This document shows, one piece after another, positions 1 through 64,000 of a DNA stretch of 64,000 nucleotides (positions are counted from its first letter, which is position 1; every line of letters starts with the position of its first letter). A program made the position numbers and the translations under genes. The stretch is from assembly GCF_024628865.1 (NCBI RefSeq), contig NZ_CP102384.1:321001-385000 (forward strand), written 5' to 3'. This stretch comes from Sphingopyxis sp. DBS4. Its GTDB lineage: Bacteria; Pseudomonadota; Alphaproteobacteria; Sphingomonadales; Sphingomonadaceae. A model generated the notes under the pieces. The model saw only the letters and a program-made list of their open reading frames with translations. It made no database searches and was not told where the DNA came from.

Positions 1-810
1 GCCGACGCGCCAGACGTGGAGGTCGCGAATTCGTGCGTCGCCCGGTCCTTCGACCAGCGCGCGGATTTCGGCTTCGAGTTTCTTGTCGGTCGCGTCGAGC
101 AGCACTGCGGCGGTGTCGCGCATCAGCGACCAGGACCAGATGGCGATGACGATCGCGCCGACGACGCCCATCGCGGGGTCGAGCCACACCCAGCCGAAAT
201 AGCGCCCGCCGAGCAGCGCCGCGATCGCGAGCACCGAGGTCAGCGCGTCGGCGAGGACGTGCAGATAGGCCGAGCGCATGTTGTTATCGGTCTCGTGCCC
301 ATGGTGATGATCATGCGCGTGGTCGTGATGATGGTCGTGCCCATGACCGTGACCATGGCCGAGCAGCAGCGCACTGACGATATTCACGCCGAGGCCGATC
401 ACGGCGATGACCGCCGCCTCGCCGAAGGCGACGGGACTGGGGTCGACGAGGCGGATCGCCGATTCCCACGCGATGCCGATCGCGACGATGCCGAGCACCA
501 GCGCCGAGGCGAAGCCCGCAAGATCGCCGACCTTGCCGGTGCCGAAGCTGTAGCGCCCGCTCGTCGCGTGGCGCCGGGCGTAGCGATAGGCGAGCGCCGC
601 GATTCCGAGCGCGCCCGCGTGGGTCGCCATGTGAAAGCCGTCGGCGAGCAACGCCATCGAGTTGAAGGCAAGCCCCGCGGCGATCTCCGCGACCATCATC
701 ACCGCGGTCAGCAGCACGACCCACAATGTACGGCGCGCATTTTCGTCGTGCCGCTTGCCGAGATAGACATGGCTGTGCGTCAGCGCGTCGATGTCGTCGT
801 CGAGCGACAT
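1..810 (-). CDS. CDF-family divalent metal efflux transporter (DmeF/CzcD-like), 3' end cut by window edge
   Basis: The minus-strand frame opens at an ATG at 810 and stays open to base 1, giving 270 N-terminal residues; the C-terminal part lies outside the window. It has the cation diffusion facilitator layout: several hydrophobic helices, a metal-site helix with ADGFHMATH (D57, H60), a second metal-site helix with HVLADALTS (H184, D188), and a long His-rich cytoplasmic loop at about residues 152-172. Family members export Zn, Co, Ni or Cd from cytosol to periplasm by proton antiport. It starts 10 bp after the RcnR-like repressor gene on the same strand, so the two form an operon, and the repressor's Ni/Co-type ligands make Co or Ni the likeliest substrate. 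The specific metal is inferred. Confidence 0.93.
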   Translation of the reverse strand, partial: MSLDDDIDALTHSHVYLGKRHDENARRTLWVVLLTAVMMVAEIAAGLAFNSMALLADGFHMATHAGALGIAALAYRYARRHATSGRYSFGTGKVGDLAGFASALVLGIVAIGIAWESAIRLVDPSPVAFGEAAVIAVIGLGVNIVSALLLGHGHGHGHDHHHDHAHDHHHGHETDNNMRSAYLHVLADALTSVLAIAALLGGRYFGWVWLDPAMGVVGAIVIAIWSWSLMRDTAAVLLDATDKKLEAEIRALVEGPGDARIRDLHVWRVG

Positions 811-820
811 GCGGCTCCCC

Positions 821-1096
821 CTATTTCGTATAGCGGCGGATCGCCGCGAGCAGGTCTTCGCCGCCCTGCGCGCGCTCGGCGTCCGAGAGGCCGGGCGCGG
901 CGACATGCGATTGCAGATGGTCGGCGACGAGTTCGTCCATCAGGCCGGCGACGGCGCCGCGCACCCCAGCGACCTGATGGAGGATGGCCGCACAGCCTGC
1001 CTCATCGGCGATCGCGCGCTCGATCGCGGCGATCTGCCCGGCGATGCGCCGGGTGCGGGCGAGAAGCTGATCCTTGTTGGCGTGCGTATGCGACAT
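821..1096 (-). CDS. RcnR/DmeR-type metal-sensing repressor (CsoR/RcnR family, DUF156)
   Basis: A 91-residue all-helical protein of the CsoR/RcnR/FrmR family. It carries all four residues of the RcnR nickel/cobalt site at the canonical positions: H3, C35, H60 and H64. It lacks the Cys-His-Cys pattern of copper-sensing CsoR. In this family the metal-free tetramer represses and metal binding releases the DNA. The gene precedes a CDF efflux pump by 10 bp, the classic repressor-pump pair, and a 22-bp palindrome covers its start region. It therefore probably autoregulates the operon in response to Co(II)/Ni(II). The exact metal cannot be fixed from sequence; DmeR, the cobalt/nickel sensor paired with DmeF, is the closest named analogue. 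Confidence 0.9.
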   Translation of the reverse strand: MSHTHANKDQLLARTRRIAGQIAAIERAIADEAGCAAILHQVAGVRGAVAGLMDELVADHLQSHVAAPGLSDAERAQGGEDLLAAIRRYTK

Positions 1097-1116
1097 AGGA
1101 TACCCCCCTATCCTAT
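1095..1116. promoter_or_regulatory. Putative RcnR/DmeR operator
   Basis: A perfect 8-bp inverted repeat, ATAGGATA and TATCCTAT, flanks a run of six C (G6 on the coding strand). RcnR/CsoR-family operators typically have a G-tract flanked by inverted AT-rich repeats. The palindrome includes the first two bases of the repressor's ATG, and its G-tract sits where a ribosome-binding site would be, so bound repressor would cover the translation start region as well as the promoter. Confidence 0.75.
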
Positions 1117-1138
1117 ATAAGCGTAGCGGGGCAAGCGA

Positions 1139-1933
1139 TCAGTGGACGATCGCGGCGTCGTACCAGTCGCCGCGCGGCGATACATCGATCGGCAGGCCGA
1201 AAAGACCGGTCAGCGCGTCGCTGGTGAGCAGGTCGGCTTTGGCGCCGTCGTGCAGCACGCGCCCGCCCTGCAGCATCACGATGCGGCCGATCTCGGGCAA
1301 TATCTCCTCGATATGGTGGGTGACGAGGATCAGCGTCGTGCCGCCGCGCGCGACGCCGCGCAGCATGTCGAGGAAATGGTGCCGCGCCGCGGGGTCGAGC
1401 CCCGCGCACGGCTCGTCGAGCAGCAGCGCGCGCGGCCGGTGCGCGAGCGCGCGGGCGATCAGGACGCGGCGCGCCTCGCCCGTCGACAGGCTCGCCATGC
1501 TGCGCCCGATCAGATGGGTGGCGCCGACCTCTTCGAGCGCGGCGCGCGAGGCGTCGATCATCTCCTGCGTGTAATGCTGATGCGCCCACAGCCCGCGTGA
1601 GGCGAAGAAGCCCGAGACGACGCAGTCGAGCGCCTCCAGCGGCGGCTCGGCATCGAAATCGAGCTGCATCGTCGTCGAGACGATCCCGAGCAGTTTGCGG
1701 AGCTCGAACACATTCCAGCTATCCTGCCCGAAGATGCGGACGTCGGCGCCATAGGCGGGATAAAGCTGGCGCGCGATCAGCTTGACCAGCGTCGACTTCC
1801 CCGACCCGTTGGCGCCGAGGATCGCGGTGCTTTCGCCGTCGGCAATGGTCAGCGTAGGCAGGTCGAGGATGCACGTCTCGTCGGCCATGACGCGAACGTT
1901 GGACAAGGCTAGCAAGGGAGAGTCATCAGTCAT
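1139..1933 (-). CDS. ABC transporter ATP-binding protein without a linked permease
   Basis: A 264-residue single ABC ATPase domain. Walker A is GANGSGKST (residues 40-48), the signature is the slightly degenerate LSTGE (149-153), Walker B is ALLLDE (169-174), and the switch histidine is H206. It has no membrane segments, and no permease or binding-protein gene is adjacent. The overall form resembles ModF/YlmA-like or other stand-alone ABC ATPases, so it could energise a permease encoded elsewhere or act in a non-transport role. The ATG at 1933 is the natural start because the aligned N-terminus (LLALSNVRV) follows directly. The substrate is unknown. Confidence 0.88.
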   Translation of the reverse strand: MTDDSPLLALSNVRVMADETCILDLPTLTIADGESTAILGANGSGKSTLVKLIARQLYPAYGADVRIFGQDSWNVFELRKLLGIVSTTMQLDFDAEPPLEALDCVVSGFFASRGLWAHQHYTQEMIDASRAALEEVGATHLIGRSMASLSTGEARRVLIARALAHRPRALLLDEPCAGLDPAARHHFLDMLRGVARGGTTLILVTHHIEEILPEIGRIVMLQGGRVLHDGAKADLLTSDALTGLFGLPIDVSPRGDWYDAAIVH

Positions 1934-1986
1934 GGGCGCGCGTTGAGCATGACGCGGTATGATAGGGCAAGGGGCATGTGGCGATT

Positions 1987-2249
1987 GGCGACTTTGGGGT
2001 GGGGAGCGGCCCCTTCCTAATTTTCGTCATTCCCGCGAAAGCGGGAACCCAGAGTGGGGTCAGCCGACGCACGCTCGGGGTTCCCGCTTGCGCGGGAATG
2101 ACGAGGATAAGAGATGCTGCGCGCGACTTTCAGACTCTCGTCATCCCGGACTTGATCCGGGATCCATTCGTCCGGCGCCGAGAGAATGGATCCCGGATCA
2201 AGTCCGGGATGACGACGTAAGGTAGGTCCGCTTCCGGTCGAAAGCCGCC
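1987..2249. repeat. Composite palindromic repeat block, copy 1 (upstream of rimP)
   Basis: This block fills most of the 460-bp gap between the ABC ATPase and rimP. It holds two imperfect palindromes in a row: family A at 2024-2104 (arms TCGTCATTCCCGCGAAAGCG and its complement) and family B at 2138-2215 (arms TCGTCATCCCGGACTTGATC and its complement). The left flank (GG-rich, from 1987) and the right flank (TAGGTCCGC...GGTCGAAA) are shared with a second copy just after pnp, so the unit is larger than the two palindromes. I see no gene here. In 2250-2394 I see no confident promoter. Confidence 0.85.
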
Positions 2250-2394
2250 TTTCCATTCTCCCCTTGCCGACTCATGCGTCAAAGCCTATATGCCGCCTAC
2301 TTCTTGACATGGTTAGCCAGTTGGGACGTCGGGGCCGCGGGCCGCGGCGGCTATTTCCGCATGGTTTCCGGTCATCCGATTTTGGGAATTGCAT

Positions 2395-2940
2395 TTGGTC
2401 GATTTCGACGCCCTCAACGCGATCATCGCGCCCGAAGCCGAGGCGCTGGGCCTGGCGCTCGTGCGCGTCGCCTTCTTCGGCGGCGACAGCGATCCGACGC
2501 TGCAGGTGATGGCCGAGCGGCCCGATACGCGCCAGCTCACCATCGACGATTGCGCCGACCTGTCGCGCCGCATCTCCGAACGGCTCGATGCGCTCGAAGA
2601 GGCGGGCAAGGACCCGATCGACGGCGCTTACCGGCTCGAAGTCTCGTCGCCCGGCATCGACCGGCCGCTGACGCGCCGCGCCGACTTCGCCGACTGGGCG
2701 GGGCATGAGGCGAAGATCGCGCTCAAAGAGAAGCGCGACGGGCGCCAGCGCTTCAACGGCGAGCTGGTCGGCGTCGACGGCGACACCGTCACGATTTCGG
2801 ATAAGGAAGGGGTGGAGCATCATCTGCCGTTCGACGCGATCGACACGGCGAAGCTGGTCCTCACCGACAAATTGATTGCCGCAACCGTCCCGCTCTCGAC
2901 CGAGGGCGCCGACGATATGGAAGAAGAAGGACAGGACTGA
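2395..2940 (+). CDS. rimP: Ribosome maturation factor RimP
   Basis: About 180 residues matching RimP, needed for 30S subunit maturation. The hallmark region reads RLEVSSPGIDRPL, followed by a C-terminal SH3-like part ending in an acidic tail (DDMEEEGQD). No ATG is available near the N-terminus. I prefer the TTG at 2395 because GGGA at 2384-2387 gives proper spacing; a second TTG lies in frame at 2389. The stop overlaps the nusA start in TGATG, the usual rimP-nusA coupling. It is first in the rimP-nusA-ylxR-infB-rbfA cluster. Confidence 0.95.
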   Translation: MVDFDALNAIIAPEAEALGLALVRVAFFGGDSDPTLQVMAERPDTRQLTIDDCADLSRRISERLDALEEAGKDPIDGAYRLEVSSPGIDRPLTRRADFADWAGHEAKIALKEKRDGRQRFNGELVGVDGDTVTISDKEGVEHHLPFDAIDTAKLVLTDKLIAATVPLSTEGADDMEEEGQD

Positions 2941-4589
2941 TGGCCACTGCCATTTCCGCCAACAAGGCCGAGCTGCTCGCGATCGCCAACAGCGTCGCCA
3001 GCGAGAAGATGATCGACAAGGGCATCGTCATCGAGGCGATCGAGGAAGCGATCCAGCGCGCCGCGCGCGCGCGCTACGGCGCCGAGAACGACATTCGCGC
3101 CAAGCTCGACCCGCAGACCGGCGACCTTCGCCTGTGGCGCGTCGTCGAGGTGGTCGAGCAGGTCGAGGATTATTTCAAGCAGGTCGACCTCGCCGCCGGC
3201 CAGAAGCTGCAGAAGGACGCCAAGCTCGGCGACTTCATCGTCGATCCGCTGCCCGCGGTCGACCTGGGCCGCATCGACGCTCAGTCGGCGAAGCAGGTCA
3301 TATTCCAGAAGGTCCGCGAAGCCGATCGCGAGCGCCAGTATGAAGAGTTCAAGGATCGCGCGAACGAGATCATCACCGGCGTCGTGAAATCGGTCGAGTT
3401 CGGCCACATCGTCGTCAACCTCGGCCGTGCCGAGGGCGTGATCCGCCGCGACCAGCAGATTCCGCGCGAACTGATGCGCGTCGGCGACCGCGTCCGCGCG
3501 ATCATCCTGTCGGTGCGCCGCGAGAACCGCGGCCCGCAGATTTTCCTGAGCCGCGCACACCCCGAGTTCATGAAGAAATTGTTCGCGCAGGAAGTGCCCG
3601 AAATCTACGACGGGATCATCGAGATCAAGGCCGCCGCCCGCGATCCGGGTTCGCGCGCGAAGATCGGCGTGATCAGCTATGACGGCTCGATCGATCCCGT
3701 CGGCGCCTGCGTCGGCATGAAGGGCAGCCGCGTGCAGGCGGTCGTGCAGGAAATGCAGGGCGAAAAGATCGACATCATCCCCTGGTCGGAAGACACGGCG
3801 ACCTTCGTCGTCAACGCGCTCCAGCCGGCGACGGTGCAGCGCGTCGTCATCGACGAGGATGACGGCCGCATCGAGGTCGTCGTTCCCGACGACCAGCTCA
3901 GCCTCGCCATCGGCCGCCGCGGCCAGAACGTCCGTCTCGCTAGCCAGCTCACCGGCAGCCAGATCGACATCATGACCGAGGCTGACGCGAGCGAAAAGCG
4001 CCAGCGCGAATTCGTCGAACGCTCGACGATGTTCCAGGAAGAGCTCGATGTCGACGAGACGCTCGCGCAGCTCCTCGTCGCCGAAGGCTTCGGCGAGCTT
4101 GAGGAAGTGGCCTATGTGCCGCTCGACGAACTGGCGAGCATCGAGGGCTTCGACGAGGAACTGGCGCAGGAGCTGCAGAGCCGCGCGACCGAAGCGCTCG
4201 AACGCCGCGAGGAAGCCGCTCGGCAGGAACGCCGCGGCCTCGGCGTCGAGGACGATCTCGCCGACATCCCGCACCTGACCGAGGCGATGCTCGTCACGCT
4301 CGGCAAGGCGGGGATCAAGACGCTCGACGACCTCGCCGACCTCGCGACCGACGAACTGATCGCCAAGAAGCGGCAGGACAATCGCCGCGGTCCGTCGCGC
4401 GAACGCAGCGAGCGCGCCGAGGACAAGGGCGGCGTGCTCGGCGAATATGGCCTCAGCGAAGAGCAGGGCAACGAGATCATCATGGCGGCGCGCGCGCACT
4501 GGTTCGATGACGAACCCGAAGCGGCTGCGCCTGCCGAAGCGGTAGAGCCGCAAAACGGGGAGGCCGCCGATGCGGACCCCGCGCAATGA
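2940..4589 (+). CDS. nusA: Transcription termination/antitermination factor NusA
   Basis: 549 residues with the standard order: an N-terminal RNA-polymerase-binding domain, an S1 domain (about 137-200, beginning [18 protein letters not shown]), two KH domains (through about 345, including [15 protein letters not shown]), then two C-terminal helix-hairpin-helix-like repeats and an acidic Ala/Glu-rich tail. NusA binds RNA polymerase and nascent RNA and controls pausing, termination and antitermination. The ATG overlaps the rimP stop. The gene's 3' end overlaps the next gene by 20 bp, consistent with translational coupling. Confidence 0.98.
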
Positions 4590-5340
4590 TCAGCTGACCG
4601 AAACCGACCGCGCAAAGGGGCGCGGCCAGCATGTGCCCGAGCGGCGCTGCGTCGTAACCGGTGAGGTTTCGCCGGCGGAGCAGCTCGTGCGTCTGGCGCT
4701 GGGCCCCGACGGCACGATCGCGCCCGACGTTCATGGCAAGGCGCCGGGGCGCGGTGCCTGGATCGGGGTCAATCGCGCCGCGCTGGAGGCCGCCCGCGCG
4801 AAGGGCAAGCTGAAGGGCGGCCTCGCGCGCGCGCTTCACGAGAGCCATATCGTCATTCCCGACGATCTCGGCGAACGGATCGAGGCGCAGTTGATGCGCG
4901 CGACGCTCGACCGGCTCGGCCTCGAATCGCGCTCGGGGACGCTGATTTCGGGAAGCGACAAGATCGAGCAGGCGGCGCGGCGCGGACAGGTGCGCCTGCT
5001 GCTTCATGCCAACGACGCGGGCGAGGACGGGCGCAAGAAATTGGCGCAGGCGTGGCGCGTCGGCGAGGAGGACGAAGGCTCGGGCCGCGAAGGCCTGATC
5101 TTGCCAGTGGACCGGCAGTCCCTATCTATGGCATTGGGGCGTGAAAATGCGGTGCATCTGGCGATCGTGGACGCGCGTGCCGCGGACCGGGTGCTGGCGC
5201 ATTTGACCCGCTGGCAGTTTTTCACCGGATGGAGTAGGGACGCGGCCGACCGCGTTTCGACTAACGACTCCCGCTCTGCGGGTAAGGAGACGGCGTCCAC
5301 GGATTCCGACACGGATTCCGCGACTTCGGACGCGTATTGA
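4570..5340 (+). CDS. YlxR/DUF448 RNA-binding protein with C-terminal L7Ae-like domain
   Basis: 256 residues. The N-terminal part is the YlxR (DUF448) fold, with ERRCVVTGE and the RNA-binding loop GKAPGRGAWIGV. The second part (about 110-215) looks like the L7Ae/L30e-type domain often fused to YlxR in alphaproteobacteria. The C-terminus is a Ser/Thr/Asp-rich tail (DSDTDSATSD). The YlxR homologue RnpM modulates RNase P, but the function of this fusion is not established. It overlaps nusA and lies 17 bp before infB, its conserved position. Confidence 0.92.
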   Translation: MRTPRNDQLTETDRAKGRGQHVPERRCVVTGEVSPAEQLVRLALGPDGTIAPDVHGKAPGRGAWIGVNRAALEAARAKGKLKGGLARALHESHIVIPDDLGERIEAQLMRATLDRLGLESRSGTLISGSDKIEQAARRGQVRLLLHANDAGEDGRKKLAQAWRVGEEDEGSGREGLILPVDRQSLSMALGRENAVHLAIVDARAADRVLAHLTRWQFFTGWSRDAADRVSTNDSRSAGKETASTDSDTDSATSDAY

Positions 5341-5357
5341 AGGAATAAGACGTTTCG

Positions 5358-7889
<2,532 letters not shown>

Positions 7890-7904
7890 CGGGGGAGCCG
7901 GAGC

Positions 7905-8324
7905 ATGGCTGAGAGTTTTTTCAGCCGGTTTCCGGCCCCACCCTGTGCCCAACTGCTCGGGTGGGAGTTGATCGCCGAATATCCCGGCGAGGGCCGGATC
8001 GAGATCGCCTTTCACCCGACCGCCGAGATGCTCAATCCGCGCGGAACGGTACAGGGCGGCTTCGTCGCGGCGATGCTCGACGACACCATGGGACCGGCGC
8101 TGGTCAGCATGACCGGCGGCGCCGAGGTTCCGGCGTCGATCGACCTCAACGTCAGCTTCCTGAAACCGGTGATGCCTGGCCGGGTGATCGGCAAGGGGCG
8201 CGTCGTCGGCCGCGGGCGTTCGGTGGCCTTTCTGGAGGCCGAGCTCTTCGACGAGCAGGGCGAGCTTCTTGCGCGCGCGACATCGAGCGCGCGCATCATG
8301 GAATTGAACCGAAATGCGTCATAA
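7905..8324 (+). CDS. PaaI-type hotdog-fold acyl-CoA thioesterase
   Basis: 139 residues with the hotdog thioesterase signature [19 protein letters not shown] and the matching C-terminal strands ([32 protein letters not shown]). PaaI-like enzymes hydrolyse acyl-CoA thioesters, often of aromatic or medium-chain acids; the substrate here is unknown. It lies 15 bp after infB and overlaps rbfA by 11 bp, so it is embedded in the translation operon although its chemistry is unrelated. Confidence 0.9.
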
Positions 8325-8715
8325 CGAAACCCCGTCCGGCCCATCGGTTCGCGTCCTGCGCGTCGGCGAGCAGGTGCGCCATGTGCTGAGCGAAATCCTC
8401 GCGCGCGGCGACGTGCACGACGATGTGCTCACTAACCATCCGGTCAGCGTGACCGAGGTGCGCATGTCGCCAGACCTGCGCCACGCGACGGTCTTCGTGA
8501 AGCCCCTGCTCGGCCGCGATGAGGAAGCGGTGATCAAGGCGTTGCGCACCAACACCGCCTACCTCCAGCGCGAGGTCGCGCACCGCATCCGCATGAAATA
8601 TGCCGCGAAGCTGAAATTCCTGCCCGACGAAAGCTTCGACGAGGCGAGCCATATCGACGCATTGCTGCGCGACCCGAAGGTGATGCGGGATTTGGAGAGC
8701 GGTGAAGAGAGTTGA
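8314..8715 (+). CDS. rbfA: 30S ribosome-binding factor RbfA
   Basis: 133 residues. The N-terminus has the RbfA pattern [14 protein letters not shown], and the body carries the KH-like core ([22 protein letters not shown]) and the late motif [22 protein letters not shown]. RbfA acts in 16S rRNA 5'-end maturation and cold adaptation. It overlaps the upstream thioesterase gene by 11 bp. In most alphaproteobacteria truB follows directly; here truB is 5.7 kb away. Confidence 0.97.
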
Positions 8716-9463
8716 TTATCTCGCGGTCGTAATGGCGACGCTGGTAGCGATTGGCGCCACCTTGGGCCTTTCGGCGTCCGACGACGGGAACGCGACGGCG
8801 CCTCATGTCGTGCCGGACGGCCACTGCGAGCATAGCGGCATCAATTCCGATGGCGGGATTCAGTTTCTTGCCAATTGCCCGCAATCGTCCTTGTCACCTG
8901 ACGGTCGCTGGAAACTTATACAGACCTCGCCTATCGGCGCTGAAGAAGTTTATGATGTTGTCATCGAGACGCCGGACGGCAAGCTCGTCGGGCATGTGCC
9001 CGATCTCAACGATCATATGCCGTTCGCTCTCTATTGGTCGCCGCGTAGCGACTGGTTCATGATTAACCATTACCGGGGTTCGGGCTTGCAGCGTCCGCGC
9101 GTCTTTCAGATAACCGGCGACCGGGTCATCGAATATGCGGACTTTCTGAGAACGGGCGAGGACAAGGCCCGCGAGATTTCCCCCTGCCTGCCATCAGATG
9201 ACAAAGCAGACTGGATGACGGGAGATGGTCTCAAATGGTCAAGAGACGGTAGCAAGCTCGCTTGGGCGTTTCGAACGCGGATCGATATGTGTGTCTTTGA
9301 AGATCCTGCGTTTTCGGGGCCCATTCCGCCCGACAAGCAGGGGCGATCGTTTTTGATGATTTCCGATGTGGCGACGGGTAAGATTGTGGACGGTTCGGTC
9401 CGTCTGTTGCCTGACGATGAAAAATGGAGATTCCCGACCGATGGCCCTTATCGGGGCTTCTGA
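8702..9463 (+). CDS. Hypothetical exported protein, base composition unlike neighbours
   Basis: 253 residues from a GTG at 8702, which overlaps rbfA by 14 bp; an in-frame ATG at 8732 is an alternative start. The N-terminus has a hydrophobic stretch ([20 protein letters not shown]) that could be a signal peptide or anchor. Repeated fragments such as [22 protein letters not shown] and [14 protein letters not shown] resemble WD40/TolB-like beta-propeller strands, so a small periplasmic propeller is plausible. By eye the GC content is clearly lower (about 55% in the middle of the gene) than that of adjacent genes. I do not recognise a function; recent acquisition is possible. Confidence 0.75.
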
Positions 9464-9474
9464 AGCACCTCTGC

Positions 9475-10896
9475 CTACTTCCCCTTCTTGATCCCCGACG
9501 CTTGCTCCAGCTCCACCAGCGCTTCCTCCAGATAGTCGATCATTCGCTGCGCATGGGGGACGCTGCGGCGGCATGCGGTGATGCCGAAGTCGATGTTCTT
9601 GAAATTCGACACCTGCGTGATGTTCATCGCCATGCCGTCGACCGGGATGCTCGCGGGATACATGCCGTCGAGCCGCGCGCCGTTCCAGTACATCTGCTCG
9701 CGCGGGCCAGGCACGTTCGAGATCGTCGCCGAATAGGCGGGGAATTTGTCGGCGGTGCGGGTGAGTGCGGTCAGCATCATCGGGAAGCTGGTGATCGCGG
9801 TATAGAGCTGGATCTGCGACGCGGTCATCGCGCGGAGCTGTGCCTTCGCCGAGTTCATCGATTCCTGGATCGCCGCCATCCGCTCGGCGGGGTCGTCGAT
9901 GTGGGTTGCGAGATTGGCGGTGACCGAGGCGACCGAATTGCCCGAATCGATGTCGTCCTTGGGGCGGATCGACACCGGCGCCATCGCCTTCAGCGGCTTG
10001 TCGGGCAGTTCGTTGAGCGATTGCAGATATTTGCGCATCGCCCCCGCGCACATGCCGAGCACCGCATCGTTGATCGTCCCGTCATAGGCCTTGCCCAGCG
10101 CGCGGACGCGCTCGAGCGACCAGCTTTGCGCGACGAAGCGGCGCGCGCCGGTGATGTTGCGGTTGAAGCTGGTGCGCGGCACTCCGGCGAAGGGGGTGAC
10201 CAGCCCGTCGCCGCCTATCCCGAACATCGCCGCGAGATACTGGTTGAGCGCCTTCGTCACCCCGACGCTGTTGCCCCATTGCTCCTTCAGGAAATCGCCG
10301 ATCGCCTTGATGTCGGTGAGATTCGGGAGCGACGGCTTCTTCGGGGTCGGGAACTTGCGCTTGTACGCCTCATAGGCTTCGACCGACAGCGGCGAACAGG
10401 CGCGCCGTTCCTTGGGATCGGGCGTCAGCATCGAATTGTAGAAATGGATGCTCGCCGCGCCGTCCATCAGCGCGTGGTGGACCTTCTTGAAGGTCGCGAT
10501 CTGCCGGTTCGGCAGACCCGAGATCAAGGTGATTTCCCAAAGGGGCCGGGTGCGGTCGAGCAGCCCCGAATGGAGCCGCGAGGCGAGTTCGAACATCTCG
10601 CGATAGCGCCCCGGCTTCGGCAGCGCGGCGGCGCGGACGTGGTAATGCATGTCGATGTCGCGATCGGGCTCGAGCCGGATCGGGCCGTACTGGCCGAGCG
10701 GGGTGAGCTTCAGCACCTCGCTGAATGGTCGCCTCAGGCCTTCCGGTTGCCGGAGCAGGGCAAGTTGTTCGTTCAGCCATTCGGTTTCGTCGACATCGTC
10801 GGGCAGCGTGTAGAGGTTGATACCGCCGATATGCATCGGCATCTCGCGGCTCTCGCCCCAGAGGAACATCGCATCGCTCACCGGCATCAGCCGCAT
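9475..10896 (-). CDS. WS/DGAT-type O-acyltransferase (wax ester synthase/diacylglycerol acyltransferase)
   Basis: 473 residues. The catalytic motif HHxxxDG is present as HHALMDG (H140, H141, D145, G146). The C-terminal half carries the WS/DGAT features NDAVLGMCAGAMRKYL and SNVPGP. These enzymes transfer acyl-CoA chains to alcohols or diacylglycerol to make storage wax esters or triacylglycerol. It is the last gene on the minus strand of the NO-responsive cluster, about 75 bp after the cupin gene, so co-transcription is possible but not shown. It converges on the hypothetical gene ending at 9463. Confidence 0.92.
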   Translation of the reverse strand: MRLMPVSDAMFLWGESREMPMHIGGINLYTLPDDVDETEWLNEQLALLRQPEGLRRPFSEVLKLTPLGQYGPIRLEPDRDIDMHYHVRAAALPKPGRYREMFELASRLHSGLLDRTRPLWEITLISGLPNRQIATFKKVHHALMDGAASIHFYNSMLTPDPKERRACSPLSVEAYEAYKRKFPTPKKPSLPNLTDIKAIGDFLKEQWGNSVGVTKALNQYLAAMFGIGGDGLVTPFAGVPRTSFNRNITGARRFVAQSWSLERVRALGKAYDGTINDAVLGMCAGAMRKYLQSLNELPDKPLKAMAPVSIRPKDDIDSGNSVASVTANLATHIDDPAERMAAIQESMNSAKAQLRAMTASQIQLYTAITSFPMMLTALTRTADKFPAYSATISNVPGPREQMYWNGARLDGMYPASIPVDGMAMNITQVSNFKNIDFGITACRRSVPHAQRMIDYLEEALVELEQASGIKKGK

Positions 10897-10970
10897 CCGC
10901 CGCTCTCCCCACTTATGTTGCGACCTTTGTTGCGCAGCATGACAGCGGCGGCGAGCGTGTCAAGCGATGG

Positions 10971-11273
10971 TCAGGGCGTGCAGAAGGCAATCTCGATCGT
11001 TACCGATCCCTGTCGCTCCAGATGATGCGGAACTTGCGGCGGAATCAGCATCGTGTCGCCCGATTTCAGCAGGCGTGTGCCGCCTTGATCGTCGTCCCAA
11101 TGAAAGTGGATCGATCCGGCGAGGACCGATAGCAGACCCCAGGCGCCGTCCTTGAGATCGTGCCGGCGCAGCAACCCGGCGGGAATCGCGTCGGCGCCGA
11201 ACGGACCGATCCGCCGGTAAGCGCGGGCGCCGGAGGGAAGCGGCGGCCCGCGCTCGGCGATCGGCATGGTCAT
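10971..11273 (-). CDS. YeaR-like DUF1971 small cupin protein
   Basis: 100 residues forming a single small cupin/TehB-like domain (GLLRRHDLKDGAWGLLSVLAGSI..., LIPPQVPHHLE). This is DUF1971, the family of E. coli YeaR, whose gene is induced by nitrate/NO under NsrR control. It begins 3 bp after the stop of the membrane-protein gene, in the same operon as a truncated globin that is divergent from nsrR. The biochemical role of DUF1971 proteins is not well settled. The alternative tellurite-resistance annotation rests only on a domain resemblance. Confidence 0.82.
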   Translation of the reverse strand: MTMPIAERGPPLPSGARAYRRIGPFGADAIPAGLLRRHDLKDGAWGLLSVLAGSIHFHWDDDQGGTRLLKSGDTMLIPPQVPHHLERQGSVTIEIAFCTP

Positions 11274-11276
11274 GGT

Positions 11277-11690
11277 CTAGAAACCCGCCGTCGCCCGAAC
11301 GATGACGAAGGTGACGCCGAGGAAAGCGAAGCCCGCTGGCACCGCAAGTATCTGCGCCGCGACGGTGTGGCGGTCCATCGGTCCGGTCCAGGTGTCGAGC
11401 ACGCCGTCCGTCCGGTCGAGCGGCGAATCATGCTCGCGGCCCTTCTGGGTGTTGAGCAGCTTCGCGGTGCCGAAGAACATCAGCATATAGAGGCCCGAGA
11501 TGACGAGCATCATCACCGTCGCCGCGTCGCGCCCGGTGGCGATGAAGATGCCGAGGAAGAAGACCGCATAGCAGGCGAACATCGCGTGCCAGATCGATCG
11601 CGGCAGTTGAAAGCCCGCCTGGACCCCGCTCGTTTCATAGGGATCGTTCGAGCGATAGGGCGGCGGCGGAACGGCAGGCAGGTCAGACAT
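11277..11690 (-). CDS. Small membrane protein of the NO-responsive cluster, function unknown
   Basis: 137 residues from the ATG at 11690, which overlaps the globin stop by 8 bp; a longer reading from 11714 would overlap further and adds only MRRKWSCP. After a Pro-rich N-terminus (PAVPPPPYRSNDPY) there are three hydrophobic helices, near residues 38-55, 60-78 and 115-133, separated by a polar loop. I do not recognise the family. Its place between a truncated globin and a YeaR-like protein suggests a role in nitrosative or low-oxygen stress, by context only. Confidence 0.85.
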   Translation of the reverse strand: MSDLPAVPPPPYRSNDPYETSGVQAGFQLPRSIWHAMFACYAVFFLGIFIATGRDAATVMMLVISGLYMLMFFGTAKLLNTQKGREHDSPLDRTDGVLDTWTGPMDRHTVAAQILAVPAGFAFLGVTFVIVRATAGF

Positions 11691-12162
11691 CGGGCAACTC
11701 CACTTTCTTCGCAAGAGGATCCTCGCGGTCGCGGTGAACCCAGATGCCGGTGAGCAGGCTCTCGGCGATCATCCGCGCCTTGGCGCCGACATGAGGGATG
11801 GCCTCGGGGGTCGGCGCGATGGCGTGCAGCGTCTGGTAGAAGAGCCGCAGCCATTGCTGGAAATGCTCCTGCCCGATCGTCGGGATCGCCAGATGCTTCA
11901 TCATCGGATTGCCGGTGAAATTGCCGGCGCTGAGCAGGATCGACTGCCAAAAGCGGTTCATCTGGCCGAGATGCCTGGGCCAGTCGTCGATGCGCGCGTC
12001 GAAGATCGGGCCGAGCATCGCATCCTCGCGCACCGAGGCATAGAAGCGATCGACCAGTTCGGCGATGAAGGCTTCGTCGATGCCCATGGCGCGCGCCTCG
12101 GCCCGTCGTTCCTCGCGGGCGGCGATGGCGTGGGGATGGGCCTGGACCGTTCTCGGCGTCAT
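11683..12162 (-). CDS. Group III truncated hemoglobin
   Basis: 159 residues with the group III truncated globin pattern: FYASVREDAMLGPIF early, then a distal-side region (HLGQMNRFWQSILL) and a likely proximal haem histidine H90 in MMKHLAIP, followed by HFQQWLRLF with the conserved Trp (W104). Such globins bind O2 and NO and are linked to NO or peroxide chemistry. It is the first gene of a minus-strand cluster, divergent from nsrR across an 82-bp region that holds an NsrR-type palindrome, so NO-induced derepression is likely. Confidence 0.92.
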   Translation of the reverse strand: MTPRTVQAHPHAIAAREERRAEARAMGIDEAFIAELVDRFYASVREDAMLGPIFDARIDDWPRHLGQMNRFWQSILLSAGNFTGNPMMKHLAIPTIGQEHFQQWLRLFYQTLHAIAPTPEAIPHVGAKARMIAESLLTGIWVHRDREDPLAKKVELPDV

Positions 12163-12183
12163 ATGCTTCCGACTCTATATTGA

Positions 12184-12196
12184 GTATTTGAAATAC
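12184..12196. promoter_or_regulatory. Putative NsrR operator core
   Basis: GTATTTGAAATAC is a perfect 6-1-6 palindrome matching the centre of the NsrR consensus (TGTATTT-N-AAATACA). It lies 22 bp from the globin start and 48 bp from the nsrR start. Two near-identical inverted segments, ATATTGAGTATT (12177-12188) and AATATTCAATAT (12224-12235, one mismatch as reverse complement), surround it and may form a second site. Confidence 0.72.
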
Positions 12197-12244
12197 CTCT
12201 TTAAGCAGGTTGCCGCAAAAAGCAATATTCAATATACCTATTTA

Positions 12245-12676
12245 ATGCGATTGAGCCTGCACAGCGATTATGCCCTGCGCATCCTGATGGCGCTGTCGGC
12301 GAGCGGCCGGCAGATGTCGGTCGACGAGATCGCGGGCCAATACGGCATTTCGCGCAACCACCTCGCCAAGGTCGCGCAGCGGCTGCAGGCGCTTGGCTAC
12401 GTCAGCGCGCAGCGCGGGCGCGGCGGCGGGCTGACGCTGGCGCGCGCGGCCGATACGGTGATCGTCGGCACGGTGGTGCGCGAGTTCGAGAATCTGGAGG
12501 GGCTGGTCGAGTGCATGGCCCCCGCGACCTCGACCTGCCCGGTGTGCGGCGGCTGCGGCCTGCAAGGCGCGCTCGGCGGCGCGCTCGCGGCCTTTCTGGC
12601 GCATCTCGACGGCTATCGGCTCACCGATCTGGTGCCGCAGCCGGGGCGATTTCGCGAACTGCTCGGGGTTCCCTGA
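12245..12676 (+). CDS. nsrR: Rrf2-family NO-sensing repressor, NsrR-like
   Basis: 143 residues from the ATG at 12245; the open frame extends upstream, but homologous sequence begins at MRLSLHSDYALRIL. It has an Rrf2 winged helix (about 1-75) and a cluster-binding loop with C90, C98, C101 and C104, plus D8, the residue that serves as the fourth iron ligand in Streptomyces NsrR. NsrR carries an NO-sensitive Fe-S cluster and represses NO-detoxifying genes. Position opposite a truncated globin and a YeaR-like gene, and the AAATAC-type palindrome between them, support NsrR over IscR or RirA. The extra Cys at 101 is unusual. Confidence 0.87.
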   Translation: MRLSLHSDYALRILMALSASGRQMSVDEIAGQYGISRNHLAKVAQRLQALGYVSAQRGRGGGLTLARAADTVIVGTVVREFENLEGLVECMAPATSTCPVCGGCGLQGALGGALAAFLAHLDGYRLTDLVPQPGRFRELLGVP

Positions 12677-12719
12677 TTTTCGATTTGCGCGGCGCGGCCG
12701 AGGCGGTATCGCTGCCGCC

Positions 12720-13322
12720 ATGGCCAAGCTCTATTTCTATTATGCCAGCATGAACGCGGGCAAGTCGACGACGCTGTTGCAGGCGGATTTCAACTATCGC
12801 GAGCGCGGCATGGAGACGATGCTGTGGACCGCGGCGCTCGACGATCGTTACGGGGCCGGGCAGATCACCAGCCGCATCGGCCTGCTCGCCGAAGCGCATA
12901 AGTTCGACCCCGACAGCGACCTGTGGGCGGCGGTGCGGGCCGAGAATGCGGAGCGCCCGCTCGCCTGCGTGCTCGTCGACGAGGCGCAATTCCTGTCGCG
13001 CGAACAGGTGCTCGCGCTCGCGCGGCTCGCCGACGAGGCGAATATTCCCGTGCTTTGCTATGGCCTGCGCACCGATTTCGCCGCGAACCTGTTTCCCGGC
13101 TCGGCGGCGCTGCTCGGCCTTGCCGATGCGCTCGTCGAACTCAAGGCGGTGTGCGAGTGCGGGCGCAAGGCGACGATGAACCTGCGCGTCGACGCGCACG
13201 GCCGCGCGGTGGTCGAGGGCGCGCAGACCGAGATCGGCGGCAACGACCGCTATGTCGCGATGTGCCGGCGCCATTTCATGGAAAAGCGGCGCATTGCGGC
13301 GGAGGTGCTCGCCGATGCGTGA
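12720..13322 (+). CDS. tdk: Thymidine kinase (type II)
   Basis: 200 residues. P-loop ASMNAGKST, the Walker B-like VLVDEAQFL, and the zinc-site residues CECG plus CRRHF near the C-terminus are all present, as in tetrameric bacterial thymidine kinases. It phosphorylates thymidine to dTMP in the salvage pathway. The gene follows nsrR by 43 bp on the same strand and overlaps the next GNAT gene by 8 bp. Confidence 0.96.
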   Translation: MAKLYFYYASMNAGKSTTLLQADFNYRERGMETMLWTAALDDRYGAGQITSRIGLLAEAHKFDPDSDLWAAVRAENAERPLACVLVDEAQFLSREQVLALARLADEANIPVLCYGLRTDFAANLFPGSAALLGLADALVELKAVCECGRKATMNLRVDAHGRAVVEGAQTEIGGNDRYVAMCRRHFMEKRRIAAEVLADA

Positions 13323-13848
13323 CGCGCTGTATGTCGAGCTTGCGGACGACGACCTCCACCTTGTCAAGCTCGCCGAGGCGCATCGCGAGGCGCTGGGCGC
13401 GGCGTGCGCGGCCGATGCCGACATCTGGCCGATCTATTCGTCGAGCTTCGATCCCGAGCATTTCGACGCCGCCTTCGATACGCTGCTCGGCAATCCGGTG
13501 CGTATGCCCTATGCGGTGTTCGCGGGCGGCCGGCTCGTCGGCATGACCGCGTGGCTCCGTCCCGACTGGTCGGCGCAAACGGTCGAGATCGGCGGCAGCT
13601 ATATCCATCCCGACGTTCGCGGCACCGGGCTCAACGGCCGCTTGAAGCGACTGATGATCGGCCACGCCTTTGCCGCCGGCATCCGCCGCATCGAATTCCG
13701 CATCGACGAGCGCAACAAGCGCAGCCAGGCGGCGGTGGCAAAGCTCGGTGCCGTCCGCGAAGGCGTGCTGCGATCCGAGCGGGTGACCTGGACGGGCTTC
13801 GTGCGCGATACCGGGCTCTGGTCGCTGCTGGCAGACGAGTGGCGTTAA
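13315..13848 (+). CDS. GNAT-family N-acetyltransferase (RimJ/RimL-like)
   Basis: 177 residues from the ATG at 13315, which overlaps the tdk stop (ATG at 13315, TGA at 13320-13322). The acetyl-CoA-binding core is visible as GGSYIHPDVRGTGLNGRLKRLMIGHAF, with the late RimJ-like pattern RIEFRIDERNKRSQAAVAKLGAVREGVLR. It probably acetylates a protein N-terminus or a small amine; the substrate is unknown. Translational coupling to tdk is likely. Confidence 0.88.
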   Translation: MRDALYVELADDDLHLVKLAEAHREALGAACAADADIWPIYSSSFDPEHFDAAFDTLLGNPVRMPYAVFAGGRLVGMTAWLRPDWSAQTVEIGGSYIHPDVRGTGLNGRLKRLMIGHAFAAGIRRIEFRIDERNKRSQAAVAKLGAVREGVLRSERVTWTGFVRDTGLWSLLADEWR

Positions 13849-13949
13849 GCCCCTCCTCTCAAGAGGAGAGGAGAGGGTCAGCGCGGGTTCAGATTTGCTT
13901 TGCTACGGTCCGCATCAGGTCGGGGATCATCAGTCTCGAAGGACTCGAC

Positions 13950-14363
13950 ATGCAACAGAAACTCGCACTCTCCCTGGCCGCCGCCCTGCTTTCCCTTTCG
14001 GCAAATGCGGCGGCCGACGAGCCCGCTACGGCGGCGCAGCCGCTCGGCGTCGAAACCGGGATCAGTTTCCCTAGCAATGCGACGATCCGCAATTTCCAGG
14101 CCGACGGCGACGACGGTGTCTGGATACAGGACAGCCGCCGCAACTGGTATTATGCGAAATTCTTCGGCCCCTGCCACAATATCGATTTCGCGCAGGCGAT
14201 TGGCGTCGACACGCGCGGAGCGGCGCGGCTGGACAGGTTCGCGACCTTTCTCGTGCGCGGCGAGCGTTGCACGCTATCCTCTTTCGTGACCTCGGCGGCG
14301 CCGCCGACCAAGGCGGAACGGAAGGCAGCCGAGCAAGCCGCGAAGGCCGCCAAGTCGAATTGA
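13950..14363 (+). CDS. Secreted DUF6491-like small protein
   Basis: 137 residues from the ATG at 13950, chosen because it begins a clear Sec signal peptide (MQQKLALSLAAALLSLSANAAA). The mature part contains DGVWIQDSRRNWYYAKFFGPC and GERCTLSSF, that is, two cysteines about 33 residues apart that could pair in the periplasm. The tail is Lys/Ala-rich. This pattern fits the DUF6491 family. Function is unknown. It lies 31 bp before truB. Confidence 0.8.
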   Translation: MQQKLALSLAAALLSLSANAAADEPATAAQPLGVETGISFPSNATIRNFQADGDDGVWIQDSRRNWYYAKFFGPCHNIDFAQAIGVDTRGAARLDRFATFLVRGERCTLSSFVTSAAPPTKAERKAAEQAAKAAKSN

Positions 14364-14394
14364 CAAGCGTGCCGCGCGTCCGCAGGGGCGCGGG

Positions 14395-15405
14395 ATGAAC
14401 GGCTGGATCATCCTCGACAAGCCCGTGGGGCTCGGCTCGACCCAGGCGGTCGGCGCGGTGAAGCGCGTCTGCCGCGAGGCGGGTCTCGGCAAGGTCAAGG
14501 TCGGCCACGGCGGAACGCTCGACCCGCTTGCTTCGGGGGTGTTGCCAATCGCGCTGGGGGAGGCGACCAAGCTCTGCGGCCGGATGCTCGATGCCAGCAA
14601 GACCTATGATTTCACCGTGGCGTTCGGGATGGAAACCGCCGGGCTGGACGCGGAGGGCGACGTCGTCGCCACGAGCGACGTGCGGCCGACGCTGGCGGAC
14701 ATCGAGGCGGTGCTGCCGCGCTTCACCGGCCCGATCGAACAGATTCCGCCCGCTTATTCGGCGATCAAGGTCGACGGGCAGCGGGCCTATGATCGCGCGC
14801 GCGCGGGCGAAGAGGTCGAGATGAAGGCGCGGAGGGTGACGATACACACGCTCGCGATCCTCCCCGGCACGGGGAGGGGGACCGCCGAAGGTGGTGGAGG
14901 GGCAGGCGAGGGTTCGCGCTTCGCCGATACGCGGTGCAAACCGTCCGTGCCCCTCTACCATGCTTCGCATGGTCCCCCTCCCCGTGCCGGGGAGGAACTG
15001 GATGCCATCACCCTCACCGCCCATGTCTCGAAGGGCACCTATATTCGCAGCCTCGCCCGCGACATTGCGCGTGCGGTCGGCACCGTCGGCCATGTCACCA
15101 TGCTCCACCGTACCAAAGCGGGGCCGTTCGACCTGTCCCAAGCGATTTCGCTGGACAAATTGAACGCTTTCGGTCAAGGGGCCGCGCAATCAGATGTCAT
15201 TCTGCCGCTCGAGGCGGGGCTGGTCGACATCCCGGCTCTGAACCTTTCCCCGGAAGCGGCAGGGGCGATCCGTCAGGGTCGCGTCTGGACCGGGGTAAGC
15301 ACGCACGACGGGCTCTATTGGGGACGCGATGCCGACAATCGGCCCGTCGCCCTGATCGAGGCTTTGGCGGGAACGCTGAAGGTCGTGCGGGGCTTCAATC
15401 TATAG
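14395..15405 (+). CDS. truB: tRNA pseudouridine(55) synthase TruB with in-frame palindromic insertion
   Basis: 336 residues. The N-terminus is canonical (GWIILDKPVGLGSTQAV), with the catalytic aspartate D43 in GHGGTLDPLASGVLPI and later motifs QIPPAYSAIKVDGQRAYDRAR and SKGTYIRSLARDIA. TruB makes pseudouridine-55 in the T-loop of tRNAs. Residues ~155-201 do not belong to the family: they are encoded by a ~137-bp palindromic repeat that keeps the frame open, between TIHTLAI and DAITLTAHVSKG. Removing them gives ~290 residues, the usual size. The catalytic residues are intact, so the enzyme may still work. Confidence 0.95.
   Translation: MNGWIILDKPVGLGSTQAVGAVKRVCREAGLGKVKVGHGGTLDPLASGVLPIALGEATKLCGRMLDASKTYDFTVAFGMETAGLDAEGDVVATSDVRPTLADIEAVLPRFTGPIEQIPPAYSAIKVDGQRAYDRARAGEEVEMKARRVTIHTLAILPGTGRGTAEGGGGAGEGSRFADTRCKPSVPLYHASHGPPPRAGEELDAITLTAHVSKGTYIRSLARDIARAVGTVGHVTMLHRTKAGPFDLSQAISLDKLNAFGQGAAQSDVILPLEAGLVDIPALNLSPEAAGAIRQGRVWTGVSTHDGLYWGRDADNRPVALIEALAGTLKVVRGFNL
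14859..14995. repeat. Palindromic repeat inserted inside truB
   Basis: The left arm 14859-14883 and right arm 14971-14995 are perfect 25-nt inverted repeats (CCTCCCCGGCACGGGGAGGG... and complement). Imperfect pairing continues inward (GAAGGTGGTGGAGGGGCA at the left, its near-complement ending about 14948 at the right), giving arms of about 46 nt and a ~43-nt loop. The insert codes for a Gly/Pro/Arg-rich peptide without homology to TruB. Confidence 0.88.
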
Positions 15406-15429
15406 CCATGATGTTCGAGGAATATATTT

Positions 15430-15699
15430 ATGTCGATTACCGCCGAGCGCAAAGCCGAAGTCATCAGCGATAATGCCCGTGCCAAGGGCGACACCGGTTC
15501 GCCGGAAGTCCAGGTCGCGATCCTGACCGACCGCATCAACACGCTGACCGATCACTTCAAGGCGCACCACAAGGACAATCACAGCCGCCGCGGGCTGCTG
15601 ATGATGGTCAACAAGCGCCGCAGCCTGCTCGACTATCTTCGCAAGAAGGACGAGGGCCGCTATCAGGCACTCATCGCGAAGCTGGGTCTGCGCAAATAA
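15430..15699 (+). CDS. rpsO: 30S ribosomal protein S15
   Basis: 89 residues, full length, with the S15 hallmarks [37 protein letters not shown] and [13 protein letters not shown]. It binds the central domain of 16S rRNA early in 30S assembly. A GAGGA ribosome-binding site precedes the ATG. It lies 24 bp after truB and is followed by a rho-independent terminator, the conserved truB-rpsO-pnp order. Confidence 0.98.
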
Positions 15700-15709
15700 G
15701 AATGCGAGG

Positions 15710-15740
15710 GCGGCTCCGGGTTCGGGGCCGCTTTCATTTT
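15710..15740 (+). terminator. Rho-independent terminator after rpsO
   Basis: Stem GCGGCTCC (15710-15717) with GGGGCCGC (15724-15731), loop GGGTTC, followed by TTTCATTTT. It starts 11 bp after the rpsO stop, and some transcripts probably read through into pnp. Confidence 0.8.
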
Positions 15741-15890
15741 GGTTCGCGGTAAATTCGCGAGCCGCAAGGGCCGCTCCCGCATCCGGCGGGACCGCCATAG
15801 GGCAGACAGACGCCCTACACCGCCCCGGGCCGGACTGCCCGGAATCAGAGGCCCCGCCCGGCATAGGGCCCGGCGGGCGAAGGAAAATCC
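15741..15890 (+). promoter_or_regulatory. GC-rich pnp leader with several possible hairpins
   Basis: The 150 bases between the rpsO terminator and pnp contain several short inverted segments, for example AGGGC...GCCCT around 15798-15815 and CCGGGCC...GCCCGG around 15825-15842. Enteric pnp leaders carry an RNase III-processed hairpin used in autoregulation; a comparable role here is only an inference. The ribosome-binding site is GAAGGAAAA just before the ATG at 15891. Confidence 0.35.
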
Positions 15891-18185
15891 ATGTTTGACG
15901 TGAAAAAAGTATCGATCGAGTGGGGCGGTGAGACGCTCACTCTCGAAACGGGCAAGGTTGCCCGCCAGGCCGACGGCGCCGTGATGGCGACGCTGGGCGA
16001 AACGGTTGTCCTGTGCGCCGTGACCGCCGCCAAGTCGGTGAAGGACGGGCAGGACTTCTTCCCGCTCACCGTCCATTATCAGGAAAAATATTCGGCCGCC
16101 GGGCGCATCCCGGGCGGCTTCTTCAAGCGCGAACGCGGCGCGACCGAAAAGGAAACGCTGGTTTCCCGCCTGATCGACCGCCCGATCCGTCCGCTCTTCC
16201 CCGAAGGTTTCTACAACGAGATCAACGCCATTGCTCAGGTGCTGAGCTATGACGGCCATAACGAGCCCGACATCCTCGCGATGGTCGCGGCGTCGGCCGC
16301 GCTCACCATCTCGGGTGTGCCCTTCATGGGTCCGATCGGCGCCGCGCGCGTCGGTTACCTCAACGGCGAATATATCCTCAACCCGACCGACGAGCAGGTC
16401 GCCGAGGGCGACCTCGACCTGGTGGTCGCCGCAACCTACGACGCGGTGATGATGGTCGAATCCGAAGCGAACGAGCTGTCGGAAGAAGTCATGCTCGGCG
16501 CGGTGATGTTCGCGCACGACGCGTGCAAGGAAGTCGTCAAGGCGATCGTCAAGCTCGCCGAACAGGCCGCCAAGGACCCTTGGGAAATGGCTGCGTCGGA
16601 CGACAATGCCGCGATCAAGGACAAGCTCAAGAAGCTGATCGGCAAGGACATCGCCGCTGCCTACAAGCTGACCGACAAGTCGGCCCGCTCGAACGCGCTC
16701 AACGAGGCGCGCGCGAAGGCGAAGGAAAGCTTCGCTGCCGACGGCCTCAGCCCGCAGGAAGTCATGGCCGGCATCAAGCTGACCAAGAAGCTCGAAGCCG
16801 AAATCGTCCGCACCGCCATCCTCAAGGACGGCAAGCGCATCGACGGCCGCACGACCACGCAGATTCGTCCGATCGTCGCCGAAACGCACTTCCTGCCGCG
16901 CGCCCACGGTTCGGCGCTGTTCACTCGCGGCGAGACGCAGACGATCGCGACCTGCACCCTCGGCACCAAGGAAAGCGAGCAGATGATCGACGGTCTCAAC
17001 GGCCTGTCGTATCAGAATTTCATGCTCCACTATAACTTCCCGCCCTATTCGGTCGGCGAAGTCGGCCGCTTCGGCGCGCCGGGCCGCCGCGAAGTCGGCC
17101 ACGGCAAGCTCGCGTGGCGCGCGCTGCACCCCGTGCTGCCGACCAAGGACGACTTCCCCTACACGATCCGCCTGACCAGCGACATCACCGAGTCGAACGG
17201 CTCGTCGTCGATGGCGTCGGTGTGCGGCGGCTCGTTGGCGATGATGGACGCGGGCGTGCCGATCAAGCGCCCCGTCTCGGGCATCGCGATGGGCCTGATC
17301 CTCGAGGGCAAGGATTATGCGATCCTGTCGGACATCCTGGGCGACGAGGACCATCTCGGCGACATGGACTTCAAGGTCGCGGGGACGTCCGAAGGCATCA
17401 CCACGATGCAGATGGACATCAAGATCGCGGGCATCACGAAGGAAATCTTCGAGGCCGCGCTGACCCAGGCCAAGGAAGGCCGCGCGCACATCCTCGGCGA
17501 GATGGCCAAGGCGCTCGGCGAAACCCGCACCGAGCTGTCGGATTATGCGCCGCGCATCGAAACGATGCAGATCGACAAGTCGAAGATCCGCGATGTCATC
17601 GGCACCGGCGGCAAGGTAATCCGCGAGATCGTCGCGACCACCGGCGCCAAGGTCGACATTGATGACGAGGGCCTGATCAAGATTTCGTCGAGCGACCTCA
17701 GCCAGATCGAAGCGGCCCGAAAGTGGATCGCCGGGATCGTCGAGGAAGCCGAAGTCGGCAAGATTTATGACGGCAAGGTCGTCAATCTCGTCGATTTCGG
17801 GGCGTTCGTGAATTTCATGGGCGGCAAGGACGGTCTCGTCCATGTCAGCGAAATCGCCAACGAGCGCGTCGAAAAAGTGTCCGACGTCCTGAGCGAAGGC
17901 CAGGAAGTCAAGGTCAAGGTGCTCGAGATCGACCCGCGCGGCAAGGTCCGCCTGTCGATGCGCGTCGTCGATCAGGAAACCGGCGCCGAACTCGAAGACA
18001 CCCGCCCGCCGCGCGAACCGCGCGGTGATCGCGGCCCCCGCCGCGACGGCGGCGACCGCGGCCGCGGCGGCCGCGACCGTGGCCCCCGTCGCGACGGCGG
18101 TGATCGTGGCGATCGCGGTCCGCGCCGTGAGCGCAATGACGGTCCCGAAGATCAGGGCCATGTGCCCGACTTCCTGAAGGACTAA
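15891..18185 (+). CDS. pnp: Polyribonucleotide nucleotidyltransferase (PNPase)
   Basis: 764 residues: the first RNase PH domain (about 1-140), the all-helical domain, the second catalytic RNase PH domain (about 310-540, with [20 protein letters not shown]), a KH domain ([16 protein letters not shown]) and an S1 domain ([20 protein letters not shown]). It is the phosphorolytic 3'-5' exoribonuclease and a degradosome partner. The last ~55 residues are an Arg/Gly/Asp repeat region built from [18 protein letters not shown] units, a likely RNA- or partner-binding tail. Confidence 0.98.
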
Positions 18186-18210
18186 GCTTCTTCACCGATC
18201 GAAAAAGAAA

Positions 18211-18238
18211 GGGGCTGCCGTAAGGCGGCCCCTTTTTT
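18211..18238 (+). terminator. Rho-independent terminator after pnp
   Basis: Stem GGGGCTGCC (18211-18219) pairs with GGCGGCCCC (18224-18232), loop GTAA, followed by six T. It is a strong canonical terminator 26 bp after the pnp stop. Confidence 0.93.
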
Positions 18239-18240
18239 AT

Positions 18241-18514
18241 GGCGGCTATGGGGTGGGGAACTGCCCCCTCCTCACCTTCGTCATTCCCGCGAAAGCGGGA
18301 ACCCAGGGCGTGCGTCGGCTGATCCCACACTGGGTTCCCGCTTTCGCGGGAATGACGAAGATATGAGACACAGACTGTCGCTCACCCGCCGCCTATAAAC
18401 TCTCGTCATCCCGGACTTGATCCGGGATCCATTCACCCGGCGCTGAGAGAATGGATCCCGGATCGAGTCCGGGATGACGATGAAAGATAGGTCCGCAATC
18501 GGTCGAAACCGGCC
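18241..18514. repeat. Composite palindromic repeat block, copy 2 (downstream of pnp)
   Basis: Same composition and orientation as the block at 1987-2249: a family A palindrome at 18278-18358, a family B palindrome at 18403-18480, a shared GG-rich left flank, and the shared right flank TAGGTCCGC...TCGGTCGAAA. It begins two bases after the T-run of the pnp terminator. The following stretch 18515-18667 shows no gene or clear signal to me. Confidence 0.85.
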
Positions 18515-18667
18515 GGTCGATCATATGGGTGATCGACAGTCAGCCGAATTTCGATCGCCAATTCGCTCCGGCTCGCTTTGCGCCTTCGGGAAGGCCATGA
18601 TCTTCGGTCGGCTGTCCATGGATATTGCGCGGGCGAGCCAGACCGATATCCGGCGACGGACCTGGTA

Positions 18668-19120
18668 TCAGGTACAATAGACCTCACGCATGGCGTCGAT
18701 ATGCACGACGAGTTCCTGCGCGATGAGCAGCGCGCGCGGTTCTTCGGCGACATCGGTCGCCTTCGCAAGATTGCCGCCGACCTGCTTCAGTTCCTTGCAC
18801 TCGCCCTTTTTGGCGCTGCGGGTCGTGGTGCCGTCCCGAAGGTGGCTGAACAGGCTGCGATACACATGGCACACGCCGATCAATTGTTGCCCCCAATAGG
18901 GGAATTGAAATCCCTGGCCGACCACCGTTCCGGTCACCCCGTCGCACGCGCTGCCGAGCTGCGCGGGGTTCACGGCGTCGATCGCCGCGACGATCCGCTC
19001 GCCGCGGTCGGCCCAATTATGCCACCCCGCCGCCTTGTCGGCCGCCGCCGCCGGCATCGACGCCCCCGCGAGCATCAGCACCGCCGCCGCCCGCAAGGCC
19101 GTATTTCCCGTCCGAACCAT
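18668..19120 (-). CDS. Hypothetical exported protein with four cysteines
   Basis: 150 residues from the ATG at 19120, chosen because a GGGAG/AGG ribosome-binding region precedes it and a signal peptide follows directly (TALRAAAVLMLAGASMPAAAA). A longer reading to 19225 has no support. The mature protein contains HNWADRGERIVAAIDAVNPAQLGSAC, FPYWGQQLIGVCHVYRSLFSHL and a C-terminal EVYCT; the four cysteines could form two periplasmic disulfides. I do not recognise the family. It stands alone between a repeat block and a divergent cyclophilin gene. Confidence 0.72.
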   Translation of the reverse strand: MVRTGNTALRAAAVLMLAGASMPAAAADKAAGWHNWADRGERIVAAIDAVNPAQLGSACDGVTGTVVGQGFQFPYWGQQLIGVCHVYRSLFSHLRDGTTTRSAKKGECKELKQVGGNLAKATDVAEEPRALLIAQELVVHIDAMREVYCT

Positions 19121-19294
19121 CCTATCAAACTCCCTGTGAAGAAAGGCCCGCCCTGCCACCGCCCGGCCGCGCGGCATTGTAGATTTCCGACATCGGGCCG
19201 GGACGCAGGGCAAGCCTCCCTGCAAGCGGTGGCTTGGCGCGGCCGCCGACAGCGTCTAGCCTCGCCTCGACCATAATCCGACCCGAGGAAGATC

Positions 19295-19993
19295 ATGATA
19301 TTCGACACTCTGCTCCTGTCCCTCGTCATCGCGGCGCAGGCCGTTCCGCCGCAGGCGACGCAATTGCCGCCGCCGCCGCCCGCGGTGCCCGCGCCGGTCA
19401 CCGCGCCGGTCGAGGTCGACACGCGGCCCTATGTCGAACTCGTCACCGACGCGGGAAGGATGGTCGTGCGGCTGGAGACGAAGCGTGCGCCCATTACGAC
19501 CGCGAACTTCCTGCGCTATGTTGACAGCAAGCGGATGGCGACAACCTTCAAATTCTATCGCACGACGCGAAGCTGGGGGGAGGGAAATGCGCTGGTCCAG
19601 GGTGGCAATCGCGGCGATGCGCGGCTGAACTATCCGCCGATCGCGCACGAGGCGACCACCGCCACCGGCCTGACCCACTGCAAGGGCGCGCTCGCGATGG
19701 CGCGGCTCGCGCCGGGCGATGCGACGAGCGATTTCTTCATCCTCCTCTCCGATATCCCGGGCTTCGACGCCGATCCAGCGGCGAGCGGCGACAATGCCGG
19801 CTTCGCGGTGTTCGGCGAGCTGGTTTCGGGGCTCGACGTCGCGGAGAAAATCTATGCCGCGCCGGTTTCGCCGACCAAGGGCGAGGGGGTGATGGTCGGC
19901 CAGATGCTCGATCCCGAGTTCAAGATCCTCTCCGCGCGCCGCATCCCCGCGCCCGCCGACGCGCCGAAGGGCTGCGTGGTGAAGGGTGCGTGA
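19295..19993 (+). CDS. Secreted cyclophilin-type peptidyl-prolyl cis-trans isomerase
   Basis: 232 residues with a signal peptide (MIFDTLLLSLVIAAQA), a Pro-rich linker, then a cyclophilin domain: VELVTDAGRMVVRLETKRAPITTANFLRYVD, VQGGNRGD, ALAMARLAPGDATSDFFI and FAVFGELVSGLDVAEKI. The active-site arginine/phenylalanine patches are only partly conserved (FFIL where PpiA has QFFI). It probably assists protein folding in the periplasm. It is upstream of bamD on the same strand, about 85 bp apart. Confidence 0.88.
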   Translation: MIFDTLLLSLVIAAQAVPPQATQLPPPPPAVPAPVTAPVEVDTRPYVELVTDAGRMVVRLETKRAPITTANFLRYVDSKRMATTFKFYRTTRSWGEGNALVQGGNRGDARLNYPPIAHEATTATGLTHCKGALAMARLAPGDATSDFFILLSDIPGFDADPAASGDNAGFAVFGELVSGLDVAEKIYAAPVSPTKGEGVMVGQMLDPEFKILSARRIPAPADAPKGCVVKGA

Positions 19994-20078
19994 CGGCGTT
20001 CCGGCCCGCCCGCCCGAAGCCGACGAAACGCATGATCATTTATTTTGCGTTCATCCGCGCTGTGGCTATACCGCGCCC

Positions 20079-20873
20079 ATGACTCAGCGCATCTCCCTTC
20101 GCGCCGCCGCGCGCCTCGCCGCCGCCGCCCTCGTGATTTCGCCGCTGCTGGCGGCCTGCGCCGGGGGCTCGGGCGTGAAGAAGGACACGCGCTACGTCGC
20201 GCGCGATGTGAATACCCTCTATCGCGCCGCGCAGGACCGCCTCGACCGCCGCCAGTATAGGATCGCCGCGGCGCTGTTCGACGAGGTCGAGCGCCAGCAC
20301 CCCTATTCGCCCTGGGCGCGCCGCGCGCAGCTGATGAGCAGCTTTTCCTATTATATGGACCGCGAATATACCCCCGCGATCGAGGCGGCGCAGCGCTTCC
20401 TCTCGATCCACCCGGGCAACAAGGACGCGCCCTATGCCTATTATCTGATCGCGCTCAGCTATTATGAGCAGATCAGCGACGTTACCCGCGACCAGAAGAT
20501 CACCCAGCAGGCACAGAATGCGCTCGGCGAGGTGATTCGCCGCTATCCCGACAGCCGCTACGCCGCCGACGCGCGGCTGAAGGTCGATCTGGTGCAGGAC
20601 CATCTCGCGGGCAAGGAGATGGAGATCGGCCGCTTCTACGAGCGCAGCTCGAACTGGCTCGCGGCGTCGATCCGCTTCCGCGAAGTGACCCGGAAGTTCC
20701 AGACGACGAGCCACACGCCCGAGGCGCTCTATCGCCTGACCGAATGCTATCTGGCGCTCGGCGTTCCCGAGGAAGCGAAGAAATCGGCCGCGGTGCTCGG
20801 TGCCAACTATCCCGGCAGCAAATGGTACGACCGCGCCTACAAGCTGATGCAGAAGCACGCGCCGAGCGCGTGA
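20079..20873 (+). CDS. bamD: Outer membrane assembly lipoprotein BamD
   Basis: 264 residues from the ATG at 20079, which starts a lipoprotein signal peptide with lipobox LLAAC (C27). The rest consists of TPR-like repeats (DVNTLYRAAQDRLDRRQYRIAAALFDEVERQHPYSPWARRAQLM...) typical of BamD, the essential lipoprotein of the BAM complex that inserts beta-barrel proteins into the outer membrane. It is followed by recN, the usual order in alphaproteobacteria, here separated by a 379-bp repeat-filled gap. Confidence 0.96.
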   Translation: MTQRISLRAAARLAAAALVISPLLAACAGGSGVKKDTRYVARDVNTLYRAAQDRLDRRQYRIAAALFDEVERQHPYSPWARRAQLMSSFSYYMDREYTPAIEAAQRFLSIHPGNKDAPYAYYLIALSYYEQISDVTRDQKITQQAQNALGEVIRRYPDSRYAADARLKVDLVQDHLAGKEMEIGRFYERSSNWLAASIRFREVTRKFQTTSHTPEALYRLTECYLALGVPEEAKKSAAVLGANYPGSKWYDRAYKLMQKHAPSA

Positions 20874-20954
20874 TCTTCGTCGCCCCTGCGCAGGCGGGGG
20901 CCGCGATCGTTCGCGAATGGATTCGTGCAGAGGCGCAGAGATCGCATAGACTTT

Positions 20955-21179
20955 GGTTCACGCGAAGCCGCGAAGAATTTTTCCGCGCGCCGGAACGGAC
21001 ATAATCTCACACAAAGACACGAAGAGGGAAAATCGTCCCGCTATGTCGCTTTTCCAGCGCGAAGCGCATTTTCTGGCAATGCCGCCTGCGGCGGCGAGGA
21101 GCGCTTGCGACAGGGCGCGCCCTCTTCGTGTCTTTGTGTGAGATTATTTTCTTCGCGGCTTCGCGGCTTCGCGTGAACC
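20955..21179. repeat. Large nested inverted repeat between bamD and recN
   Basis: The outer arms GGTTCACGCGAAGCCGCGAAG (from 20955) and CTTCGCGGCTTCGCGTGAACC (to 21179) and the inner arms ATAATCTCACACAAAGACAC...AGAGGG (21001-21028) and their complement (about 21119-21147) are inverted copies. The centre (21029-21118) is not repeated elsewhere in the window as far as I can see. No gene is visible in 20874-21252. A degenerate partial copy of the inner arm appears near 35095-35145, and a related layout occurs at 61157-61380. Confidence 0.85.
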
Positions 21180-21252
21180 GATTGGCACGCCCTCGCCGCA
21201 CCGGCCTCACTCCCGAATAGATTCGCATTTTGTTCTGGGTTAAGAGCGGCCC

Positions 21253-22923
21253 ATGCTGACGGCGCTGTCCATCGCGAACATCGTTCTGATCGAACGGCTC
21301 GACCTCGATTTCGAGGCTGGGCTCGGCGTGCTGACCGGCGAGACTGGGGCGGGCAAGTCGATCCTGCTCGACGCGCTGGGGCTGGTGCTCGGAATGCGCG
21401 CCGACAGCGCACTGGTCCGGCAAGGCACCGACAAGGCGCAGGTGACCGCCAGCTTCACGCCGCCCGCTTCCGATACGCCGCTCGCCGCGCTGCTCGCCGG
21501 CAATGAGATCGCGCTGGAGCCGGGCGAGCCGCTGCTGATCCGCCGCGCGCTCAAGGCCGACGGCGGCAGCCGCGCTTTTCTGAACGATCAGCCCTGTTCG
21601 GCGGCGCTGCTGCGTGAGGTCGGCGGCTATCTGGTCGAAATCCACGGCCAGCATGACGATCGCGGCCTGCTCGCGCCCGCCGGGCACCGTGCGCTGCTCG
21701 ACGCCTATGCGCGCGCCGACACGGCGGGGGTCGCGGCCGCCCATGCCGCATGGCGCGCCGCCGAGGCCAGGCTGGACGCGGCGAAGACGGCGATTTCGGA
21801 AGCCGAGCGCGACCGCGAATGGCTCGAACATTGCGTCGCCGAACTCCGCACGCTTGATCCGCGGCCGGGCGAGGACGCCGAACTCGCCGAGGCGCGCGCG
21901 ACGATGCAGAAGGGGGAACGGATCGCCGGCGACCTCGGCACGATCCTCGAGGCGTTCGACGGCAGCGCGGGCGGCCCGGCGCTGCTGCGCGGCGCGGCGC
22001 GGCGGCTCGACCGGCTCGCAGGCGATCATCCTTTGCTTGCCGAGGCGCTCGCCAGCCTCGATCGCGCGATCATCGACGCCGACGACGCCGAAACGAAATT
22101 GCACGAGGCGGCGCGCGCGCTCGAATATGATCCCGAGCGGCTCGAAGCCGCCGAGACGCGGTTGTTCGAACTCCGCGCGATGGCGCGCAAGCACGGGATT
22201 CAGCCCGACGAACTCGCCGAACTGACGGGCGAACTCGCGGCGCGGCTCGACGCGATCGAGGGCGGCAGCGCCGGGCTGGCGAAGCTCGAAGCCGCGGTTG
22301 CGGAGACCGCCGCCGCCTATACCCACGCCGCGACCGCGCTCTCCGACCTGCGCAGCAAGGCCGCGGCGCGACTCGACGCGGCGGTTGCGGGCGAATTGGT
22401 GCCGCTGAAGCTCGACGCGGCGCGCTTCCAGACCCGCATCGACCGCCTCCCCGCCGAACGCTGGGGCGCCGACGGGATGGACCGCGTCGAATTCCTCATC
22501 GCTACCAACCCCGGCGCCCCATTCGCGCCGCTGGCAAAGATTGCGTCGGGCGGCGAACTCTCGCGCTTCATCCTCGCGCTCAAGGTCGCGCTGGCCGAAG
22601 AGGGCGGCGCCGACACGATCATCTTCGACGAGATCGACCGCGGCGTCGGCGGCGCCGTCGCCAGCGCGATCGGCGAGCGATTGGCCAGACTCGCGGGCGC
22701 GGGCAAGCAATTGCTCGCGGTCACCCATTCGCCGCAGGTCGCCGCCAAGGGCGCGTCGCATTTCGTCATCGCCAAATCGAGCGAAGGAACCGTGACCCGC
22801 ACCGGCGTCCGCGTTCTCGATCCTCCCGGCCGCCGCGAAGAAATCGCGCGCATGTTGTCGGGCGCCGAAGTGACCGAAGAGGCGCGGGCGCAGGCGCTGC
22901 GGCTGCTCGACATCGCTGCATGA
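21253..22923 (+). CDS. recN: DNA repair protein RecN
   Basis: 556 residues, SMC-like. The N-terminal Walker A is GETGAGKS (residues 29-36). A long coiled-coil-forming middle follows, then the C-terminal head with SGGELSRFILALKVAL (ABC signature) and TIIFDEIDRGVGG (Walker B). RecN is recruited to double-strand breaks. The stop overlaps the start of the next gene in ATGA. No LexA-type box was identified by eye upstream. Confidence 0.96.
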   Translation: MLTALSIANIVLIERLDLDFEAGLGVLTGETGAGKSILLDALGLVLGMRADSALVRQGTDKAQVTASFTPPASDTPLAALLAGNEIALEPGEPLLIRRALKADGGSRAFLNDQPCSAALLREVGGYLVEIHGQHDDRGLLAPAGHRALLDAYARADTAGVAAAHAAWRAAEARLDAAKTAISEAERDREWLEHCVAELRTLDPRPGEDAELAEARATMQKGERIAGDLGTILEAFDGSAGGPALLRGAARRLDRLAGDHPLLAEALASLDRAIIDADDAETKLHEAARALEYDPERLEAAETRLFELRAMARKHGIQPDELAELTGELAARLDAIEGGSAGLAKLEAAVAETAAAYTHAATALSDLRSKAAARLDAAVAGELVPLKLDAARFQTRIDRLPAERWGADGMDRVEFLIATNPGAPFAPLAKIASGGELSRFILALKVALAEEGGADTIIFDEIDRGVGGAVASAIGERLARLAGAGKQLLAVTHSPQVAAKGASHFVIAKSSEGTVTRTGVRVLDPPGRREEIARMLSGAEVTEEARAQALRLLDIAA

Positions 22924-23609
22924 TGGCGCCGCACCCCCTCGACCGCCCCGTCTGGTCGATGCTCACAGGGCGGCAGGCGCATCTGGCCGAGGGCGATGCG
23001 CGCGCGGTGCGGATCGATCGCGGCTATGGGCCGTTCGGTGCCGCCGCCGACCGAAGCGGCACGGCGCAGGGGGCGCTCGCCGCGCTGGTTCCGGCGGATG
23101 GCGAGCTCTGGATCGTCGAGGGCGAGCGCTGGCCCGTGCCGCCCGGCACGCGCGAAGTGAAGCGCGCGGCGCTCGCGCAGATGGTCGCCGAAGGCCCGCC
23201 GCCCGAGGCCCGGCCGGGCGAACCCGCAATCATCGCGCTTGGTGAGGCCGACGCGGCCGAGATGGCGGGGCTTGCCGATCATGCCCGGCCCGGCCCATGG
23301 AGCAGCACGACGCATCGTTACGGTCCTTTCTTCGGGGTTCGTGAGGGCGGCCGCCTGCTCGCGATGGCGGGGCAGAGAATGTTGATGCCGGGCATGGCCG
23401 AGGTCAGCGGCGTTGCCACGTGGGAAGATTGTCGCGGGCGTGGGCTGGCGCGCGCCTTGATCGGCCACGTCATGCGCGCGATGACCGCGCGCGGCGAGCA
23501 GCCTTTTCTGCACAGCTATGCCGACAATGCGGGCGCGATCGCGCTTTATGAATCGCTCGGCTTTCGTATCCGGCGCGAGGTGCACGTGCTGGCGATCGCG
23601 GCGAATTGA
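22920..23609 (+). CDS. GNAT-family N-acetyltransferase (FR47-like)
   Basis: 229 residues. The C-terminal half is a GNAT domain with the acetyl-CoA motif GVATWEDCRGRGLARALIGHVM and the late strand YADNAGAIALYESLGFRIRREV; the N-terminal ~100 residues are less typical. It resembles the FR47-like acetyltransferases. The ATG at 22920 overlaps the recN stop (a second ATG follows at 22923), indicating translational coupling, although no functional link to repair is evident. The substrate is unknown. Confidence 0.88.
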   Translation: MMAPHPLDRPVWSMLTGRQAHLAEGDARAVRIDRGYGPFGAAADRSGTAQGALAALVPADGELWIVEGERWPVPPGTREVKRAALAQMVAEGPPPEARPGEPAIIALGEADAAEMAGLADHARPGPWSSTTHRYGPFFGVREGGRLLAMAGQRMLMPGMAEVSGVATWEDCRGRGLARALIGHVMRAMTARGEQPFLHSYADNAGAIALYESLGFRIRREVHVLAIAAN

Positions 23610-25823
<2,214 letters not shown>

Positions 25824-25840
25824 AGGAGCGATTCCTCTCT

Positions 25841-25932
25841 TCGTCACCCCGGACTTGATCCGGGGTCCATTCAGTGCTCGCTGTCACTGACGACGGGCCG
25901 AATGGATGCTGAATCAAGTTCAGCCTGACGAA
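25841..25932. repeat. Family B palindromic repeat, diverged right arm
   Basis: The left arm TCGTCACCCCGGACTTGATC followed by CGGGGTCCATTC matches family B; the right arm (GAATGGATGCTGAATCAAGTTCAGCCTGACGA) has several mismatches. It fills the gap between ligA and the hydroxylase gene. Confidence 0.75.
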
Positions 25933-25954
25933 TATAAGAGGTGAGTGGGGCGAC

Positions 25955-27124
25955 ATGGCCAAACGCGATTATCTGGACACCCTCATGCGCGATCTCGAAT
26001 CGCATACCGAGGTGCGGCGTTTCGGCAGCGGATGGTTGTCGGGCTTCTTCGGCCTGCTTTTCGCGATCAGCGGTTTCTTCATGGTGATCGCGCTGCGCTT
26101 TCCCGACTGGTTCGCGACCCCCGAACTGGCGATCGTCAAGAACTGGACCGGCTTTCGCGGGGCGGTGCATCTGGTCCTGCTCGCGGGCTATGGCCTGTCG
26201 CTGCTCAGCCTGCTGCTGCGTCCGCGCAAGGTGCTGGGGCTGACCGCGCTGATGGTCGGGCTCGCCGCGGCGCTGCTCGGCGGGGCGAACGTCCAGCCGC
26301 AGGAGACGCGCGACTGGGGCATCTTCTTCGGGCTCGATTTCTTCGCCGTGAACCTGCTCGTCACCGGCTTCATGTTCGCGCCGCTCGAACGCGCCTTCCC
26401 GCATCGCCGCGCGCAGCGGCTGTTCCGCACCGAATGGCGCGAGGATCTCTTCTATTTCCTCGTCAGCACGATGTTCGTGCAGATATTGAGCTTTCTCGCG
26501 CTCGCGCCGCAGCAGTTCGTCAATGCACATACGAACAGTTGGGACGCCTTCCGCGCCGCCGTCGCTTCGCTGCCGTGGATCGTGCAGTTCCTGATCGTCC
26601 TCGTTGCCTCGGACGTCGCGCAATATTGGTATCACCGGCTGTTCCATAAGGTGCCGTTCCTGTGGGGCTTTCACGCGGTCCACCATAGCGCGAAATCGAT
26701 GGACTGGCTCGCGGGGTCGCGGATGCATCTGGTCGAGGTCGTCCTGCTGCGATCGGTGACGTCGCTGCCGCTGTTCACGCTCGGTTTCAGCCCGTCGGTG
26801 ATGCAGGCCTATATCGGCTTCATCTATGTCTGGTCGTCGCTGCTCCACGCCAATGTCGGCGGCGATTTCAACCGGCTCGGCCACTGGATCGCCACCCCGC
26901 GCTTCCATCACTGGCATCACGGGCTGGAACGCGAGGCGTTCGATGTCAATTTCGCGATCCACTTCCCGTGGATCGACAAATTGTTCGGCACCTTCCATCT
27001 GCCCAAGGATCGCTGGCCCGAAAATTACGGTATCCCCGAGGATGTACCCAAAGCCTATTGGGGCCAATTCCTCTATCCCTGGACGCGCACCGGCAAGAAG
27101 ACCGACGAGGCGACGGCGGAATAA
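25955..27124 (+). CDS. Sterol desaturase / fatty acid hydroxylase superfamily membrane protein
   Basis: 389 residues with about six hydrophobic segments. The C-terminal half carries the di-iron histidine motifs of the fatty acid hydroxylase superfamily: HRLFHK, HAVHHS and HHWHH. These integral membrane oxygenases hydroxylate or desaturate lipids, sterols or carotenoids. The N-terminal ~170 residues are extra hydrophobic sequence. The substrate cannot be told; membrane lipid or hopanoid-type modification is a guess. It is preceded by a GAGGTGAGTGG-like ribosome-binding region. Confidence 0.88.
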   Translation: MAKRDYLDTLMRDLESHTEVRRFGSGWLSGFFGLLFAISGFFMVIALRFPDWFATPELAIVKNWTGFRGAVHLVLLAGYGLSLLSLLLRPRKVLGLTALMVGLAAALLGGANVQPQETRDWGIFFGLDFFAVNLLVTGFMFAPLERAFPHRRAQRLFRTEWREDLFYFLVSTMFVQILSFLALAPQQFVNAHTNSWDAFRAAVASLPWIVQFLIVLVASDVAQYWYHRLFHKVPFLWGFHAVHHSAKSMDWLAGSRMHLVEVVLLRSVTSLPLFTLGFSPSVMQAYIGFIYVWSSLLHANVGGDFNRLGHWIATPRFHHWHHGLEREAFDVNFAIHFPWIDKLFGTFHLPKDRWPENYGIPEDVPKAYWGQFLYPWTRTGKKTDEATAE

Positions 27125-27127
27125 TGT

Positions 27128-27208
27128 TTCGTCATTGCGAGCGGAGCGAAGCAATCCAGGGCGGTTTACGCCAGCTCTGGATTGCTTCGCTCCGCTCGCA
27201 ATGACGAA
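27128..27208. repeat. Family E palindromic repeat
   Basis: Perfect 32-nt inverted arms (TTCGTCATTGCGAGCGGAGC...CAATCCAG and complement), 27128-27159 and 27177-27208, around a 17-bp loop. The right arm supplies an in-frame ATG at 27201 ahead of the next gene. Confidence 0.88.
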
Positions 27209-27266
27209 GCTCATTGGACATTATGTCCGCTTGCCTATCGGCCCTCCCCGCCATAAGGCCGCCGCC

Positions 27267-27656
27267 GTGGGCATCCTCGCCGCCTTTCGCCGTCCGGGCA
27301 TCCTGCTGCTTCTGCCGCTGCTGCTCGCGCTTGCCGCGCGGGTATTCGTCGCGCCGGGCTGGATGATCGACAGCGCGGGCGGCACGATCACCGTGCGCGT
27401 CTGTTCGGACCCCGCCAATCCCGGCGGCACGATGACGATCGCGCTCGAAAAGACCGGCGATCATAAAGCCGGTGAGGGGCAACAGCATTGCCCGTGGGGC
27501 GCGCTCGCCGTCGCCCCGATCACGCCCGCGGCTCCGGCGCTGCCCGCAAAGCTCGCCGCGGCCGAACCCGCGCCCGTCGCACTCCCGTCGCTCGGTTTCG
27601 CACCGGGCATCGCCTCGCCGCTCCCGCCGAGCACCGGCCCCCCTGCCTTCGCCTGA
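27267..27656 (+). CDS. DUF2946-like exported protein
   Basis: About 129 residues from a GTG at 27267, preceded by AAGG with good spacing; an ATG at 27201 in the same frame lies inside a repeat and is less likely. It has a hydrophobic N-terminal segment (GILLLLPLLLALAARVFVA), the DUF2946-type APGWMI, then VRVCSDPAN and HCPWGAL, giving a Cys/His pattern that could bind a metal, and a Pro/Ala-rich tail. DUF2946-type genes often sit beside TonB-receptor genes, as here (27728). A role in copper or other metal handling is inferred only from context. Confidence 0.68.
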   Translation: MGILAAFRRPGILLLLPLLLALAARVFVAPGWMIDSAGGTITVRVCSDPANPGGTMTIALEKTGDHKAGEGQQHCPWGALAVAPITPAAPALPAKLAAAEPAPVALPSLGFAPGIASPLPPSTGPPAFA

Positions 27657-27727
27657 TCCAGCCTGAACCGCCGCCCGCGTGCCGAAGCGCGGTGCGGCCC
27701 CATGCCTGTATCCGGGGAAGATTTCCA

Positions 27728-29719
27728 ATGTCCACTATTGCCTATCGTGCGGCGCCCTTGCTGGCGCTTGCCCTCTGTCTTGCCGCTTCGCCTGCCCATG
27801 CCGACGAGGCCGATTCCACCATCATCGTCACCGCGCCGACCGCGACCGACGCCGCCGAGGATCGCGCCGCGCGCACCCCCGGCGGTGCCGACGTGGTCTC
27901 CTATCGCGATTATGCCGACAAGAGCGTCGTCTCGCTGCGCGACACGCTGGCTTTCTCGCCCGGCGTCTATCTCCAGCCGCGCTTCGGGCAGGAGGTGCGG
28001 ATTTCGATCCGTGGCTCGGGCCTGTCGCGCGGCTATCATATGCGCGGGCTGACGCTGCTGCAGGACGGGGTGCCGATCAACCTCGCCGACGACAATGGTG
28101 ATTTTCAGGAACTGGAGCCGATCTTCTTCGACCATCTGGAGGTGTATCGCGGCGCCAACGCGCTGCGTTTCGGTTCGGGCACGCTCGGCGGCGCGATCAA
28201 CGGCGTGACGCCGACCGGCCGCACCGCTGAGGGCGTGTATCTTCGCGCCGACGCGGGCAGTTTCGACATGCTGCGCGGGCTCGTCTCGGCGGGCGTCGCG
28301 GGCGAGCGTGTCGATGCGTGGGGCGCGGTGAGCGCCGACACGTCGGAGGGCGACCGCGATCACGCGAAGCGGCGCAGCCTGCGCTTCCACGGCAATGTCG
28401 GGCTGGCGCTGACCGACAACATCACGACGCGCCTTTATGCGAGCTACAACACTATCGAGCAGGAGTTGCCGGGCGCGCTGACCCGCGCCGAAGCGCTCAC
28501 GACGCCGCGCATTGCCAATGCGGGCAGCGTCGCGGGCGATCAGGCGCGCGACATCGAATCGCTGCGGCTTCAGAACCGCACCAGCGTCGATCTCGGCGCC
28601 GCGACGCTCGACTTCGGCGTCTTCGTCAACGCCAAGACGCTGCACCATCCCATCTATCAGCTCATCGACCAGAAGAGCGTCGATCGTGGCGGCTTCTTCC
28701 GCCTCGACTATGCCGCCGGGCCGGTCGAGGCGACGCTCGGCGGCGAGCTGCGCGTCGGCGACGTCCATTCGCGGCGCTTCGTCAATCTCGCGGGGCGGCG
28801 CGGTGCGAAGACCTTCGACGCGCAGCAAGATGCGCGCACCGCGACGCTCTATGGCGAGGTGCGGCTGAAGCCGGTCGAAAGCCTGTCGCTGATCGCCGGC
28901 GGCATTTACGCCGACGGAATGCGGCGCCAGCACGAGGCGTTCAACAACGGCCCGGTCGACAATTTTGGCCGCGCCGATTTCGACGCATTCTCGCCCAAGT
29001 TCGGCCTGCTGTTCGAGCCTGCGCCGGGCGTGCAATTCTATGGCAACTACAGCCGTTCGGTCGAATTCCCGGGCTTCATCGAACTGGCGCAGGTGTCGGC
29101 CTTCGTCCCGCTCGATGCACAGCGCGCGTGGACGGCTGAGGTCGGCACGCGCGGCCGCAGGGGGATGCTGAGCTGGGATCTCTCGCTCTATCGCGCCGAC
29201 ATCAAGGGCGAGCTGCTGCAATATAGTGTGACGGCGGACATTCCCGCTTCGACCTTCAACGCAGGCCGGACGCGGCACGAAGGGGTCGAAGCGGCGCTGG
29301 AGATCGCGCCGGCGAACTGGCTCCGGTTGCGGCAGGTCTATACTTACAGCAACTTTCGATTCCGCGATGACGTCCAGTTCGGCGACAACCGCCTGCCGGT
29401 CGTGCCGCGCCACGTCTATCGCGCCGAGGCGCGCATCGGCACCGATACGCTGCATGTCGCGCCGAACCTCGAATGGGTGCCGCAGGGGCCGTTCGCCGAT
29501 TACCGCAGCCGCGTCCGCACCCCCGGCTATGCGCTGATCGGCGTAACCGGCGGCGCGCGCATTGCCGAAGGCATCGACGCCTTCATCGATGTCCGCAACA
29601 TCGCGGGCAAGAAGGCGATCGGCGACATCAGCGCCGCGATCGACGTCACCGACGCCTCGGCGATCTATTATCCGATCGAGCGCCGGTCGGTGTCGATGGG
29701 ACTGCGTGCGCGCTTCTGA
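27728..29719 (+). CDS. TonB-dependent outer membrane receptor
   Basis: 663 residues from the ATG at 27728, which begins a signal peptide (YRAAPLLALALCLAASPAHA). Next come a plug domain (VVSLRDTLAFSPGVYLQPRF, RISIRGSGLSRGYHMRGLTLLQDGVPIN, LEVYRGANALRFGSGTLGGAING) and a beta-barrel ending in the outer-membrane sorting residue F (LRARF). The open frame continues upstream but lacks features. The plug resembles the FecA-like siderophore group, yet the substrate is not determinable; the preceding DUF2946-like gene hints at a metal or metal complex. Confidence 0.92.
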   Translation: MSTIAYRAAPLLALALCLAASPAHADEADSTIIVTAPTATDAAEDRAARTPGGADVVSYRDYADKSVVSLRDTLAFSPGVYLQPRFGQEVRISIRGSGLSRGYHMRGLTLLQDGVPINLADDNGDFQELEPIFFDHLEVYRGANALRFGSGTLGGAINGVTPTGRTAEGVYLRADAGSFDMLRGLVSAGVAGERVDAWGAVSADTSEGDRDHAKRRSLRFHGNVGLALTDNITTRLYASYNTIEQELPGALTRAEALTTPRIANAGSVAGDQARDIESLRLQNRTSVDLGAATLDFGVFVNAKTLHHPIYQLIDQKSVDRGGFFRLDYAAGPVEATLGGELRVGDVHSRRFVNLAGRRGAKTFDAQQDARTATLYGEVRLKPVESLSLIAGGIYADGMRRQHEAFNNGPVDNFGRADFDAFSPKFGLLFEPAPGVQFYGNYSRSVEFPGFIELAQVSAFVPLDAQRAWTAEVGTRGRRGMLSWDLSLYRADIKGELLQYSVTADIPASTFNAGRTRHEGVEAALEIAPANWLRLRQVYTYSNFRFRDDVQFGDNRLPVVPRHVYRAEARIGTDTLHVAPNLEWVPQGPFADYRSRVRTPGYALIGVTGGARIAEGIDAFIDVRNIAGKKAIGDISAAIDVTDASAIYYPIERRSVSMGLRARF

Positions 29720-29732
29720 TCCACGCGCGGCG

Positions 29733-30614
29733 TCACCCGGCCGCGACCGCCGCCTGCGCCTCGGCGCGCGCGGGGGTCGCGCCGGGGATCACCGCCTCCA
29801 TATCCTTGTTCTCGGGCAGGATCGGCCACAGCAATTGCTGCCCCAGCGTCGCGGGTGGCAGATTCTCGACGCCATAGCTCGCGGGATAATGGCGCGTGAT
29901 CTTCGCGGTGCCGAACAGCACGTCCCAGAAGAAGAGGAGATTGCCGAAATTGCCCTTGTAATGGACTGCGGGGTCGTCGGCGTGACGTCCGTGATGCGCG
30001 TGGTGCGTCGCCGGGGTGCTGATCGTCCGTTCGACCACCCACATGACAGGGGCGAGCGCCCTGATGCGATAGAGCGGCGCGTCCCATGCGACGTCGCTGT
30101 GCGCGCCGATGATCACCAGCATCTTCACGATCAGGTAGAAGGCGTAGAACCAGCCGAGCCCGAGATAAACGAGCGCGCCCGCCAGCCAGATGCTCGGCAT
30201 CATCGCATAATAGAGGAGGTTGTTCCGGTAGACGAGCCGCACGCTCATATAACGGGCATTATGGTGCGCGCGGTGGAGGTTGTAGAGCCACGCGGTGCTG
30301 TGCGACGCGCGGTGCCACCAATATTGCATCATATCCTCGAAGACGAGGAACAGCGCGAGCGCGGCGTACCAGGGGCTATGCGCAAGCGCACCCTCATATT
30401 GTGGAAAGAAACGGTGGCCGAGTGCCCCGACCGTCAGCAGGATCGCCGGCTGGGTCAGGATCGTCAGCGTGAAGGTGCTGACGATCTCGACGATGCCGTC
30501 GTGCCGCGACTGTTCGGTCTTCGCGAAAAACCGCGTGCGCGCGAGCTCGACGAGGCAGAAGCCCAGATAGATGAGCGCGACGATCATGCTCGATTGCGCG
30601 TTGGTGAGGTGCAT
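29733..30614 (-). CDS. Fatty acid hydroxylase / sterol desaturase family membrane protein
   Basis: 293 residues with about five hydrophobic segments and the di-iron histidine motifs HRASH, HRAHH and HHAHHGRH. It is shorter than and distinct from the family member at 25955. It probably oxidises a lipid-type substrate at the membrane. It is divergent from a Crp/Fnr regulator gene across 71 bp, so that regulator may control it. The C-terminus is an Ala/Glu-rich extension. The substrate is unknown. Confidence 0.88.
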   Translation of the reverse strand: MHLTNAQSSMIVALIYLGFCLVELARTRFFAKTEQSRHDGIVEIVSTFTLTILTQPAILLTVGALGHRFFPQYEGALAHSPWYAALALFLVFEDMMQYWWHRASHSTAWLYNLHRAHHNARYMSVRLVYRNNLLYYAMMPSIWLAGALVYLGLGWFYAFYLIVKMLVIIGAHSDVAWDAPLYRIRALAPVMWVVERTISTPATHHAHHGRHADDPAVHYKGNFGNLLFFWDVLFGTAKITRHYPASYGVENLPPATLGQQLLWPILPENKDMEAVIPGATPARAEAQAAVAAG

Positions 30615-30685
30615 CCCGATTCTCCCGTTCCGGCCTTCGCGGGCCTTGCCTTTCCGCCGCCTTTGCCACAGACGGGGCGGCGGAA

Positions 30686-31327
30686 ATGCAAAGATCTTAT
30701 CATTTTGATCTGGCCGAGCGGACGCGGCTGTCGCCCGCCGAGCGCGAACGGCTCGTGGCGATGGCCCCGGCGCGGTGGTTCGCCGACGGCCAGTTCGTGC
30801 AGCAGCAGGGCGATCCCGGCGACGCCTTCTGGGCGGTGGTCGAGGGGCATGTCCTCGTCGGCCGCTATGCCGAGGACGGTGGCTTCACCGCCTTTGCCGT
30901 GCTCGGGCCGGGCGACCTGTTTGGCGAGCTCGCCTTCTTCACCGGCGTGCCGCGGCAGGCCGACGCGCTCGCCAGCGGCTCGGCGCGGCTTGTCGCGATC
31001 GACCGCGCGCTGCTCCGCCGCCTGATGGCTGCCGATGTGGGCTGGGCCGAGCTGCTGCTGCGCAGCCTCGGCCGCCAGCTTGCCGGGGCGCTCGACATCA
31101 TCGATGCCGAGCGGCGGCTCGGCAGCGCCGACCGGCTGTGGCGGTTGCTCGGCATGATGGCGGCAGACGGCGACGACGGCGCGACCGTGCACGCGACGCA
31201 GCAGCAGCTCGCCGACCTGCTCGGCGTGTCGCGCGTCACGCTGGGCGCCGCGCTCCGTGACCTGACCGCGCGCGGGCTGGTCGAAACCGGCTATGGGCGG
31301 ATCAAGTTGCTTCATCTTGAACTGTGA
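30686..31327 (+). CDS. Crp/Fnr-family transcriptional regulator
   Basis: 213 residues: a cyclic-nucleotide-binding-like beta-roll (GDAFWAVVEGHVLVGRYAEDGGF, GDLFGELAFFTGVPRQADAL), a dimerisation helix, and a winged helix (TQQQLADLLGVSRVTLGAALRDLTARGLVE). It has no N-terminal Fe-S cysteines, so it is not an oxygen-sensing FNR, and the recognition helix lacks the E-x-x-S-R of FNR. The ligand is unknown. It is divergent from the hydroxylase at 29733-30614, its most likely target. Confidence 0.9.
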   Translation: MQRSYHFDLAERTRLSPAERERLVAMAPARWFADGQFVQQQGDPGDAFWAVVEGHVLVGRYAEDGGFTAFAVLGPGDLFGELAFFTGVPRQADALASGSARLVAIDRALLRRLMAADVGWAELLLRSLGRQLAGALDIIDAERRLGSADRLWRLLGMMAADGDDGATVHATQQQLADLLGVSRVTLGAALRDLTARGLVETGYGRIKLLHLEL

Positions 31328-31347
31328 TGATGTCAGATCAATCTTCC

Positions 31348-31443
31348 TCGTCGTTGCGAGGAGCGTAGCGACGAAGCAATCTCCAGCCATCGGGATCGCG
31401 CGAGGCCGATGGCTGGAGATTGCTTCGCTTCGCTCGCAATGAC
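31348..31443. repeat. Family E palindromic repeat (long variant)
   Basis: Inverted arms TCGTCGTTGCGAGGAGCGTA...CAATCTCCAGCCATCGG and their complement. It lies between the Crp/Fnr gene and phhA. Bases 31444-31518 hold no clear signal that I can name. Confidence 0.85.
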
Positions 31444-31518
31444 AAAATAGAATGTACTGTAGTTCTAAAGGCTGGCGATAAAGTTTCACTTGAAACCATT
31501 TCATGCTAGGGATGCCGC

Positions 31519-32394
31519 ATGAAGAACCCCGACACCCACGTTCACGACATCCCGCCGCCGGGCGCCGCGGCCGACTGGACGATTTCGCAGGATTGGGACG
31601 CCTTCACCGCCGACGAGCATGCGATGTGGGATCGGCTGTTCGCGCGCCAGTCGGCGATGCTGCCCGGCCGTGCGTCGGAGGCCTTCCTGCGCGGGATCGA
31701 TGTGCTGCGGCTCGAAAAGCCGGGCATTCCCGACTATCGCGAACTCAACGCTCGGCTGATGGCCGCGACCGGGTGGCAGGTCGTCGCGGTGCCGGGGCTG
31801 GTGCCCGACGATGTCTTTTTCGATCATCTCGCGAACCGGCGCTTCCCCGCGGGCAATTTCATCCGCACGCCGGAACAGCTCGACTATCTGCAGGAACCCG
31901 ACGTCTTCCATGACGTCTTCGGCCATGTCCCGATGCTCGCCGATCCGGTGTTCGCCGATTATATGGTCGCCTACGGCGAGGGGGGCCTCCGCAGTCTCAA
32001 GTTCGATGCGCTGAAACAATTGGCGCGCCTCTATTGGTACACGGTCGAATTCGGTCTGATCCGCGAAGCGGGCGGGCTTCGCATCTATGGCGCGGGGATC
32101 GTCTCCTCCTTTGCCGAAAGCGTCTTCGCGCTCGATTCGGACAGCCCGAACCGCATCGGCTTCGACCTCGCGCGCGTGATGCGCACCGATTACCGGATCG
32201 ACGATTTCCAGCAGAATTATTTCGTCGTCGACAGCCTCGGCCAATTGCTCGACGTGACGGTGAACACCGATTTCGCGCCGCTCTATGCCGCCAACGCCGC
32301 GCTGCCGTCGATCCCGATCGCCGACATATTGCCCGGCGACGAGGTGATGACGCACGGCACGCAGGATTATGCGCTGGGCAGGCAAAACGTCTAA
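31519..32394 (+). CDS. phhA: Phenylalanine 4-monooxygenase
   Basis: 291 residues, matching monomeric bacterial phenylalanine hydroxylase. The non-haem iron ligands are visible: H131 and H136 in HDVFGHVP, and E177 in YWYTVEFGL. It converts phenylalanine to tyrosine with O2 and a reduced pterin. A pteridine-reductase-like SDR next to folB (59424-60553) in this window could help supply that cofactor. It converges on prmA. Confidence 0.96.
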   Translation: MKNPDTHVHDIPPPGAAADWTISQDWDAFTADEHAMWDRLFARQSAMLPGRASEAFLRGIDVLRLEKPGIPDYRELNARLMAATGWQVVAVPGLVPDDVFFDHLANRRFPAGNFIRTPEQLDYLQEPDVFHDVFGHVPMLADPVFADYMVAYGEGGLRSLKFDALKQLARLYWYTVEFGLIREAGGLRIYGAGIVSSFAESVFALDSDSPNRIGFDLARVMRTDYRIDDFQQNYFVVDSLGQLLDVTVNTDFAPLYAANAALPSIPIADILPGDEVMTHGTQDYALGRQNV

Positions 32395-32421
32395 ATCCTT
32401 CGGGAATTGGGCGCCTGTTGG

Positions 32422-33393
32422 CTACCAGCTCCCGAACGTCGCGTCCGACGGGTTTGCCCGGTGGAAGGCGCGTTCCTTCCGTCGCCAACCGTAACGCCGG
32501 CGCTTGACGAGCAGCAGGCACGGCCACTCCGCGCTGCCACCGCGCGCGGCCAGGCGGAAGCCATGCGCGCGATAGGCGGCGAGCACCGGCTCCATCTGCC
32601 GCGCGATCAGCCCGGCGAGGATCGCATGGCCGCCGGGCGCCGTGGCGCTCGCGATATCGGGGGCGAGGGTGATCAGCGGCCCCGCGAGAATATTCGCGAC
32701 GACCAGATCATAAGGCGCCCGGTGCCGGATCGCCGGATGATCGGTCCCCGGCGCGACCGCGAGCGCGAGCCGCCCGCCGCCTCGGCCCAGCGGCACGCCA
32801 TTGATCGCGGCATTGTCTCTGGTCACGAAAATGCTCGCGGGGTCGATGTCCGACGCGATCACGCGCGCGCGCGGCCACAGCGCCAGCGCGGCGAAAGCGA
32901 GGAGGCCGGTGCCGGTGCCGATGTCGGCGATGTTGCGCGGGCTGGCTCCGGCGCGCGCCAGCCGGTCGAGCATCGCAAGGCAACCCGCGGTCGTGTCATG
33001 CCCGCCGGTGCCGAAGGCCTGACTCGCGTCGATCAGGAAGGGGGTGCTGCCCGGTGGCACGCGGTCGGCATAGCTGCTCGTATGGACGAAGAAGCGGCCT
33101 GCCTGCACCGGCTCGAGCCCCTGCTGCGACAGCGTGACCCAATCCTCTTCGGCAAGCTGCTCGACGACGGGTTGCCTGCCCTTGGCGCTCGGGACCAGCC
33201 GCTGCAGCAGCTTGAGCAGCGCCGTGCCGGGCTTTTCGTCCATATAGGCATCGAGCTGCCAATGCCCGCTGTCTTCTTCGATTTCGCGGGTGACGACGAC
33301 GGGGGCTTCGGCCAGCGCGTCGAGTTCGGGAATTTCCCCCGACAGCGCCTCGGCTTCGGCGCGGGTGCAGGGGAGGGAGACGATCCAGCTCAT
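32422..33393 (-). CDS. prmA: Ribosomal protein L11 methyltransferase PrmA
   Basis: 323 residues from the ATG at 33393 (MSWIVSLPC); the open frame reaches further but without homology. The SAM-binding core is FGTGGHDTTAGCLAMLD and IADIGTGTGLLAFAAL, and the catalytic region is YDLVVANILAGPL, as in PrmA. It methylates ribosomal protein L11. The gene's 3' end converges on phhA with 27 bp between stops. Confidence 0.94.
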   Translation of the reverse strand: MSWIVSLPCTRAEAEALSGEIPELDALAEAPVVVTREIEEDSGHWQLDAYMDEKPGTALLKLLQRLVPSAKGRQPVVEQLAEEDWVTLSQQGLEPVQAGRFFVHTSSYADRVPPGSTPFLIDASQAFGTGGHDTTAGCLAMLDRLARAGASPRNIADIGTGTGLLAFAALALWPRARVIASDIDPASIFVTRDNAAINGVPLGRGGGRLALAVAPGTDHPAIRHRAPYDLVVANILAGPLITLAPDIASATAPGGHAILAGLIARQMEPVLAAYRAHGFRLAARGGSAEWPCLLLVKRRRYGWRRKERAFHRANPSDATFGSW

Positions 33394-33460
33394 GCCAACT
33401 GGCTTAGGCGGCGGGTTAGGGCTTGCCAAGGTTGGACCGAACCGACGTGCCACCCTTACC

Positions 33461-33539
33461 TCGTCATCCCGGCGAAGGTCGGGATCTCGACGGTGAATAG
33501 AACGCAAGGGTGAGATCCCGGCCTTCGCCGAGATGACGA
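33461..33539. repeat. Family C palindromic repeat
   Basis: Left arm TCGTCATCCCGGCGAAGGTC, right arm ending GGCCTTCGCCGAGATGACGA, inverted, with a 20-25 bp non-pairing centre. It lies between prmA and the chemoreceptor gene. Confidence 0.82.
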
Positions 33540-33559
33540 TTGGAGAGAGGGTGCCGGCG

Positions 33560-34912
33560 TCACGCCACCCGGCGGCTGAACTCGCTGGCGGCCTTTTCGA
33601 GCGACTGGAGGCGGTCGCCCATCTTGGCGAATTCGCCGCTCAGCGTGCTGATCTCGCCCGCGACCATGCCCGAATCGTTGCGGATGCTGGCGATCGTCGA
33701 CGACATCGAGTCGGCGGCGAGCGCGGTTTCGTCGACCGCGGCGGTGATCGAAGTGACCGTCTGCGCCTGCGCGTCCATCGCGTCGCGGATGCGCTGGGCC
33801 GAGGTCTGGACCTCGACGATCGTCGCCTGGATCGACTGGTTCGCCGATACCGATCCGCGCGTCGCCTGCTGGATCGCCGTGATCTTGCCCGCGATGTCGT
33901 CGGTCGCGCGCGCGGTTTCGTTGGCGAGGCTTTTCACTTCCTGCGCGACCACGGCAAAACCGCGGCCGGACTCGCCCGCGCGCGCCGCCTCGATCGTGGC
34001 GTTGAGCGCGAGGAGGTTGGTCTGCCCCGCGATCTCGCGGATCAGGCCCAAGATGGATTCGATCGATTCGGCGTGGCGCGACAGCGCTTCGGACATGGCG
34101 ACCGCTTCGCCCGCCTGTTCCGACGCGCGGGTTGCGACGCTGGCCGAGGCTTCGACCTCGCTGCGCGCATCCTCGATCGCGCGGATCAGCCCGGCGGCGG
34201 TCGAGGCCGCCTCGCGCATCGCCATCGCCGATTGCTCGGACGCGGCGGCGACTTCGCTCGTCTTGGCGATCATGCCCTTTGCCGCCTGGTCGGCCGAGGC
34301 CGCCTGCTTCGCGAGCTGCTGGCGCGCGGTGTCGGTGTCCTGCACCAGCGACGCGATCGAGCGGTCGAAATCGCCTGCGAGCGTCTGCCGCTCGCCAGAG
34401 ATGACCGCGCGGTCCAGCTTTTCGGCATAGCGCTGCATGATGTCATATTCGAGCAGGCCGAGCCGATTGACGGCGCTGGCCAGCCGGACGATGCGGTTCG
34501 CATCGTTCCCGCACGCCGCGACGACATATTCGAGCGTCAGCCGCTGGCTTTCGGCCATGCACGACATCACCGAAGCGAGCGGCAGCTTGACGCGCCGCGC
34601 CATATGCGTGTTCTGACAGGCGATCGTCGCGACTTCCTGTCCCGCGGGGTCGCTATATTTGAGCGCGGTGTGGCGCGCGCTGCCACGGACATAGGATTCG
34701 TAGAGCTCGCCCTCGACCGGACGGTCGACCGAGGGAAGCGCGTTGAAGGCGTCCCAATAGGCGCGCGCGATCACCTCTTCGCGCCCGGCGATGATCGCCT
34801 GGATTTCGGCCGAGTGCGCGGCGAGCTGCCCGTCGAGATCGTAAAAGGGAAAGCGATCCGCCATCAGAACGGGATCGATCTGCTGCTTATGAATGGGATT
34901 TTCCTTCACCAT
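33560..34912 (-). CDS. Soluble methyl-accepting chemotaxis-type receptor, possibly globin-coupled
   Basis: About 450 residues from the ATG at 34912. There is no transmembrane segment. The C-terminal half is a chemoreceptor signalling domain with the conserved hairpin [21 protein letters not shown] and [15 protein letters not shown]. The N-terminal ~180 residues are helical and include [16 protein letters not shown], where H103 could be the proximal haem ligand of a protoglobin-like sensor domain, as in HemAT. Haem binding is inferred. No che genes are adjacent. Confidence 0.85.
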
Positions 34913-35094
34913 GATCCGTTTCCCCGATCCCCAAAAACCGCGACTCGCACGACACACAGCTCTGCGGCTGCCATGACTTTCGAAACTTGCCGGTCAGATA
35001 TGAAAGGACATTGGTAAAAGCGCCGTTAACCAGCTGTGCCGATTGTGCCGGGAAAGCGCGGCTCCCCGGCAGGGCGCGCCGCCCGAACTTCCTC

Positions 35095-35160
35095 TTTGTG
35101 GCTTCGTGTCTTTGTGCGAAAACAAGATAATCGCAGGACGACACAAAGAAAGCCGAGACG
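35095..35160. repeat. Degenerate partial copy of the bamD-recN repeat
   Basis: Within the gap between the chemoreceptor and ald, CTTTGTGGCTTCGTGTCTTTG (about 35094-35114) and a later CACAAAGAAAG (about 35141-35151) resemble the arms of the repeat at 20955-21179, but with mismatches. The rest of 34913-35204 shows no gene. Confidence 0.5.
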
Positions 35161-35204
35161 CACAGGCGAGGCCGCGCGTCCGGCGCCCGATATGGAGAGC
35201 GACC

Positions 35205-36320
35205 ATGATCATCGGCACCCCCAGGGAAATCAAGAATCACGAATATCGCGTCGGCCTGACCCCCGAAAGCGCGCGCGAACTCGTCGTGCACGGGCACCGC
35301 GTCCTCGTCGAGACCGGCGCGGGCGAGGGGATCGGCGCGCATGACCGCTTCTACGAACAGGCGGGTGCCGAGATCGTCGGAACGCCCGCCGAAATCTTCG
35401 CCACCTGCGAGATGGTGGTGAAGGTCAAGGAACCGCAGCCGGCCGAGCGCGCGATGCTGCGTCCGGGGCAGATCCTCTACACCTATCTTCACCTTGCCCC
35501 CGATCCCGACCAGACGCGCGACCTGATGAAATCGGGCGCGGTGTGCATCGCCTATGAGACCGTCACCAGCCCGCACGGCGGCCTGCCGCTGCTGAAGCCG
35601 ATGAGTCAGGTCGCGGGGCGCATGTCGATCCAGGCCGGCGCGACCGCGCTCGAAAAGGCGCACGGCGGCCGCGGCGTGCTGCTCGGCGGCGTGCCGGGGG
35701 TGGCGCCGGGCAAGATCTGCATCATCGGCGGCGGCGTCGTCGGCTTCAACGCGGCGCAGATGGCGGCGGGGCTCGGTGCCGACGTCACCATCCTCGACCG
35801 CGATCCCGAAGTGCTCGAACGCGTCGGCACCTTTTTCGAGGCGCGGGCGAAGACGCGCTTCTCGAACCGTGCCAATCTGGCCGAATGCGTGGCGGAGGCC
35901 GATCTCGTCATCGGCGCGGTGCTGATCCCCGGCGCCGAAGCGCCGAAGCTGGTGACGCGTGACATGCTGGGGACGATGCGTCCGGGTTCGGTGCTCGTCG
36001 ACGTCGCGATCGACCAGGGCGGCTGTTTCGAGACCAGCCACGCGACGACGCACGCCGATCCGACCTATGTGGTCGACGGCATCGTCCATTATGCGGTCGC
36101 CAACATGCCGGGCGCGGTCGCGCGCACCAGCACCTATGCGCTCAACAACGTCACTCTGCCGCACGCGCTCCGCATCGCCGATTTGGGCTGGAAAGAAGCT
36201 TTGCGACGCGACGTGCATCTTGCGCAGGGTTTGAACGTTTGGGATGGTAAGGTGACCTTCGAGGCCGTAGCCGAGGCGGTCGGAACCGATTATGTGCCTG
36301 TCGGCCAGGCGCTTGCCTGA
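35205..36320 (+). CDS. ald: Alanine dehydrogenase
   Basis: 371 residues from the ATG at 35205 ([20 protein letters not shown]), preceded by GGAGAG. The family hallmarks are present: the N-terminal catalytic domain with the [10 protein letters not shown] lysine region and YTYLHLAPD, and the NAD-binding Rossmann domain with [20 protein letters not shown]. It interconverts L-alanine and pyruvate plus ammonia with NAD. It stands alone; a small membrane-protein gene follows 18 bp later. Confidence 0.97.
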
Positions 36321-36338
36321 GGAACGAGAAGAGAGACG

Positions 36339-36575
36339 ATGACGAATCAGGACCAGCCTCCCCACGACGAAGAGGAAAATGAAGTCATCCGCGCCGCGCG
36401 CGAGTTGCAGGCGCAGAAGGAAGCCGCCGAGGCCACCGAAGCGGCCGACAAGGACGCGGCGGCGAAGGATGACAGAAAGCGCGGCTGGAAGACGGCCGCC
36501 GCTGCGGGGATCGGGATTGGATCCGCCGCGGTGCTCGCGGCGCTGCTCTACGCGAACCGCGACAAGATCAAGTAA
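36339..36575 (+). CDS. Small single-span membrane protein, hypothetical
   Basis: 78 residues: an acidic, Ala/Glu/Lys-rich helical N-terminus (EEENEVIRAARELQAQKEAAEA), then one hydrophobic segment near 52-71 (TAAAAGIGIGSAAVLAALLYA) and a short positive C-terminus (NRDKIK). It resembles small sphingomonad membrane proteins of unknown role. It starts after GAGAAGAGAG and 18 bp behind ald, so it may be co-transcribed with it. Confidence 0.75.
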   Translation: MTNQDQPPHDEEENEVIRAARELQAQKEAAEATEAADKDAAAKDDRKRGWKTAAAAGIGIGSAAVLAALLYANRDKIK

Positions 36576-36625
36576 ATGGGGTCCTTCCCGGCGCGTCGCG
36601 GCGGGGAGGGGGCGAAGCGCCGCCT

Positions 36626-36639
36626 TTGATCGGGATCAA
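36626..36639. promoter_or_regulatory. FNR/FixK-type box upstream of the flavin monooxygenase
   Basis: TTGATCGGGATCAA is a perfect match to the TTGAT-N4-ATCAA consensus of FNR/FixK/Anr regulators. It is centred about 66 bp upstream of the ATG at 36699 and 58 bp after the preceding gene's stop, in promoter position. Confidence 0.65.
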
Positions 36640-36698
36640 TGTCCTCTCCTCGTCGCCGCGCCATGATATGGCGAACGAACAGAAACGGGAGCTGGAAG

Positions 36699-38249
36699 AT
36701 GTCGAAGTCGAATGCCGATCGTGCCGCCGCGGGCCGGGCGCCTATCCACGTCGATGTGCTGATCACCGGCGCGGGGATTTCGGGCATCGGCTCCGCCCAT
36801 CATCTCCAGCAGCAATGCCCCGGCAAGAGCTATGCGATCCTCGAGGCGAAGGAGACGTTCGGCGGGACGTGGGACACGCATAAATATCCCGGCGTGCGCT
36901 CGGACTCGGATCTCTACACCTTCGGCTATCGCTTCAAGCCCTGGGTTGGCGCGCCGATCGCGAGCGGCGCCGAGATTCTCAAATATTTGGGCGAGGTGAT
37001 CGAGGAAAACGACATCGGCGCCCATATCCATTATGGGCACCGCATCACCGCCTGCCGCTGGTCGAGCGCCGACAATCTCTGGACCGTCGAGGCGGTTCGC
37101 GCCGCGGACGGCGCCACCGCTGTCTTCACCGCGGGCTTCCTCTGGATGTGTCAGGGCTATTACGACCATGAAAAGCCCTACATCCCCGACTGGCCGGGGC
37201 TTGCCGACTATCGGGGCCGGTTCGTCCACGCCCAGCTCTGGGACCCGTCGACCGATTATGCGGGCAAGCGCATCCTCGTGATCGGATCGGGCGCCACCGC
37301 CGCGACCGTCGTCCCCGCCTTCGCCGAAAAGGCCGCGCATGTGACGATGCTCCAGCGCTCGCCCACCTATTTCTTCTGCAGCGAGAACAAGAACGAACTG
37401 GCGGACCGGTTGCGCGAGGTCGGGATCGACGAGCCGACAGTGCACCGCGTCGTGCGCGCGCAGATCATGCACGATCAGGATCAGATGACGCGGCGCTGCC
37501 AGACCGAGCCCGATCAGGTGTTCGAGGAATTGAAGGAGCTGATCCGCGCCTTCTCCGGCGACCCGAACTTCGCGTTCGAGCCGCATTTCACGCCCAGATA
37601 TCGCGTATGGCAGCAGCGGCTGGCCTTCTGCCCCGAAGGCGACATCTTCAAGGCGGCGGTGCAGGGCAAGCTCAGCGTCGTCACCGACACCATCGATCGC
37701 TTCACCGGAAAGGGCGTCCGCACCGCCAGCGGCGAGGAGATCGAGGCGGACATCATCGTCGCGGCGACCGGGTTCAACCTGTCGGTGATGGGCGGCATTC
37801 CCTTCAGCGTCGACGGCGCGCCCGTCGACTGGGCGGATACCGTCACCTATCGCGGGATGATGATGACCGGCGTCCCGAACCTCGCCTGGGTCATGGGCTA
37901 TTTCCGCGCGAGCTGGACACTGCGCGTCGACATGGTGGGCGATTTCGTCTGCAATCTTCTGGGTCATATGGACGACATTGGCGCGAGGAAGGTCGAGGTC
38001 GCGTTGCGGCCGGAGGATGCCGGCATGGCGATCCTGCCGTGGATCGAGGCCGACAATTTCAATCCCGGCTATCTGATGCGCGGCCTCGACGCGATGCCGC
38101 GCCGCGGCGACAAGCCCGAATGGCGGCACAATCAGGATTATTGGGCGGAAAAGGACGCCTTCCCGCTGATCGACCTGAGGGGAGCGGAATTCGTCTACGA
38201 TGGCCAGCGTTCGTCGCCGGAACTGGCGAGCGCCGTCGCGGCCGAATAG
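36699..38249 (+). CDS. Baeyer-Villiger-type flavin monooxygenase
   Basis: 516 residues from the ATG at 36699, after GGGAGCTGGAAG. FAD motif GAGISGIG (residues 24-31) and FGGTWDTHKYPGVRSDSDLYTFGY are typical of class B flavoprotein monooxygenases. The BVMO fingerprint appears as YRGRFVHAQLWD (Y in place of the leading F). The NADPH motif is VIGSGATAATVVPAFAEKA. Such enzymes insert oxygen into ketones, giving esters. The substrate is unknown. A TTGAT-N4-ATCAA box upstream suggests oxygen-related regulation. Confidence 0.92.
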   Translation: MSKSNADRAAAGRAPIHVDVLITGAGISGIGSAHHLQQQCPGKSYAILEAKETFGGTWDTHKYPGVRSDSDLYTFGYRFKPWVGAPIASGAEILKYLGEVIEENDIGAHIHYGHRITACRWSSADNLWTVEAVRAADGATAVFTAGFLWMCQGYYDHEKPYIPDWPGLADYRGRFVHAQLWDPSTDYAGKRILVIGSGATAATVVPAFAEKAAHVTMLQRSPTYFFCSENKNELADRLREVGIDEPTVHRVVRAQIMHDQDQMTRRCQTEPDQVFEELKELIRAFSGDPNFAFEPHFTPRYRVWQQRLAFCPEGDIFKAAVQGKLSVVTDTIDRFTGKGVRTASGEEIEADIIVAATGFNLSVMGGIPFSVDGAPVDWADTVTYRGMMMTGVPNLAWVMGYFRASWTLRVDMVGDFVCNLLGHMDDIGARKVEVALRPEDAGMAILPWIEADNFNPGYLMRGLDAMPRRGDKPEWRHNQDYWAEKDAFPLIDLRGAEFVYDGQRSSPELASAVAAE

Positions 38250-38258
38250 CGGGCGCGC

Positions 38259-39038
38259 TCAGGCGCGGAGGCGGCTTGTCCCCACCTCGTCGCGGCGCAG
38301 GGTCAGGACTTCGACGCCGGTGCCGGTGACCGCGACGGTGTGCTCGAATTGGGCCGACAGCTTGCGGTCGTCCGTCACCACCGTCCATCCGTCCTCTTCG
38401 GTCGAAACCTTGCGGCTGCCCTGATTGAGCATCGGCTCGATCGTGAAGACCATGCCTTCGCGCAGCCGCACCCCGGACCCGCGGCGCCCGAAATGGAGCA
38501 CCGACGGCTCCTCGTGCATCTCGCGGCCGATGCCGTGCCCGCAATAGTCGCGCACGACCGAATAGCCGTTCCGCTTCGCGTGGCGCTCGATCGCGAAGCC
38601 GATGTCGCCGAGATGCGCGCCGGGCCGCACCTGCGCGATGCCCTGCCACATCGCTTCCTCGGTCACCTTGACCAGCCGCCGCGCCGCGGGCGCGACCGCG
38701 CCGACGAGATAGGTCTTGCTCGAATCGGCGATGAAGCCGTTCTTTTCGAGCGTGATGTCGAGGTTGATGATGTCGCCATCGCGGATAATCGCGTCGGCGT
38801 CGGGGACGCCGTGGCAGACGACATGGTTGATCGAGCAGTTGAGGACATATTTAAAGCCGTACTGACCCTTGCTCGCCGGCCGCGCGGCGAGGTCGACGGT
38901 GATGAAGTGCTCGACCAGATCGTTGACCTCCATCGTCGAGCGGCCCGCGAGGTCGAGCCCGTCGAGCATCTCGAACACCGAGGCCAGCAGGCGGCCCGAC
39001 TGGCGCATCAGGGCGATTTCGTCGGGGGTCTTGACCAT
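38259..39038 (-). CDS. map: Type I methionine aminopeptidase
   Basis: 259 residues from the ATG at 39038, one base after the stop of the ParD-like gene; an upstream in-frame start at 39071 would overlap that gene. The metal ligands are all recognisable: two Asp in INLDITLEKNGFIADSSKTY, His in CGHGIGREMHE, Glu in FTIEPML, and Glu in SAQFEHT, plus the substrate His in VVCHGVP. It removes N-terminal methionine from nascent proteins and is essential. Co-transcription with the antitoxin-like gene is the odd feature. Confidence 0.95.
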   Translation of the reverse strand: MVKTPDEIALMRQSGRLLASVFEMLDGLDLAGRSTMEVNDLVEHFITVDLAARPASKGQYGFKYVLNCSINHVVCHGVPDADAIIRDGDIINLDITLEKNGFIADSSKTYLVGAVAPAARRLVKVTEEAMWQGIAQVRPGAHLGDIGFAIERHAKRNGYSVVRDYCGHGIGREMHEEPSVLHFGRRGSGVRLREGMVFTIEPMLNQGSRKVSTEEDGWTVVTDDRKLSAQFEHTVAVTGTGVEVLTLRRDEVGTSRLRA

Positions 39039-39039
39039 C

Positions 39040-39246
39040 TCAGGCCGCCGCCTGGTCCGAGAGGCGGACATTCGCCGCGGCGAGCTGCATCCGGACGATT
39101 TCGTTGAACGACAGCGCCGGATTGGCCTCGGCGAGCATGCCGATCTTCATCCAATATTCGGCCTGCGCGTTGATCGACCGGCACATCACGGTGCTGGCGC
39201 GGCGCGCTTCCTCGTGCAGTTCGTCGTCGATTTTCACGATGCCCAT
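39040..39246 (-). CDS. ParD-like antitoxin-family protein
   Basis: 68 residues. The start KIDDELHEEARRASTVMCRSINAQAEYWMKIG has the ribbon-helix-helix pattern of the ParD-like family. No toxin gene is adjacent; the next gene, one base downstream, is map. A near-perfect palindrome lies 24 bp upstream of its start, compatible with autorepression by a ribbon-helix-helix dimer. It may be an antitoxin remnant turned regulator of map. That role is inferred. Confidence 0.82.
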   Translation of the reverse strand: MGIVKIDDELHEEARRASTVMCRSINAQAEYWMKIGMLAEANPALSFNEIVRMQLAAANVRLSDQAAA

Positions 39247-39269
39247 GGTCGGTCCTGATAGATAATAGA

Positions 39270-39295
39270 TATATGAAGCATATATGATTCGTATA
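39270..39295. promoter_or_regulatory. Palindromic operator candidate upstream of the ParD-like gene
   Basis: A 26-bp near-perfect palindrome centred on CATATATG: GAAGCATATATGATTC (39275-39290) with complementary TATA flanks. It lies 24-49 bp upstream of the ParD-like start, in promoter position, and is strikingly AT-rich for this genome. Confidence 0.6.
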
Positions 39296-39442
39296 TAGGC
39301 AAGTCAATCTTCGACCGCGTGGGCCTGTCGGACTGTCTCGCCCGGCTTAAACCGACATCATCATGCGCTAAGCAATTGCATATCGCGGCGGGAAGGCTTA
39401 ACCGGCCCCCATCGACCGACAGAGTCACGAAACGGGGCTGAT

Positions 39443-39892
39443 ATGGCTGGCAAGGAAACGAGCGGGCGACCGCTTTCACCGCATCTGCAGGTGTATAAAT
39501 GGGCGCCTTCGATGGCGGTCTCGATTTTCCACCGCATCACGGGCGACGGGCTCGCGATCGTCGGGGCGCTGATGTTCCTCTGGTGGCTCGGCGCGCTCGC
39601 CGCGGGTCCCGAGGCCTATGCCGCTTTCGTCGCCTGCGTCTGGAAAGATCCGAGCCCCGAAATCAGCGCGCTGCATCAGGTGACCAACATCCTCGGCAAG
39701 GTGGTGCTGGTCGGCCTGACCTGGGCCTTCTTCCAGCATCTCTTCTCGGGCCTCCGCCACTTCGTGCTCGATACCGGCGCGGGCTATGAGCTCAGGACCA
39801 ACCGGCTTTGGTCGATCCTCGTTTTCGTCGGCGCGATCCTCGCGACCGCCGCCGTCTGGCTCTACATCGCGCAGGAGGCGCTCAATGGGTAA
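39443..39892 (+). CDS. sdhC: Succinate dehydrogenase cytochrome b556 subunit
   Basis: 149 residues with three hydrophobic helices. Typical SdhC motifs are PLSPHLQVYKW, SIFHRITGDGL and the haem-ligand region HLFSGLRHFVLDTG. It anchors SdhAB in the inner membrane and carries haem b and the quinone site with SdhD. The stop overlaps the sdhD start, so the genes are coupled. Confidence 0.95.
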   Translation: MAGKETSGRPLSPHLQVYKWAPSMAVSIFHRITGDGLAIVGALMFLWWLGALAAGPEAYAAFVACVWKDPSPEISALHQVTNILGKVVLVGLTWAFFQHLFSGLRHFVLDTGAGYELRTNRLWSILVFVGAILATAAVWLYIAQEALNG

Positions 39893-40292
39893 CGGTACGC
39901 GCCTCGGCCGCGTGCGCGGGCTCGGCCCGTCACATCACGGCACCGGCCACTGGCTGCAGCAGCGCCTGACCGCGCTCGGCAACCTCCTGCTCGTCACCTG
40001 GTTCTTCGTCTCGCTGATCCGCCTGCCGCTCGGCGATCATGGCGCGGTCTATCGCTGGGCGTCGAACCCGATGGTCGCGCTTGCGCTGATCCTGCTCGTC
40101 ATCAGCGTCTTCTGGCATTTCCGCCTCGGCCTTCAGGTGATGATCGAGGATTATGTCCACGGCGAAGCGACCAAGCTGCTGTCGCTCGTCATCCTGAATT
40201 TCTACGCGATCGGCGGCGCCGCTTTCGGTATCTTCGCCATTGTCCGCATCGCGCTTGCGCCCGCCGCCGGGCTCGCTCCGGGGGGCATGTGA
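39885..40292 (+). CDS. sdhD: Succinate dehydrogenase membrane anchor subunit
   Basis: 135 residues from the ATG at 39885, overlapping the sdhC stop. Motifs: [20 protein letters not shown], and [17 protein letters not shown], which holds the haem-ligand histidine and the DY pair. Three hydrophobic helices are visible. It is followed by sdhA after 1 bp. Confidence 0.94.
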
Positions 40293-40293
40293 C

Positions 40294-42096
40294 ATGACCG
40301 AAGCCTATAAGATCATCGACCACACGTACGACACCGTCGTCGTCGGCGCCGGCGGTTCGGGCCTCCGCGCCACCATGGGCAGCGCCGAGGCGGGGCTCAA
40401 GACTGCCTGCATCACCAAGGTGTTCCCGACCCGCAGCCACACCGTCGCGGCGCAGGGCGGCATCGCCGCCAGCCTCGGCAACAACACGCCCGACCATTGG
40501 CAATGGCATATGTACGACACCGTCAAGGGCTCCGACTGGCTCGGCGACCAGGACGCGATCGAATATATGGTGCGCGAGGCGCCCGCCGCGGTCTACGAAC
40601 TCGAACATGCCGGCGTGCCGTTCAGCCGCAACGCCAACGGCACCATCTATCAGCGCCCGTTCGGCGGCCATATGCAGAATATGGGCGAAGGCCCGCCGGT
40701 GCAGCGCACCTGCGCCGCGGCCGACCGCACCGGCCACGCGATGCTCCATGCGCTCTATCAGCAGTCGCTGAAATATGACGCGGACTTCTTCATCGAATAT
40801 TTCGCGCTCGATCTGATCATGGAAGACGGCGTGTGCCGCGGCGTGATCGCGCTGTGCATGGAGGACGGCAGCATCCACCGCTTCCGCAGCCAGGCGGTCG
40901 TGCTCGCGACCGGCGGCTATGGCCGCTGCTATTTCACCGCCACCTCGGCGCACACCTGCACCGGCGACGGCGGCGGCATGGTGCTGCGCGCCGGCCTGCC
41001 GCTCCAGGACATGGAATTCGTCCAGTTCCACCCGACCGGCATCTATGGCGCGGGCGTCCTCATCACCGAGGGCGCGCGTGGCGAGGGCGGCTACCTCACC
41101 AACTCCGAGGGCGAGCGCTTCATGGAACGCTATGCCCCGTCGGCGAAGGATTTGGCGTCGCGCGACGTCGTGTCGCGTTCGATGGCGCTCGAAATCCGCG
41201 AGGGCCGCGGCGTCGGTCCGCACAAGGACCATATCTATCTCCACCTCGACCATATCGATCCGGCGGTGCTCCACGAACGGCTTCCGGGGATTACCGAGAG
41301 CGGCAAGATTTTCGCGGGCGTCGACCTGACGCGCCAGCCGCTCCCCGTGGTGCCGACCGTCCATTACAATATGGGCGGCATCCCCTGTAACTATCATGGC
41401 GAGGTCGTCACGCTGAAGGACGGCGATCCCGATGCGGTCGTCCCCGGCCTGTTCGCGGTCGGCGAGGCCGCCTGCGTGTCGGTCCACGGCGCGAACCGCC
41501 TCGGCTCGAACAGCCTGATCGACCTTGTGGTGTTCGGCCGCGCGACCGGCCATCGCCTGAAGGAACTGGTGACTCCCGGCGCCGCGCAGGCGCCGCTGCC
41601 GAAGGACAGCGCCGACCTCGCGCTTGGTCGTCTCGATCATTTCCGCAATGCGAACGGCGGTTCGCCGACCGCCGAGGTCCGCATCGAAATGCAGCGCGCG
41701 ATGTCGCAGCACGCGGCGGTGTTCCGCACCGACGAACTGATGGCCGAGGGCAAGGAAAAGCTCGCCAAGACCTACGAGCGGATGAACGACATCCATGTCA
41801 CCGACCGCAGCCTGATCTGGAACACCGACCTCATCGAAACGCTCGAGCTCGACAATCTGATCGCGCAGGCGACGGTGACGATGCATTCGGCGTTCAACCG
41901 CAAGGAAAGCCGCGGCGCCCACGCGCACGAGGATTTCCCGAACCGCGACGACAAGACGTGGATGAAGCACACGATCAGCTGGTTCGACGGCTGGGGCGGC
42001 AAGGGCGGCACCGTCCGCCTCGATTACCGCCCGGTCCACGAATATACGCTGTCGGACGACGCGGAATATATCAAGCCGAAGGCGCGGGTGTATTGA
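40294..42096 (+). CDS. sdhA: Succinate dehydrogenase flavoprotein subunit
   Basis: 600 residues from the ATG at 40294. FAD-binding [17 protein letters not shown], the covalent-FAD histidine in [16 protein letters not shown], active-site [21 protein letters not shown] and [15 protein letters not shown] are all present. It oxidises succinate to fumarate and passes electrons to SdhB. No sdhB follows; the next genes are on the opposite strand. Confidence 0.98.
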
Positions 42097-42102
42097 TCGC
42101 GG

Positions 42103-42122
42103 GCCTCGGCGTGCGCCGAGGC
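42103..42122. terminator. Hairpin between convergent genes after sdhA
   Basis: GCCTCGGC (42103-42110) and GCCGAGGC (42115-42122) form an 8-bp perfect stem with a four-base loop, between the stops of sdhA and the opposite-strand gene. A good T-run is missing, so it may be a weak bidirectional terminator or only an RNA-stabilising hairpin. Confidence 0.5.
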
Positions 42123-42126
42123 GATT

Positions 42127-42426
42127 CTATTCGCTGCGGCCGAAGATGCTCTTCACCGGATCGAGGTCTGTGAAGGGCTTGTCGACGTCCTGGCCCATCA
42201 GCCACAATTTGTGGCAGGCGATGGTGAAGAACATGATCGCGATCGTCCAGACGATGATCGTCTTGATGACCTTCCAGCGCTTGGCCTCATAGGCCGCAAG
42301 CGCGCGGGCCTTGTGATCGATGCCGAGCTCACCCTCGAACTCGGCGACGAGCTGTGCGCGGCGGGTGCGCGAAATATTCGCGAGACTCGCGGCTTGCCCA
42401 TCATTGTTCGGCCGGCGCGTTGCCAT
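42127..42426 (-). CDS. Small hypothetical membrane protein
   Basis: 99 residues: a polar, Arg/Ala-rich N-terminal half (SRTRRAQLVAEFEGELGIDHKARALAAYEAKRWKVIK), one hydrophobic segment near 55-72 (TIIVWTIAIMFFTIACHKL) and a short C-terminus. I do not recognise the family. It converges on sdhA with 30 bp between stops. Confidence 0.72.
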   Translation of the reverse strand: MATRRPNNDGQAASLANISRTRRAQLVAEFEGELGIDHKARALAAYEAKRWKVIKTIIVWTIAIMFFTIACHKLWLMGQDVDKPFTDLDPVKSIFGRSE

Positions 42427-42512
42427 CGTCAGTACCTGCGGTCCCTACAGTCCTGCATCCGGCCATAAGGCCCAGCCCCTGATAAAGGGTTAATTCGCTG
42501 CTGGGAATGCGA

Positions 42513-42791
42513 TCAGTCGAGCGCAACGCCGATCAGCTTGATCCGCGCCGTCGCGCCGCGCAGCAGCGTCAGATCGCGGCGCGGCCGGCCGAGCGCGGCG
42601 GCGAGCAGCGCGATCACCGCCTCGTTCGCCGCGCCGTCGGCAGGCGGCGCGGTGACGCGGAGCTGCACGCCGCCATCGACAATCTTCACTTCGTCGCGGC
42701 TGGCGCCCGGCGTGACGCGCACCTCGACCCGGCCCGACGCCGCGAGGTCGCGCAGCGCCGCGGTCAGCGCGGGATCGGGCCGGTATTTCAG
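42513..42791 (-). CDS. DUF167 (YggU-like) protein
   Basis: About 92 residues with the DUF167 core VEVRVTPGASRDEVKIVDGGVQLRVTAPPADGAANEAVIALLAAALG. The domain is small and widely conserved; its function is not established. The N-terminus is unclear: the conserved part begins just after the stop of the quinone reductase gene, and the frame there offers no ATG, GTG or TTG, only a CTG at 42791 that overlaps the TGA. A CTG start with translational coupling is therefore my best guess. Confidence 0.8.
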   Translation of the reverse strand: MKYRPDPALTAALRDLAASGRVEVRVTPGASRDEVKIVDGGVQLRVTAPPADGAANEAVIALLAAALGRPRRDLTLLRGATARIKLIGVALD

Positions 42792-43783
42792 GGGGTGACG
42801 ACGAGTTTGCCGACGGCGCTGCGGTCGCCGAGCTTGGCGATGGCCTGACCGCCGTCGGCGAGAGCATAGGTGCCGGTGACGCGCGGCTTGATCTTGCCCT
42901 GTTCCCAAAGCTGGAACAGCCGCGCGATGTTGGCGCGGTTGCGCTCGGGCTCGCGCATCACGAACGCCCCCCAGAACACGCCCGCAACGTCACAGCTCTT
43001 GAGCAGCGTCAGGTTGAGCGGCAGCCGCGGAATGCCCGCGGGGAAGCCGACCACCAGATAGCGCCCCTCCCACGCGATCGAACGCAGCGCCGGCTCGGCA
43101 TAGTCGCCGCCCACCGCATCGTAGATGACGTTGGCGCCGTTCGGGCCAACCGCTTCCTTGAACCGGTTCGCAAGCGCCTTCGACTGGTCCTTGTCGAACG
43201 GCTGGCGGCCATAGACGACGACTTCGTCGGCGCCGGCCTCGCGCGCGATCGCGGCCTTTTCCTCGCTCGACACCCCGGCCACGACGCGCGCGCCGAACGC
43301 CTTGCCGAGCTCGACCGCGGCGATCCCGACCCCGCCCGACGCGCCGAGCACGAGCAACGTGTCGCCCTCGGCGATATGCCCGCGATCGACGAGCGCGTGG
43401 ATGCTGGTGCCATAGGTCATGAGCAGCGAGGCACCCTCGGCGAAATCATGCCCCTCGGGCAGGTGATAGACATTGTGGACACCGACCGCGACCGCCTCGG
43501 CCATGCCGCCGTTGCCGCAGCCCGCGATCACCCGGTCGCCGACCTTGAACCCGGTCACGCCCTCGCCGATCTCGGCGACCAGTCCCGCGACCTCGCCGCC
43601 CGGCGCGAACGGGCGCTCGGGACGGAACTGATATTTATCCTCGATGATCAGCACGTCGGGGAAGTTCACCGCGCAGGCTTTCACATCGATCACGATCTGG
43701 CCCTTGCCCGCGGTGGGGCGCGGCAGCTCGCCTAGGGTCAGCGTTTCCGGGCCGCCGGTGGCGGTCGACAAGAGAGCCTTCAT
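42788..43783 (-). CDS. NADPH:quinone oxidoreductase-family protein (zinc-independent MDR)
   Basis: 331 residues from the ATG at 43783, after AAGGAAG. It is a medium-chain dehydrogenase/reductase without zinc ligands: N-terminal VNFPDVLIIEDKYQFRPERPFAPGGEVAG, nucleotide-binding LGASGGVG, and a C-terminal domain ending GKLVVTP. It resembles QorA-type NADPH:quinone reductases. The substrate is unknown. It is followed with overlap by the DUF167 gene and preceded by a large hairpin that separates it from leuD. Confidence 0.9.
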   Translation of the reverse strand: MKALLSTATGGPETLTLGELPRPTAGKGQIVIDVKACAVNFPDVLIIEDKYQFRPERPFAPGGEVAGLVAEIGEGVTGFKVGDRVIAGCGNGGMAEAVAVGVHNVYHLPEGHDFAEGASLLMTYGTSIHALVDRGHIAEGDTLLVLGASGGVGIAAVELGKAFGARVVAGVSSEEKAAIAREAGADEVVVYGRQPFDKDQSKALANRFKEAVGPNGANVIYDAVGGDYAEPALRSIAWEGRYLVVGFPAGIPRLPLNLTLLKSCDVAGVFWGAFVMREPERNRANIARLFQLWEQGKIKPRVTGTYALADGGQAIAKLGDRSAVGKLVVTP

Positions 43784-43805
43784 CTTCCTTCTCCTTTTTG
43801 TTGTG

Positions 43806-43887
43806 GCGGCACCGGCCCGCTCCCCCACCCGGCCTCCCCAACGATAGCAACCTATGGGAGGCCGGTGGGGGAGCGGGCCGGTGCCGC
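43806..43887. repeat. Long hairpin between leuD and the quinone reductase gene
   Basis: The left arm (43806-43838) and right arm (43856-43887) pair over 32 bp with one bulged base: GCGGCACCGGCCCGCTCCCC... against its complement. The loop is 17 bases. There is no T-run. It differs in sequence from the TCGTCATCC palindromes. Confidence 0.88.
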
Positions 43888-43891
43888 TAAT

Positions 43892-44488
43892 TCATGAGAC
43901 GGCGACCGGGCGCATCCATGGACGGTCGGCGTCGAGCTTGGCTTCATAGGCGCCGATCGCCGCGTCGCTCTTTTCGGTCAGCGAAATCTCGTCGAGCCCT
44001 TCGAGCAGGCACATCTTGCGGAAGGGGTCGATCTCGAAGGTGAAGCGGTCCTGAAAGGGCGTCGTCACCGTCTGGGTGTCGAGGTCGACATGGACGGGAT
44101 CGGTCGCCGCGACCTCCATCAGCCGGTCGATCGCGGCCTGCGGCAGCACGACGGGGAGAATGCCGTTCTTGACCGCATTGCCCGAGAAGATGTCGGAGTA
44201 GGACGGCGCGATGACGACGCGGATGCCGAGGTCGCCGAGCGCCCATGCCGCATGTTCGCGGCTCGACCCGCAGCCGAAATTGTCGCCCGCGATCAGGATC
44301 GGCGCGCCCTTATATTCGGCGCTGTCGAACAGATTGTCGGGGTCGGCGCGCAGGCTCTCGAACGCGCCGCGCCCCATGCCTTCGCGCGTCGTCGTCTTCA
44401 GCCAGTGCGCCGGGATGATGACGTCGGTGTCGACATTCTTGAGCCCGAACGGGATCGCGCGGCCTTCGACCTTTTCCAGCGGGGTCAT
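43892..44488 (-). CDS. leuD: 3-isopropylmalate dehydratase small subunit
   Basis: 198 residues from the ATG at 44488, overlapping the leuC stop in ATGA. Motifs: [20 protein letters not shown] and the swivel-domain signature [15 protein letters not shown]. With LeuC it isomerises 2- to 3-isopropylmalate in leucine synthesis. Confidence 0.96.
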
Positions 44489-45915
44489 GCCATAAGCTCC
44501 CTGACGTCGGTGAGCCGGCCCGTCACCGCCGCCGCCGCCGCCATGGCGGGCGAAACGAGGTGGGTGCGGCTGCCGGGGCCTTGGCGGCCGACGAAATTGC
44601 GGTTGCTGGTCGAGGCGCAGCGCTCGCCCGCGGGTACCTTGTCGGGGTTCATCGCGAGGCACGCCGAACAGCCGGGCTCGCGCCATTCGAGCCCCGCGTC
44701 GGTGAAAATGCGATCGAGACCCTCGGCTTCGGCCTGCGCCTTCACGAGGCCCGAGCCGGGGACGACGATCGCCCAGCGGACGTTATCGGCCTTCCTGCGG
44801 CCTTTGACGATCGCAGCGGCGGCGCGCATGTCTTCGATGCGGCTGTTGGTGCAACTGCCGATGAAGATATTTTCGATTGGCACATCCTGCATCCGCGTGC
44901 CGGGTTCGAGCCCCATATAGGCGAGGCTCTTGGCGGCTGCGGCCTGCTTCGACGGATCGGCGAAGCTCGCGGGATCGGGCACGACGCCGGTGATCGGCAC
45001 GACATCCTCGGGGCTGGTGCCCCAGGTGACGCTCGGCGCGATGTCGGTGGCGTCGATGACGACGGTCTTGTCGTAGGTCGCGCCCGGATCGGTCGCGAGG
45101 CTTTTCCAGTAAGCGACCGCGGCGTCCCAGTCGGCGCCCTTCGGCGCATAGGGACGGCCCTTGAGATAGGCGAAGGTCACGTCGTCGGGCGCGATCAGCC
45201 CGGCGCGCGCGCCGCCCTCGATCGCCATGTTGCTGACGGTCAACCGGCCCTCGATCGACAGCGCGCGGATCGCGCTGCCGGTATATTCGATGACATGGCC
45301 GGTGCCGCCCGCGGCGCCGATCGTGCCGGTGATGTAAAGGATGATGTCCTTCGCGGTGACGCCGGGGCCGACCTCGCCCTCGACGCGCACTTCCATCGTC
45401 TTCGACGGCTGGAGCAACAGCGTCTGCGTCGCCAGCACATGCTCGACCTCGCTCGTCCCGATCCCGAAGGCGAGCGCGCCGATGCCGCCGTGGCAGGCGG
45501 TGTGGCTGTCGCCGCAGACGATCGTCGTGCCGGGCAGCGAAAAGCCCTGCTCGGGGCCAACGACATGGACGATGCCCTGTTCGGGCGCGACCGCGTCGAT
45601 ATAGCGGATGCCATATTCGGGCGCATTCTTCTCCAGCGCGGCGAGCTGCGCCGCGCTTTCGGGGTCGGCGATCGGCAGCTTGTTGCCGGCCGCGTCGAGC
45701 CGCGCCGTCGTCGGCACATTATGGTCGGGCACCGCGAGCGTCAGGTCGGGACGGCGCACCGTGCGCCCGCTCGCGCGAAGCCCCGCAAACGCCTGCGGGC
45801 TGGTGACTTCATGGACGAGATGGCGGTCGATGAAGATCAGAGCGGTGCCGTCGGGGCGCTGTTCGACGACATGCGCGTCCCAGATTTTCTCATAAAGGGT
45901 GCGGGGCCGAGTCAT
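44485..45915 (-). CDS. leuC: 3-isopropylmalate dehydratase large subunit
   Basis: 476 residues of the aconitase family. [22 protein letters not shown] is diagnostic, and the [4Fe-4S] cysteines are visible in [11 protein letters not shown] and [12 protein letters not shown]. It forms the LeuCD isomerase. The start ATG at 45915 has no leuB or leuA beside it in this window; nothing resembling a leucine attenuator is apparent. Confidence 0.97.
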
Positions 45916-46003
45916 GCGGGTTCACTTACGCCAGTCGAACAACAATGCAAGCGAGTGGCGATCAAAAACGCAATTTTCGGTCGCGCGCCTTTCCAGTGAT
46001 ATA

Positions 46004-46083
46004 TCGTCATCCCGGCGAAGGCCGGGATCTCACCCTGTCGGATAAACGCAACGGCGGGATCCCGGCCTTCGCCGGGATGACGG
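46004..46083. repeat. Family C palindromic repeat, upstream of crtZ
   Basis: Arms TCGTCATCCCGGCGAAGGCC and GGCCTTCGCCGGGATGACG, inverted, with an unpaired centre. It ends 40 bp before the crtZ start. Confidence 0.87.
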
Positions 46084-46123
46084 GGATGTGGCATCATGTC
46101 TTCAACAAGCTTATAAATCCCTC

Positions 46124-46642
46124 ATGTCCACCCCCGCCATCCTCGCCGTCATCCTCGCCACCGTGGCGGCGATGGAGGGCGTCGCCTGGGTGAGCCACAA
46201 ATATATCATGCACGGCTTCGGCTGGGCGTGGCACCGCGACCATCACGAACCGCACGACGGGATGCTGGAAAAGAACGACCTGTTCGCGCTCGTCGGCGCC
46301 GCGATGAGCATATCGATGTTTGCCGCCGGCAGCCCGATGATCCGCGGCGCCGCGGCGTGGGAGCCGGGGACGTGGATCGGGCTCGGCGTCCTCCTCTACG
46401 GCATCATCTACACGCTGGTGCACGACGGGCTCGTCCACCAGCGCTGGTTCCGCTGGGTGCCGCGGCACGGCTATGCCAAGCGGCTGGTGCAGGCGCACAA
46501 GCTGCATCACGCAACGATCGGCAAGGAGGGCGGGGTCAGCTTCGGCTTCGTGCTCGCGCGCGATCCGGTGAAACTGAGGGCCGAGTTGAAAGCGCAACGC
46601 GAAGCGGGGATTGCGATGGTGCGCGAGGCGTTGGCGGAATAG
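46124..46642 (+). CDS. crtZ: Beta-carotene 3-hydroxylase
   Basis: 172 residues from the ATG at 46124. The di-iron histidine motifs of CrtZ are all present: HKYIMH, HRDHHEPH, HDGLVHQRW and HKLHH. It hydroxylates beta-ionone rings to make zeaxanthin, giving the yellow pigment common in sphingomonads. No other carotenoid genes are adjacent. The same type of palindromic repeat lies on both sides. Confidence 0.95.
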   Translation: MSTPAILAVILATVAAMEGVAWVSHKYIMHGFGWAWHRDHHEPHDGMLEKNDLFALVGAAMSISMFAAGSPMIRGAAAWEPGTWIGLGVLLYGIIYTLVHDGLVHQRWFRWVPRHGYAKRLVQAHKLHHATIGKEGGVSFGFVLARDPVKLRAELKAQREAGIAMVREALAE

Positions 46643-46682
46643 ATCGAGATCGGGTTAGACCAAAACACCGCCTTTCTTATCC

Positions 46683-46760
46683 CGTCATCCCGGCGAAGGC
46701 CGGGATCTCATCGTCTCGACCTGACGCCCCGGCGAGATCCCGGCTTTCGCCGGGATGACG
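46683..46760. repeat. Family C palindromic repeat, downstream of crtZ
   Basis: Arms CGTCATCCCGGCGAAGGCCG and CGGCTTTCGCCGGGATGACG, inverted, one mismatch. It starts 41 bp after the crtZ stop. Confidence 0.86.
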
Positions 46761-46818
46761 ATTTAGTCAAAAATGATCATGTTCTGGCTCCGCTCGAAAC
46801 GACGCAGAGACAGAATAG

Positions 46819-47499
46819 CTAGGCGGTCCGGTAATCCGCGGTAACTATCCCCGCCGCCGCCAGTTCCGCCTCGTGGCTTTCCTCGCGCCATGCCTCCAGC
46901 AGCGCCTGCCGCTCCCATTCCAGCATCGCCGGATGCGCCAGCATATGGTCGACCCACGCCTGCCCGCCGCCGACGTTGAGGCCATAGGTGCGGATACGAA
47001 AGGCGACCGGCGCGAAGAAGGCGTCGACCGCCGAGAAATCCGCGCCCGCGAGCCACGGCCCGCCGAACGTCGCGAGCCCCTGTTCGAACAATTCGCGGAC
47101 GCGCGCGACATTGGCGGTGAGGGCGTCGGACATGGGCTTCGGCGTCACCCGCACCCCGACGTTCATCGTGCAGTCGCCGCGCAGCGCCGAAAAGCCGCTG
47201 TGCATCTCGGCGGCCGCGCATTGCGCCCAGGCACGCGCGTCGGGATCGGCGGGCCAGATGCCCTCGTGCCGATCCGCCAGATAGAGGGTGATGCCCAGCG
47301 AATCGTAAATCGTCCGCCCCTGGTGGAGCAGCGCCGGAACCTGCCCGGTCGGCGAAAAGCCTCGGAAGGCATCGTAATTGACCGGCGCGGCGAAGGGCTC
47401 GATCCGATCCTCGAACGCGATGCCGAGCGCGCGCATCAGCACCCAAGGCCGCAGCGACCAGCTCGAATAATTGCGGTTGGCGGTGATCAGCTCATACAT
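46819..47499 (-). CDS. Glutathione S-transferase family protein
   Basis: 226 residues. The N-terminal thioredoxin-like domain begins ELITANRNYSSWSLRPWV, giving a likely catalytic Ser, and continues through SPTGQVPALLHQGRTIYDSLGITLYLADRH. The C-terminal helical domain has GPWLAGADFSAVDAFFAPVAFRI. The substrate is unknown. It is the last gene of the scoA operon, 22 bp after the serine hydrolase. Confidence 0.9.
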   Translation of the reverse strand: MYELITANRNYSSWSLRPWVLMRALGIAFEDRIEPFAAPVNYDAFRGFSPTGQVPALLHQGRTIYDSLGITLYLADRHEGIWPADPDARAWAQCAAAEMHSGFSALRGDCTMNVGVRVTPKPMSDALTANVARVRELFEQGLATFGGPWLAGADFSAVDAFFAPVAFRIRTYGLNVGGGQAWVDHMLAHPAMLEWERQALLEAWREESHEAELAAAGIVTADYRTA

Positions 47500-47521
47500 G
47501 CGGTCGCCTCCTCGTCTTGCG

Positions 47522-48812
47522 TTAGCCGATCGGCGGGCGAACGGCAGCGGCGGTTCGCGCCGCCCCGCCCGGCGCCGCGGGCAATTTGCTCAGGTCGAGC
47601 CAGCCCGCATCGGGGCGCCCGTGATAGCTGTCGATCGCCGCGAAGGGGATGCGGAAGGGAAATCCCCAGTCGCTGTTCCACAGTGCGACGACGCCGGTTC
47701 GCGTCGCCGGTTCGAAAATCATCGTCGCGCGATAGCCCGCCACCGCGCCCGAATGGCCTTCGAGCCTGAGGCCGTCATAAGTGAAGTTCCGCCAGCCCAT
47801 CCCATAGGAGGCGTCGCTGATCGCCTGCCGCAGCGTGCCGCCATAGAGCCGCCCCGTGCCGACGCGCGGGCGGTGAGCGATTTGCAGCACCGCGGCGGGC
47901 AGCACATCGGGCCGGCTACCCATCATCGCCTGCATCCAGGTCGCGAAATCGACGATGTCGCTCTCGACCCCCGCGGCGGCGGGAACGCGCCAATAGGCTT
48001 CCTTGACCGGGCGGACGTGCGCGCCATTGTGCGGCCGCGCCCAGTCCTTGGCGCCGGTCAGCCGTTTCATCCCATATCCCGCGCTGACCATGCCGAGCGG
48101 CAGGAAGAATCGATCCTCGACCGCATCGGGGAACGCCTTGTTCGCGGCCTTGCCCAATATCTCGTTCGCGGTGTCGAAGGCGACATTCTGATAGGTGTGG
48201 CAGGTGCCGGGTTCGCATTGCAGCGGCGCGGTGGCGAGATTCGCGCGGAGCAGCGCGGGGTCCTGTCCTTCCTCCAATTTCTCGTCATAGGCGTTCTTGG
48301 TGAGCCCCGTGCGCTGCGACAGCAGTTCGGCGACCGTCACATGCGCCTCGGCGCCGCCCGGCAGGCGCAGCGAGGTGTGCCAGTCGGCGACCGGCCGGTC
48401 CAGATCGAGGGCGCCATCGGCCGCGAGCGCGGCCGCCATCGCCCCGGTCGCGGTCTTGGACACCGAGGCCCAGCGGAACAGCGTGTGCGGCGTCACCGGA
48501 GCGCCCGTCGCCTTGTCGGCGACGCCATAGGTCCGCACGAAGCGCAATTCGCCGTCCTCGACGACCGCCACCGCGAGCCCTGCCATTTCGGGACGCTGCG
48601 ACAGCGCCGATAACTGGCTGTCGAGCGCGCGATAGTCGATCCGCCCGCGCCACGCGTCGGGCGTGTCGGGCAGTTTTTCGGGCGTCTTGATCGGGATCGC
48701 GACGCTGGCGAGCGGATGACCGCCGCCAAAGGCGCGCACGCCGAACCAGCCTGTCAGCCCCAACGCGACGATCGCGAGAAGGCCGATCAGAATGCGCGGC
48801 ACGGATTTTTGT

Positions 48813-48829
<17 letters not shown>
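47522..48829 (-). CDS. Serine hydrolase of the class C beta-lactamase/esterase family
   Basis: 435 residues with an N-terminal hydrophobic segment ([19 protein letters not shown]) that exports or anchors it. The catalytic motifs are S122-V-S-K (SxxK) in RWASVSK, Y-x-N in CHTYQN, and HSG in [11 protein letters not shown] in place of KTG. It could be a peptidase, esterase or beta-lactamase-like enzyme. The ATG overlaps the scoB stop by 17 bp, so it is coupled to the CoA-transferase operon. Confidence 0.9.
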
Positions 48830-49469
<640 letters not shown>

Positions 49470-50369
49470 TCACTTGGGCTCCCATTGCTTGTCGGAGGGG
49501 AAGATGTCGGCAAAGCCGCCGCGAATCGACGGGCCGTAGACGGGGTTGGACAGCAGGAACCAGCCATGTCCCCACAGGTCGGCGATCGGGCCGCTGGTCG
49601 CCAGCGTCTTGCGATCGGCAACCGACAGCTCGCGCGCGTTGAACGCCTGTGCGAAATCGCCGAGCTGGTCGCCGCCCATCGCGATCACGCAATAACGCGA
49701 GGCGATCAGTGCGCGGCGTCCGTCCTTGCTCGCGCCGTCGGGGGTGTCGCCCATCAGGAACAGCGTCTCGCCATGCTTATACTCGCCGAGCCCCGCCGCG
49801 CGCAGCGTGTCTTCGGTGCCCTTGGCGTTGGCAGTGGTGCGGTTGGTGTTGACGATCACGGTCACCCCGGCGCTGCGCATGATGTTCACCGCGTCGATCA
49901 CCCCGGGCATCGCGATCGCCTTGCCGGCCCCGGTTTTTTCCCACTGGTCCCAGATCGCGGGGTCGAAATCCTTGTGCTGCTCGGCCATGTAGCGCATCGC
50001 GCCGATATTCCAGATCAGCGTCTCGTCGGCGTCGAACACCGCCGCGAGCGGTTTCTCGCCGCAATCGTCGAAGCGCGGCGCGGCGGGCGTCGATCCCTCG
50101 GCGAGCACGACCTGCTTGTGCGGCGCGGCCGAGATGGCGACCGCGCGCACATAGGACGCAAGTGAGCGATAGACCTGCACCGACGCGACCGCACTCTCGG
50201 CCGAGCCGTAGAGCCATTGCTGGCCCGTAGGCGGTGATGTCGGCGTCGGTTTTTCGCCGACCTGCGAGGCGATGACGTCGGCGCTCAGCGGCTTGGGCGC
50301 GGTCTGGGTCGTCGTCGAGGCGCAGCCCGCGAGCAGCAGACCGGCGGCGAAGGCAAGGCCGCGCATCAT
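49470..50369 (-). CDS. HAD-superfamily acid phosphatase lipoprotein, e(P4)-like
   Basis: 299 residues from the ATG at 50369, which overlaps the scoA stop. It has a lipoprotein signal peptide with lipobox LLAGC (C16). The HAD motifs are D113-A-D115-E-T (motif I), VNTNRT (motif II region) and GGDQLGDF (motif IV). The form fits the class C acid phosphatase / 5'-nucleotidase e(P4) group of surface phosphatases. The gene lies exactly between scoA and scoB, end-to-end with both, which has no obvious metabolic explanation. Confidence 0.88.
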
Positions 50370-51076
50370 GCTGCTTCCCGCGGCCGCACGGTGCGGAACT
50401 CGATCTTCTTGTCGTAGGGGGCGCCGACGATCAGGCGCTTCACATAGATACCGGGCAGATGGATGCAGTCGGGGTCGAGGCTGCCGGTCGGCACGATCTC
50501 CTCGACCTCCGCAACGCAGATCTTCGCCGCGGTCGCCATCGGCTGGTTGAAGTTGCGGGCGGTCTTGCGGAAGATGAGGTTGCCGCTTTCGTCGGCTTTC
50601 CATCCCTTGATGATCGCAAGGTCGGCGAAGATGCCGCGTTCGAGGATATAATCCTGTCCGTCGAAGCTCTTCACTTCCTTGCCCTCGGCGACGAGGGTGC
50701 CGACGCCCGTTTTCGTATAGAAACCCGGAATGCCCGCGCCGCCGGCGCGGCAGCGTTCGGCGAGCGTGCCCTGCGGGCAGAATTCGACCTCCAGCTCGCC
50801 CGCCAGATATTGCCGCTCGAACTCCTTGTTCTCGCCGACATAGGAGGAGATCATTTTTTTGATCTGTCTGGTGCGGAGCAGCTTGCCGAGCCCTTCGCCG
50901 TCGATCCCGGCATTGTTGCTCGCGATCGTCAGCTCCTTGACCCCGGAATCGCGAACCGCGTCGATCAGCCGTTCGGGGATGCCGCACAGACCGAAGCCGC
51001 CCGCACAGATATGCATTCCGTCGAAAAGCAGTCCGTCGAGCGCGGCAGCGGCGTCGGAATAGCGCTTGTTCCCCAT
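50366..51076 (-). CDS. scoA: 3-oxoacid CoA-transferase subunit A
   Basis: 236 residues from the ATG at 51076, chosen because a perfect AGGAGG stands 8 bp upstream. The SCOT alpha signature is present: [36 protein letters not shown] and [24 protein letters not shown]. With ScoB it handles acetoacetyl-CoA or a related acid. It heads an operon of five coupled genes and is divergent from a LysR regulator. Confidence 0.95.
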
Positions 51077-51126
51077 GAAACAGCCTCCTTGGTAAGTGAT
51101 CGCGCGCGACATTGGCGCATCTGACA

Positions 51127-51163
51127 TATCAATTCTAATCATAGTGATTTTAGCTTATTGATA
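51127..51163. promoter_or_regulatory. Putative LysR operator region between scoA and the regulator
   Basis: The 91-bp divergent region contains TATCAAT (51127-51133) and its inverse ATTGATA (51157-51163), and between them the palindrome AATCA-TAG-TGATT (51137-51149), close to the T-N11-A layout of LysR binding sites. It is AT-rich relative to the surroundings. Confidence 0.5.
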
Positions 51164-51167
51164 AGCA

Positions 51168-52070
51168 ATGTCGATCAATAGAATTGCCTTCTATCATCTC
51201 GAAACCCTGCTCTGGATCGACCGGCTCGGCACCTTCTCGGCCGCCGCCGAGCGGCTCAACACCACCCAGCCCGCGGTGTCGGCGCGGATGCGCGAGCTCG
51301 AGCAGCGGCTCGGCTCGGCGCTGTTCCGTCGCGACGGGCGCACCATGTCGCTGACCCCGGCGGGCCGCAAGCTGGTGCGCGACTGCGCGCCGCTGCTCCG
51401 CGACATGGAACGCGCGCTGCTCGGCAGCGGCGGTTTTGCCGAGGCGAGCGGGGTGGTGCGGATCGGCGCGGGCGAGATCGCGGCGGCAAGCTGCCTGCCG
51501 CCCTTCGTCGCGGCGCTGAAGGAGGAGATGCCGGGCGTCGGCCTCGAAATCGAGATCGACCTGACCGCGAACCTGATCCAGCAATTGCTTACCGGCCGCA
51601 CCGACATGGCCTTCGCCGCGGGGCCGGTCGCGCACCCGGCGCTGATGTCGCGTCCGATCGGCAAGGTGGCGCTGGTGTGGCTCGCCAGCCCCGCGGTTGC
51701 CGCGGCCTTCGGTGCGGGGGATGAAGCGGTGCCGGTCTGGTCGCTCGCCAGCCATTCGCCGATCCACGGCCGGATGCGCGACGCGATCGACGCTTCGCGC
51801 ATCGCGCCGCGCTCGCTCAACCTCTGCAACAACGCCCGGATGATGATCGACATCGCGCTGGCGGGGGGCGGCGTCGGCATCTTCCCCGAACCGATGGTGC
51901 GCGGCGAGGTCGCGTGCGGCGCGCTCGTCGAACTCGCCGGAATGCCGCCGCCGGCGCCGGTCGAGTTCCACGTCGCGATGCGCGTCGCCGATACCGAGCC
52001 GGTGCTGGTCCGCATCTTCGAGCAGGCCGCGCGCCTGCGCATCGCGCCGGTTCTTGACGCCGGTCAATGA
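51168..52070 (+). CDS. LysR-family transcriptional regulator
   Basis: 300 residues: an N-terminal winged helix (FYHLETLLWIDRLGTFSAAAERLNTTQPAVSARMRELEQRLG) and a substrate-binding domain (IGAGEIAAASCLPPFV..., ALAGGGVGIFPEPMV). It is divergent from scoA and probably controls the scoA-phosphatase-scoB operon in response to a metabolite. The effector is unknown. Confidence 0.93.
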   Translation: MSINRIAFYHLETLLWIDRLGTFSAAAERLNTTQPAVSARMRELEQRLGSALFRRDGRTMSLTPAGRKLVRDCAPLLRDMERALLGSGGFAEASGVVRIGAGEIAAASCLPPFVAALKEEMPGVGLEIEIDLTANLIQQLLTGRTDMAFAAGPVAHPALMSRPIGKVALVWLASPAVAAAFGAGDEAVPVWSLASHSPIHGRMRDAIDASRIAPRSLNLCNNARMMIDIALAGGGVGIFPEPMVRGEVACGALVELAGMPPPAPVEFHVAMRVADTEPVLVRIFEQAARLRIAPVLDAGQ

Positions 52071-52126
52071 ACCGTCGCGCCTCGTGGTGCATTATCCTGC
52101 ATATCGGACGGCCAAAGGAGGCTCCC

Positions 52127-52939
52127 ATGCGCTCGATACTCGTTCATGCCGACAATGATTCCGCCTGCGAAGACCGGCTGCAGGTCGCGCTTGATCTCGC
52201 GCGCCGCTTTCAGGGTCATGCGACCTTGCTGATCGCGACGCCGCTCCAGCAGTTCGTCAGTTTCGACCCGTTCGGCGGCACCTATTTCGCCGCCGAGGCG
52301 CTCGCCGCGGCGCAGGCCGACGACATCGCGCTCGAAAGCCGTCTTGCCGACCGGCTCGCGGGCGAGGATGTGCCGTGGGACATCGCGATGGCCGATGGCG
52401 ATATCGTCGGCGCGCTCGCCGGGGCGGCGACCTTCGCCGATCTGACGGTGGTCAGCCTGCCGCCCGCGAAGGAGGACCGGCGCGGCAGCCCGCCGCCGAT
52501 GCTCGCGGGTGATCTTGCCGTGACCGCGACGACGCCGGTGCTGGCGCTGCCGCACGGCGTGAAGGCGTTCGACGCCGATACCCCGGCGATGGTCGCGTGG
52601 AACGGCAGCGCGCAGGCGGCGCACGCGCTACGCGCTGCGATCCCGCTGCTCGGCGGCCGGCCGGTGGTTCTCGTCACCGTCGGTGATGAAGAGGGCGACG
52701 TCCCCGCCACCGACGCGCTCCGCTATCTGTCGCGCCACGACATCCACGCCGAACTGAAGACGGTCGCCCGCGATGGCGACACGGTCGAGGAACGGCTTGA
52801 AAAGGAAGCGCTCGCGCTGGGCGCCGGCCTGATCGTGATGGGCGCCTTCGGCCGCAGCCGGCTGCGCGAGACGATCTTCGGCGGTGTGACGCGCTATCTG
52901 CTGACCAGCGGCCGGGTGCCGCTGTTGCTGGCGCATTAG
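52127..52939 (+). CDS. Universal stress protein with two USP-like halves
   Basis: 270 residues from the ATG at 52127, after AAAGGAGG. The first half is a degenerate USP fold (SILVHADNDSACEDRLQVALDLA); the second ends in the ATP-binding pattern IVMGAFGRSRLRETIFGGVTRYLL, close to G-x2-G-x9-G. Tandem USPs act in stress survival or dormancy; no specific partner is adjacent. Confidence 0.88.
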   Translation: MRSILVHADNDSACEDRLQVALDLARRFQGHATLLIATPLQQFVSFDPFGGTYFAAEALAAAQADDIALESRLADRLAGEDVPWDIAMADGDIVGALAGAATFADLTVVSLPPAKEDRRGSPPPMLAGDLAVTATTPVLALPHGVKAFDADTPAMVAWNGSAQAAHALRAAIPLLGGRPVVLVTVGDEEGDVPATDALRYLSRHDIHAELKTVARDGDTVEERLEKEALALGAGLIVMGAFGRSRLRETIFGGVTRYLLTSGRVPLLLAH

Positions 52940-52957
52940 GCCTGAAGCGAAAACCGT

Positions 52958-53042
52958 GTGTCCCCGCGAAGGCGGGGACCCATCATCCGCCGGCTCCTTC
53001 TTGCACAAACCGGAGATGGGCTCCCGCCTTCGCGGGAGCACG
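52958..53042. repeat. Family D palindromic repeat
   Basis: Inverted arms GTGTCCCCGCGAAGGCGGGG...CCCATC and GATGGG...CTCCCGCCTTCGCGGGAGCAC with mismatches. It lies between the universal stress protein and HAD genes. Confidence 0.8.
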
Positions 53043-53065
53043 GGGGCTTTTCATAAACCTGCTCT

Positions 53066-53716
53066 TCAGGGCAGCATAATCCCCAGCGCCGCCGACAGGT
53101 CGGCGAGCGCCTGTTCGCCGCTCGTCACCTTGATCGCGTGCATACCGAGCTGGCTCGCCGGTTTGCAGTTGATGCCGAGATCGTCGAGATAGATACAGGT
53201 CGCAGGCTCGGTGCCGAGCGCTTCGCACATCATCTGATAGATACGCGGGTCGGGCTTGCGGACGCCGACCTTGCTCGATTCGATGACATGGTCGAAGCGC
53301 GCCATGATCGCCGCGACCTCGGCCGCCATCGCTTCGCTGCGCGCCATTCCTGCACCCTTGCCGCTGGGGACATTGTTGGTGATGCAGCCGATCGTGAAGC
53401 CCCGGGCCTTCAGCGTATCGAGCGCCCTGACCATTGCGGGGCGCACCGCGCCGGCGAGCACTGCGAGCACCGCTTCGCCTTCGAGCGCGTGCCCCAGCGC
53501 GCGGGCTTCTTCCGCGAACAGGCTGTCGAACGCCGCCGCGTCGATCTCGGCCCGCTCGAATTTCGCCCAGGCATTGCCGTCGGGATCAGCGCTGTTGACG
53601 CGGCGGACGAAGTCGCGCGGTAGCCCGCGTTCCTCCTCCAGCCGGTTGAAGGCTTCGAAGGGCGAGGCGGTGATGACGCCGCCGAAATCGAAGATGACAT
53701 GGGTATAGCGAGACAT
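53066..53716 (-). CDS. HAD-superfamily (subfamily IA) hydrolase
   Basis: 216 residues from the ATG at 53716. Motif I is FDFGGVIT, so the usual second aspartate of DxD is replaced by glycine, as in some members related to the epoxide-hydrolase N-terminal phosphatase/ACAD10 group. Motif II is CITNNV, motif III lies in SSKVGVRKPDPRIYQ, and motif IV is YLDDLGINC. Whether it is an active phosphatase is uncertain. Confidence 0.87.
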   Translation of the reverse strand: MSRYTHVIFDFGGVITASPFEAFNRLEEERGLPRDFVRRVNSADPDGNAWAKFERAEIDAAAFDSLFAEEARALGHALEGEAVLAVLAGAVRPAMVRALDTLKARGFTIGCITNNVPSGKGAGMARSEAMAAEVAAIMARFDHVIESSKVGVRKPDPRIYQMMCEALGTEPATCIYLDDLGINCKPASQLGMHAIKVTSGEQALADLSAALGIMLP

Positions 53717-53760
53717 GGCGCGGCTAGAGCGCAGATTGACGTTAACGTCAACCGGTGCGC

Positions 53761-54864
53761 TCAGGGCTCGACGACGATTCCCACCTTGGGATCGACGCGG
53801 CCCGACAGCATGTCCCGATAGGCGCCGAGCGCGGCCTCGCCGCCGCTCCGCTTGTCGATGCGCGCCAATCGCGGCGCGACGTCCATGAAGGCGAGCCACG
53901 CCGCGGCGATTTTCTGCCCGAACGCCGCGCCGCCCCAGTCGGCGATCCGCTTCTGGCTGCGGCCGGGGGCGAAGAAGCCCTGCCGCTCGGGACCGGGCAG
54001 CGCCGCCTCGCCGGCATCGGCATCCCAATGCGACTTGCCGACGATGATCGAGGCTTTCAAATTGTCGCCGAAATGGCCGTGCACCGCCTCCGTCACCGCA
54101 CCGTTGCCCGCCATGTCGACGAGTGCAGACGGGGTGCCAGAGTCGAGCGCCGCGATGTCGTCATAGGCGATCACGCGGTCGTAGATCTTCTGCTCGGTCA
54201 GCGCCGCGACATGCGCTTCCGACGTCAGGCCGATCGTCCGCGGACGCGGGCCCTGCCGCTGCGCGAGCGAAAAGCCGAGGCCGATCGCGGTCTTGCTCGA
54301 CGCGCTCGCGATCAATATCTGCGCGGCGCCATAATCGCCCTCGTCCTCGAACTGGTCGGCGATCAGCCAGCCGGTCAGGAACAGCGGGCGGAAGACCGGC
54401 CAATAATCATGGTCGGCGGCACGATAGCCCTCCAGCGCCTCGATCCGCTGATAGTGATTGTAGATCGGCGGCAGCGTCGTGCGGCGCGGCGTAACGTCAG
54501 TGAAACCGCCGGGGCCGATGTTTCCTGCGGTCAGCACCGCCTCGCGCGCCATCGGATAATAGCCGTAGAAGCGGTCGCCGATGGCGATGCCTTCGGCGGC
54601 GCTTTCGGTGACGGTCGCGAAGCCCCAGACCGGCAGGCGCCCCGGCGCGTCCCGCTCGGCGAAGAAGTCCCAATAGCCCTGATCGTTGCCGAACAGCCCC
54701 GACGGCTTGCCGAACACCGCATAGGTGATGTTGTTCGCGGTCATCGCATAGCTGTCCAGCGTCACGCGGATCTGGCCTGACGCGAGCGGCGCGGCAGGAT
54801 CGGCGACGAGCGCCGCCTTGGCGATGTCGTCGCGGTCGATCTCGATCGCCCAGGCGTCGGTCAT
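53761..54864 (-). CDS. DUF2855 family protein (MDR-like)
   Basis: 367 residues from the ATG at 54864, after AAGGAGGG. The sequence fits DUF2855, a family distantly related to zinc-independent alcohol dehydrogenases: an N-terminal domain with SYAMTANNITYAVFGKPSG and YWDFFAE, then LIASASSKTAIGLGFSL in the position of the nucleotide-binding fold. No substrate is known. It is divergent from the DUF488 gene. Confidence 0.87.
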   Translation of the reverse strand: MTDAWAIEIDRDDIAKAALVADPAAPLASGQIRVTLDSYAMTANNITYAVFGKPSGLFGNDQGYWDFFAERDAPGRLPVWGFATVTESAAEGIAIGDRFYGYYPMAREAVLTAGNIGPGGFTDVTPRRTTLPPIYNHYQRIEALEGYRAADHDYWPVFRPLFLTGWLIADQFEDEGDYGAAQILIASASSKTAIGLGFSLAQRQGPRPRTIGLTSEAHVAALTEQKIYDRVIAYDDIAALDSGTPSALVDMAGNGAVTEAVHGHFGDNLKASIIVGKSHWDADAGEAALPGPERQGFFAPGRSQKRIADWGGAAFGQKIAAAWLAFMDVAPRLARIDKRSGGEAALGAYRDMLSGRVDPKVGIVVEP

Positions 54865-54917
54865 TTTTCCCTCCTTATGGCTTGCGGCGCACGCGGCCTT
54901 GGCCGATAGTCTTGCAG

Positions 54918-55301
54918 ATGGCGAAGGGACTGACAATCGCGGTCAAGCGCATCTACGAGCCGCCGGAGAAAGCCGATGGTGCGCGCTTCCTTGTCGACCG
55001 GCTGTGGCCGCGCGGTGTGTCGAAGGAGAAGGCGACGCTGACGGCGTGGTTGAAAATCCTGTCTCCGACCGACGCGATGCGCGAGGAATTTCATCACGCG
55101 ACCGCGCATTCGGATGCGGCCTGGGCGGCCTTTCGCAAGGAATATTTCGCCGAACTCGATGCCGGCGGCGACGAGATCGCGGCGGCACTGGCCGAACTCG
55201 ACGCGGCGGCGAAGGCGGGGCCGGTGACCTTGCTCTATGCCGCAAAGGACGAAGAGCGGAACAATGCGGTCGCGCTCCGCGAATGGCTGGAAAAGCGCTA
55301 G
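54918..55301 (+). CDS. DUF488 family protein
   Basis: 127 residues from the ATG at 54918. It has the DUF488 pattern: VKRIYEPPEKADGARFLVDRLWPRGVSKE, EFHHATAHSDAAWAAFRKEYFAEL and VTLLYAAKDEERNNAVALREWL. Conserved Arg, Trp and Lys residues suggest a small enzyme or nucleic-acid-binding protein; function is not established. It converges on and overlaps the VIT transporter gene by 4 bp. Confidence 0.87.
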   Translation: MAKGLTIAVKRIYEPPEKADGARFLVDRLWPRGVSKEKATLTAWLKILSPTDAMREEFHHATAHSDAAWAAFRKEYFAELDAGGDEIAAALAELDAAAKAGPVTLLYAAKDEERNNAVALREWLEKR

Positions 55302-55984
55302 CCGACCGCCCCGAACAGCGATCCGATCGCGATCGTCGCGGCCATCGCCATCGCGCCCCAGAAAGTGACGCGAACGACCGGACGGAGCATCGGCGCATTG
55401 CCCGCCCAGGCGCCGAGCGCGCCGAGCAGCGCGAGGAAGACCAGCGAAGCCCCCGATACCGTCCACGGCAACGAGGCGCCGCGATCGACGAACAGCGTCG
55501 CGAGCGGCAGCGCCGCACCGACCGAAAAGCTCGCCGCCGAAGCCGCCGCCGCCTGAACCGGCCGCGCCCGCGCCTCGTGCGTCAGACCGAGTTCGTCGCG
55601 CAAATGGCTGTCGAGCGCATTATGGTCGGTGAGCTGCCGCGCGACCTGTTCGGCCAGTGCGCGGTCGAGTCCGCGCTGCTGGTAGATTTGGGTCAGCTCC
55701 TCGAGCTCGAACGCCGGGTCGGTCGCCAGTTCGTGCCGCTCGGTCGCGATGTCGGCTTTCTCCGCGTCGCGCTGCGAACTGACCGAGACATATTCGCCCG
55801 CTGCCATCGACATCGCGCCGGCGACGAGCCCCGCGGTACCGGTGACGAGGATCGATGCCTGCTCGGCGCCCGCCGCCGCGACGCCCGCGATGAGGCTGGC
55901 GGTCGAGACGATCCCGTCGTTCGCGCCGAGAATCGCGGCGCGCAGCCAGCCGATGCGCGCCACGGCGTGGGTTTCGCGGTGCAT
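55298..55984 (-). CDS. VIT1/CCC1-family iron/manganese transporter
   Basis: 228 residues with about five membrane helices. The family signature is strong: GWLRAAILGANDGIVSTASLIAGVAAAGA, GTAGLVAGAMSMAAGEYVSVSSQRDAEKAD, and the cytoplasmic Glu-rich helix (ERHELATDPAFELEELTQIYQQRGLD). VIT members move Fe(II) or Mn(II) out of the cytosol. It stands alone, 19 bp after the lactonase gene on the same strand. Confidence 0.93.
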   Translation of the reverse strand: MHRETHAVARIGWLRAAILGANDGIVSTASLIAGVAAAGAEQASILVTGTAGLVAGAMSMAAGEYVSVSSQRDAEKADIATERHELATDPAFELEELTQIYQQRGLDRALAEQVARQLTDHNALDSHLRDELGLTHEARARPVQAAAASAASFSVGAALPLATLFVDRGASLPWTVSGASLVFLALLGALGAWAGNAPMLRPVVRVTFWGAMAMAATIAIGSLFGAVG

Positions 55985-56003
55985 GATCCCCTGTTGCCCC
56001 TCG

Positions 56004-56924
56004 TCAATATTGCAGCTTGAGCCCCGGCCGCGCCCAGCGCGTTTTCACCAGCCGCCCGCTTCCCGAGAGGGTCAGATAGGCGTCGCGCATGTCGTCGCCG
56101 CCGAACGCGATGTTGGTGGTGAAGATATCGTCGGTCTCGACGAACTCGACCAGTTCGCCCGCGGGCGAGACGACGCTGATCCCGCATTCGCCGATCGTCG
56201 CGACGCAGATATTGCCGTTCGCCTCCATCGCTAGGCTGTCGAAGAATTTATAGCCCGCGGGGCGATAGAGCGGGATGCCGGGCCCGCCGGGCCCCGCGGC
56301 GTCGTCGACCTTGCCGGGGGCGATGATGTTGAACTTCATCAGTCGGCAGGTGTAGGTTTCGGCGGCATAGAGCGTGTTGCCGTCGGGCGACAGGCCGACG
56401 CCGTTCGGGTTGTTCGATGGGAAGATCACTTCCTCGATGAAGCTGCCGTCGGCCTTGGCATAGAAGATGCCGACGATATCGTGGGCGCGCTTCGCATAGT
56501 CGACCTTGCCGTGATCGGTGAACCAGAAGCCGCCATGCATGTCGAACATGATGTCGTTCGGGCCGCGCAGGATCACGCCGTTGTCGCCCGATTTGTAGAG
56601 GGTTTCGACTTCACCGGTGTCGAGGTCGATGCGCTCGATTCGCCCGCCCGAATAGTCGCTCGCGATGCCGTGCGGGGCGAGATAGCCGTTCGCCTCGACA
56701 TAATGGAAGCCGCCGTTGTTGCAGCAATAGAGCTTGCCGTCGGGACCGATCGCGAGCCCGTTGGGGCCGCCGCCCGGGGTCGCGACGACCTCTTTCTTCC
56801 CGCCCGGCCAGCAGCGTGTGATCCGTCCCTGCTCGATCTCGACGACGATGACGCTGCCGTCATCCATCACCACCGGCGCCTCGGGGAAGCGCAATCCGTC
56901 GGCGATCAATTCAAACTCGGCCAT
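56004..56924 (-). CDS. SMP-30/gluconolactonase-family sugar or lactone hydrolase
   Basis: 306 residues from the ATG at 56924, after GGGAGAGG. A six-bladed propeller of the SMP-30/LRE family: GLRFPEAPVVMDDGSVIVVEIEQGRI, GGGPNGLAIGPDGKLY, GPNDIMFDMHGGFWFTDHGK and NNPNGVGLSPDGNTLYAAET, including the metal-site Glu and Asn/Asp. It probably hydrolyses a lactone; the substrate is unknown. Confidence 0.9.
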   Translation of the reverse strand: MAEFELIADGLRFPEAPVVMDDGSVIVVEIEQGRITRCWPGGKKEVVATPGGGPNGLAIGPDGKLYCCNNGGFHYVEANGYLAPHGIASDYSGGRIERIDLDTGEVETLYKSGDNGVILRGPNDIMFDMHGGFWFTDHGKVDYAKRAHDIVGIFYAKADGSFIEEVIFPSNNPNGVGLSPDGNTLYAAETYTCRLMKFNIIAPGKVDDAAGPGGPGIPLYRPAGYKFFDSLAMEANGNICVATIGECGISVVSPAGELVEFVETDDIFTTNIAFGGDDMRDAYLTLSGSGRLVKTRWARPGLKLQY

Positions 56925-56947
56925 ATCCTCTCCCTCTCTCCCAATCG

Positions 56948-57027
56948 TCGTCATGCCGGACTGGACCCGGCATCCATTCTTTCCAACGCAGCGCATAATG
57001 GACCCCGGATCAAGTCCGGGGTGACGA
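56948..57027. repeat. Family B palindromic repeat
   Basis: Arms TCGTCATGCCGGACTGGACC...CATCCATTC and AATGGACCCCGGATCAAGTC...GACGA, inverted with a few mismatches. It lies between the SMP-30 and oxygenase genes. Confidence 0.8.
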
Positions 57028-57094
57028 AAAGAAGGTCAGGGGGTGTCCAGCCTCTCTTCTTGCTCTTGCGCCTGTCCTATGCTTTGCGCCCATC

Positions 57095-57694
57095 ATGCCC
57101 GTTCGCACGCTCTTCGCCACACATTTTTACGAGGCCGACATTGGCACCTCCGACCTGCTCGAAGAGCTGGAGGAAAGCTGCCGCCTGTTCGCACAGGAAG
57201 ATGGCGCGGGACGCGCGTGGAGCCGCGAGCACGGCTACAAGGGCTATACCAGCTACGCCAGCCTCGGCGACCTGCCCGAGCGCGATCCCGCTTTTCATGA
57301 TCTCAAGCGCCTGCTCGACAAGGAAGTGAAAGCCTTCGCCAAGGCGTGCCATTTCGACCTCGCCAAGCCGCTGAAGCTCGACAGCCTGTGGGTCAACATC
57401 CTGAAACCCGGCGGCACCCACAGCGGGCATATCCATCCGCACAGCATCGTATCGGGTACCTTCTACGTCGCGGTTCCGCCGGGATCGGGGGCGCTCAAGC
57501 TTGAGGACCCGCGCCTGCCGATGCTGATGGCCGCGCCGGGGCGTACCGACGACGCGCCCGAGTACCTTCACCCGTTCATTTACGCCGAACCGGCTGCGGG
57601 GCGCGTCTTCCTGTGGGAAAGCTGGCTCCGGCACGAAGTGATGCCGCATTCGGGCAAGGGCGAACGGATCAGCATCAGCTTTAACTATCGCTGA
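57095..57694 (+). CDS. 2OG-Fe(II) oxygenase-like protein (TIGR02466 type)
   Basis: 199 residues. The pattern matches the TIGR02466 group of putative 2-oxoglutarate-Fe(II) oxygenases: N-terminal LFATHFYEADIG, metal region HSGHIHPHSIVSGTFYVAVPPG, then FIYAEPAAGRVFLWESWLRHEVMPH and the C-terminal ISISFNYR. The substrate is unknown. It sits alone between repeats. Confidence 0.82.
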   Translation: MPVRTLFATHFYEADIGTSDLLEELEESCRLFAQEDGAGRAWSREHGYKGYTSYASLGDLPERDPAFHDLKRLLDKEVKAFAKACHFDLAKPLKLDSLWVNILKPGGTHSGHIHPHSIVSGTFYVAVPPGSGALKLEDPRLPMLMAAPGRTDDAPEYLHPFIYAEPAAGRVFLWESWLRHEVMPHSGKGERISISFNYR

Positions 57695-57713
57695 GGCGTT
57701 CCTATATCGCACC

Positions 57714-57806
57714 CGTCATTGCGAGCGAAGCGAAGCAATCTCCAGCCACCGGCCTCATTCGACCCGATGGCTGGAGATTGCTTCGTCGCTTCGCTCCTCG
57801 CAATGA
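57714..57806. repeat. Family E palindromic repeat (long variant)
   Basis: Arms CGTCATTGCGAGCGAAGCGA...CAATCTCCAGCCACCGG and complement (CCGATGGCTGGAGATTGCTT...GCAATGAC). It ends 25 bp before the dehydrogenase start. Confidence 0.86.
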
Positions 57807-57831
57807 CTATGACCAGAACGGAGCCCCGCCC

Positions 57832-59265
57832 ATGACCGCGACCTATGACGCCGACCTCCAGCTTTTCATCGACGGAGCGTGGCGGAGCGGCGAGGGGCGC
57901 GAGGAACGGCCGGTGTTCAATCCTGCGACCGCGGCTACGATCGCCGAGCTGCCGGTCGCGACCACGGCTGACCTCGACGAAGCGCTTGCCGCGGCGGCGC
58001 GCGGCTGGCCAGTGTGGCGTGCGAAGACCCCCGACGAGCGCGCGGCACTGATGCACAAGGCGGCGGGGCTGATCCGCGAGCGCGCCGATCGGATCGCGAC
58101 GCTGCTGACACTCGAACAGGGCAAGCCGATTGCCGAAGCGCGCGGCGAGGTGCTGTCGGCGGCGGCGCTCTTCGCCTATTTCGCCGAAGAGGGGAAACGC
58201 ATCGAGGGACGCGTCGTCCAGCGCCCTGCCGGCCAGCGCGCGATGGTGCTGAAACAGCCGGTCGGCCCGGTCGCGGCGTTCAGCCCGTGGAATTTCCCGG
58301 TCAATCTGATGGTCAAGAAGATCGCTCCCGCGCTCGCCGCGGGCTGCGTCGTGATCGCCAAGGCACCCGAGGAGACGCCGGGCTGCACCAGCGCGATTAT
58401 GCGCTGCATCGCCGACGCGGGAATCCCCGGCGACGTCGTGCAACTCGTCTACGGCAATCCCGACATGATCAGCCGTCACCTGCTCGGCAGCGACGTGATC
58501 CGCAAGGTCAGCTTCACCGGCTCGACCGTGGTCGGCAAGCATCTGATGAAGCTCGCCGCCGATCGCGTGCAGCGGATCACGATGGAACTCGGCGGCCACG
58601 CCCCGGTGCTGATCTTCGACGATTGCGACCTCGAAGCCACGCTCGACCGCGTTGTCGCGCAGAAGTTCCGCAACGCGGGACAGGTCTGCGTCTCGCCGAC
58701 GCGCTTCTATGTCCAGCAGGGCATTTACGACGCCTTTGTCGCGGGCTTCGCCGAGCGGACGAAGAAGGTGAGGGTCGGCAGCGGGCTCGATTCCGACACC
58801 CAGATGGGGCCGCTCGCCAACGCGCGCCGAGCGCCCGCATTGGAGGCGATGATCGCCGATGCGACCGCAAAGGGCGCGCGGGTGATCGCGGGCGGCGAGG
58901 CGACCGGCACCGGCTATTTCTTCCAGCCGACCGCACTCGCCGACGTGCCGCTCGACGCCGATGCGATGAACAACGAACCCTTCGGCCCGATGGCGCTGAT
59001 CCGTCCGTTCGGCACCGAGGAGGAAGCGCTCGAACAGGCGAACCGGCTGCCCTATGGCCTCGCGGCCTTTGCGTTTACCGAGAACGGCCGCCGCATCAAC
59101 CGTGTCGCCGACCGCATCGAAAGCGGCATGGTCGGCGTGAACAGCTTCGTCATCTCGGCGAGCGACATGCCGTTCGGCGGGATCAAGGAATCGGGCTTCG
59201 GCAGCGAAAGCGGGCCCGAGGGGCTGGATGGGTATCTGGTGACCAAGGCGGTGCATATTTACTGA
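57832..59265 (+). CDS. gabD: NAD(P)-dependent succinate-semialdehyde-type aldehyde dehydrogenase
   Basis: 477 residues from the ATG at 57832; the open frame extends 54 bp upstream into a repeat, which is not coding. ALDH motifs: SPWNFPVNLMVKKIAPALAAGC, FTGSTVVGKHLM, catalytic Glu in MELGGHAPVLIFDD, catalytic Cys in GQVCVSPTRFY, and NNEPFGPMALI. The sequence best fits the succinate-semialdehyde dehydrogenase branch, but other aldehydes are possible. No gabT is nearby. Confidence 0.87.
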   Translation: MTATYDADLQLFIDGAWRSGEGREERPVFNPATAATIAELPVATTADLDEALAAAARGWPVWRAKTPDERAALMHKAAGLIRERADRIATLLTLEQGKPIAEARGEVLSAAALFAYFAEEGKRIEGRVVQRPAGQRAMVLKQPVGPVAAFSPWNFPVNLMVKKIAPALAAGCVVIAKAPEETPGCTSAIMRCIADAGIPGDVVQLVYGNPDMISRHLLGSDVIRKVSFTGSTVVGKHLMKLAADRVQRITMELGGHAPVLIFDDCDLEATLDRVVAQKFRNAGQVCVSPTRFYVQQGIYDAFVAGFAERTKKVRVGSGLDSDTQMGPLANARRAPALEAMIADATAKGARVIAGGEATGTGYFFQPTALADVPLDADAMNNEPFGPMALIRPFGTEEEALEQANRLPYGLAAFAFTENGRRINRVADRIESGMVGVNSFVISASDMPFGGIKESGFGSESGPEGLDGYLVTKAVHIY

Positions 59266-59283
59266 CAAGCGCTGGCTAAAATT

Positions 59284-59412
59284 CCCGTTCGCATCGAGCG
59301 AAGTCGAGATGCCCATCAGGACGGCGCTAGCTTTCGGGGTGTCTCGACTTCGGCCAAGGCCGAAGTTTATCCTGAGCGCCTGCCAAGGCAGTCGAAGGGC
59401 TCGACACGAACG
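59284..59412. repeat. Family H repeat (CGAAGTCGAGA type)
   Basis: It contains CGTTCGCATCGAGCGAAGTC...GAGATGCCC at the left and a partly inverted form (GGGGTGTCTCGACTTCGG, TCGAAGGGCTCGACACGAACG) at the right. This kind of CGTTCG...TCGAGCGAAGTCGAG element is distinct from families A-E. Confidence 0.75.
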
Positions 59413-59423
59413 GAGAAGAGAGG

Positions 59424-60185
59424 TCAGCCTCTTTCCAGCGCCACGAAATCGCGTCCCATCGGCGCCAGATGCGCGCCGCCGTCGACAAAGATCGTCTGCC
59501 CGGTCACCGCCTCGGCGTGCGCCAGATAGACGACCGCGTCGGCGATCTGCGCGGGCGTCGGCAGCGCGCCGAGCGGCATCCGCTTCGCGAGCCGCTCGAC
59601 CTGCGCGTCCGAATAATCGTTGGTTGCCATCGTCAGTCCCGGCGCGACGGCGTTGACGCGCGCGCGGTCGCCGAACGCGACCGCGAGCGTCTGGGTCGCC
59701 TGCCACAGCGCCGATTTCGACAGGCTGTAGGCGATCTGGTCGGGCACCGGCTGCGCGACGCGCTGGTCGACGATATTGACGATCGCGGGGCGGGCGCTGG
59801 CGCTCGCCGCGACGAGCGCTTTCGCGAGCATCACCGGCGCCGACAGGTTGACCTGCAGCATCTCGGCGATTGCGGCCGCCGACAGATCGGGCCATTCGCC
59901 CTCGGCGAACAAAGCGGCGTTGTTGACGAGCAGGCCGGGGGCGCGGCCGAAGGCCTCGACTACCGCCGGGATCAGCGCATCGACCGCCGTCGGATCGGCG
60001 AGGTCGGCGGCGAAGCTGCGATGCTCCGCCCCGGTCTCGGCGAGCGCCTCCGCCAGCACCGGATCGGCGGCCGCCTCGCTCCGCTTGTGCAGCGCCAGCG
60101 CATAGCCCTCGCGCGCCAGCCGCGCCGCGATGGCGGCGCCGACGCGGTGGAGCCCGCCGGTGACCAGCGCCAGCTTCTGCGTCAT
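59424..60185 (-). CDS. Short-chain dehydrogenase, pteridine reductase/FolM-like
   Basis: 253 residues from the ATG at 60185, which overlaps the folB stop in ATGA. NAD(P) motif VTGGLHRVGAAIAARLA, LVNNAALF and the catalytic Y-x3-K in YSLSKSALW. The position next to folB and the TGG-x-x-R-[VI]-G form resemble FolM (dihydromonapterin reductase) and trypanosomatid PTR1. It probably reduces a dihydropterin. If so, it could supply tetrahydropterin to phhA in this window. This is an inference. Confidence 0.85.
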   Translation of the reverse strand: MTQKLALVTGGLHRVGAAIAARLAREGYALALHKRSEAAADPVLAEALAETGAEHRSFAADLADPTAVDALIPAVVEAFGRAPGLLVNNAALFAEGEWPDLSAAAIAEMLQVNLSAPVMLAKALVAASASARPAIVNIVDQRVAQPVPDQIAYSLSKSALWQATQTLAVAFGDRARVNAVAPGLTMATNDYSDAQVERLAKRMPLGALPTPAQIADAVVYLAHAEAVTGQTIFVDGGAHLAPMGRDFVALERG

Positions 60186-60553
60186 TTTCGGGCGCGCCGC
60201 ATCGTGATCCCGATTTCCTCGCCTTCCTCGGCGATCGCCAGCTTGACGATCTTGACCTCGATCTCCTCGACCTTGTCGTCCTGCAGGAAGAGGGTGTCGA
60301 TGATATGGTCGGCGACGCTTTCGATGAGCACGAAATGCACGTCCTTGGGGATGCCGTCGGTCGCCGCGAATTTGAGGTGCATGTAATTCTTCGAGCGGCT
60401 GAGCGGGGTCGTCGGCTCGTAATGATCGGCGATCGCCAGCTTCGCGCGCACCGAGATGCGCAGCGGCTGCGGCAGATGCGTTTCTTCGGAGTAGATGCCG
60501 GTGAGCACCTGGACGGTCAGCCCGTCCACTTCCAGCCACAATGTATCGGTCAC
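60182..60553 (-). CDS. folB: Dihydroneopterin aldolase
   Basis: 123 residues of the FolB fold: LEVDGLTVQVLTGIYSEETHLPQPLRIS, IESVADHIIDTLFL, and IEVKIVKLAI with the conserved Glu and Lys positions. It acts in folate/pterin biosynthesis, cleaving dihydroneopterin. It is the first gene of a two-gene operon with the SDR reductase. Some residues differ from E. coli FolB, so a related aldolase/epimerase is possible. Confidence 0.86.
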   Translation of the reverse strand: MTDTLWLEVDGLTVQVLTGIYSEETHLPQPLRISVRAKLAIADHYEPTTPLSRSKNYMHLKFAATDGIPKDVHFVLIESVADHIIDTLFLQDDKVEEIEVKIVKLAIAEEGEEIGITMRRARK

Positions 60554-60643
60554 AAGAAATTCCTGTTGGGAAGGACCGATATTCGGCTTTTCATCGCCGA
60601 CCCCGGACCCTAAAGCGCCGCCGCATTAGCGAAAGGGTGCGCG

Positions 60644-61147
60644 TTGGTCGAGTTACTTCCATTGTCCGATATTGAGCCGCAGGCGGTCGAGGCTCTCCTC
60701 GACGCCGCTTTCGGGACGGACCGCTTTGGACGAACCGCCTATCGCATCCGCGAGGGCATGGATGCGGTGCCGACCCTGAGCTTCGCCGCCGTCGAGGATG
60801 GCGCCTTGATCGGTACGATCCAGTGCTGGCCGGTTGCGCATCGCGCCGCCGACGGCACGGCGACGCCGCTGGTGATGGTCGGCCCGGTCGCGGTGCGTCC
60901 CGACGTCCAGCGCGGCGGGCATGGCCGTGCGCTGATGGCGCATATGCTGACGGCGGCGGAGACCAGGGCGGACAGCGCGCTGATGATGATCGGCGATCCC
61001 GAATATTACGGCCGCTTCTTCGATTTCACCGCGGAGGCGACGGGGGCGTGGGACTTGCGGGGCCCGTTCGAACGGCGGCGCCTGCTGGCGCGGGCGGTGA
61101 ACGGCCATGGGCTGCCGACGTCGGCGGGGACGATCGGGCCGCGCTAG
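60644..61147 (+). CDS. GNAT-family N-acetyltransferase (YhbS-like)
   Basis: 167 residues from a TTG at 60644 with AAAGGG upstream. Core motif: LVMVGPVAVRPDVQRGGHGRALMAHML, the acetyl-CoA site of YhbS-type acetyltransferases, then ALMMIGDPEYYGRFFDF. The substrate is unknown. Confidence 0.87.
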   Translation: MVELLPLSDIEPQAVEALLDAAFGTDRFGRTAYRIREGMDAVPTLSFAAVEDGALIGTIQCWPVAHRAADGTATPLVMVGPVAVRPDVQRGGHGRALMAHMLTAAETRADSALMMIGDPEYYGRFFDFTAEATGAWDLRGPFERRRLLARAVNGHGLPTSAGTIGPR

Positions 61148-61156
61148 AGAAGATTC

Positions 61157-61380
61157 GCGCAGAGGCCGCAGAGCGCGCAGTGATTTGGTTCACGCGGAGA
61201 CGCGGAGGCGCGGAGAGATGGTGCCCGCCGCGAAGCGGCCTTCTCCTGCGACCTGTCTGGAATCGCGACGGGGCGGAGTATGAAGGGGCCTGTCGGCCCG
61301 AGCCATAATCTCCGCGCCTCCGCGTCTCCGCGTGAATTTCTTTGCTTCTCTGCGCGCTCTGCGGCCTTTGCGCGAATCGC
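61157..61380. repeat. Large nested inverted repeat between GNAT and DUF1285 genes
   Basis: Outer arms CGCGCAGAGGCCGCAGAGCG (from about 61158) and CGCTCTGCGGCCTTTGCGCG (to about 61373) and inner arms TTCACGCGGAGACGCGGAGG (from about 61188) and CCTCCGCGTCTCCGCGTGAA (to about 61336) are inverted copies. The layout resembles the 20955-21179 element but the sequence differs. No gene is visible in 61148-61428. Confidence 0.8.
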
Positions 61381-61428
61381 TTATGCGGTCGGACTTGCGC
61401 CGATCGCCTATCCCCCTATGTCGGTTCC

Positions 61429-62013
61429 ATGGTCAGCCCCGCGCCTTCGCTTCCCAAGGATTTCTCGCAGCTCTCGCTCGCCGAAGCTGCCGAACTGCTC
61501 GCGGCGCGCCAACTGCCGCCGGTCGAGCAATGGCACCCCGAGCGCGAAGGTGACAGCGCGATGGAGATTCGCGCCGACGGGAGCTGGTATCACGAGGGCG
61601 GGCGGATCAACCGGCCCGCGATGGTCAGGCTCTTCTCGACGATCCTGCGGCGTGAGCCCGACGGCGGCCATGTCCTCGTCACCCCCGCCGAAAAGCTGCG
61701 CATCGCGGTCGAGGACACGCCCTTCCGCGCGGTCGAGATGAAAAGCGAAGGCGAAGGGCAAACGCGCAAGCTCGTCTTCCGGCTCGACACCGACGATCTG
61801 GTAATGGCGGGCCCCGACCACCCGCTGCGCTTCGGCCGAGACCCCGATGCCCCCGACCCGCGCCTGCATGTGCGCGGGGTCATCGGCAACGGCCTCGAAG
61901 CACGTATCGACCGTGCGCTCTATTACGAGATCGTCGAGATGGCGCTCGCAGACGGAGCGGAGCCGCCCGCGATCTGGTCGAACGGCGCGTGCTTTCCGCT
62001 GGTGGACGCCTGA
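61429..62013 (+). CDS. DUF1285 family protein
   Basis: 194 residues from the ATG at 61429; upstream sequence is repeat. The DUF1285 pattern is MEIRADGSWYHEGGRINRPAMVRLFSTILRREPDG and LVTPAEKLRIAVEDTPF. Function is unknown. The stop overlaps the NUDIX start in TGATG; DUF1285, NUDIX and CCA transferase form one coupled unit, an arrangement I recognise from other alphaproteobacteria. Confidence 0.9.
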   Translation: MVSPAPSLPKDFSQLSLAEAAELLAARQLPPVEQWHPEREGDSAMEIRADGSWYHEGGRINRPAMVRLFSTILRREPDGGHVLVTPAEKLRIAVEDTPFRAVEMKSEGEGQTRKLVFRLDTDDLVMAGPDHPLRFGRDPDAPDPRLHVRGVIGNGLEARIDRALYYEIVEMALADGAEPPAIWSNGACFPLVDA

Positions 62014-62600
62014 TGCTGTCGGAGAAATTGCGCGTCGCGCTCGACAATCTGCTCCCCGACGCCGGATCGGACGAAGCCTATCTGCTCCACGGTCAAAGCC
62101 TGCGCGATGCCGCGGTGCTGATCGCCTTCACCGACCGGCCCGACCCCGGCGTGATCCTGACCCAGCGGCCGCAATGGCTGCGCAGCCATGCGGGGCAGGT
62201 CGCTTTTCCGGGCGGCAAGGTCGATCCCGGCGACCGCGACGTCGTCGATGCGGCGCTGCGCGAGGCCGAGGAAGAGATCGGGCTCCACCGCCGCGACGTC
62301 GCGATCGCGGGGCCGACCGACGCCTATCGCTCGGGCAGCGGCTATCACATCACCCCGGTGCTCGGCGTGATCCCGCCCGACCTGCCGCTCGATCCCAATC
62401 CCGACGAGGTCGAGGCGTGGTTCGAAGTGCCGCTCGACATATTGTTCGACCCCGGCAATTATCAGCTGCACCATGCCAATTGGCAGGGGCAGGACCGCCA
62501 TTATTACGACATGGACTGGCAGGGACGACGGATCTGGGGCGTGACGGCCGATATCATCATCAACCTCGCGCGGCGGCTGCCGCCGGGCTGGCATCGCTAG
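62013..62600 (+). CDS. NUDIX hydrolase, CoA pyrophosphatase-like
   Basis: 195 residues from the ATG at 62013. The NUDIX box is GGKVDPGDRDVVDAALREAEEEIGL, with D in place of the first Glu, as happens in some CoA pyrophosphatases. LLHGQSLRDAAVLIAF and WLRSHAGQVAFPGGKVD fit the NudL/CoAse subfamily. It probably cleaves CoA or its derivatives to phosphopantetheine and 3',5'-ADP. The CCA transferase gene follows after 1 bp. Confidence 0.9.
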   Translation: MLSEKLRVALDNLLPDAGSDEAYLLHGQSLRDAAVLIAFTDRPDPGVILTQRPQWLRSHAGQVAFPGGKVDPGDRDVVDAALREAEEEIGLHRRDVAIAGPTDAYRSGSGYHITPVLGVIPPDLPLDPNPDEVEAWFEVPLDILFDPGNYQLHHANWQGQDRHYYDMDWQGRRIWGVTADIIINLARRLPPGWHR

Positions 62601-62601
62601 A

Positions 62602-63825
62602 ATGGCGGCGGGGACGAAGCTGCCCGCCGCGGCGTGGCGCACCGCGCCCGGCCTGCGGCGGATCGTCGCGGCGCTGCGCGCCGACGGCGGCGCGGTCAAG
62701 GTCGTCGGCGGCGCGGTGCGCGACACGTTGCTCGGGCATTCGGTGACCGACATCGACCTCGCGACGCCGCTGTTGCCGGAGGAGGTGACCGCACGCCTTG
62801 AAGCCGCCGATGTCAAGGTCATTCCGACCGGCATCGCGCACGGCACCGTCACCGCGATCGCAAGCGGCGAGCGGCACGAGATCACGACACTGCGCCGCGA
62901 CGTCGCCACCGACGGGCGCCGCGCGACGATCGCTTTTGCGGGCGACTGGTGCGAGGATGCGGCGCGGCGCGACTTCACGATCAACGCCCTTTACGCCGAT
63001 CCCGACAGCGGTGCGGTCGACGACTGGTTCGGCGGCATTGCCGATCTGAAGGCCGGCTGTGTGCGCTTCATCGGCGACGCGGCGACGCGCATCGCCGAGG
63101 ATCATCTGCGCATCCTGCGCTTCTATCGCTTCGCGGCGCGCTTTGGACGCGGCGAACTGGAGCCCGCCAGCCATGCCGCGGTCGTCGCGGCGCGCCAGTC
63201 GCTCAAGAGCCTGTCGCGCGAGCGCGTCGCCGACGAATTGCTGAAGATATTGTCCTTGCCCGACCCGCGTGCCATCGCGGGGCAGATGGCGGCGGACGGT
63301 ATTTTCGCGGTGATCCTGCCCGAGCTCGACGACGGCTTTGCCGGGGCGCTCGACCGACTGCTCGCCAACGAGGCCGCCGCTGCGGTCGATCCCGCTCCGC
63401 TGCGCCGCCTTGTCGCGCTGCTTCCTGCCGAAGCCGCGGTCGCCGAGCAGGTGGCCAGCCGGCTCCGGCTGTCGACGCGGCAGCGCAAGCATATGGGCGC
63501 GGTCGCGGCGCATCGCGGCGTGCTCAGCCCCGCGCGGCAACTCGCCCATGGCATCGGGGTCGAGGCGGCGCGCGACGCCTGGCTGTTCGCGGCAAACCCG
63601 TCCGACGCCGGAGCAGCGGTCGCCGCACTGAACGGTTGGGAGGTACCGCTGCTGCCGGTCAAGGGCGGCGACCTTATCGCGCGCGGCGTGACCGCGGGCC
63701 CCGAGGTCGCCCGCATCCTGCGCGCGGTCGAGGCGCAGTGGGTGACGGAGGATTATCCCGATGCCGCGCGCGTCGGCGCGATCGTCGATCAGATGATCGG
63801 CCGCTCCAGCGCGCCGCGCCAATAG
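62602..63825 (+). CDS. cca: CCA tRNA nucleotidyltransferase
   Basis: 407 residues. Class II nucleotidyltransferase core: VVGGAVRDTLLGHSVTDIDLAT (G-G-x-V-R-D and D-x-D), DAARRDFTINALYADP, and the helical IRLEDHLRILRFYRFAARFG-type region. It adds or repairs the 3' CCA of tRNAs. The closely related poly(A) polymerases cannot be ruled out, but no such tail is present. The 3' end overlaps the opposite-strand EAL gene by 37 bp. Confidence 0.93.
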   Translation: MAAGTKLPAAAWRTAPGLRRIVAALRADGGAVKVVGGAVRDTLLGHSVTDIDLATPLLPEEVTARLEAADVKVIPTGIAHGTVTAIASGERHEITTLRRDVATDGRRATIAFAGDWCEDAARRDFTINALYADPDSGAVDDWFGGIADLKAGCVRFIGDAATRIAEDHLRILRFYRFAARFGRGELEPASHAAVVAARQSLKSLSRERVADELLKILSLPDPRAIAGQMAADGIFAVILPELDDGFAGALDRLLANEAAAAVDPAPLRRLVALLPAEAAVAEQVASRLRLSTRQRKHMGAVAAHRGVLSPARQLAHGIGVEAARDAWLFAANPSDAGAAVAALNGWEVPLLPVKGGDLIARGVTAGPEVARILRAVEAQWVTEDYPDAARVGAIVDQMIGRSSAPRQ

Positions 63826-64000
63826 GTGAGCGCCGCCTCGGCCTCCATCGGCCGCGCGAACAGAAAGCCCTGCCCGAAGTCGCAGCCGAGCGCCGAAAGC
63901 AGCCGCGCCTGGTCGGCGGTCTCGACGCCTTCCGCCGTCGTCCGCATCCCCAGCACCTCGGCCAGGCTCTGGATCGTGCGGACGATTGCCGCCTTGTCGC
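63789..64000 (-). CDS. EAL-domain (cyclic-di-GMP phosphodiesterase) protein, C-terminal end only
   Basis: On the minus strand the frame is open from the window edge to a stop at 63789-63791, covering the last 69 residues of the protein. The piece reads DKAAIVRTIQSLAEVLGMRTTAEGVETADQARLLSALGCDFGQGFLFARPM, the C-terminal part of an EAL domain: EGVET (loop 6) and GCDFGQGFLFARP. The catalytic EAL motif lies outside the window, so activity cannot be judged. It overlaps the cca 3' end by 37 bp in convergent orientation. Confidence 0.9.
   Translation of the reverse strand, partial: DKAAIVRTIQSLAEVLGMRTTAEGVETADQARLLSALGCDFGQGFLFARPMEAEAALTYWRGALERPII

Follow-up and report, generated by a model that had tools for sequence, protein, structure and literature searches.

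Rickettsia palindromic elements (RPEs) are palindromes of about 100-150 bp inserted in frame into genes of known function, and MITEs are non-autonomous copies that share their ends with a coding IS parent. The 'E.' and the 'S.' in the names E. lithoralis and S. alaskensis, both relevant here, we take to stand for Erythrobacter and Sphingopyxis, respectively. Passages of PMC3733652 report repetitive extragenic palindromes (REPs) within the gene for tRNA pseudouridine synthase B (truB) in S. maltophilia, E. lithoralis (as spelt there) and S. alaskensis, and recall RPE-1 within the same gene of R. conorii. The CGTC REPs are described in these passages as a CGTC tag plus a stem of 8-9 bp, and those of Alphaproteobacteria are reported without a dedicated transposase. 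As to nucleases, the Caulobacter protein VsrA possesses a DUF559 domain and belongs to the PD-(D/E)XK superfamily (passages of PMC12907096). The present analysis concerns a palindrome inside truB in a window of Sphingopyxis sp. DBS4 DNA (the whole stretch analysed, 64,000 nucleotides). An initial sequence-only reading of the window knew of no described equivalent in sphingomonads, a statement that must be withdrawn, since for both S. alaskensis and E. litoralis such repeats in truB are already in print (passages of PMC3733652). The named neighbours of the window's TruB are likewise from Sphingopyxis.

The truB gene of the window (Table 1) contains an in-frame palindrome within the size range of about 100-150 bp, in a gene of known function, as is characteristic of RPEs. 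The sequence-only reading had placed it at 14859..14995, which is right to within 1 nt, with arms of 25 nt; the arms are in fact 26 nt each, 100% complementary and 87 nt apart. Its view that the frame is kept, with about 47 residues (155-201) added to an intact enzyme, agrees with the open ORF and with the matches to PF01509, PF16198 and TIGR00431 (TruB), the latter covering residues 1-256. The best match in the PDB is 1sgv, whose chain proceeds from 158 to 162 where the window TruB goes from 158 to 200, leaving the solved TruB with about three residues at the insertion point, and it is plausible that an insert at a surface loop of TruB is tolerated. In RNA folding most of the segment 14858-14996 is paired (-125.2 kcal/mol, z -12.6), with 0 of 200 shuffles as stable. 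An 18-nt half-arm pattern, allowing up to 3 mismatches, has four matches in the window, all within the two arms, against 0.19 expected. The element begins with TCCTCCCC and terminates with GGGGAGGA, presenting neither a CGTC tag with an 8-9 bp stem nor a GTAG tag. No known RNA family of Rfam matches the window at gathering scores. The two downstream ORFs are presumably rpsO and pnp, judging from sequence and operon order.

Table 1. Coordinates of truB, its insert and neighbouring genes in the window, and of one gene border elsewhere in the same genome.
Feature	Position	Strand	Remarks
truB (tRNA pseudouridine-55 synthase)	14395..15405	+	336-aa ORF, open through insert
TruB N-terminal domain PF01509	14485..14862	+	residues 31-156
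In-frame palindromic insert, family A, ILPGTGRGTAEGGGGAGEGSRFADTRCKPSVPLYHASHGPPPRAGEE	14857..14997	+	residues 155-201, 47 codons
Insert left arm, TCCTCCCCGGCACGGGGAGGGGGACC	14858..14883	+	has small internal hairpin
Stretch beside right arm, GCAAACCGTCCGTGCCCCTC	14936..14955	+	near-identical GCAAACCGCCTGTGCCCCTC in the DUF559-bearing copy (by eye)
Insert right arm	14971..14996	+	exact reverse complement of left arm
TruB C-terminal domain PF16198	15046..15222	+	residues 218-276
rpsO (presumed), downstream neighbour	15430..15699	+	ORF; used for tree
pnp (presumed), downstream neighbour	15891..18185	+	ORF; first part used for tree
L143 site	G000:C1:1569843		stop-start gene border

The window's own genome was searched with the 154-base truB region, 40 of 53 candidates being scored and the two strands often representing one place. 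At least 29 matches were obtained, corresponding to at least 11 full-length short copies (the one in truB and the ten others, which the sequence-only reading had proposed to look for), one nuclease-bearing copy, whose two arms lie about 380 bases apart, and three weak partial ones. The view of the insert as an in-frame member of a dispersed palindrome family is thus supported. ORFs of at least 150 aa, 25 in number, run across nine of the ten short copies outside truB, and a Pfam scan of 20 of these 25 found no domain that spans the element. Where domains are present, the element precedes them, as in transporters, an undecaprenyl diphosphate synthase, two NADH-oxidoreductase chains, MacB/FtsX and a formyl transferase. 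The truB copy is the sole one found inside a conserved domain in this genome, at this extent of scanning. Across a sample of 80 Sphingopyxis-group genomes, the window's own (G000) included, a family-A match, which may represent a single arm, is present in 72; up to 10 candidates were scored per genome, and copy numbers are lower bounds. Long ORFs with a family-A translation also occur in other species (for example G064:C5:16254, G008:C31:597091, G052:C13:94667) and are possibly more in-frame insertions.

In the same genome, family-A-like arms enclose a DUF559 ORF (G000:C1:1608439-1608940; inverted-flank score 50). The encoded protein (P0121) matches PF04480 with 88.5 bits and PDB entry 3hrl, 'Endonuclease-Like Protein', with an E value of 2.6e-11; an identity as a defence gene was rejected, the PADLOC matches being weak (PDLC03210, 30.3 bits). 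A D..E-x-D-type core, which we take to be the PD-(D/E)XK core, is kept in 118 of 121 DUF559 proteins as judged by regular expression. The window element has its arms and arm-side sequence in common with this DUF559-bearing copy, including 18 of the 20 bases of the stretch beside the right arm. The reading frame is shared as well: an arm-encoded C-terminal tail like VPLHHPADGPPPRAGED is recognized by regular expression in 113 of the 120 listed DUF559-A homologues (of 2231 found), the tail being altered or cut in the remaining seven, and the translated TruB inserts close with very similar words, VPLYHASHGPPPRAGEE or VPLHHASHGPPPRTGEE, in the same frame, which is that of the 3' half of the TruB insert. 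In our view the truB palindrome is probably the non-autonomous version of a mobile palindromic element, the full form of which possesses a DUF559 nuclease gene. In that full form, a gene for a small PD-(D/E)XK/Vsr-like nuclease would lie between two inverted arms able to form hairpins, and the short copies would derive from full ones, not the reverse, by loss of the gene, keeping the arms and some adjoining sequence. The nuclease would act by cutting at hairpins or target DNA, and repair would then copy or move the element, with gene-less relatives mobilised in trans in the same way. Most copies would have landed at gene borders, and the TruB loop would be a coding place where an open frame could persist.

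The association of DUF559 genes with palindromes extends beyond this genome. A DUF559 match is present in 70 of the 80 genus genomes, and 60 of 70 genus DUF559 loci pass a flank test (an ungapped inverted-repeat match within 250 bases, scored +1/-2, with a score of at least 14), made up of 25 of the 30 best hits (a single one from each genome) and 35 of 40 additional loci; the control windows pass at 0/180, 1/178 and 2/459 (3/817 in all). When borders are re-extracted for the contig-end loci L144, L150 and L153, 27 of the 30 best hits pass, and with profile-based re-extraction 84 of 100 loci do (101 tried, class-wide ones included). The class-wide loci alone score 19 of 27 usable, with controls at 0/108. 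As the arms are self-complementary, a flank match means the same palindrome on both sides, inversion being demonstrated by the longer matches only. DUF559 protein distance and arm distance are correlated (Mantel r 0.83, n=68, score of at least 13; best of 2000 permutations 0.12), a correlation that simple linkage and shared ancestry would be expected to produce as well, and r is 0.48 among the 2118 pairs with a protein distance above 0.25. Nucleases and arms co-segregate; two pairs of DUF559 clades share one arm type. Family-A-like DNA is absent in 6 of 10 DUF559-free genomes versus 2 of 70 possessing DUF559 (Fisher p 1.8e-5, ignoring kinship), the other four DUF559-free genomes still having family-A-like matches (15 in G002). 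By eye, the TruB insert of G009, of family B, has the arms of the DUF559 clade of L266/L268.

Filled and empty sites were compared for two loci, L143 and L021, in 16 genomes each. The L143 site is empty in G042, G030 and G076, where the upstream stop nearly touches the downstream start codon. In G038, G044 and G052 it is occupied by a DUF559 gene whose product is 53-56% identical to that of L143 and 77-89% identical to the clade of L155, and in G064, G013 and G016 by one from a third clade, that of L139 (81-100% identity). Another stretch is found in six genomes (with one arm kept in G034), and G073 is unreadable across contigs. Depending on the species, one and the same border thus houses a DUF559 element from one of three clades, a different stretch, or no insertion at all. 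Likewise, the L021 site is empty in G053 and filled in G029, G076, G038 and G008; in G030 and G042 the nuclease gene is present, with a whole short family-A copy replacing the left arm, and in G016 a short copy is found beside a DUF559 just 38% identical to that of L021. Unrelated stretches are present in six genomes, and G048 and G052 are unreadable. The short family-A copies directly beside DUF559 genes (L420, L421 and L422, in G030, G042 and G016, respectively) look as if elements were nesting in or next to each other. No clean target-site duplication was found at the junctions of these filled and empty sites, and their pattern would fit either gain or loss. One could argue that the nuclease simply travels along, or that it is a Vsr-like repair enzyme picked up together with the repeats, and that the short copies spread by recombination or through another enzyme. 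Such an argument may invoke VsrA, tied to the DNA damage response and predicted to act in mismatch repair (passages of PMC12907096), as well as the three DUF559 clades at one site in different species, as exchange could give. We consider it unlikely, as near-identical short copies reside at several unrelated sites of one genome, and homologous recombination alone does not create these.

As to the TruB loop itself, it is readable in one ORF in 73 of the 80 genus genomes, and 49 of these 73 TruBs possess an in-frame insert of one of five repeat families (A in 11, B in 6, C in 3, D in 2 and E in 27), assigned by regular expression on the protein. Seven more loops seem to hold remnants of a family C, D or E insert or a rearranged version of one, and 17 are without a recognised insert, one of which (G045) has a hairpin of score 24; this loop (L136, CCTCCGCGTCTCCGCGCCTCCGCG) represents a sixth repeat type. 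Ungapped hairpin scores are 8-28 for A, 8-25 for B, 21-25 for C, 20 for D and 10-33 for E, compared to 5-20 for the remnants and, G045 excepted, 3-8 for the loops with no insert. Eight A inserts and one B insert are therefore not clearly palindromic by that test, and the families were called by protein words because in family A the ungapped hairpin is weak in many inserts of the A' type. Among 80 named loci, family A is also found in truB of two Erythrobacter (L236, L240), just before a loop shared by the group, in the same frame and within about one codon of the Sphingopyxis position; an Altererythrobacter truB (L235) has family D, and Sphingorhabdus has one more family, F. A tree was built for 86 loci from loop-free truB, rpsO and part of pnp, and on it the family labels (the label '-' including some remnants) need at least 32 changes, the least possible number being 6 and the shuffled mean 48.4; support is weak for 20 of the 83 inner branches, and truB alleles exchanged between species could contribute to the label changes. 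Sisters on the tree may have different families, one example being L169 (A) and L184 (B). In G064, a genome rich in family-A copies, truB (L099) is out of frame at the loop and has no recognisable insert, through either imprecise loss or an error of the draft assembly.

A role in RNA could be proposed for these hairpins, as immobile terminators or mRNA-stabilising structures around small genes, with the insert kept for the truB-rpsO-pnp transcript. The strong hairpin of the insert would suit such a role, as would the position of the other examined copies at or outside domain borders, and different families place a hairpin at this one point, which would make sense if it were the hairpin that counts. 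However, it would require unrelated families to arise repeatedly at one point, filled and empty sites exist, and the 17 of 73 TruBs without a recognised insert, together with the seven that look like remnants or rearranged copies, speak against a retained function, making this proposal quite improbable. On the mobile-element explanation, which as a whole we regard as likely, the loop after VT(I/V)xxL is a recurrent landing place for palindromes, where several unrelated families would come and go through insertion and partial in-frame deletion, an insert there being presumably tolerated rather than useful; the loop may also be a preferred target.

The other families point to a second nuclease. 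The TruB inserts of families C, E and F, in other species, have CGTC or TGTC ends, those of D being less clear, and arms of types C, D, E and F occur among GIY-YIG loci. Small Sphingopyxis GIY-YIG genes flanked by CGTC-type and related palindromes are represented by L346-L415. The flank test is passed by 61 of 67 genus GIY-YIG loci (22 of the 27 usable among 30 returned, and 39 of 40 hand-picked), with controls at 1/108, and class-wide by 11 of 22 usable loci, with controls at 1/88. Arm type tracks the kinship of the GIY-YIG proteins (r 0.63, n=45; best of 2000 permutations 0.13), and one of the genes, L411, ends in the arm-written ADPGSSPG. We would give an even chance to the broader proposal that many palindromes of sphingomonads and other Alphaproteobacteria are transposase-free mobile elements with a stand-alone nuclease as mobiliser, DUF559 serving the G/C-rich palindromes with two hairpins and GIY-YIG serving the REPs of CGTC type, with gene-less copies moved in trans and the TruB loop acting as a recorder. 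Ordinary REP biology, in which an HUH tyrosine transposase (RAYT) moves the palindromes and the DUF559 and GIY-YIG genes are accidental neighbours, has a precedent in REP-RAYT, the pairing described for GTAG REPs (passages of PMC3733652), and Y1_Tnp matches do occur in 15 of the 80 genus genomes. It appears very unlikely here, given the flank scores and kinship-linked arms of the nuclease loci and an arm that belongs to the nuclease reading frame. For this genome a RAYT was rejected as mobiliser, with 0 matches to Y1_Tnp/PF01797 (RAYT-type) at E <= 0.001.

The notion that sphingomonad TruB has had this segment from its ancestor as a functional part, maintained by purifying selection, for which one may cite the loop region of S. 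terrae, nearest to the window's among nine compared with 89.6% DNA identity (the flanks being about equally near to several species), merits almost no credence and was rejected, as loop length and repeat family vary between close species and the loop is bare, with 45-46 residues between anchors, in all 26 readable TruBs (29 loci) of other Alphaproteobacteria. The absence from relatives, which the sequence-only reading proposed to check, is observed both there and in the genus TruBs without a recognised insert (17/73). The two outcomes it had named as possible refutations do not overturn it.

With a mobile-looking repeat in truB and a nuclease-bearing relative of it in the same genome, nucleases may be what spreads repeats of this kind, and not an ordinary transposase. 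This offers a testable answer to an open published question, that of the mover of the alphaproteobacterial CGTC REPs, and suggests a biological role for two widespread and poorly understood groups, the DUF559 and the small GIY-YIG proteins. It also presents one loop of one conserved enzyme as entered in frame by several unrelated palindrome families, and as a place where nature has recorded how inserts enter proteins and decay there. While REPs in truB are already in print, a link between nuclease and palindrome was not found in the open-access literature, where no paper connecting DUF559 or GIY-YIG to such repeats was located (this being no proof of absence), 'GIY-YIG' never occurred together with 'repetitive extragenic palindromic', and no DUF559 paper with a title on repeats was found. 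The accessible portion of PMC12306157 has no occurrence of 'sphingo', 'rayt' or 'endonuclease'.

Among known systems, VsrA has the DUF559 domain in common with the nucleases described here, and 'palindrom' is absent from the main text of PMC12907096. As in MITEs, the inverted ends of the window element are also those of a coding element in the same genome; unlike in MITEs, no transposase and no target-site duplication were seen for the window element. The CGTC/GTAG REPs (Di Nocera 2013, passages of PMC3733652) are likewise short dispersed palindromes, mostly intergenic and sometimes in genes, truB included, whereas the window element is a longer, two-arm palindrome of a family with a nuclease-bearing member. 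The RPEs (Ogata 2002; Claverie and Ogata 2003, both as cited in passages of PMC3733652), likened here by description, are also in-frame palindromes in functional proteins with truB as a target, while in the present case the truB copy alone was found inside a conserved domain. Finally, the REP-RAYT modules (REPtrons, passages of PMC3733652) resemble the elements described here in having a gene for a DNA-processing enzyme flanked by palindromes, many gene-less copies, and a kinship of the enzyme that tracks the repeat type, but the enzyme here is a DUF559 or GIY-YIG nuclease and not an HUH transposase.
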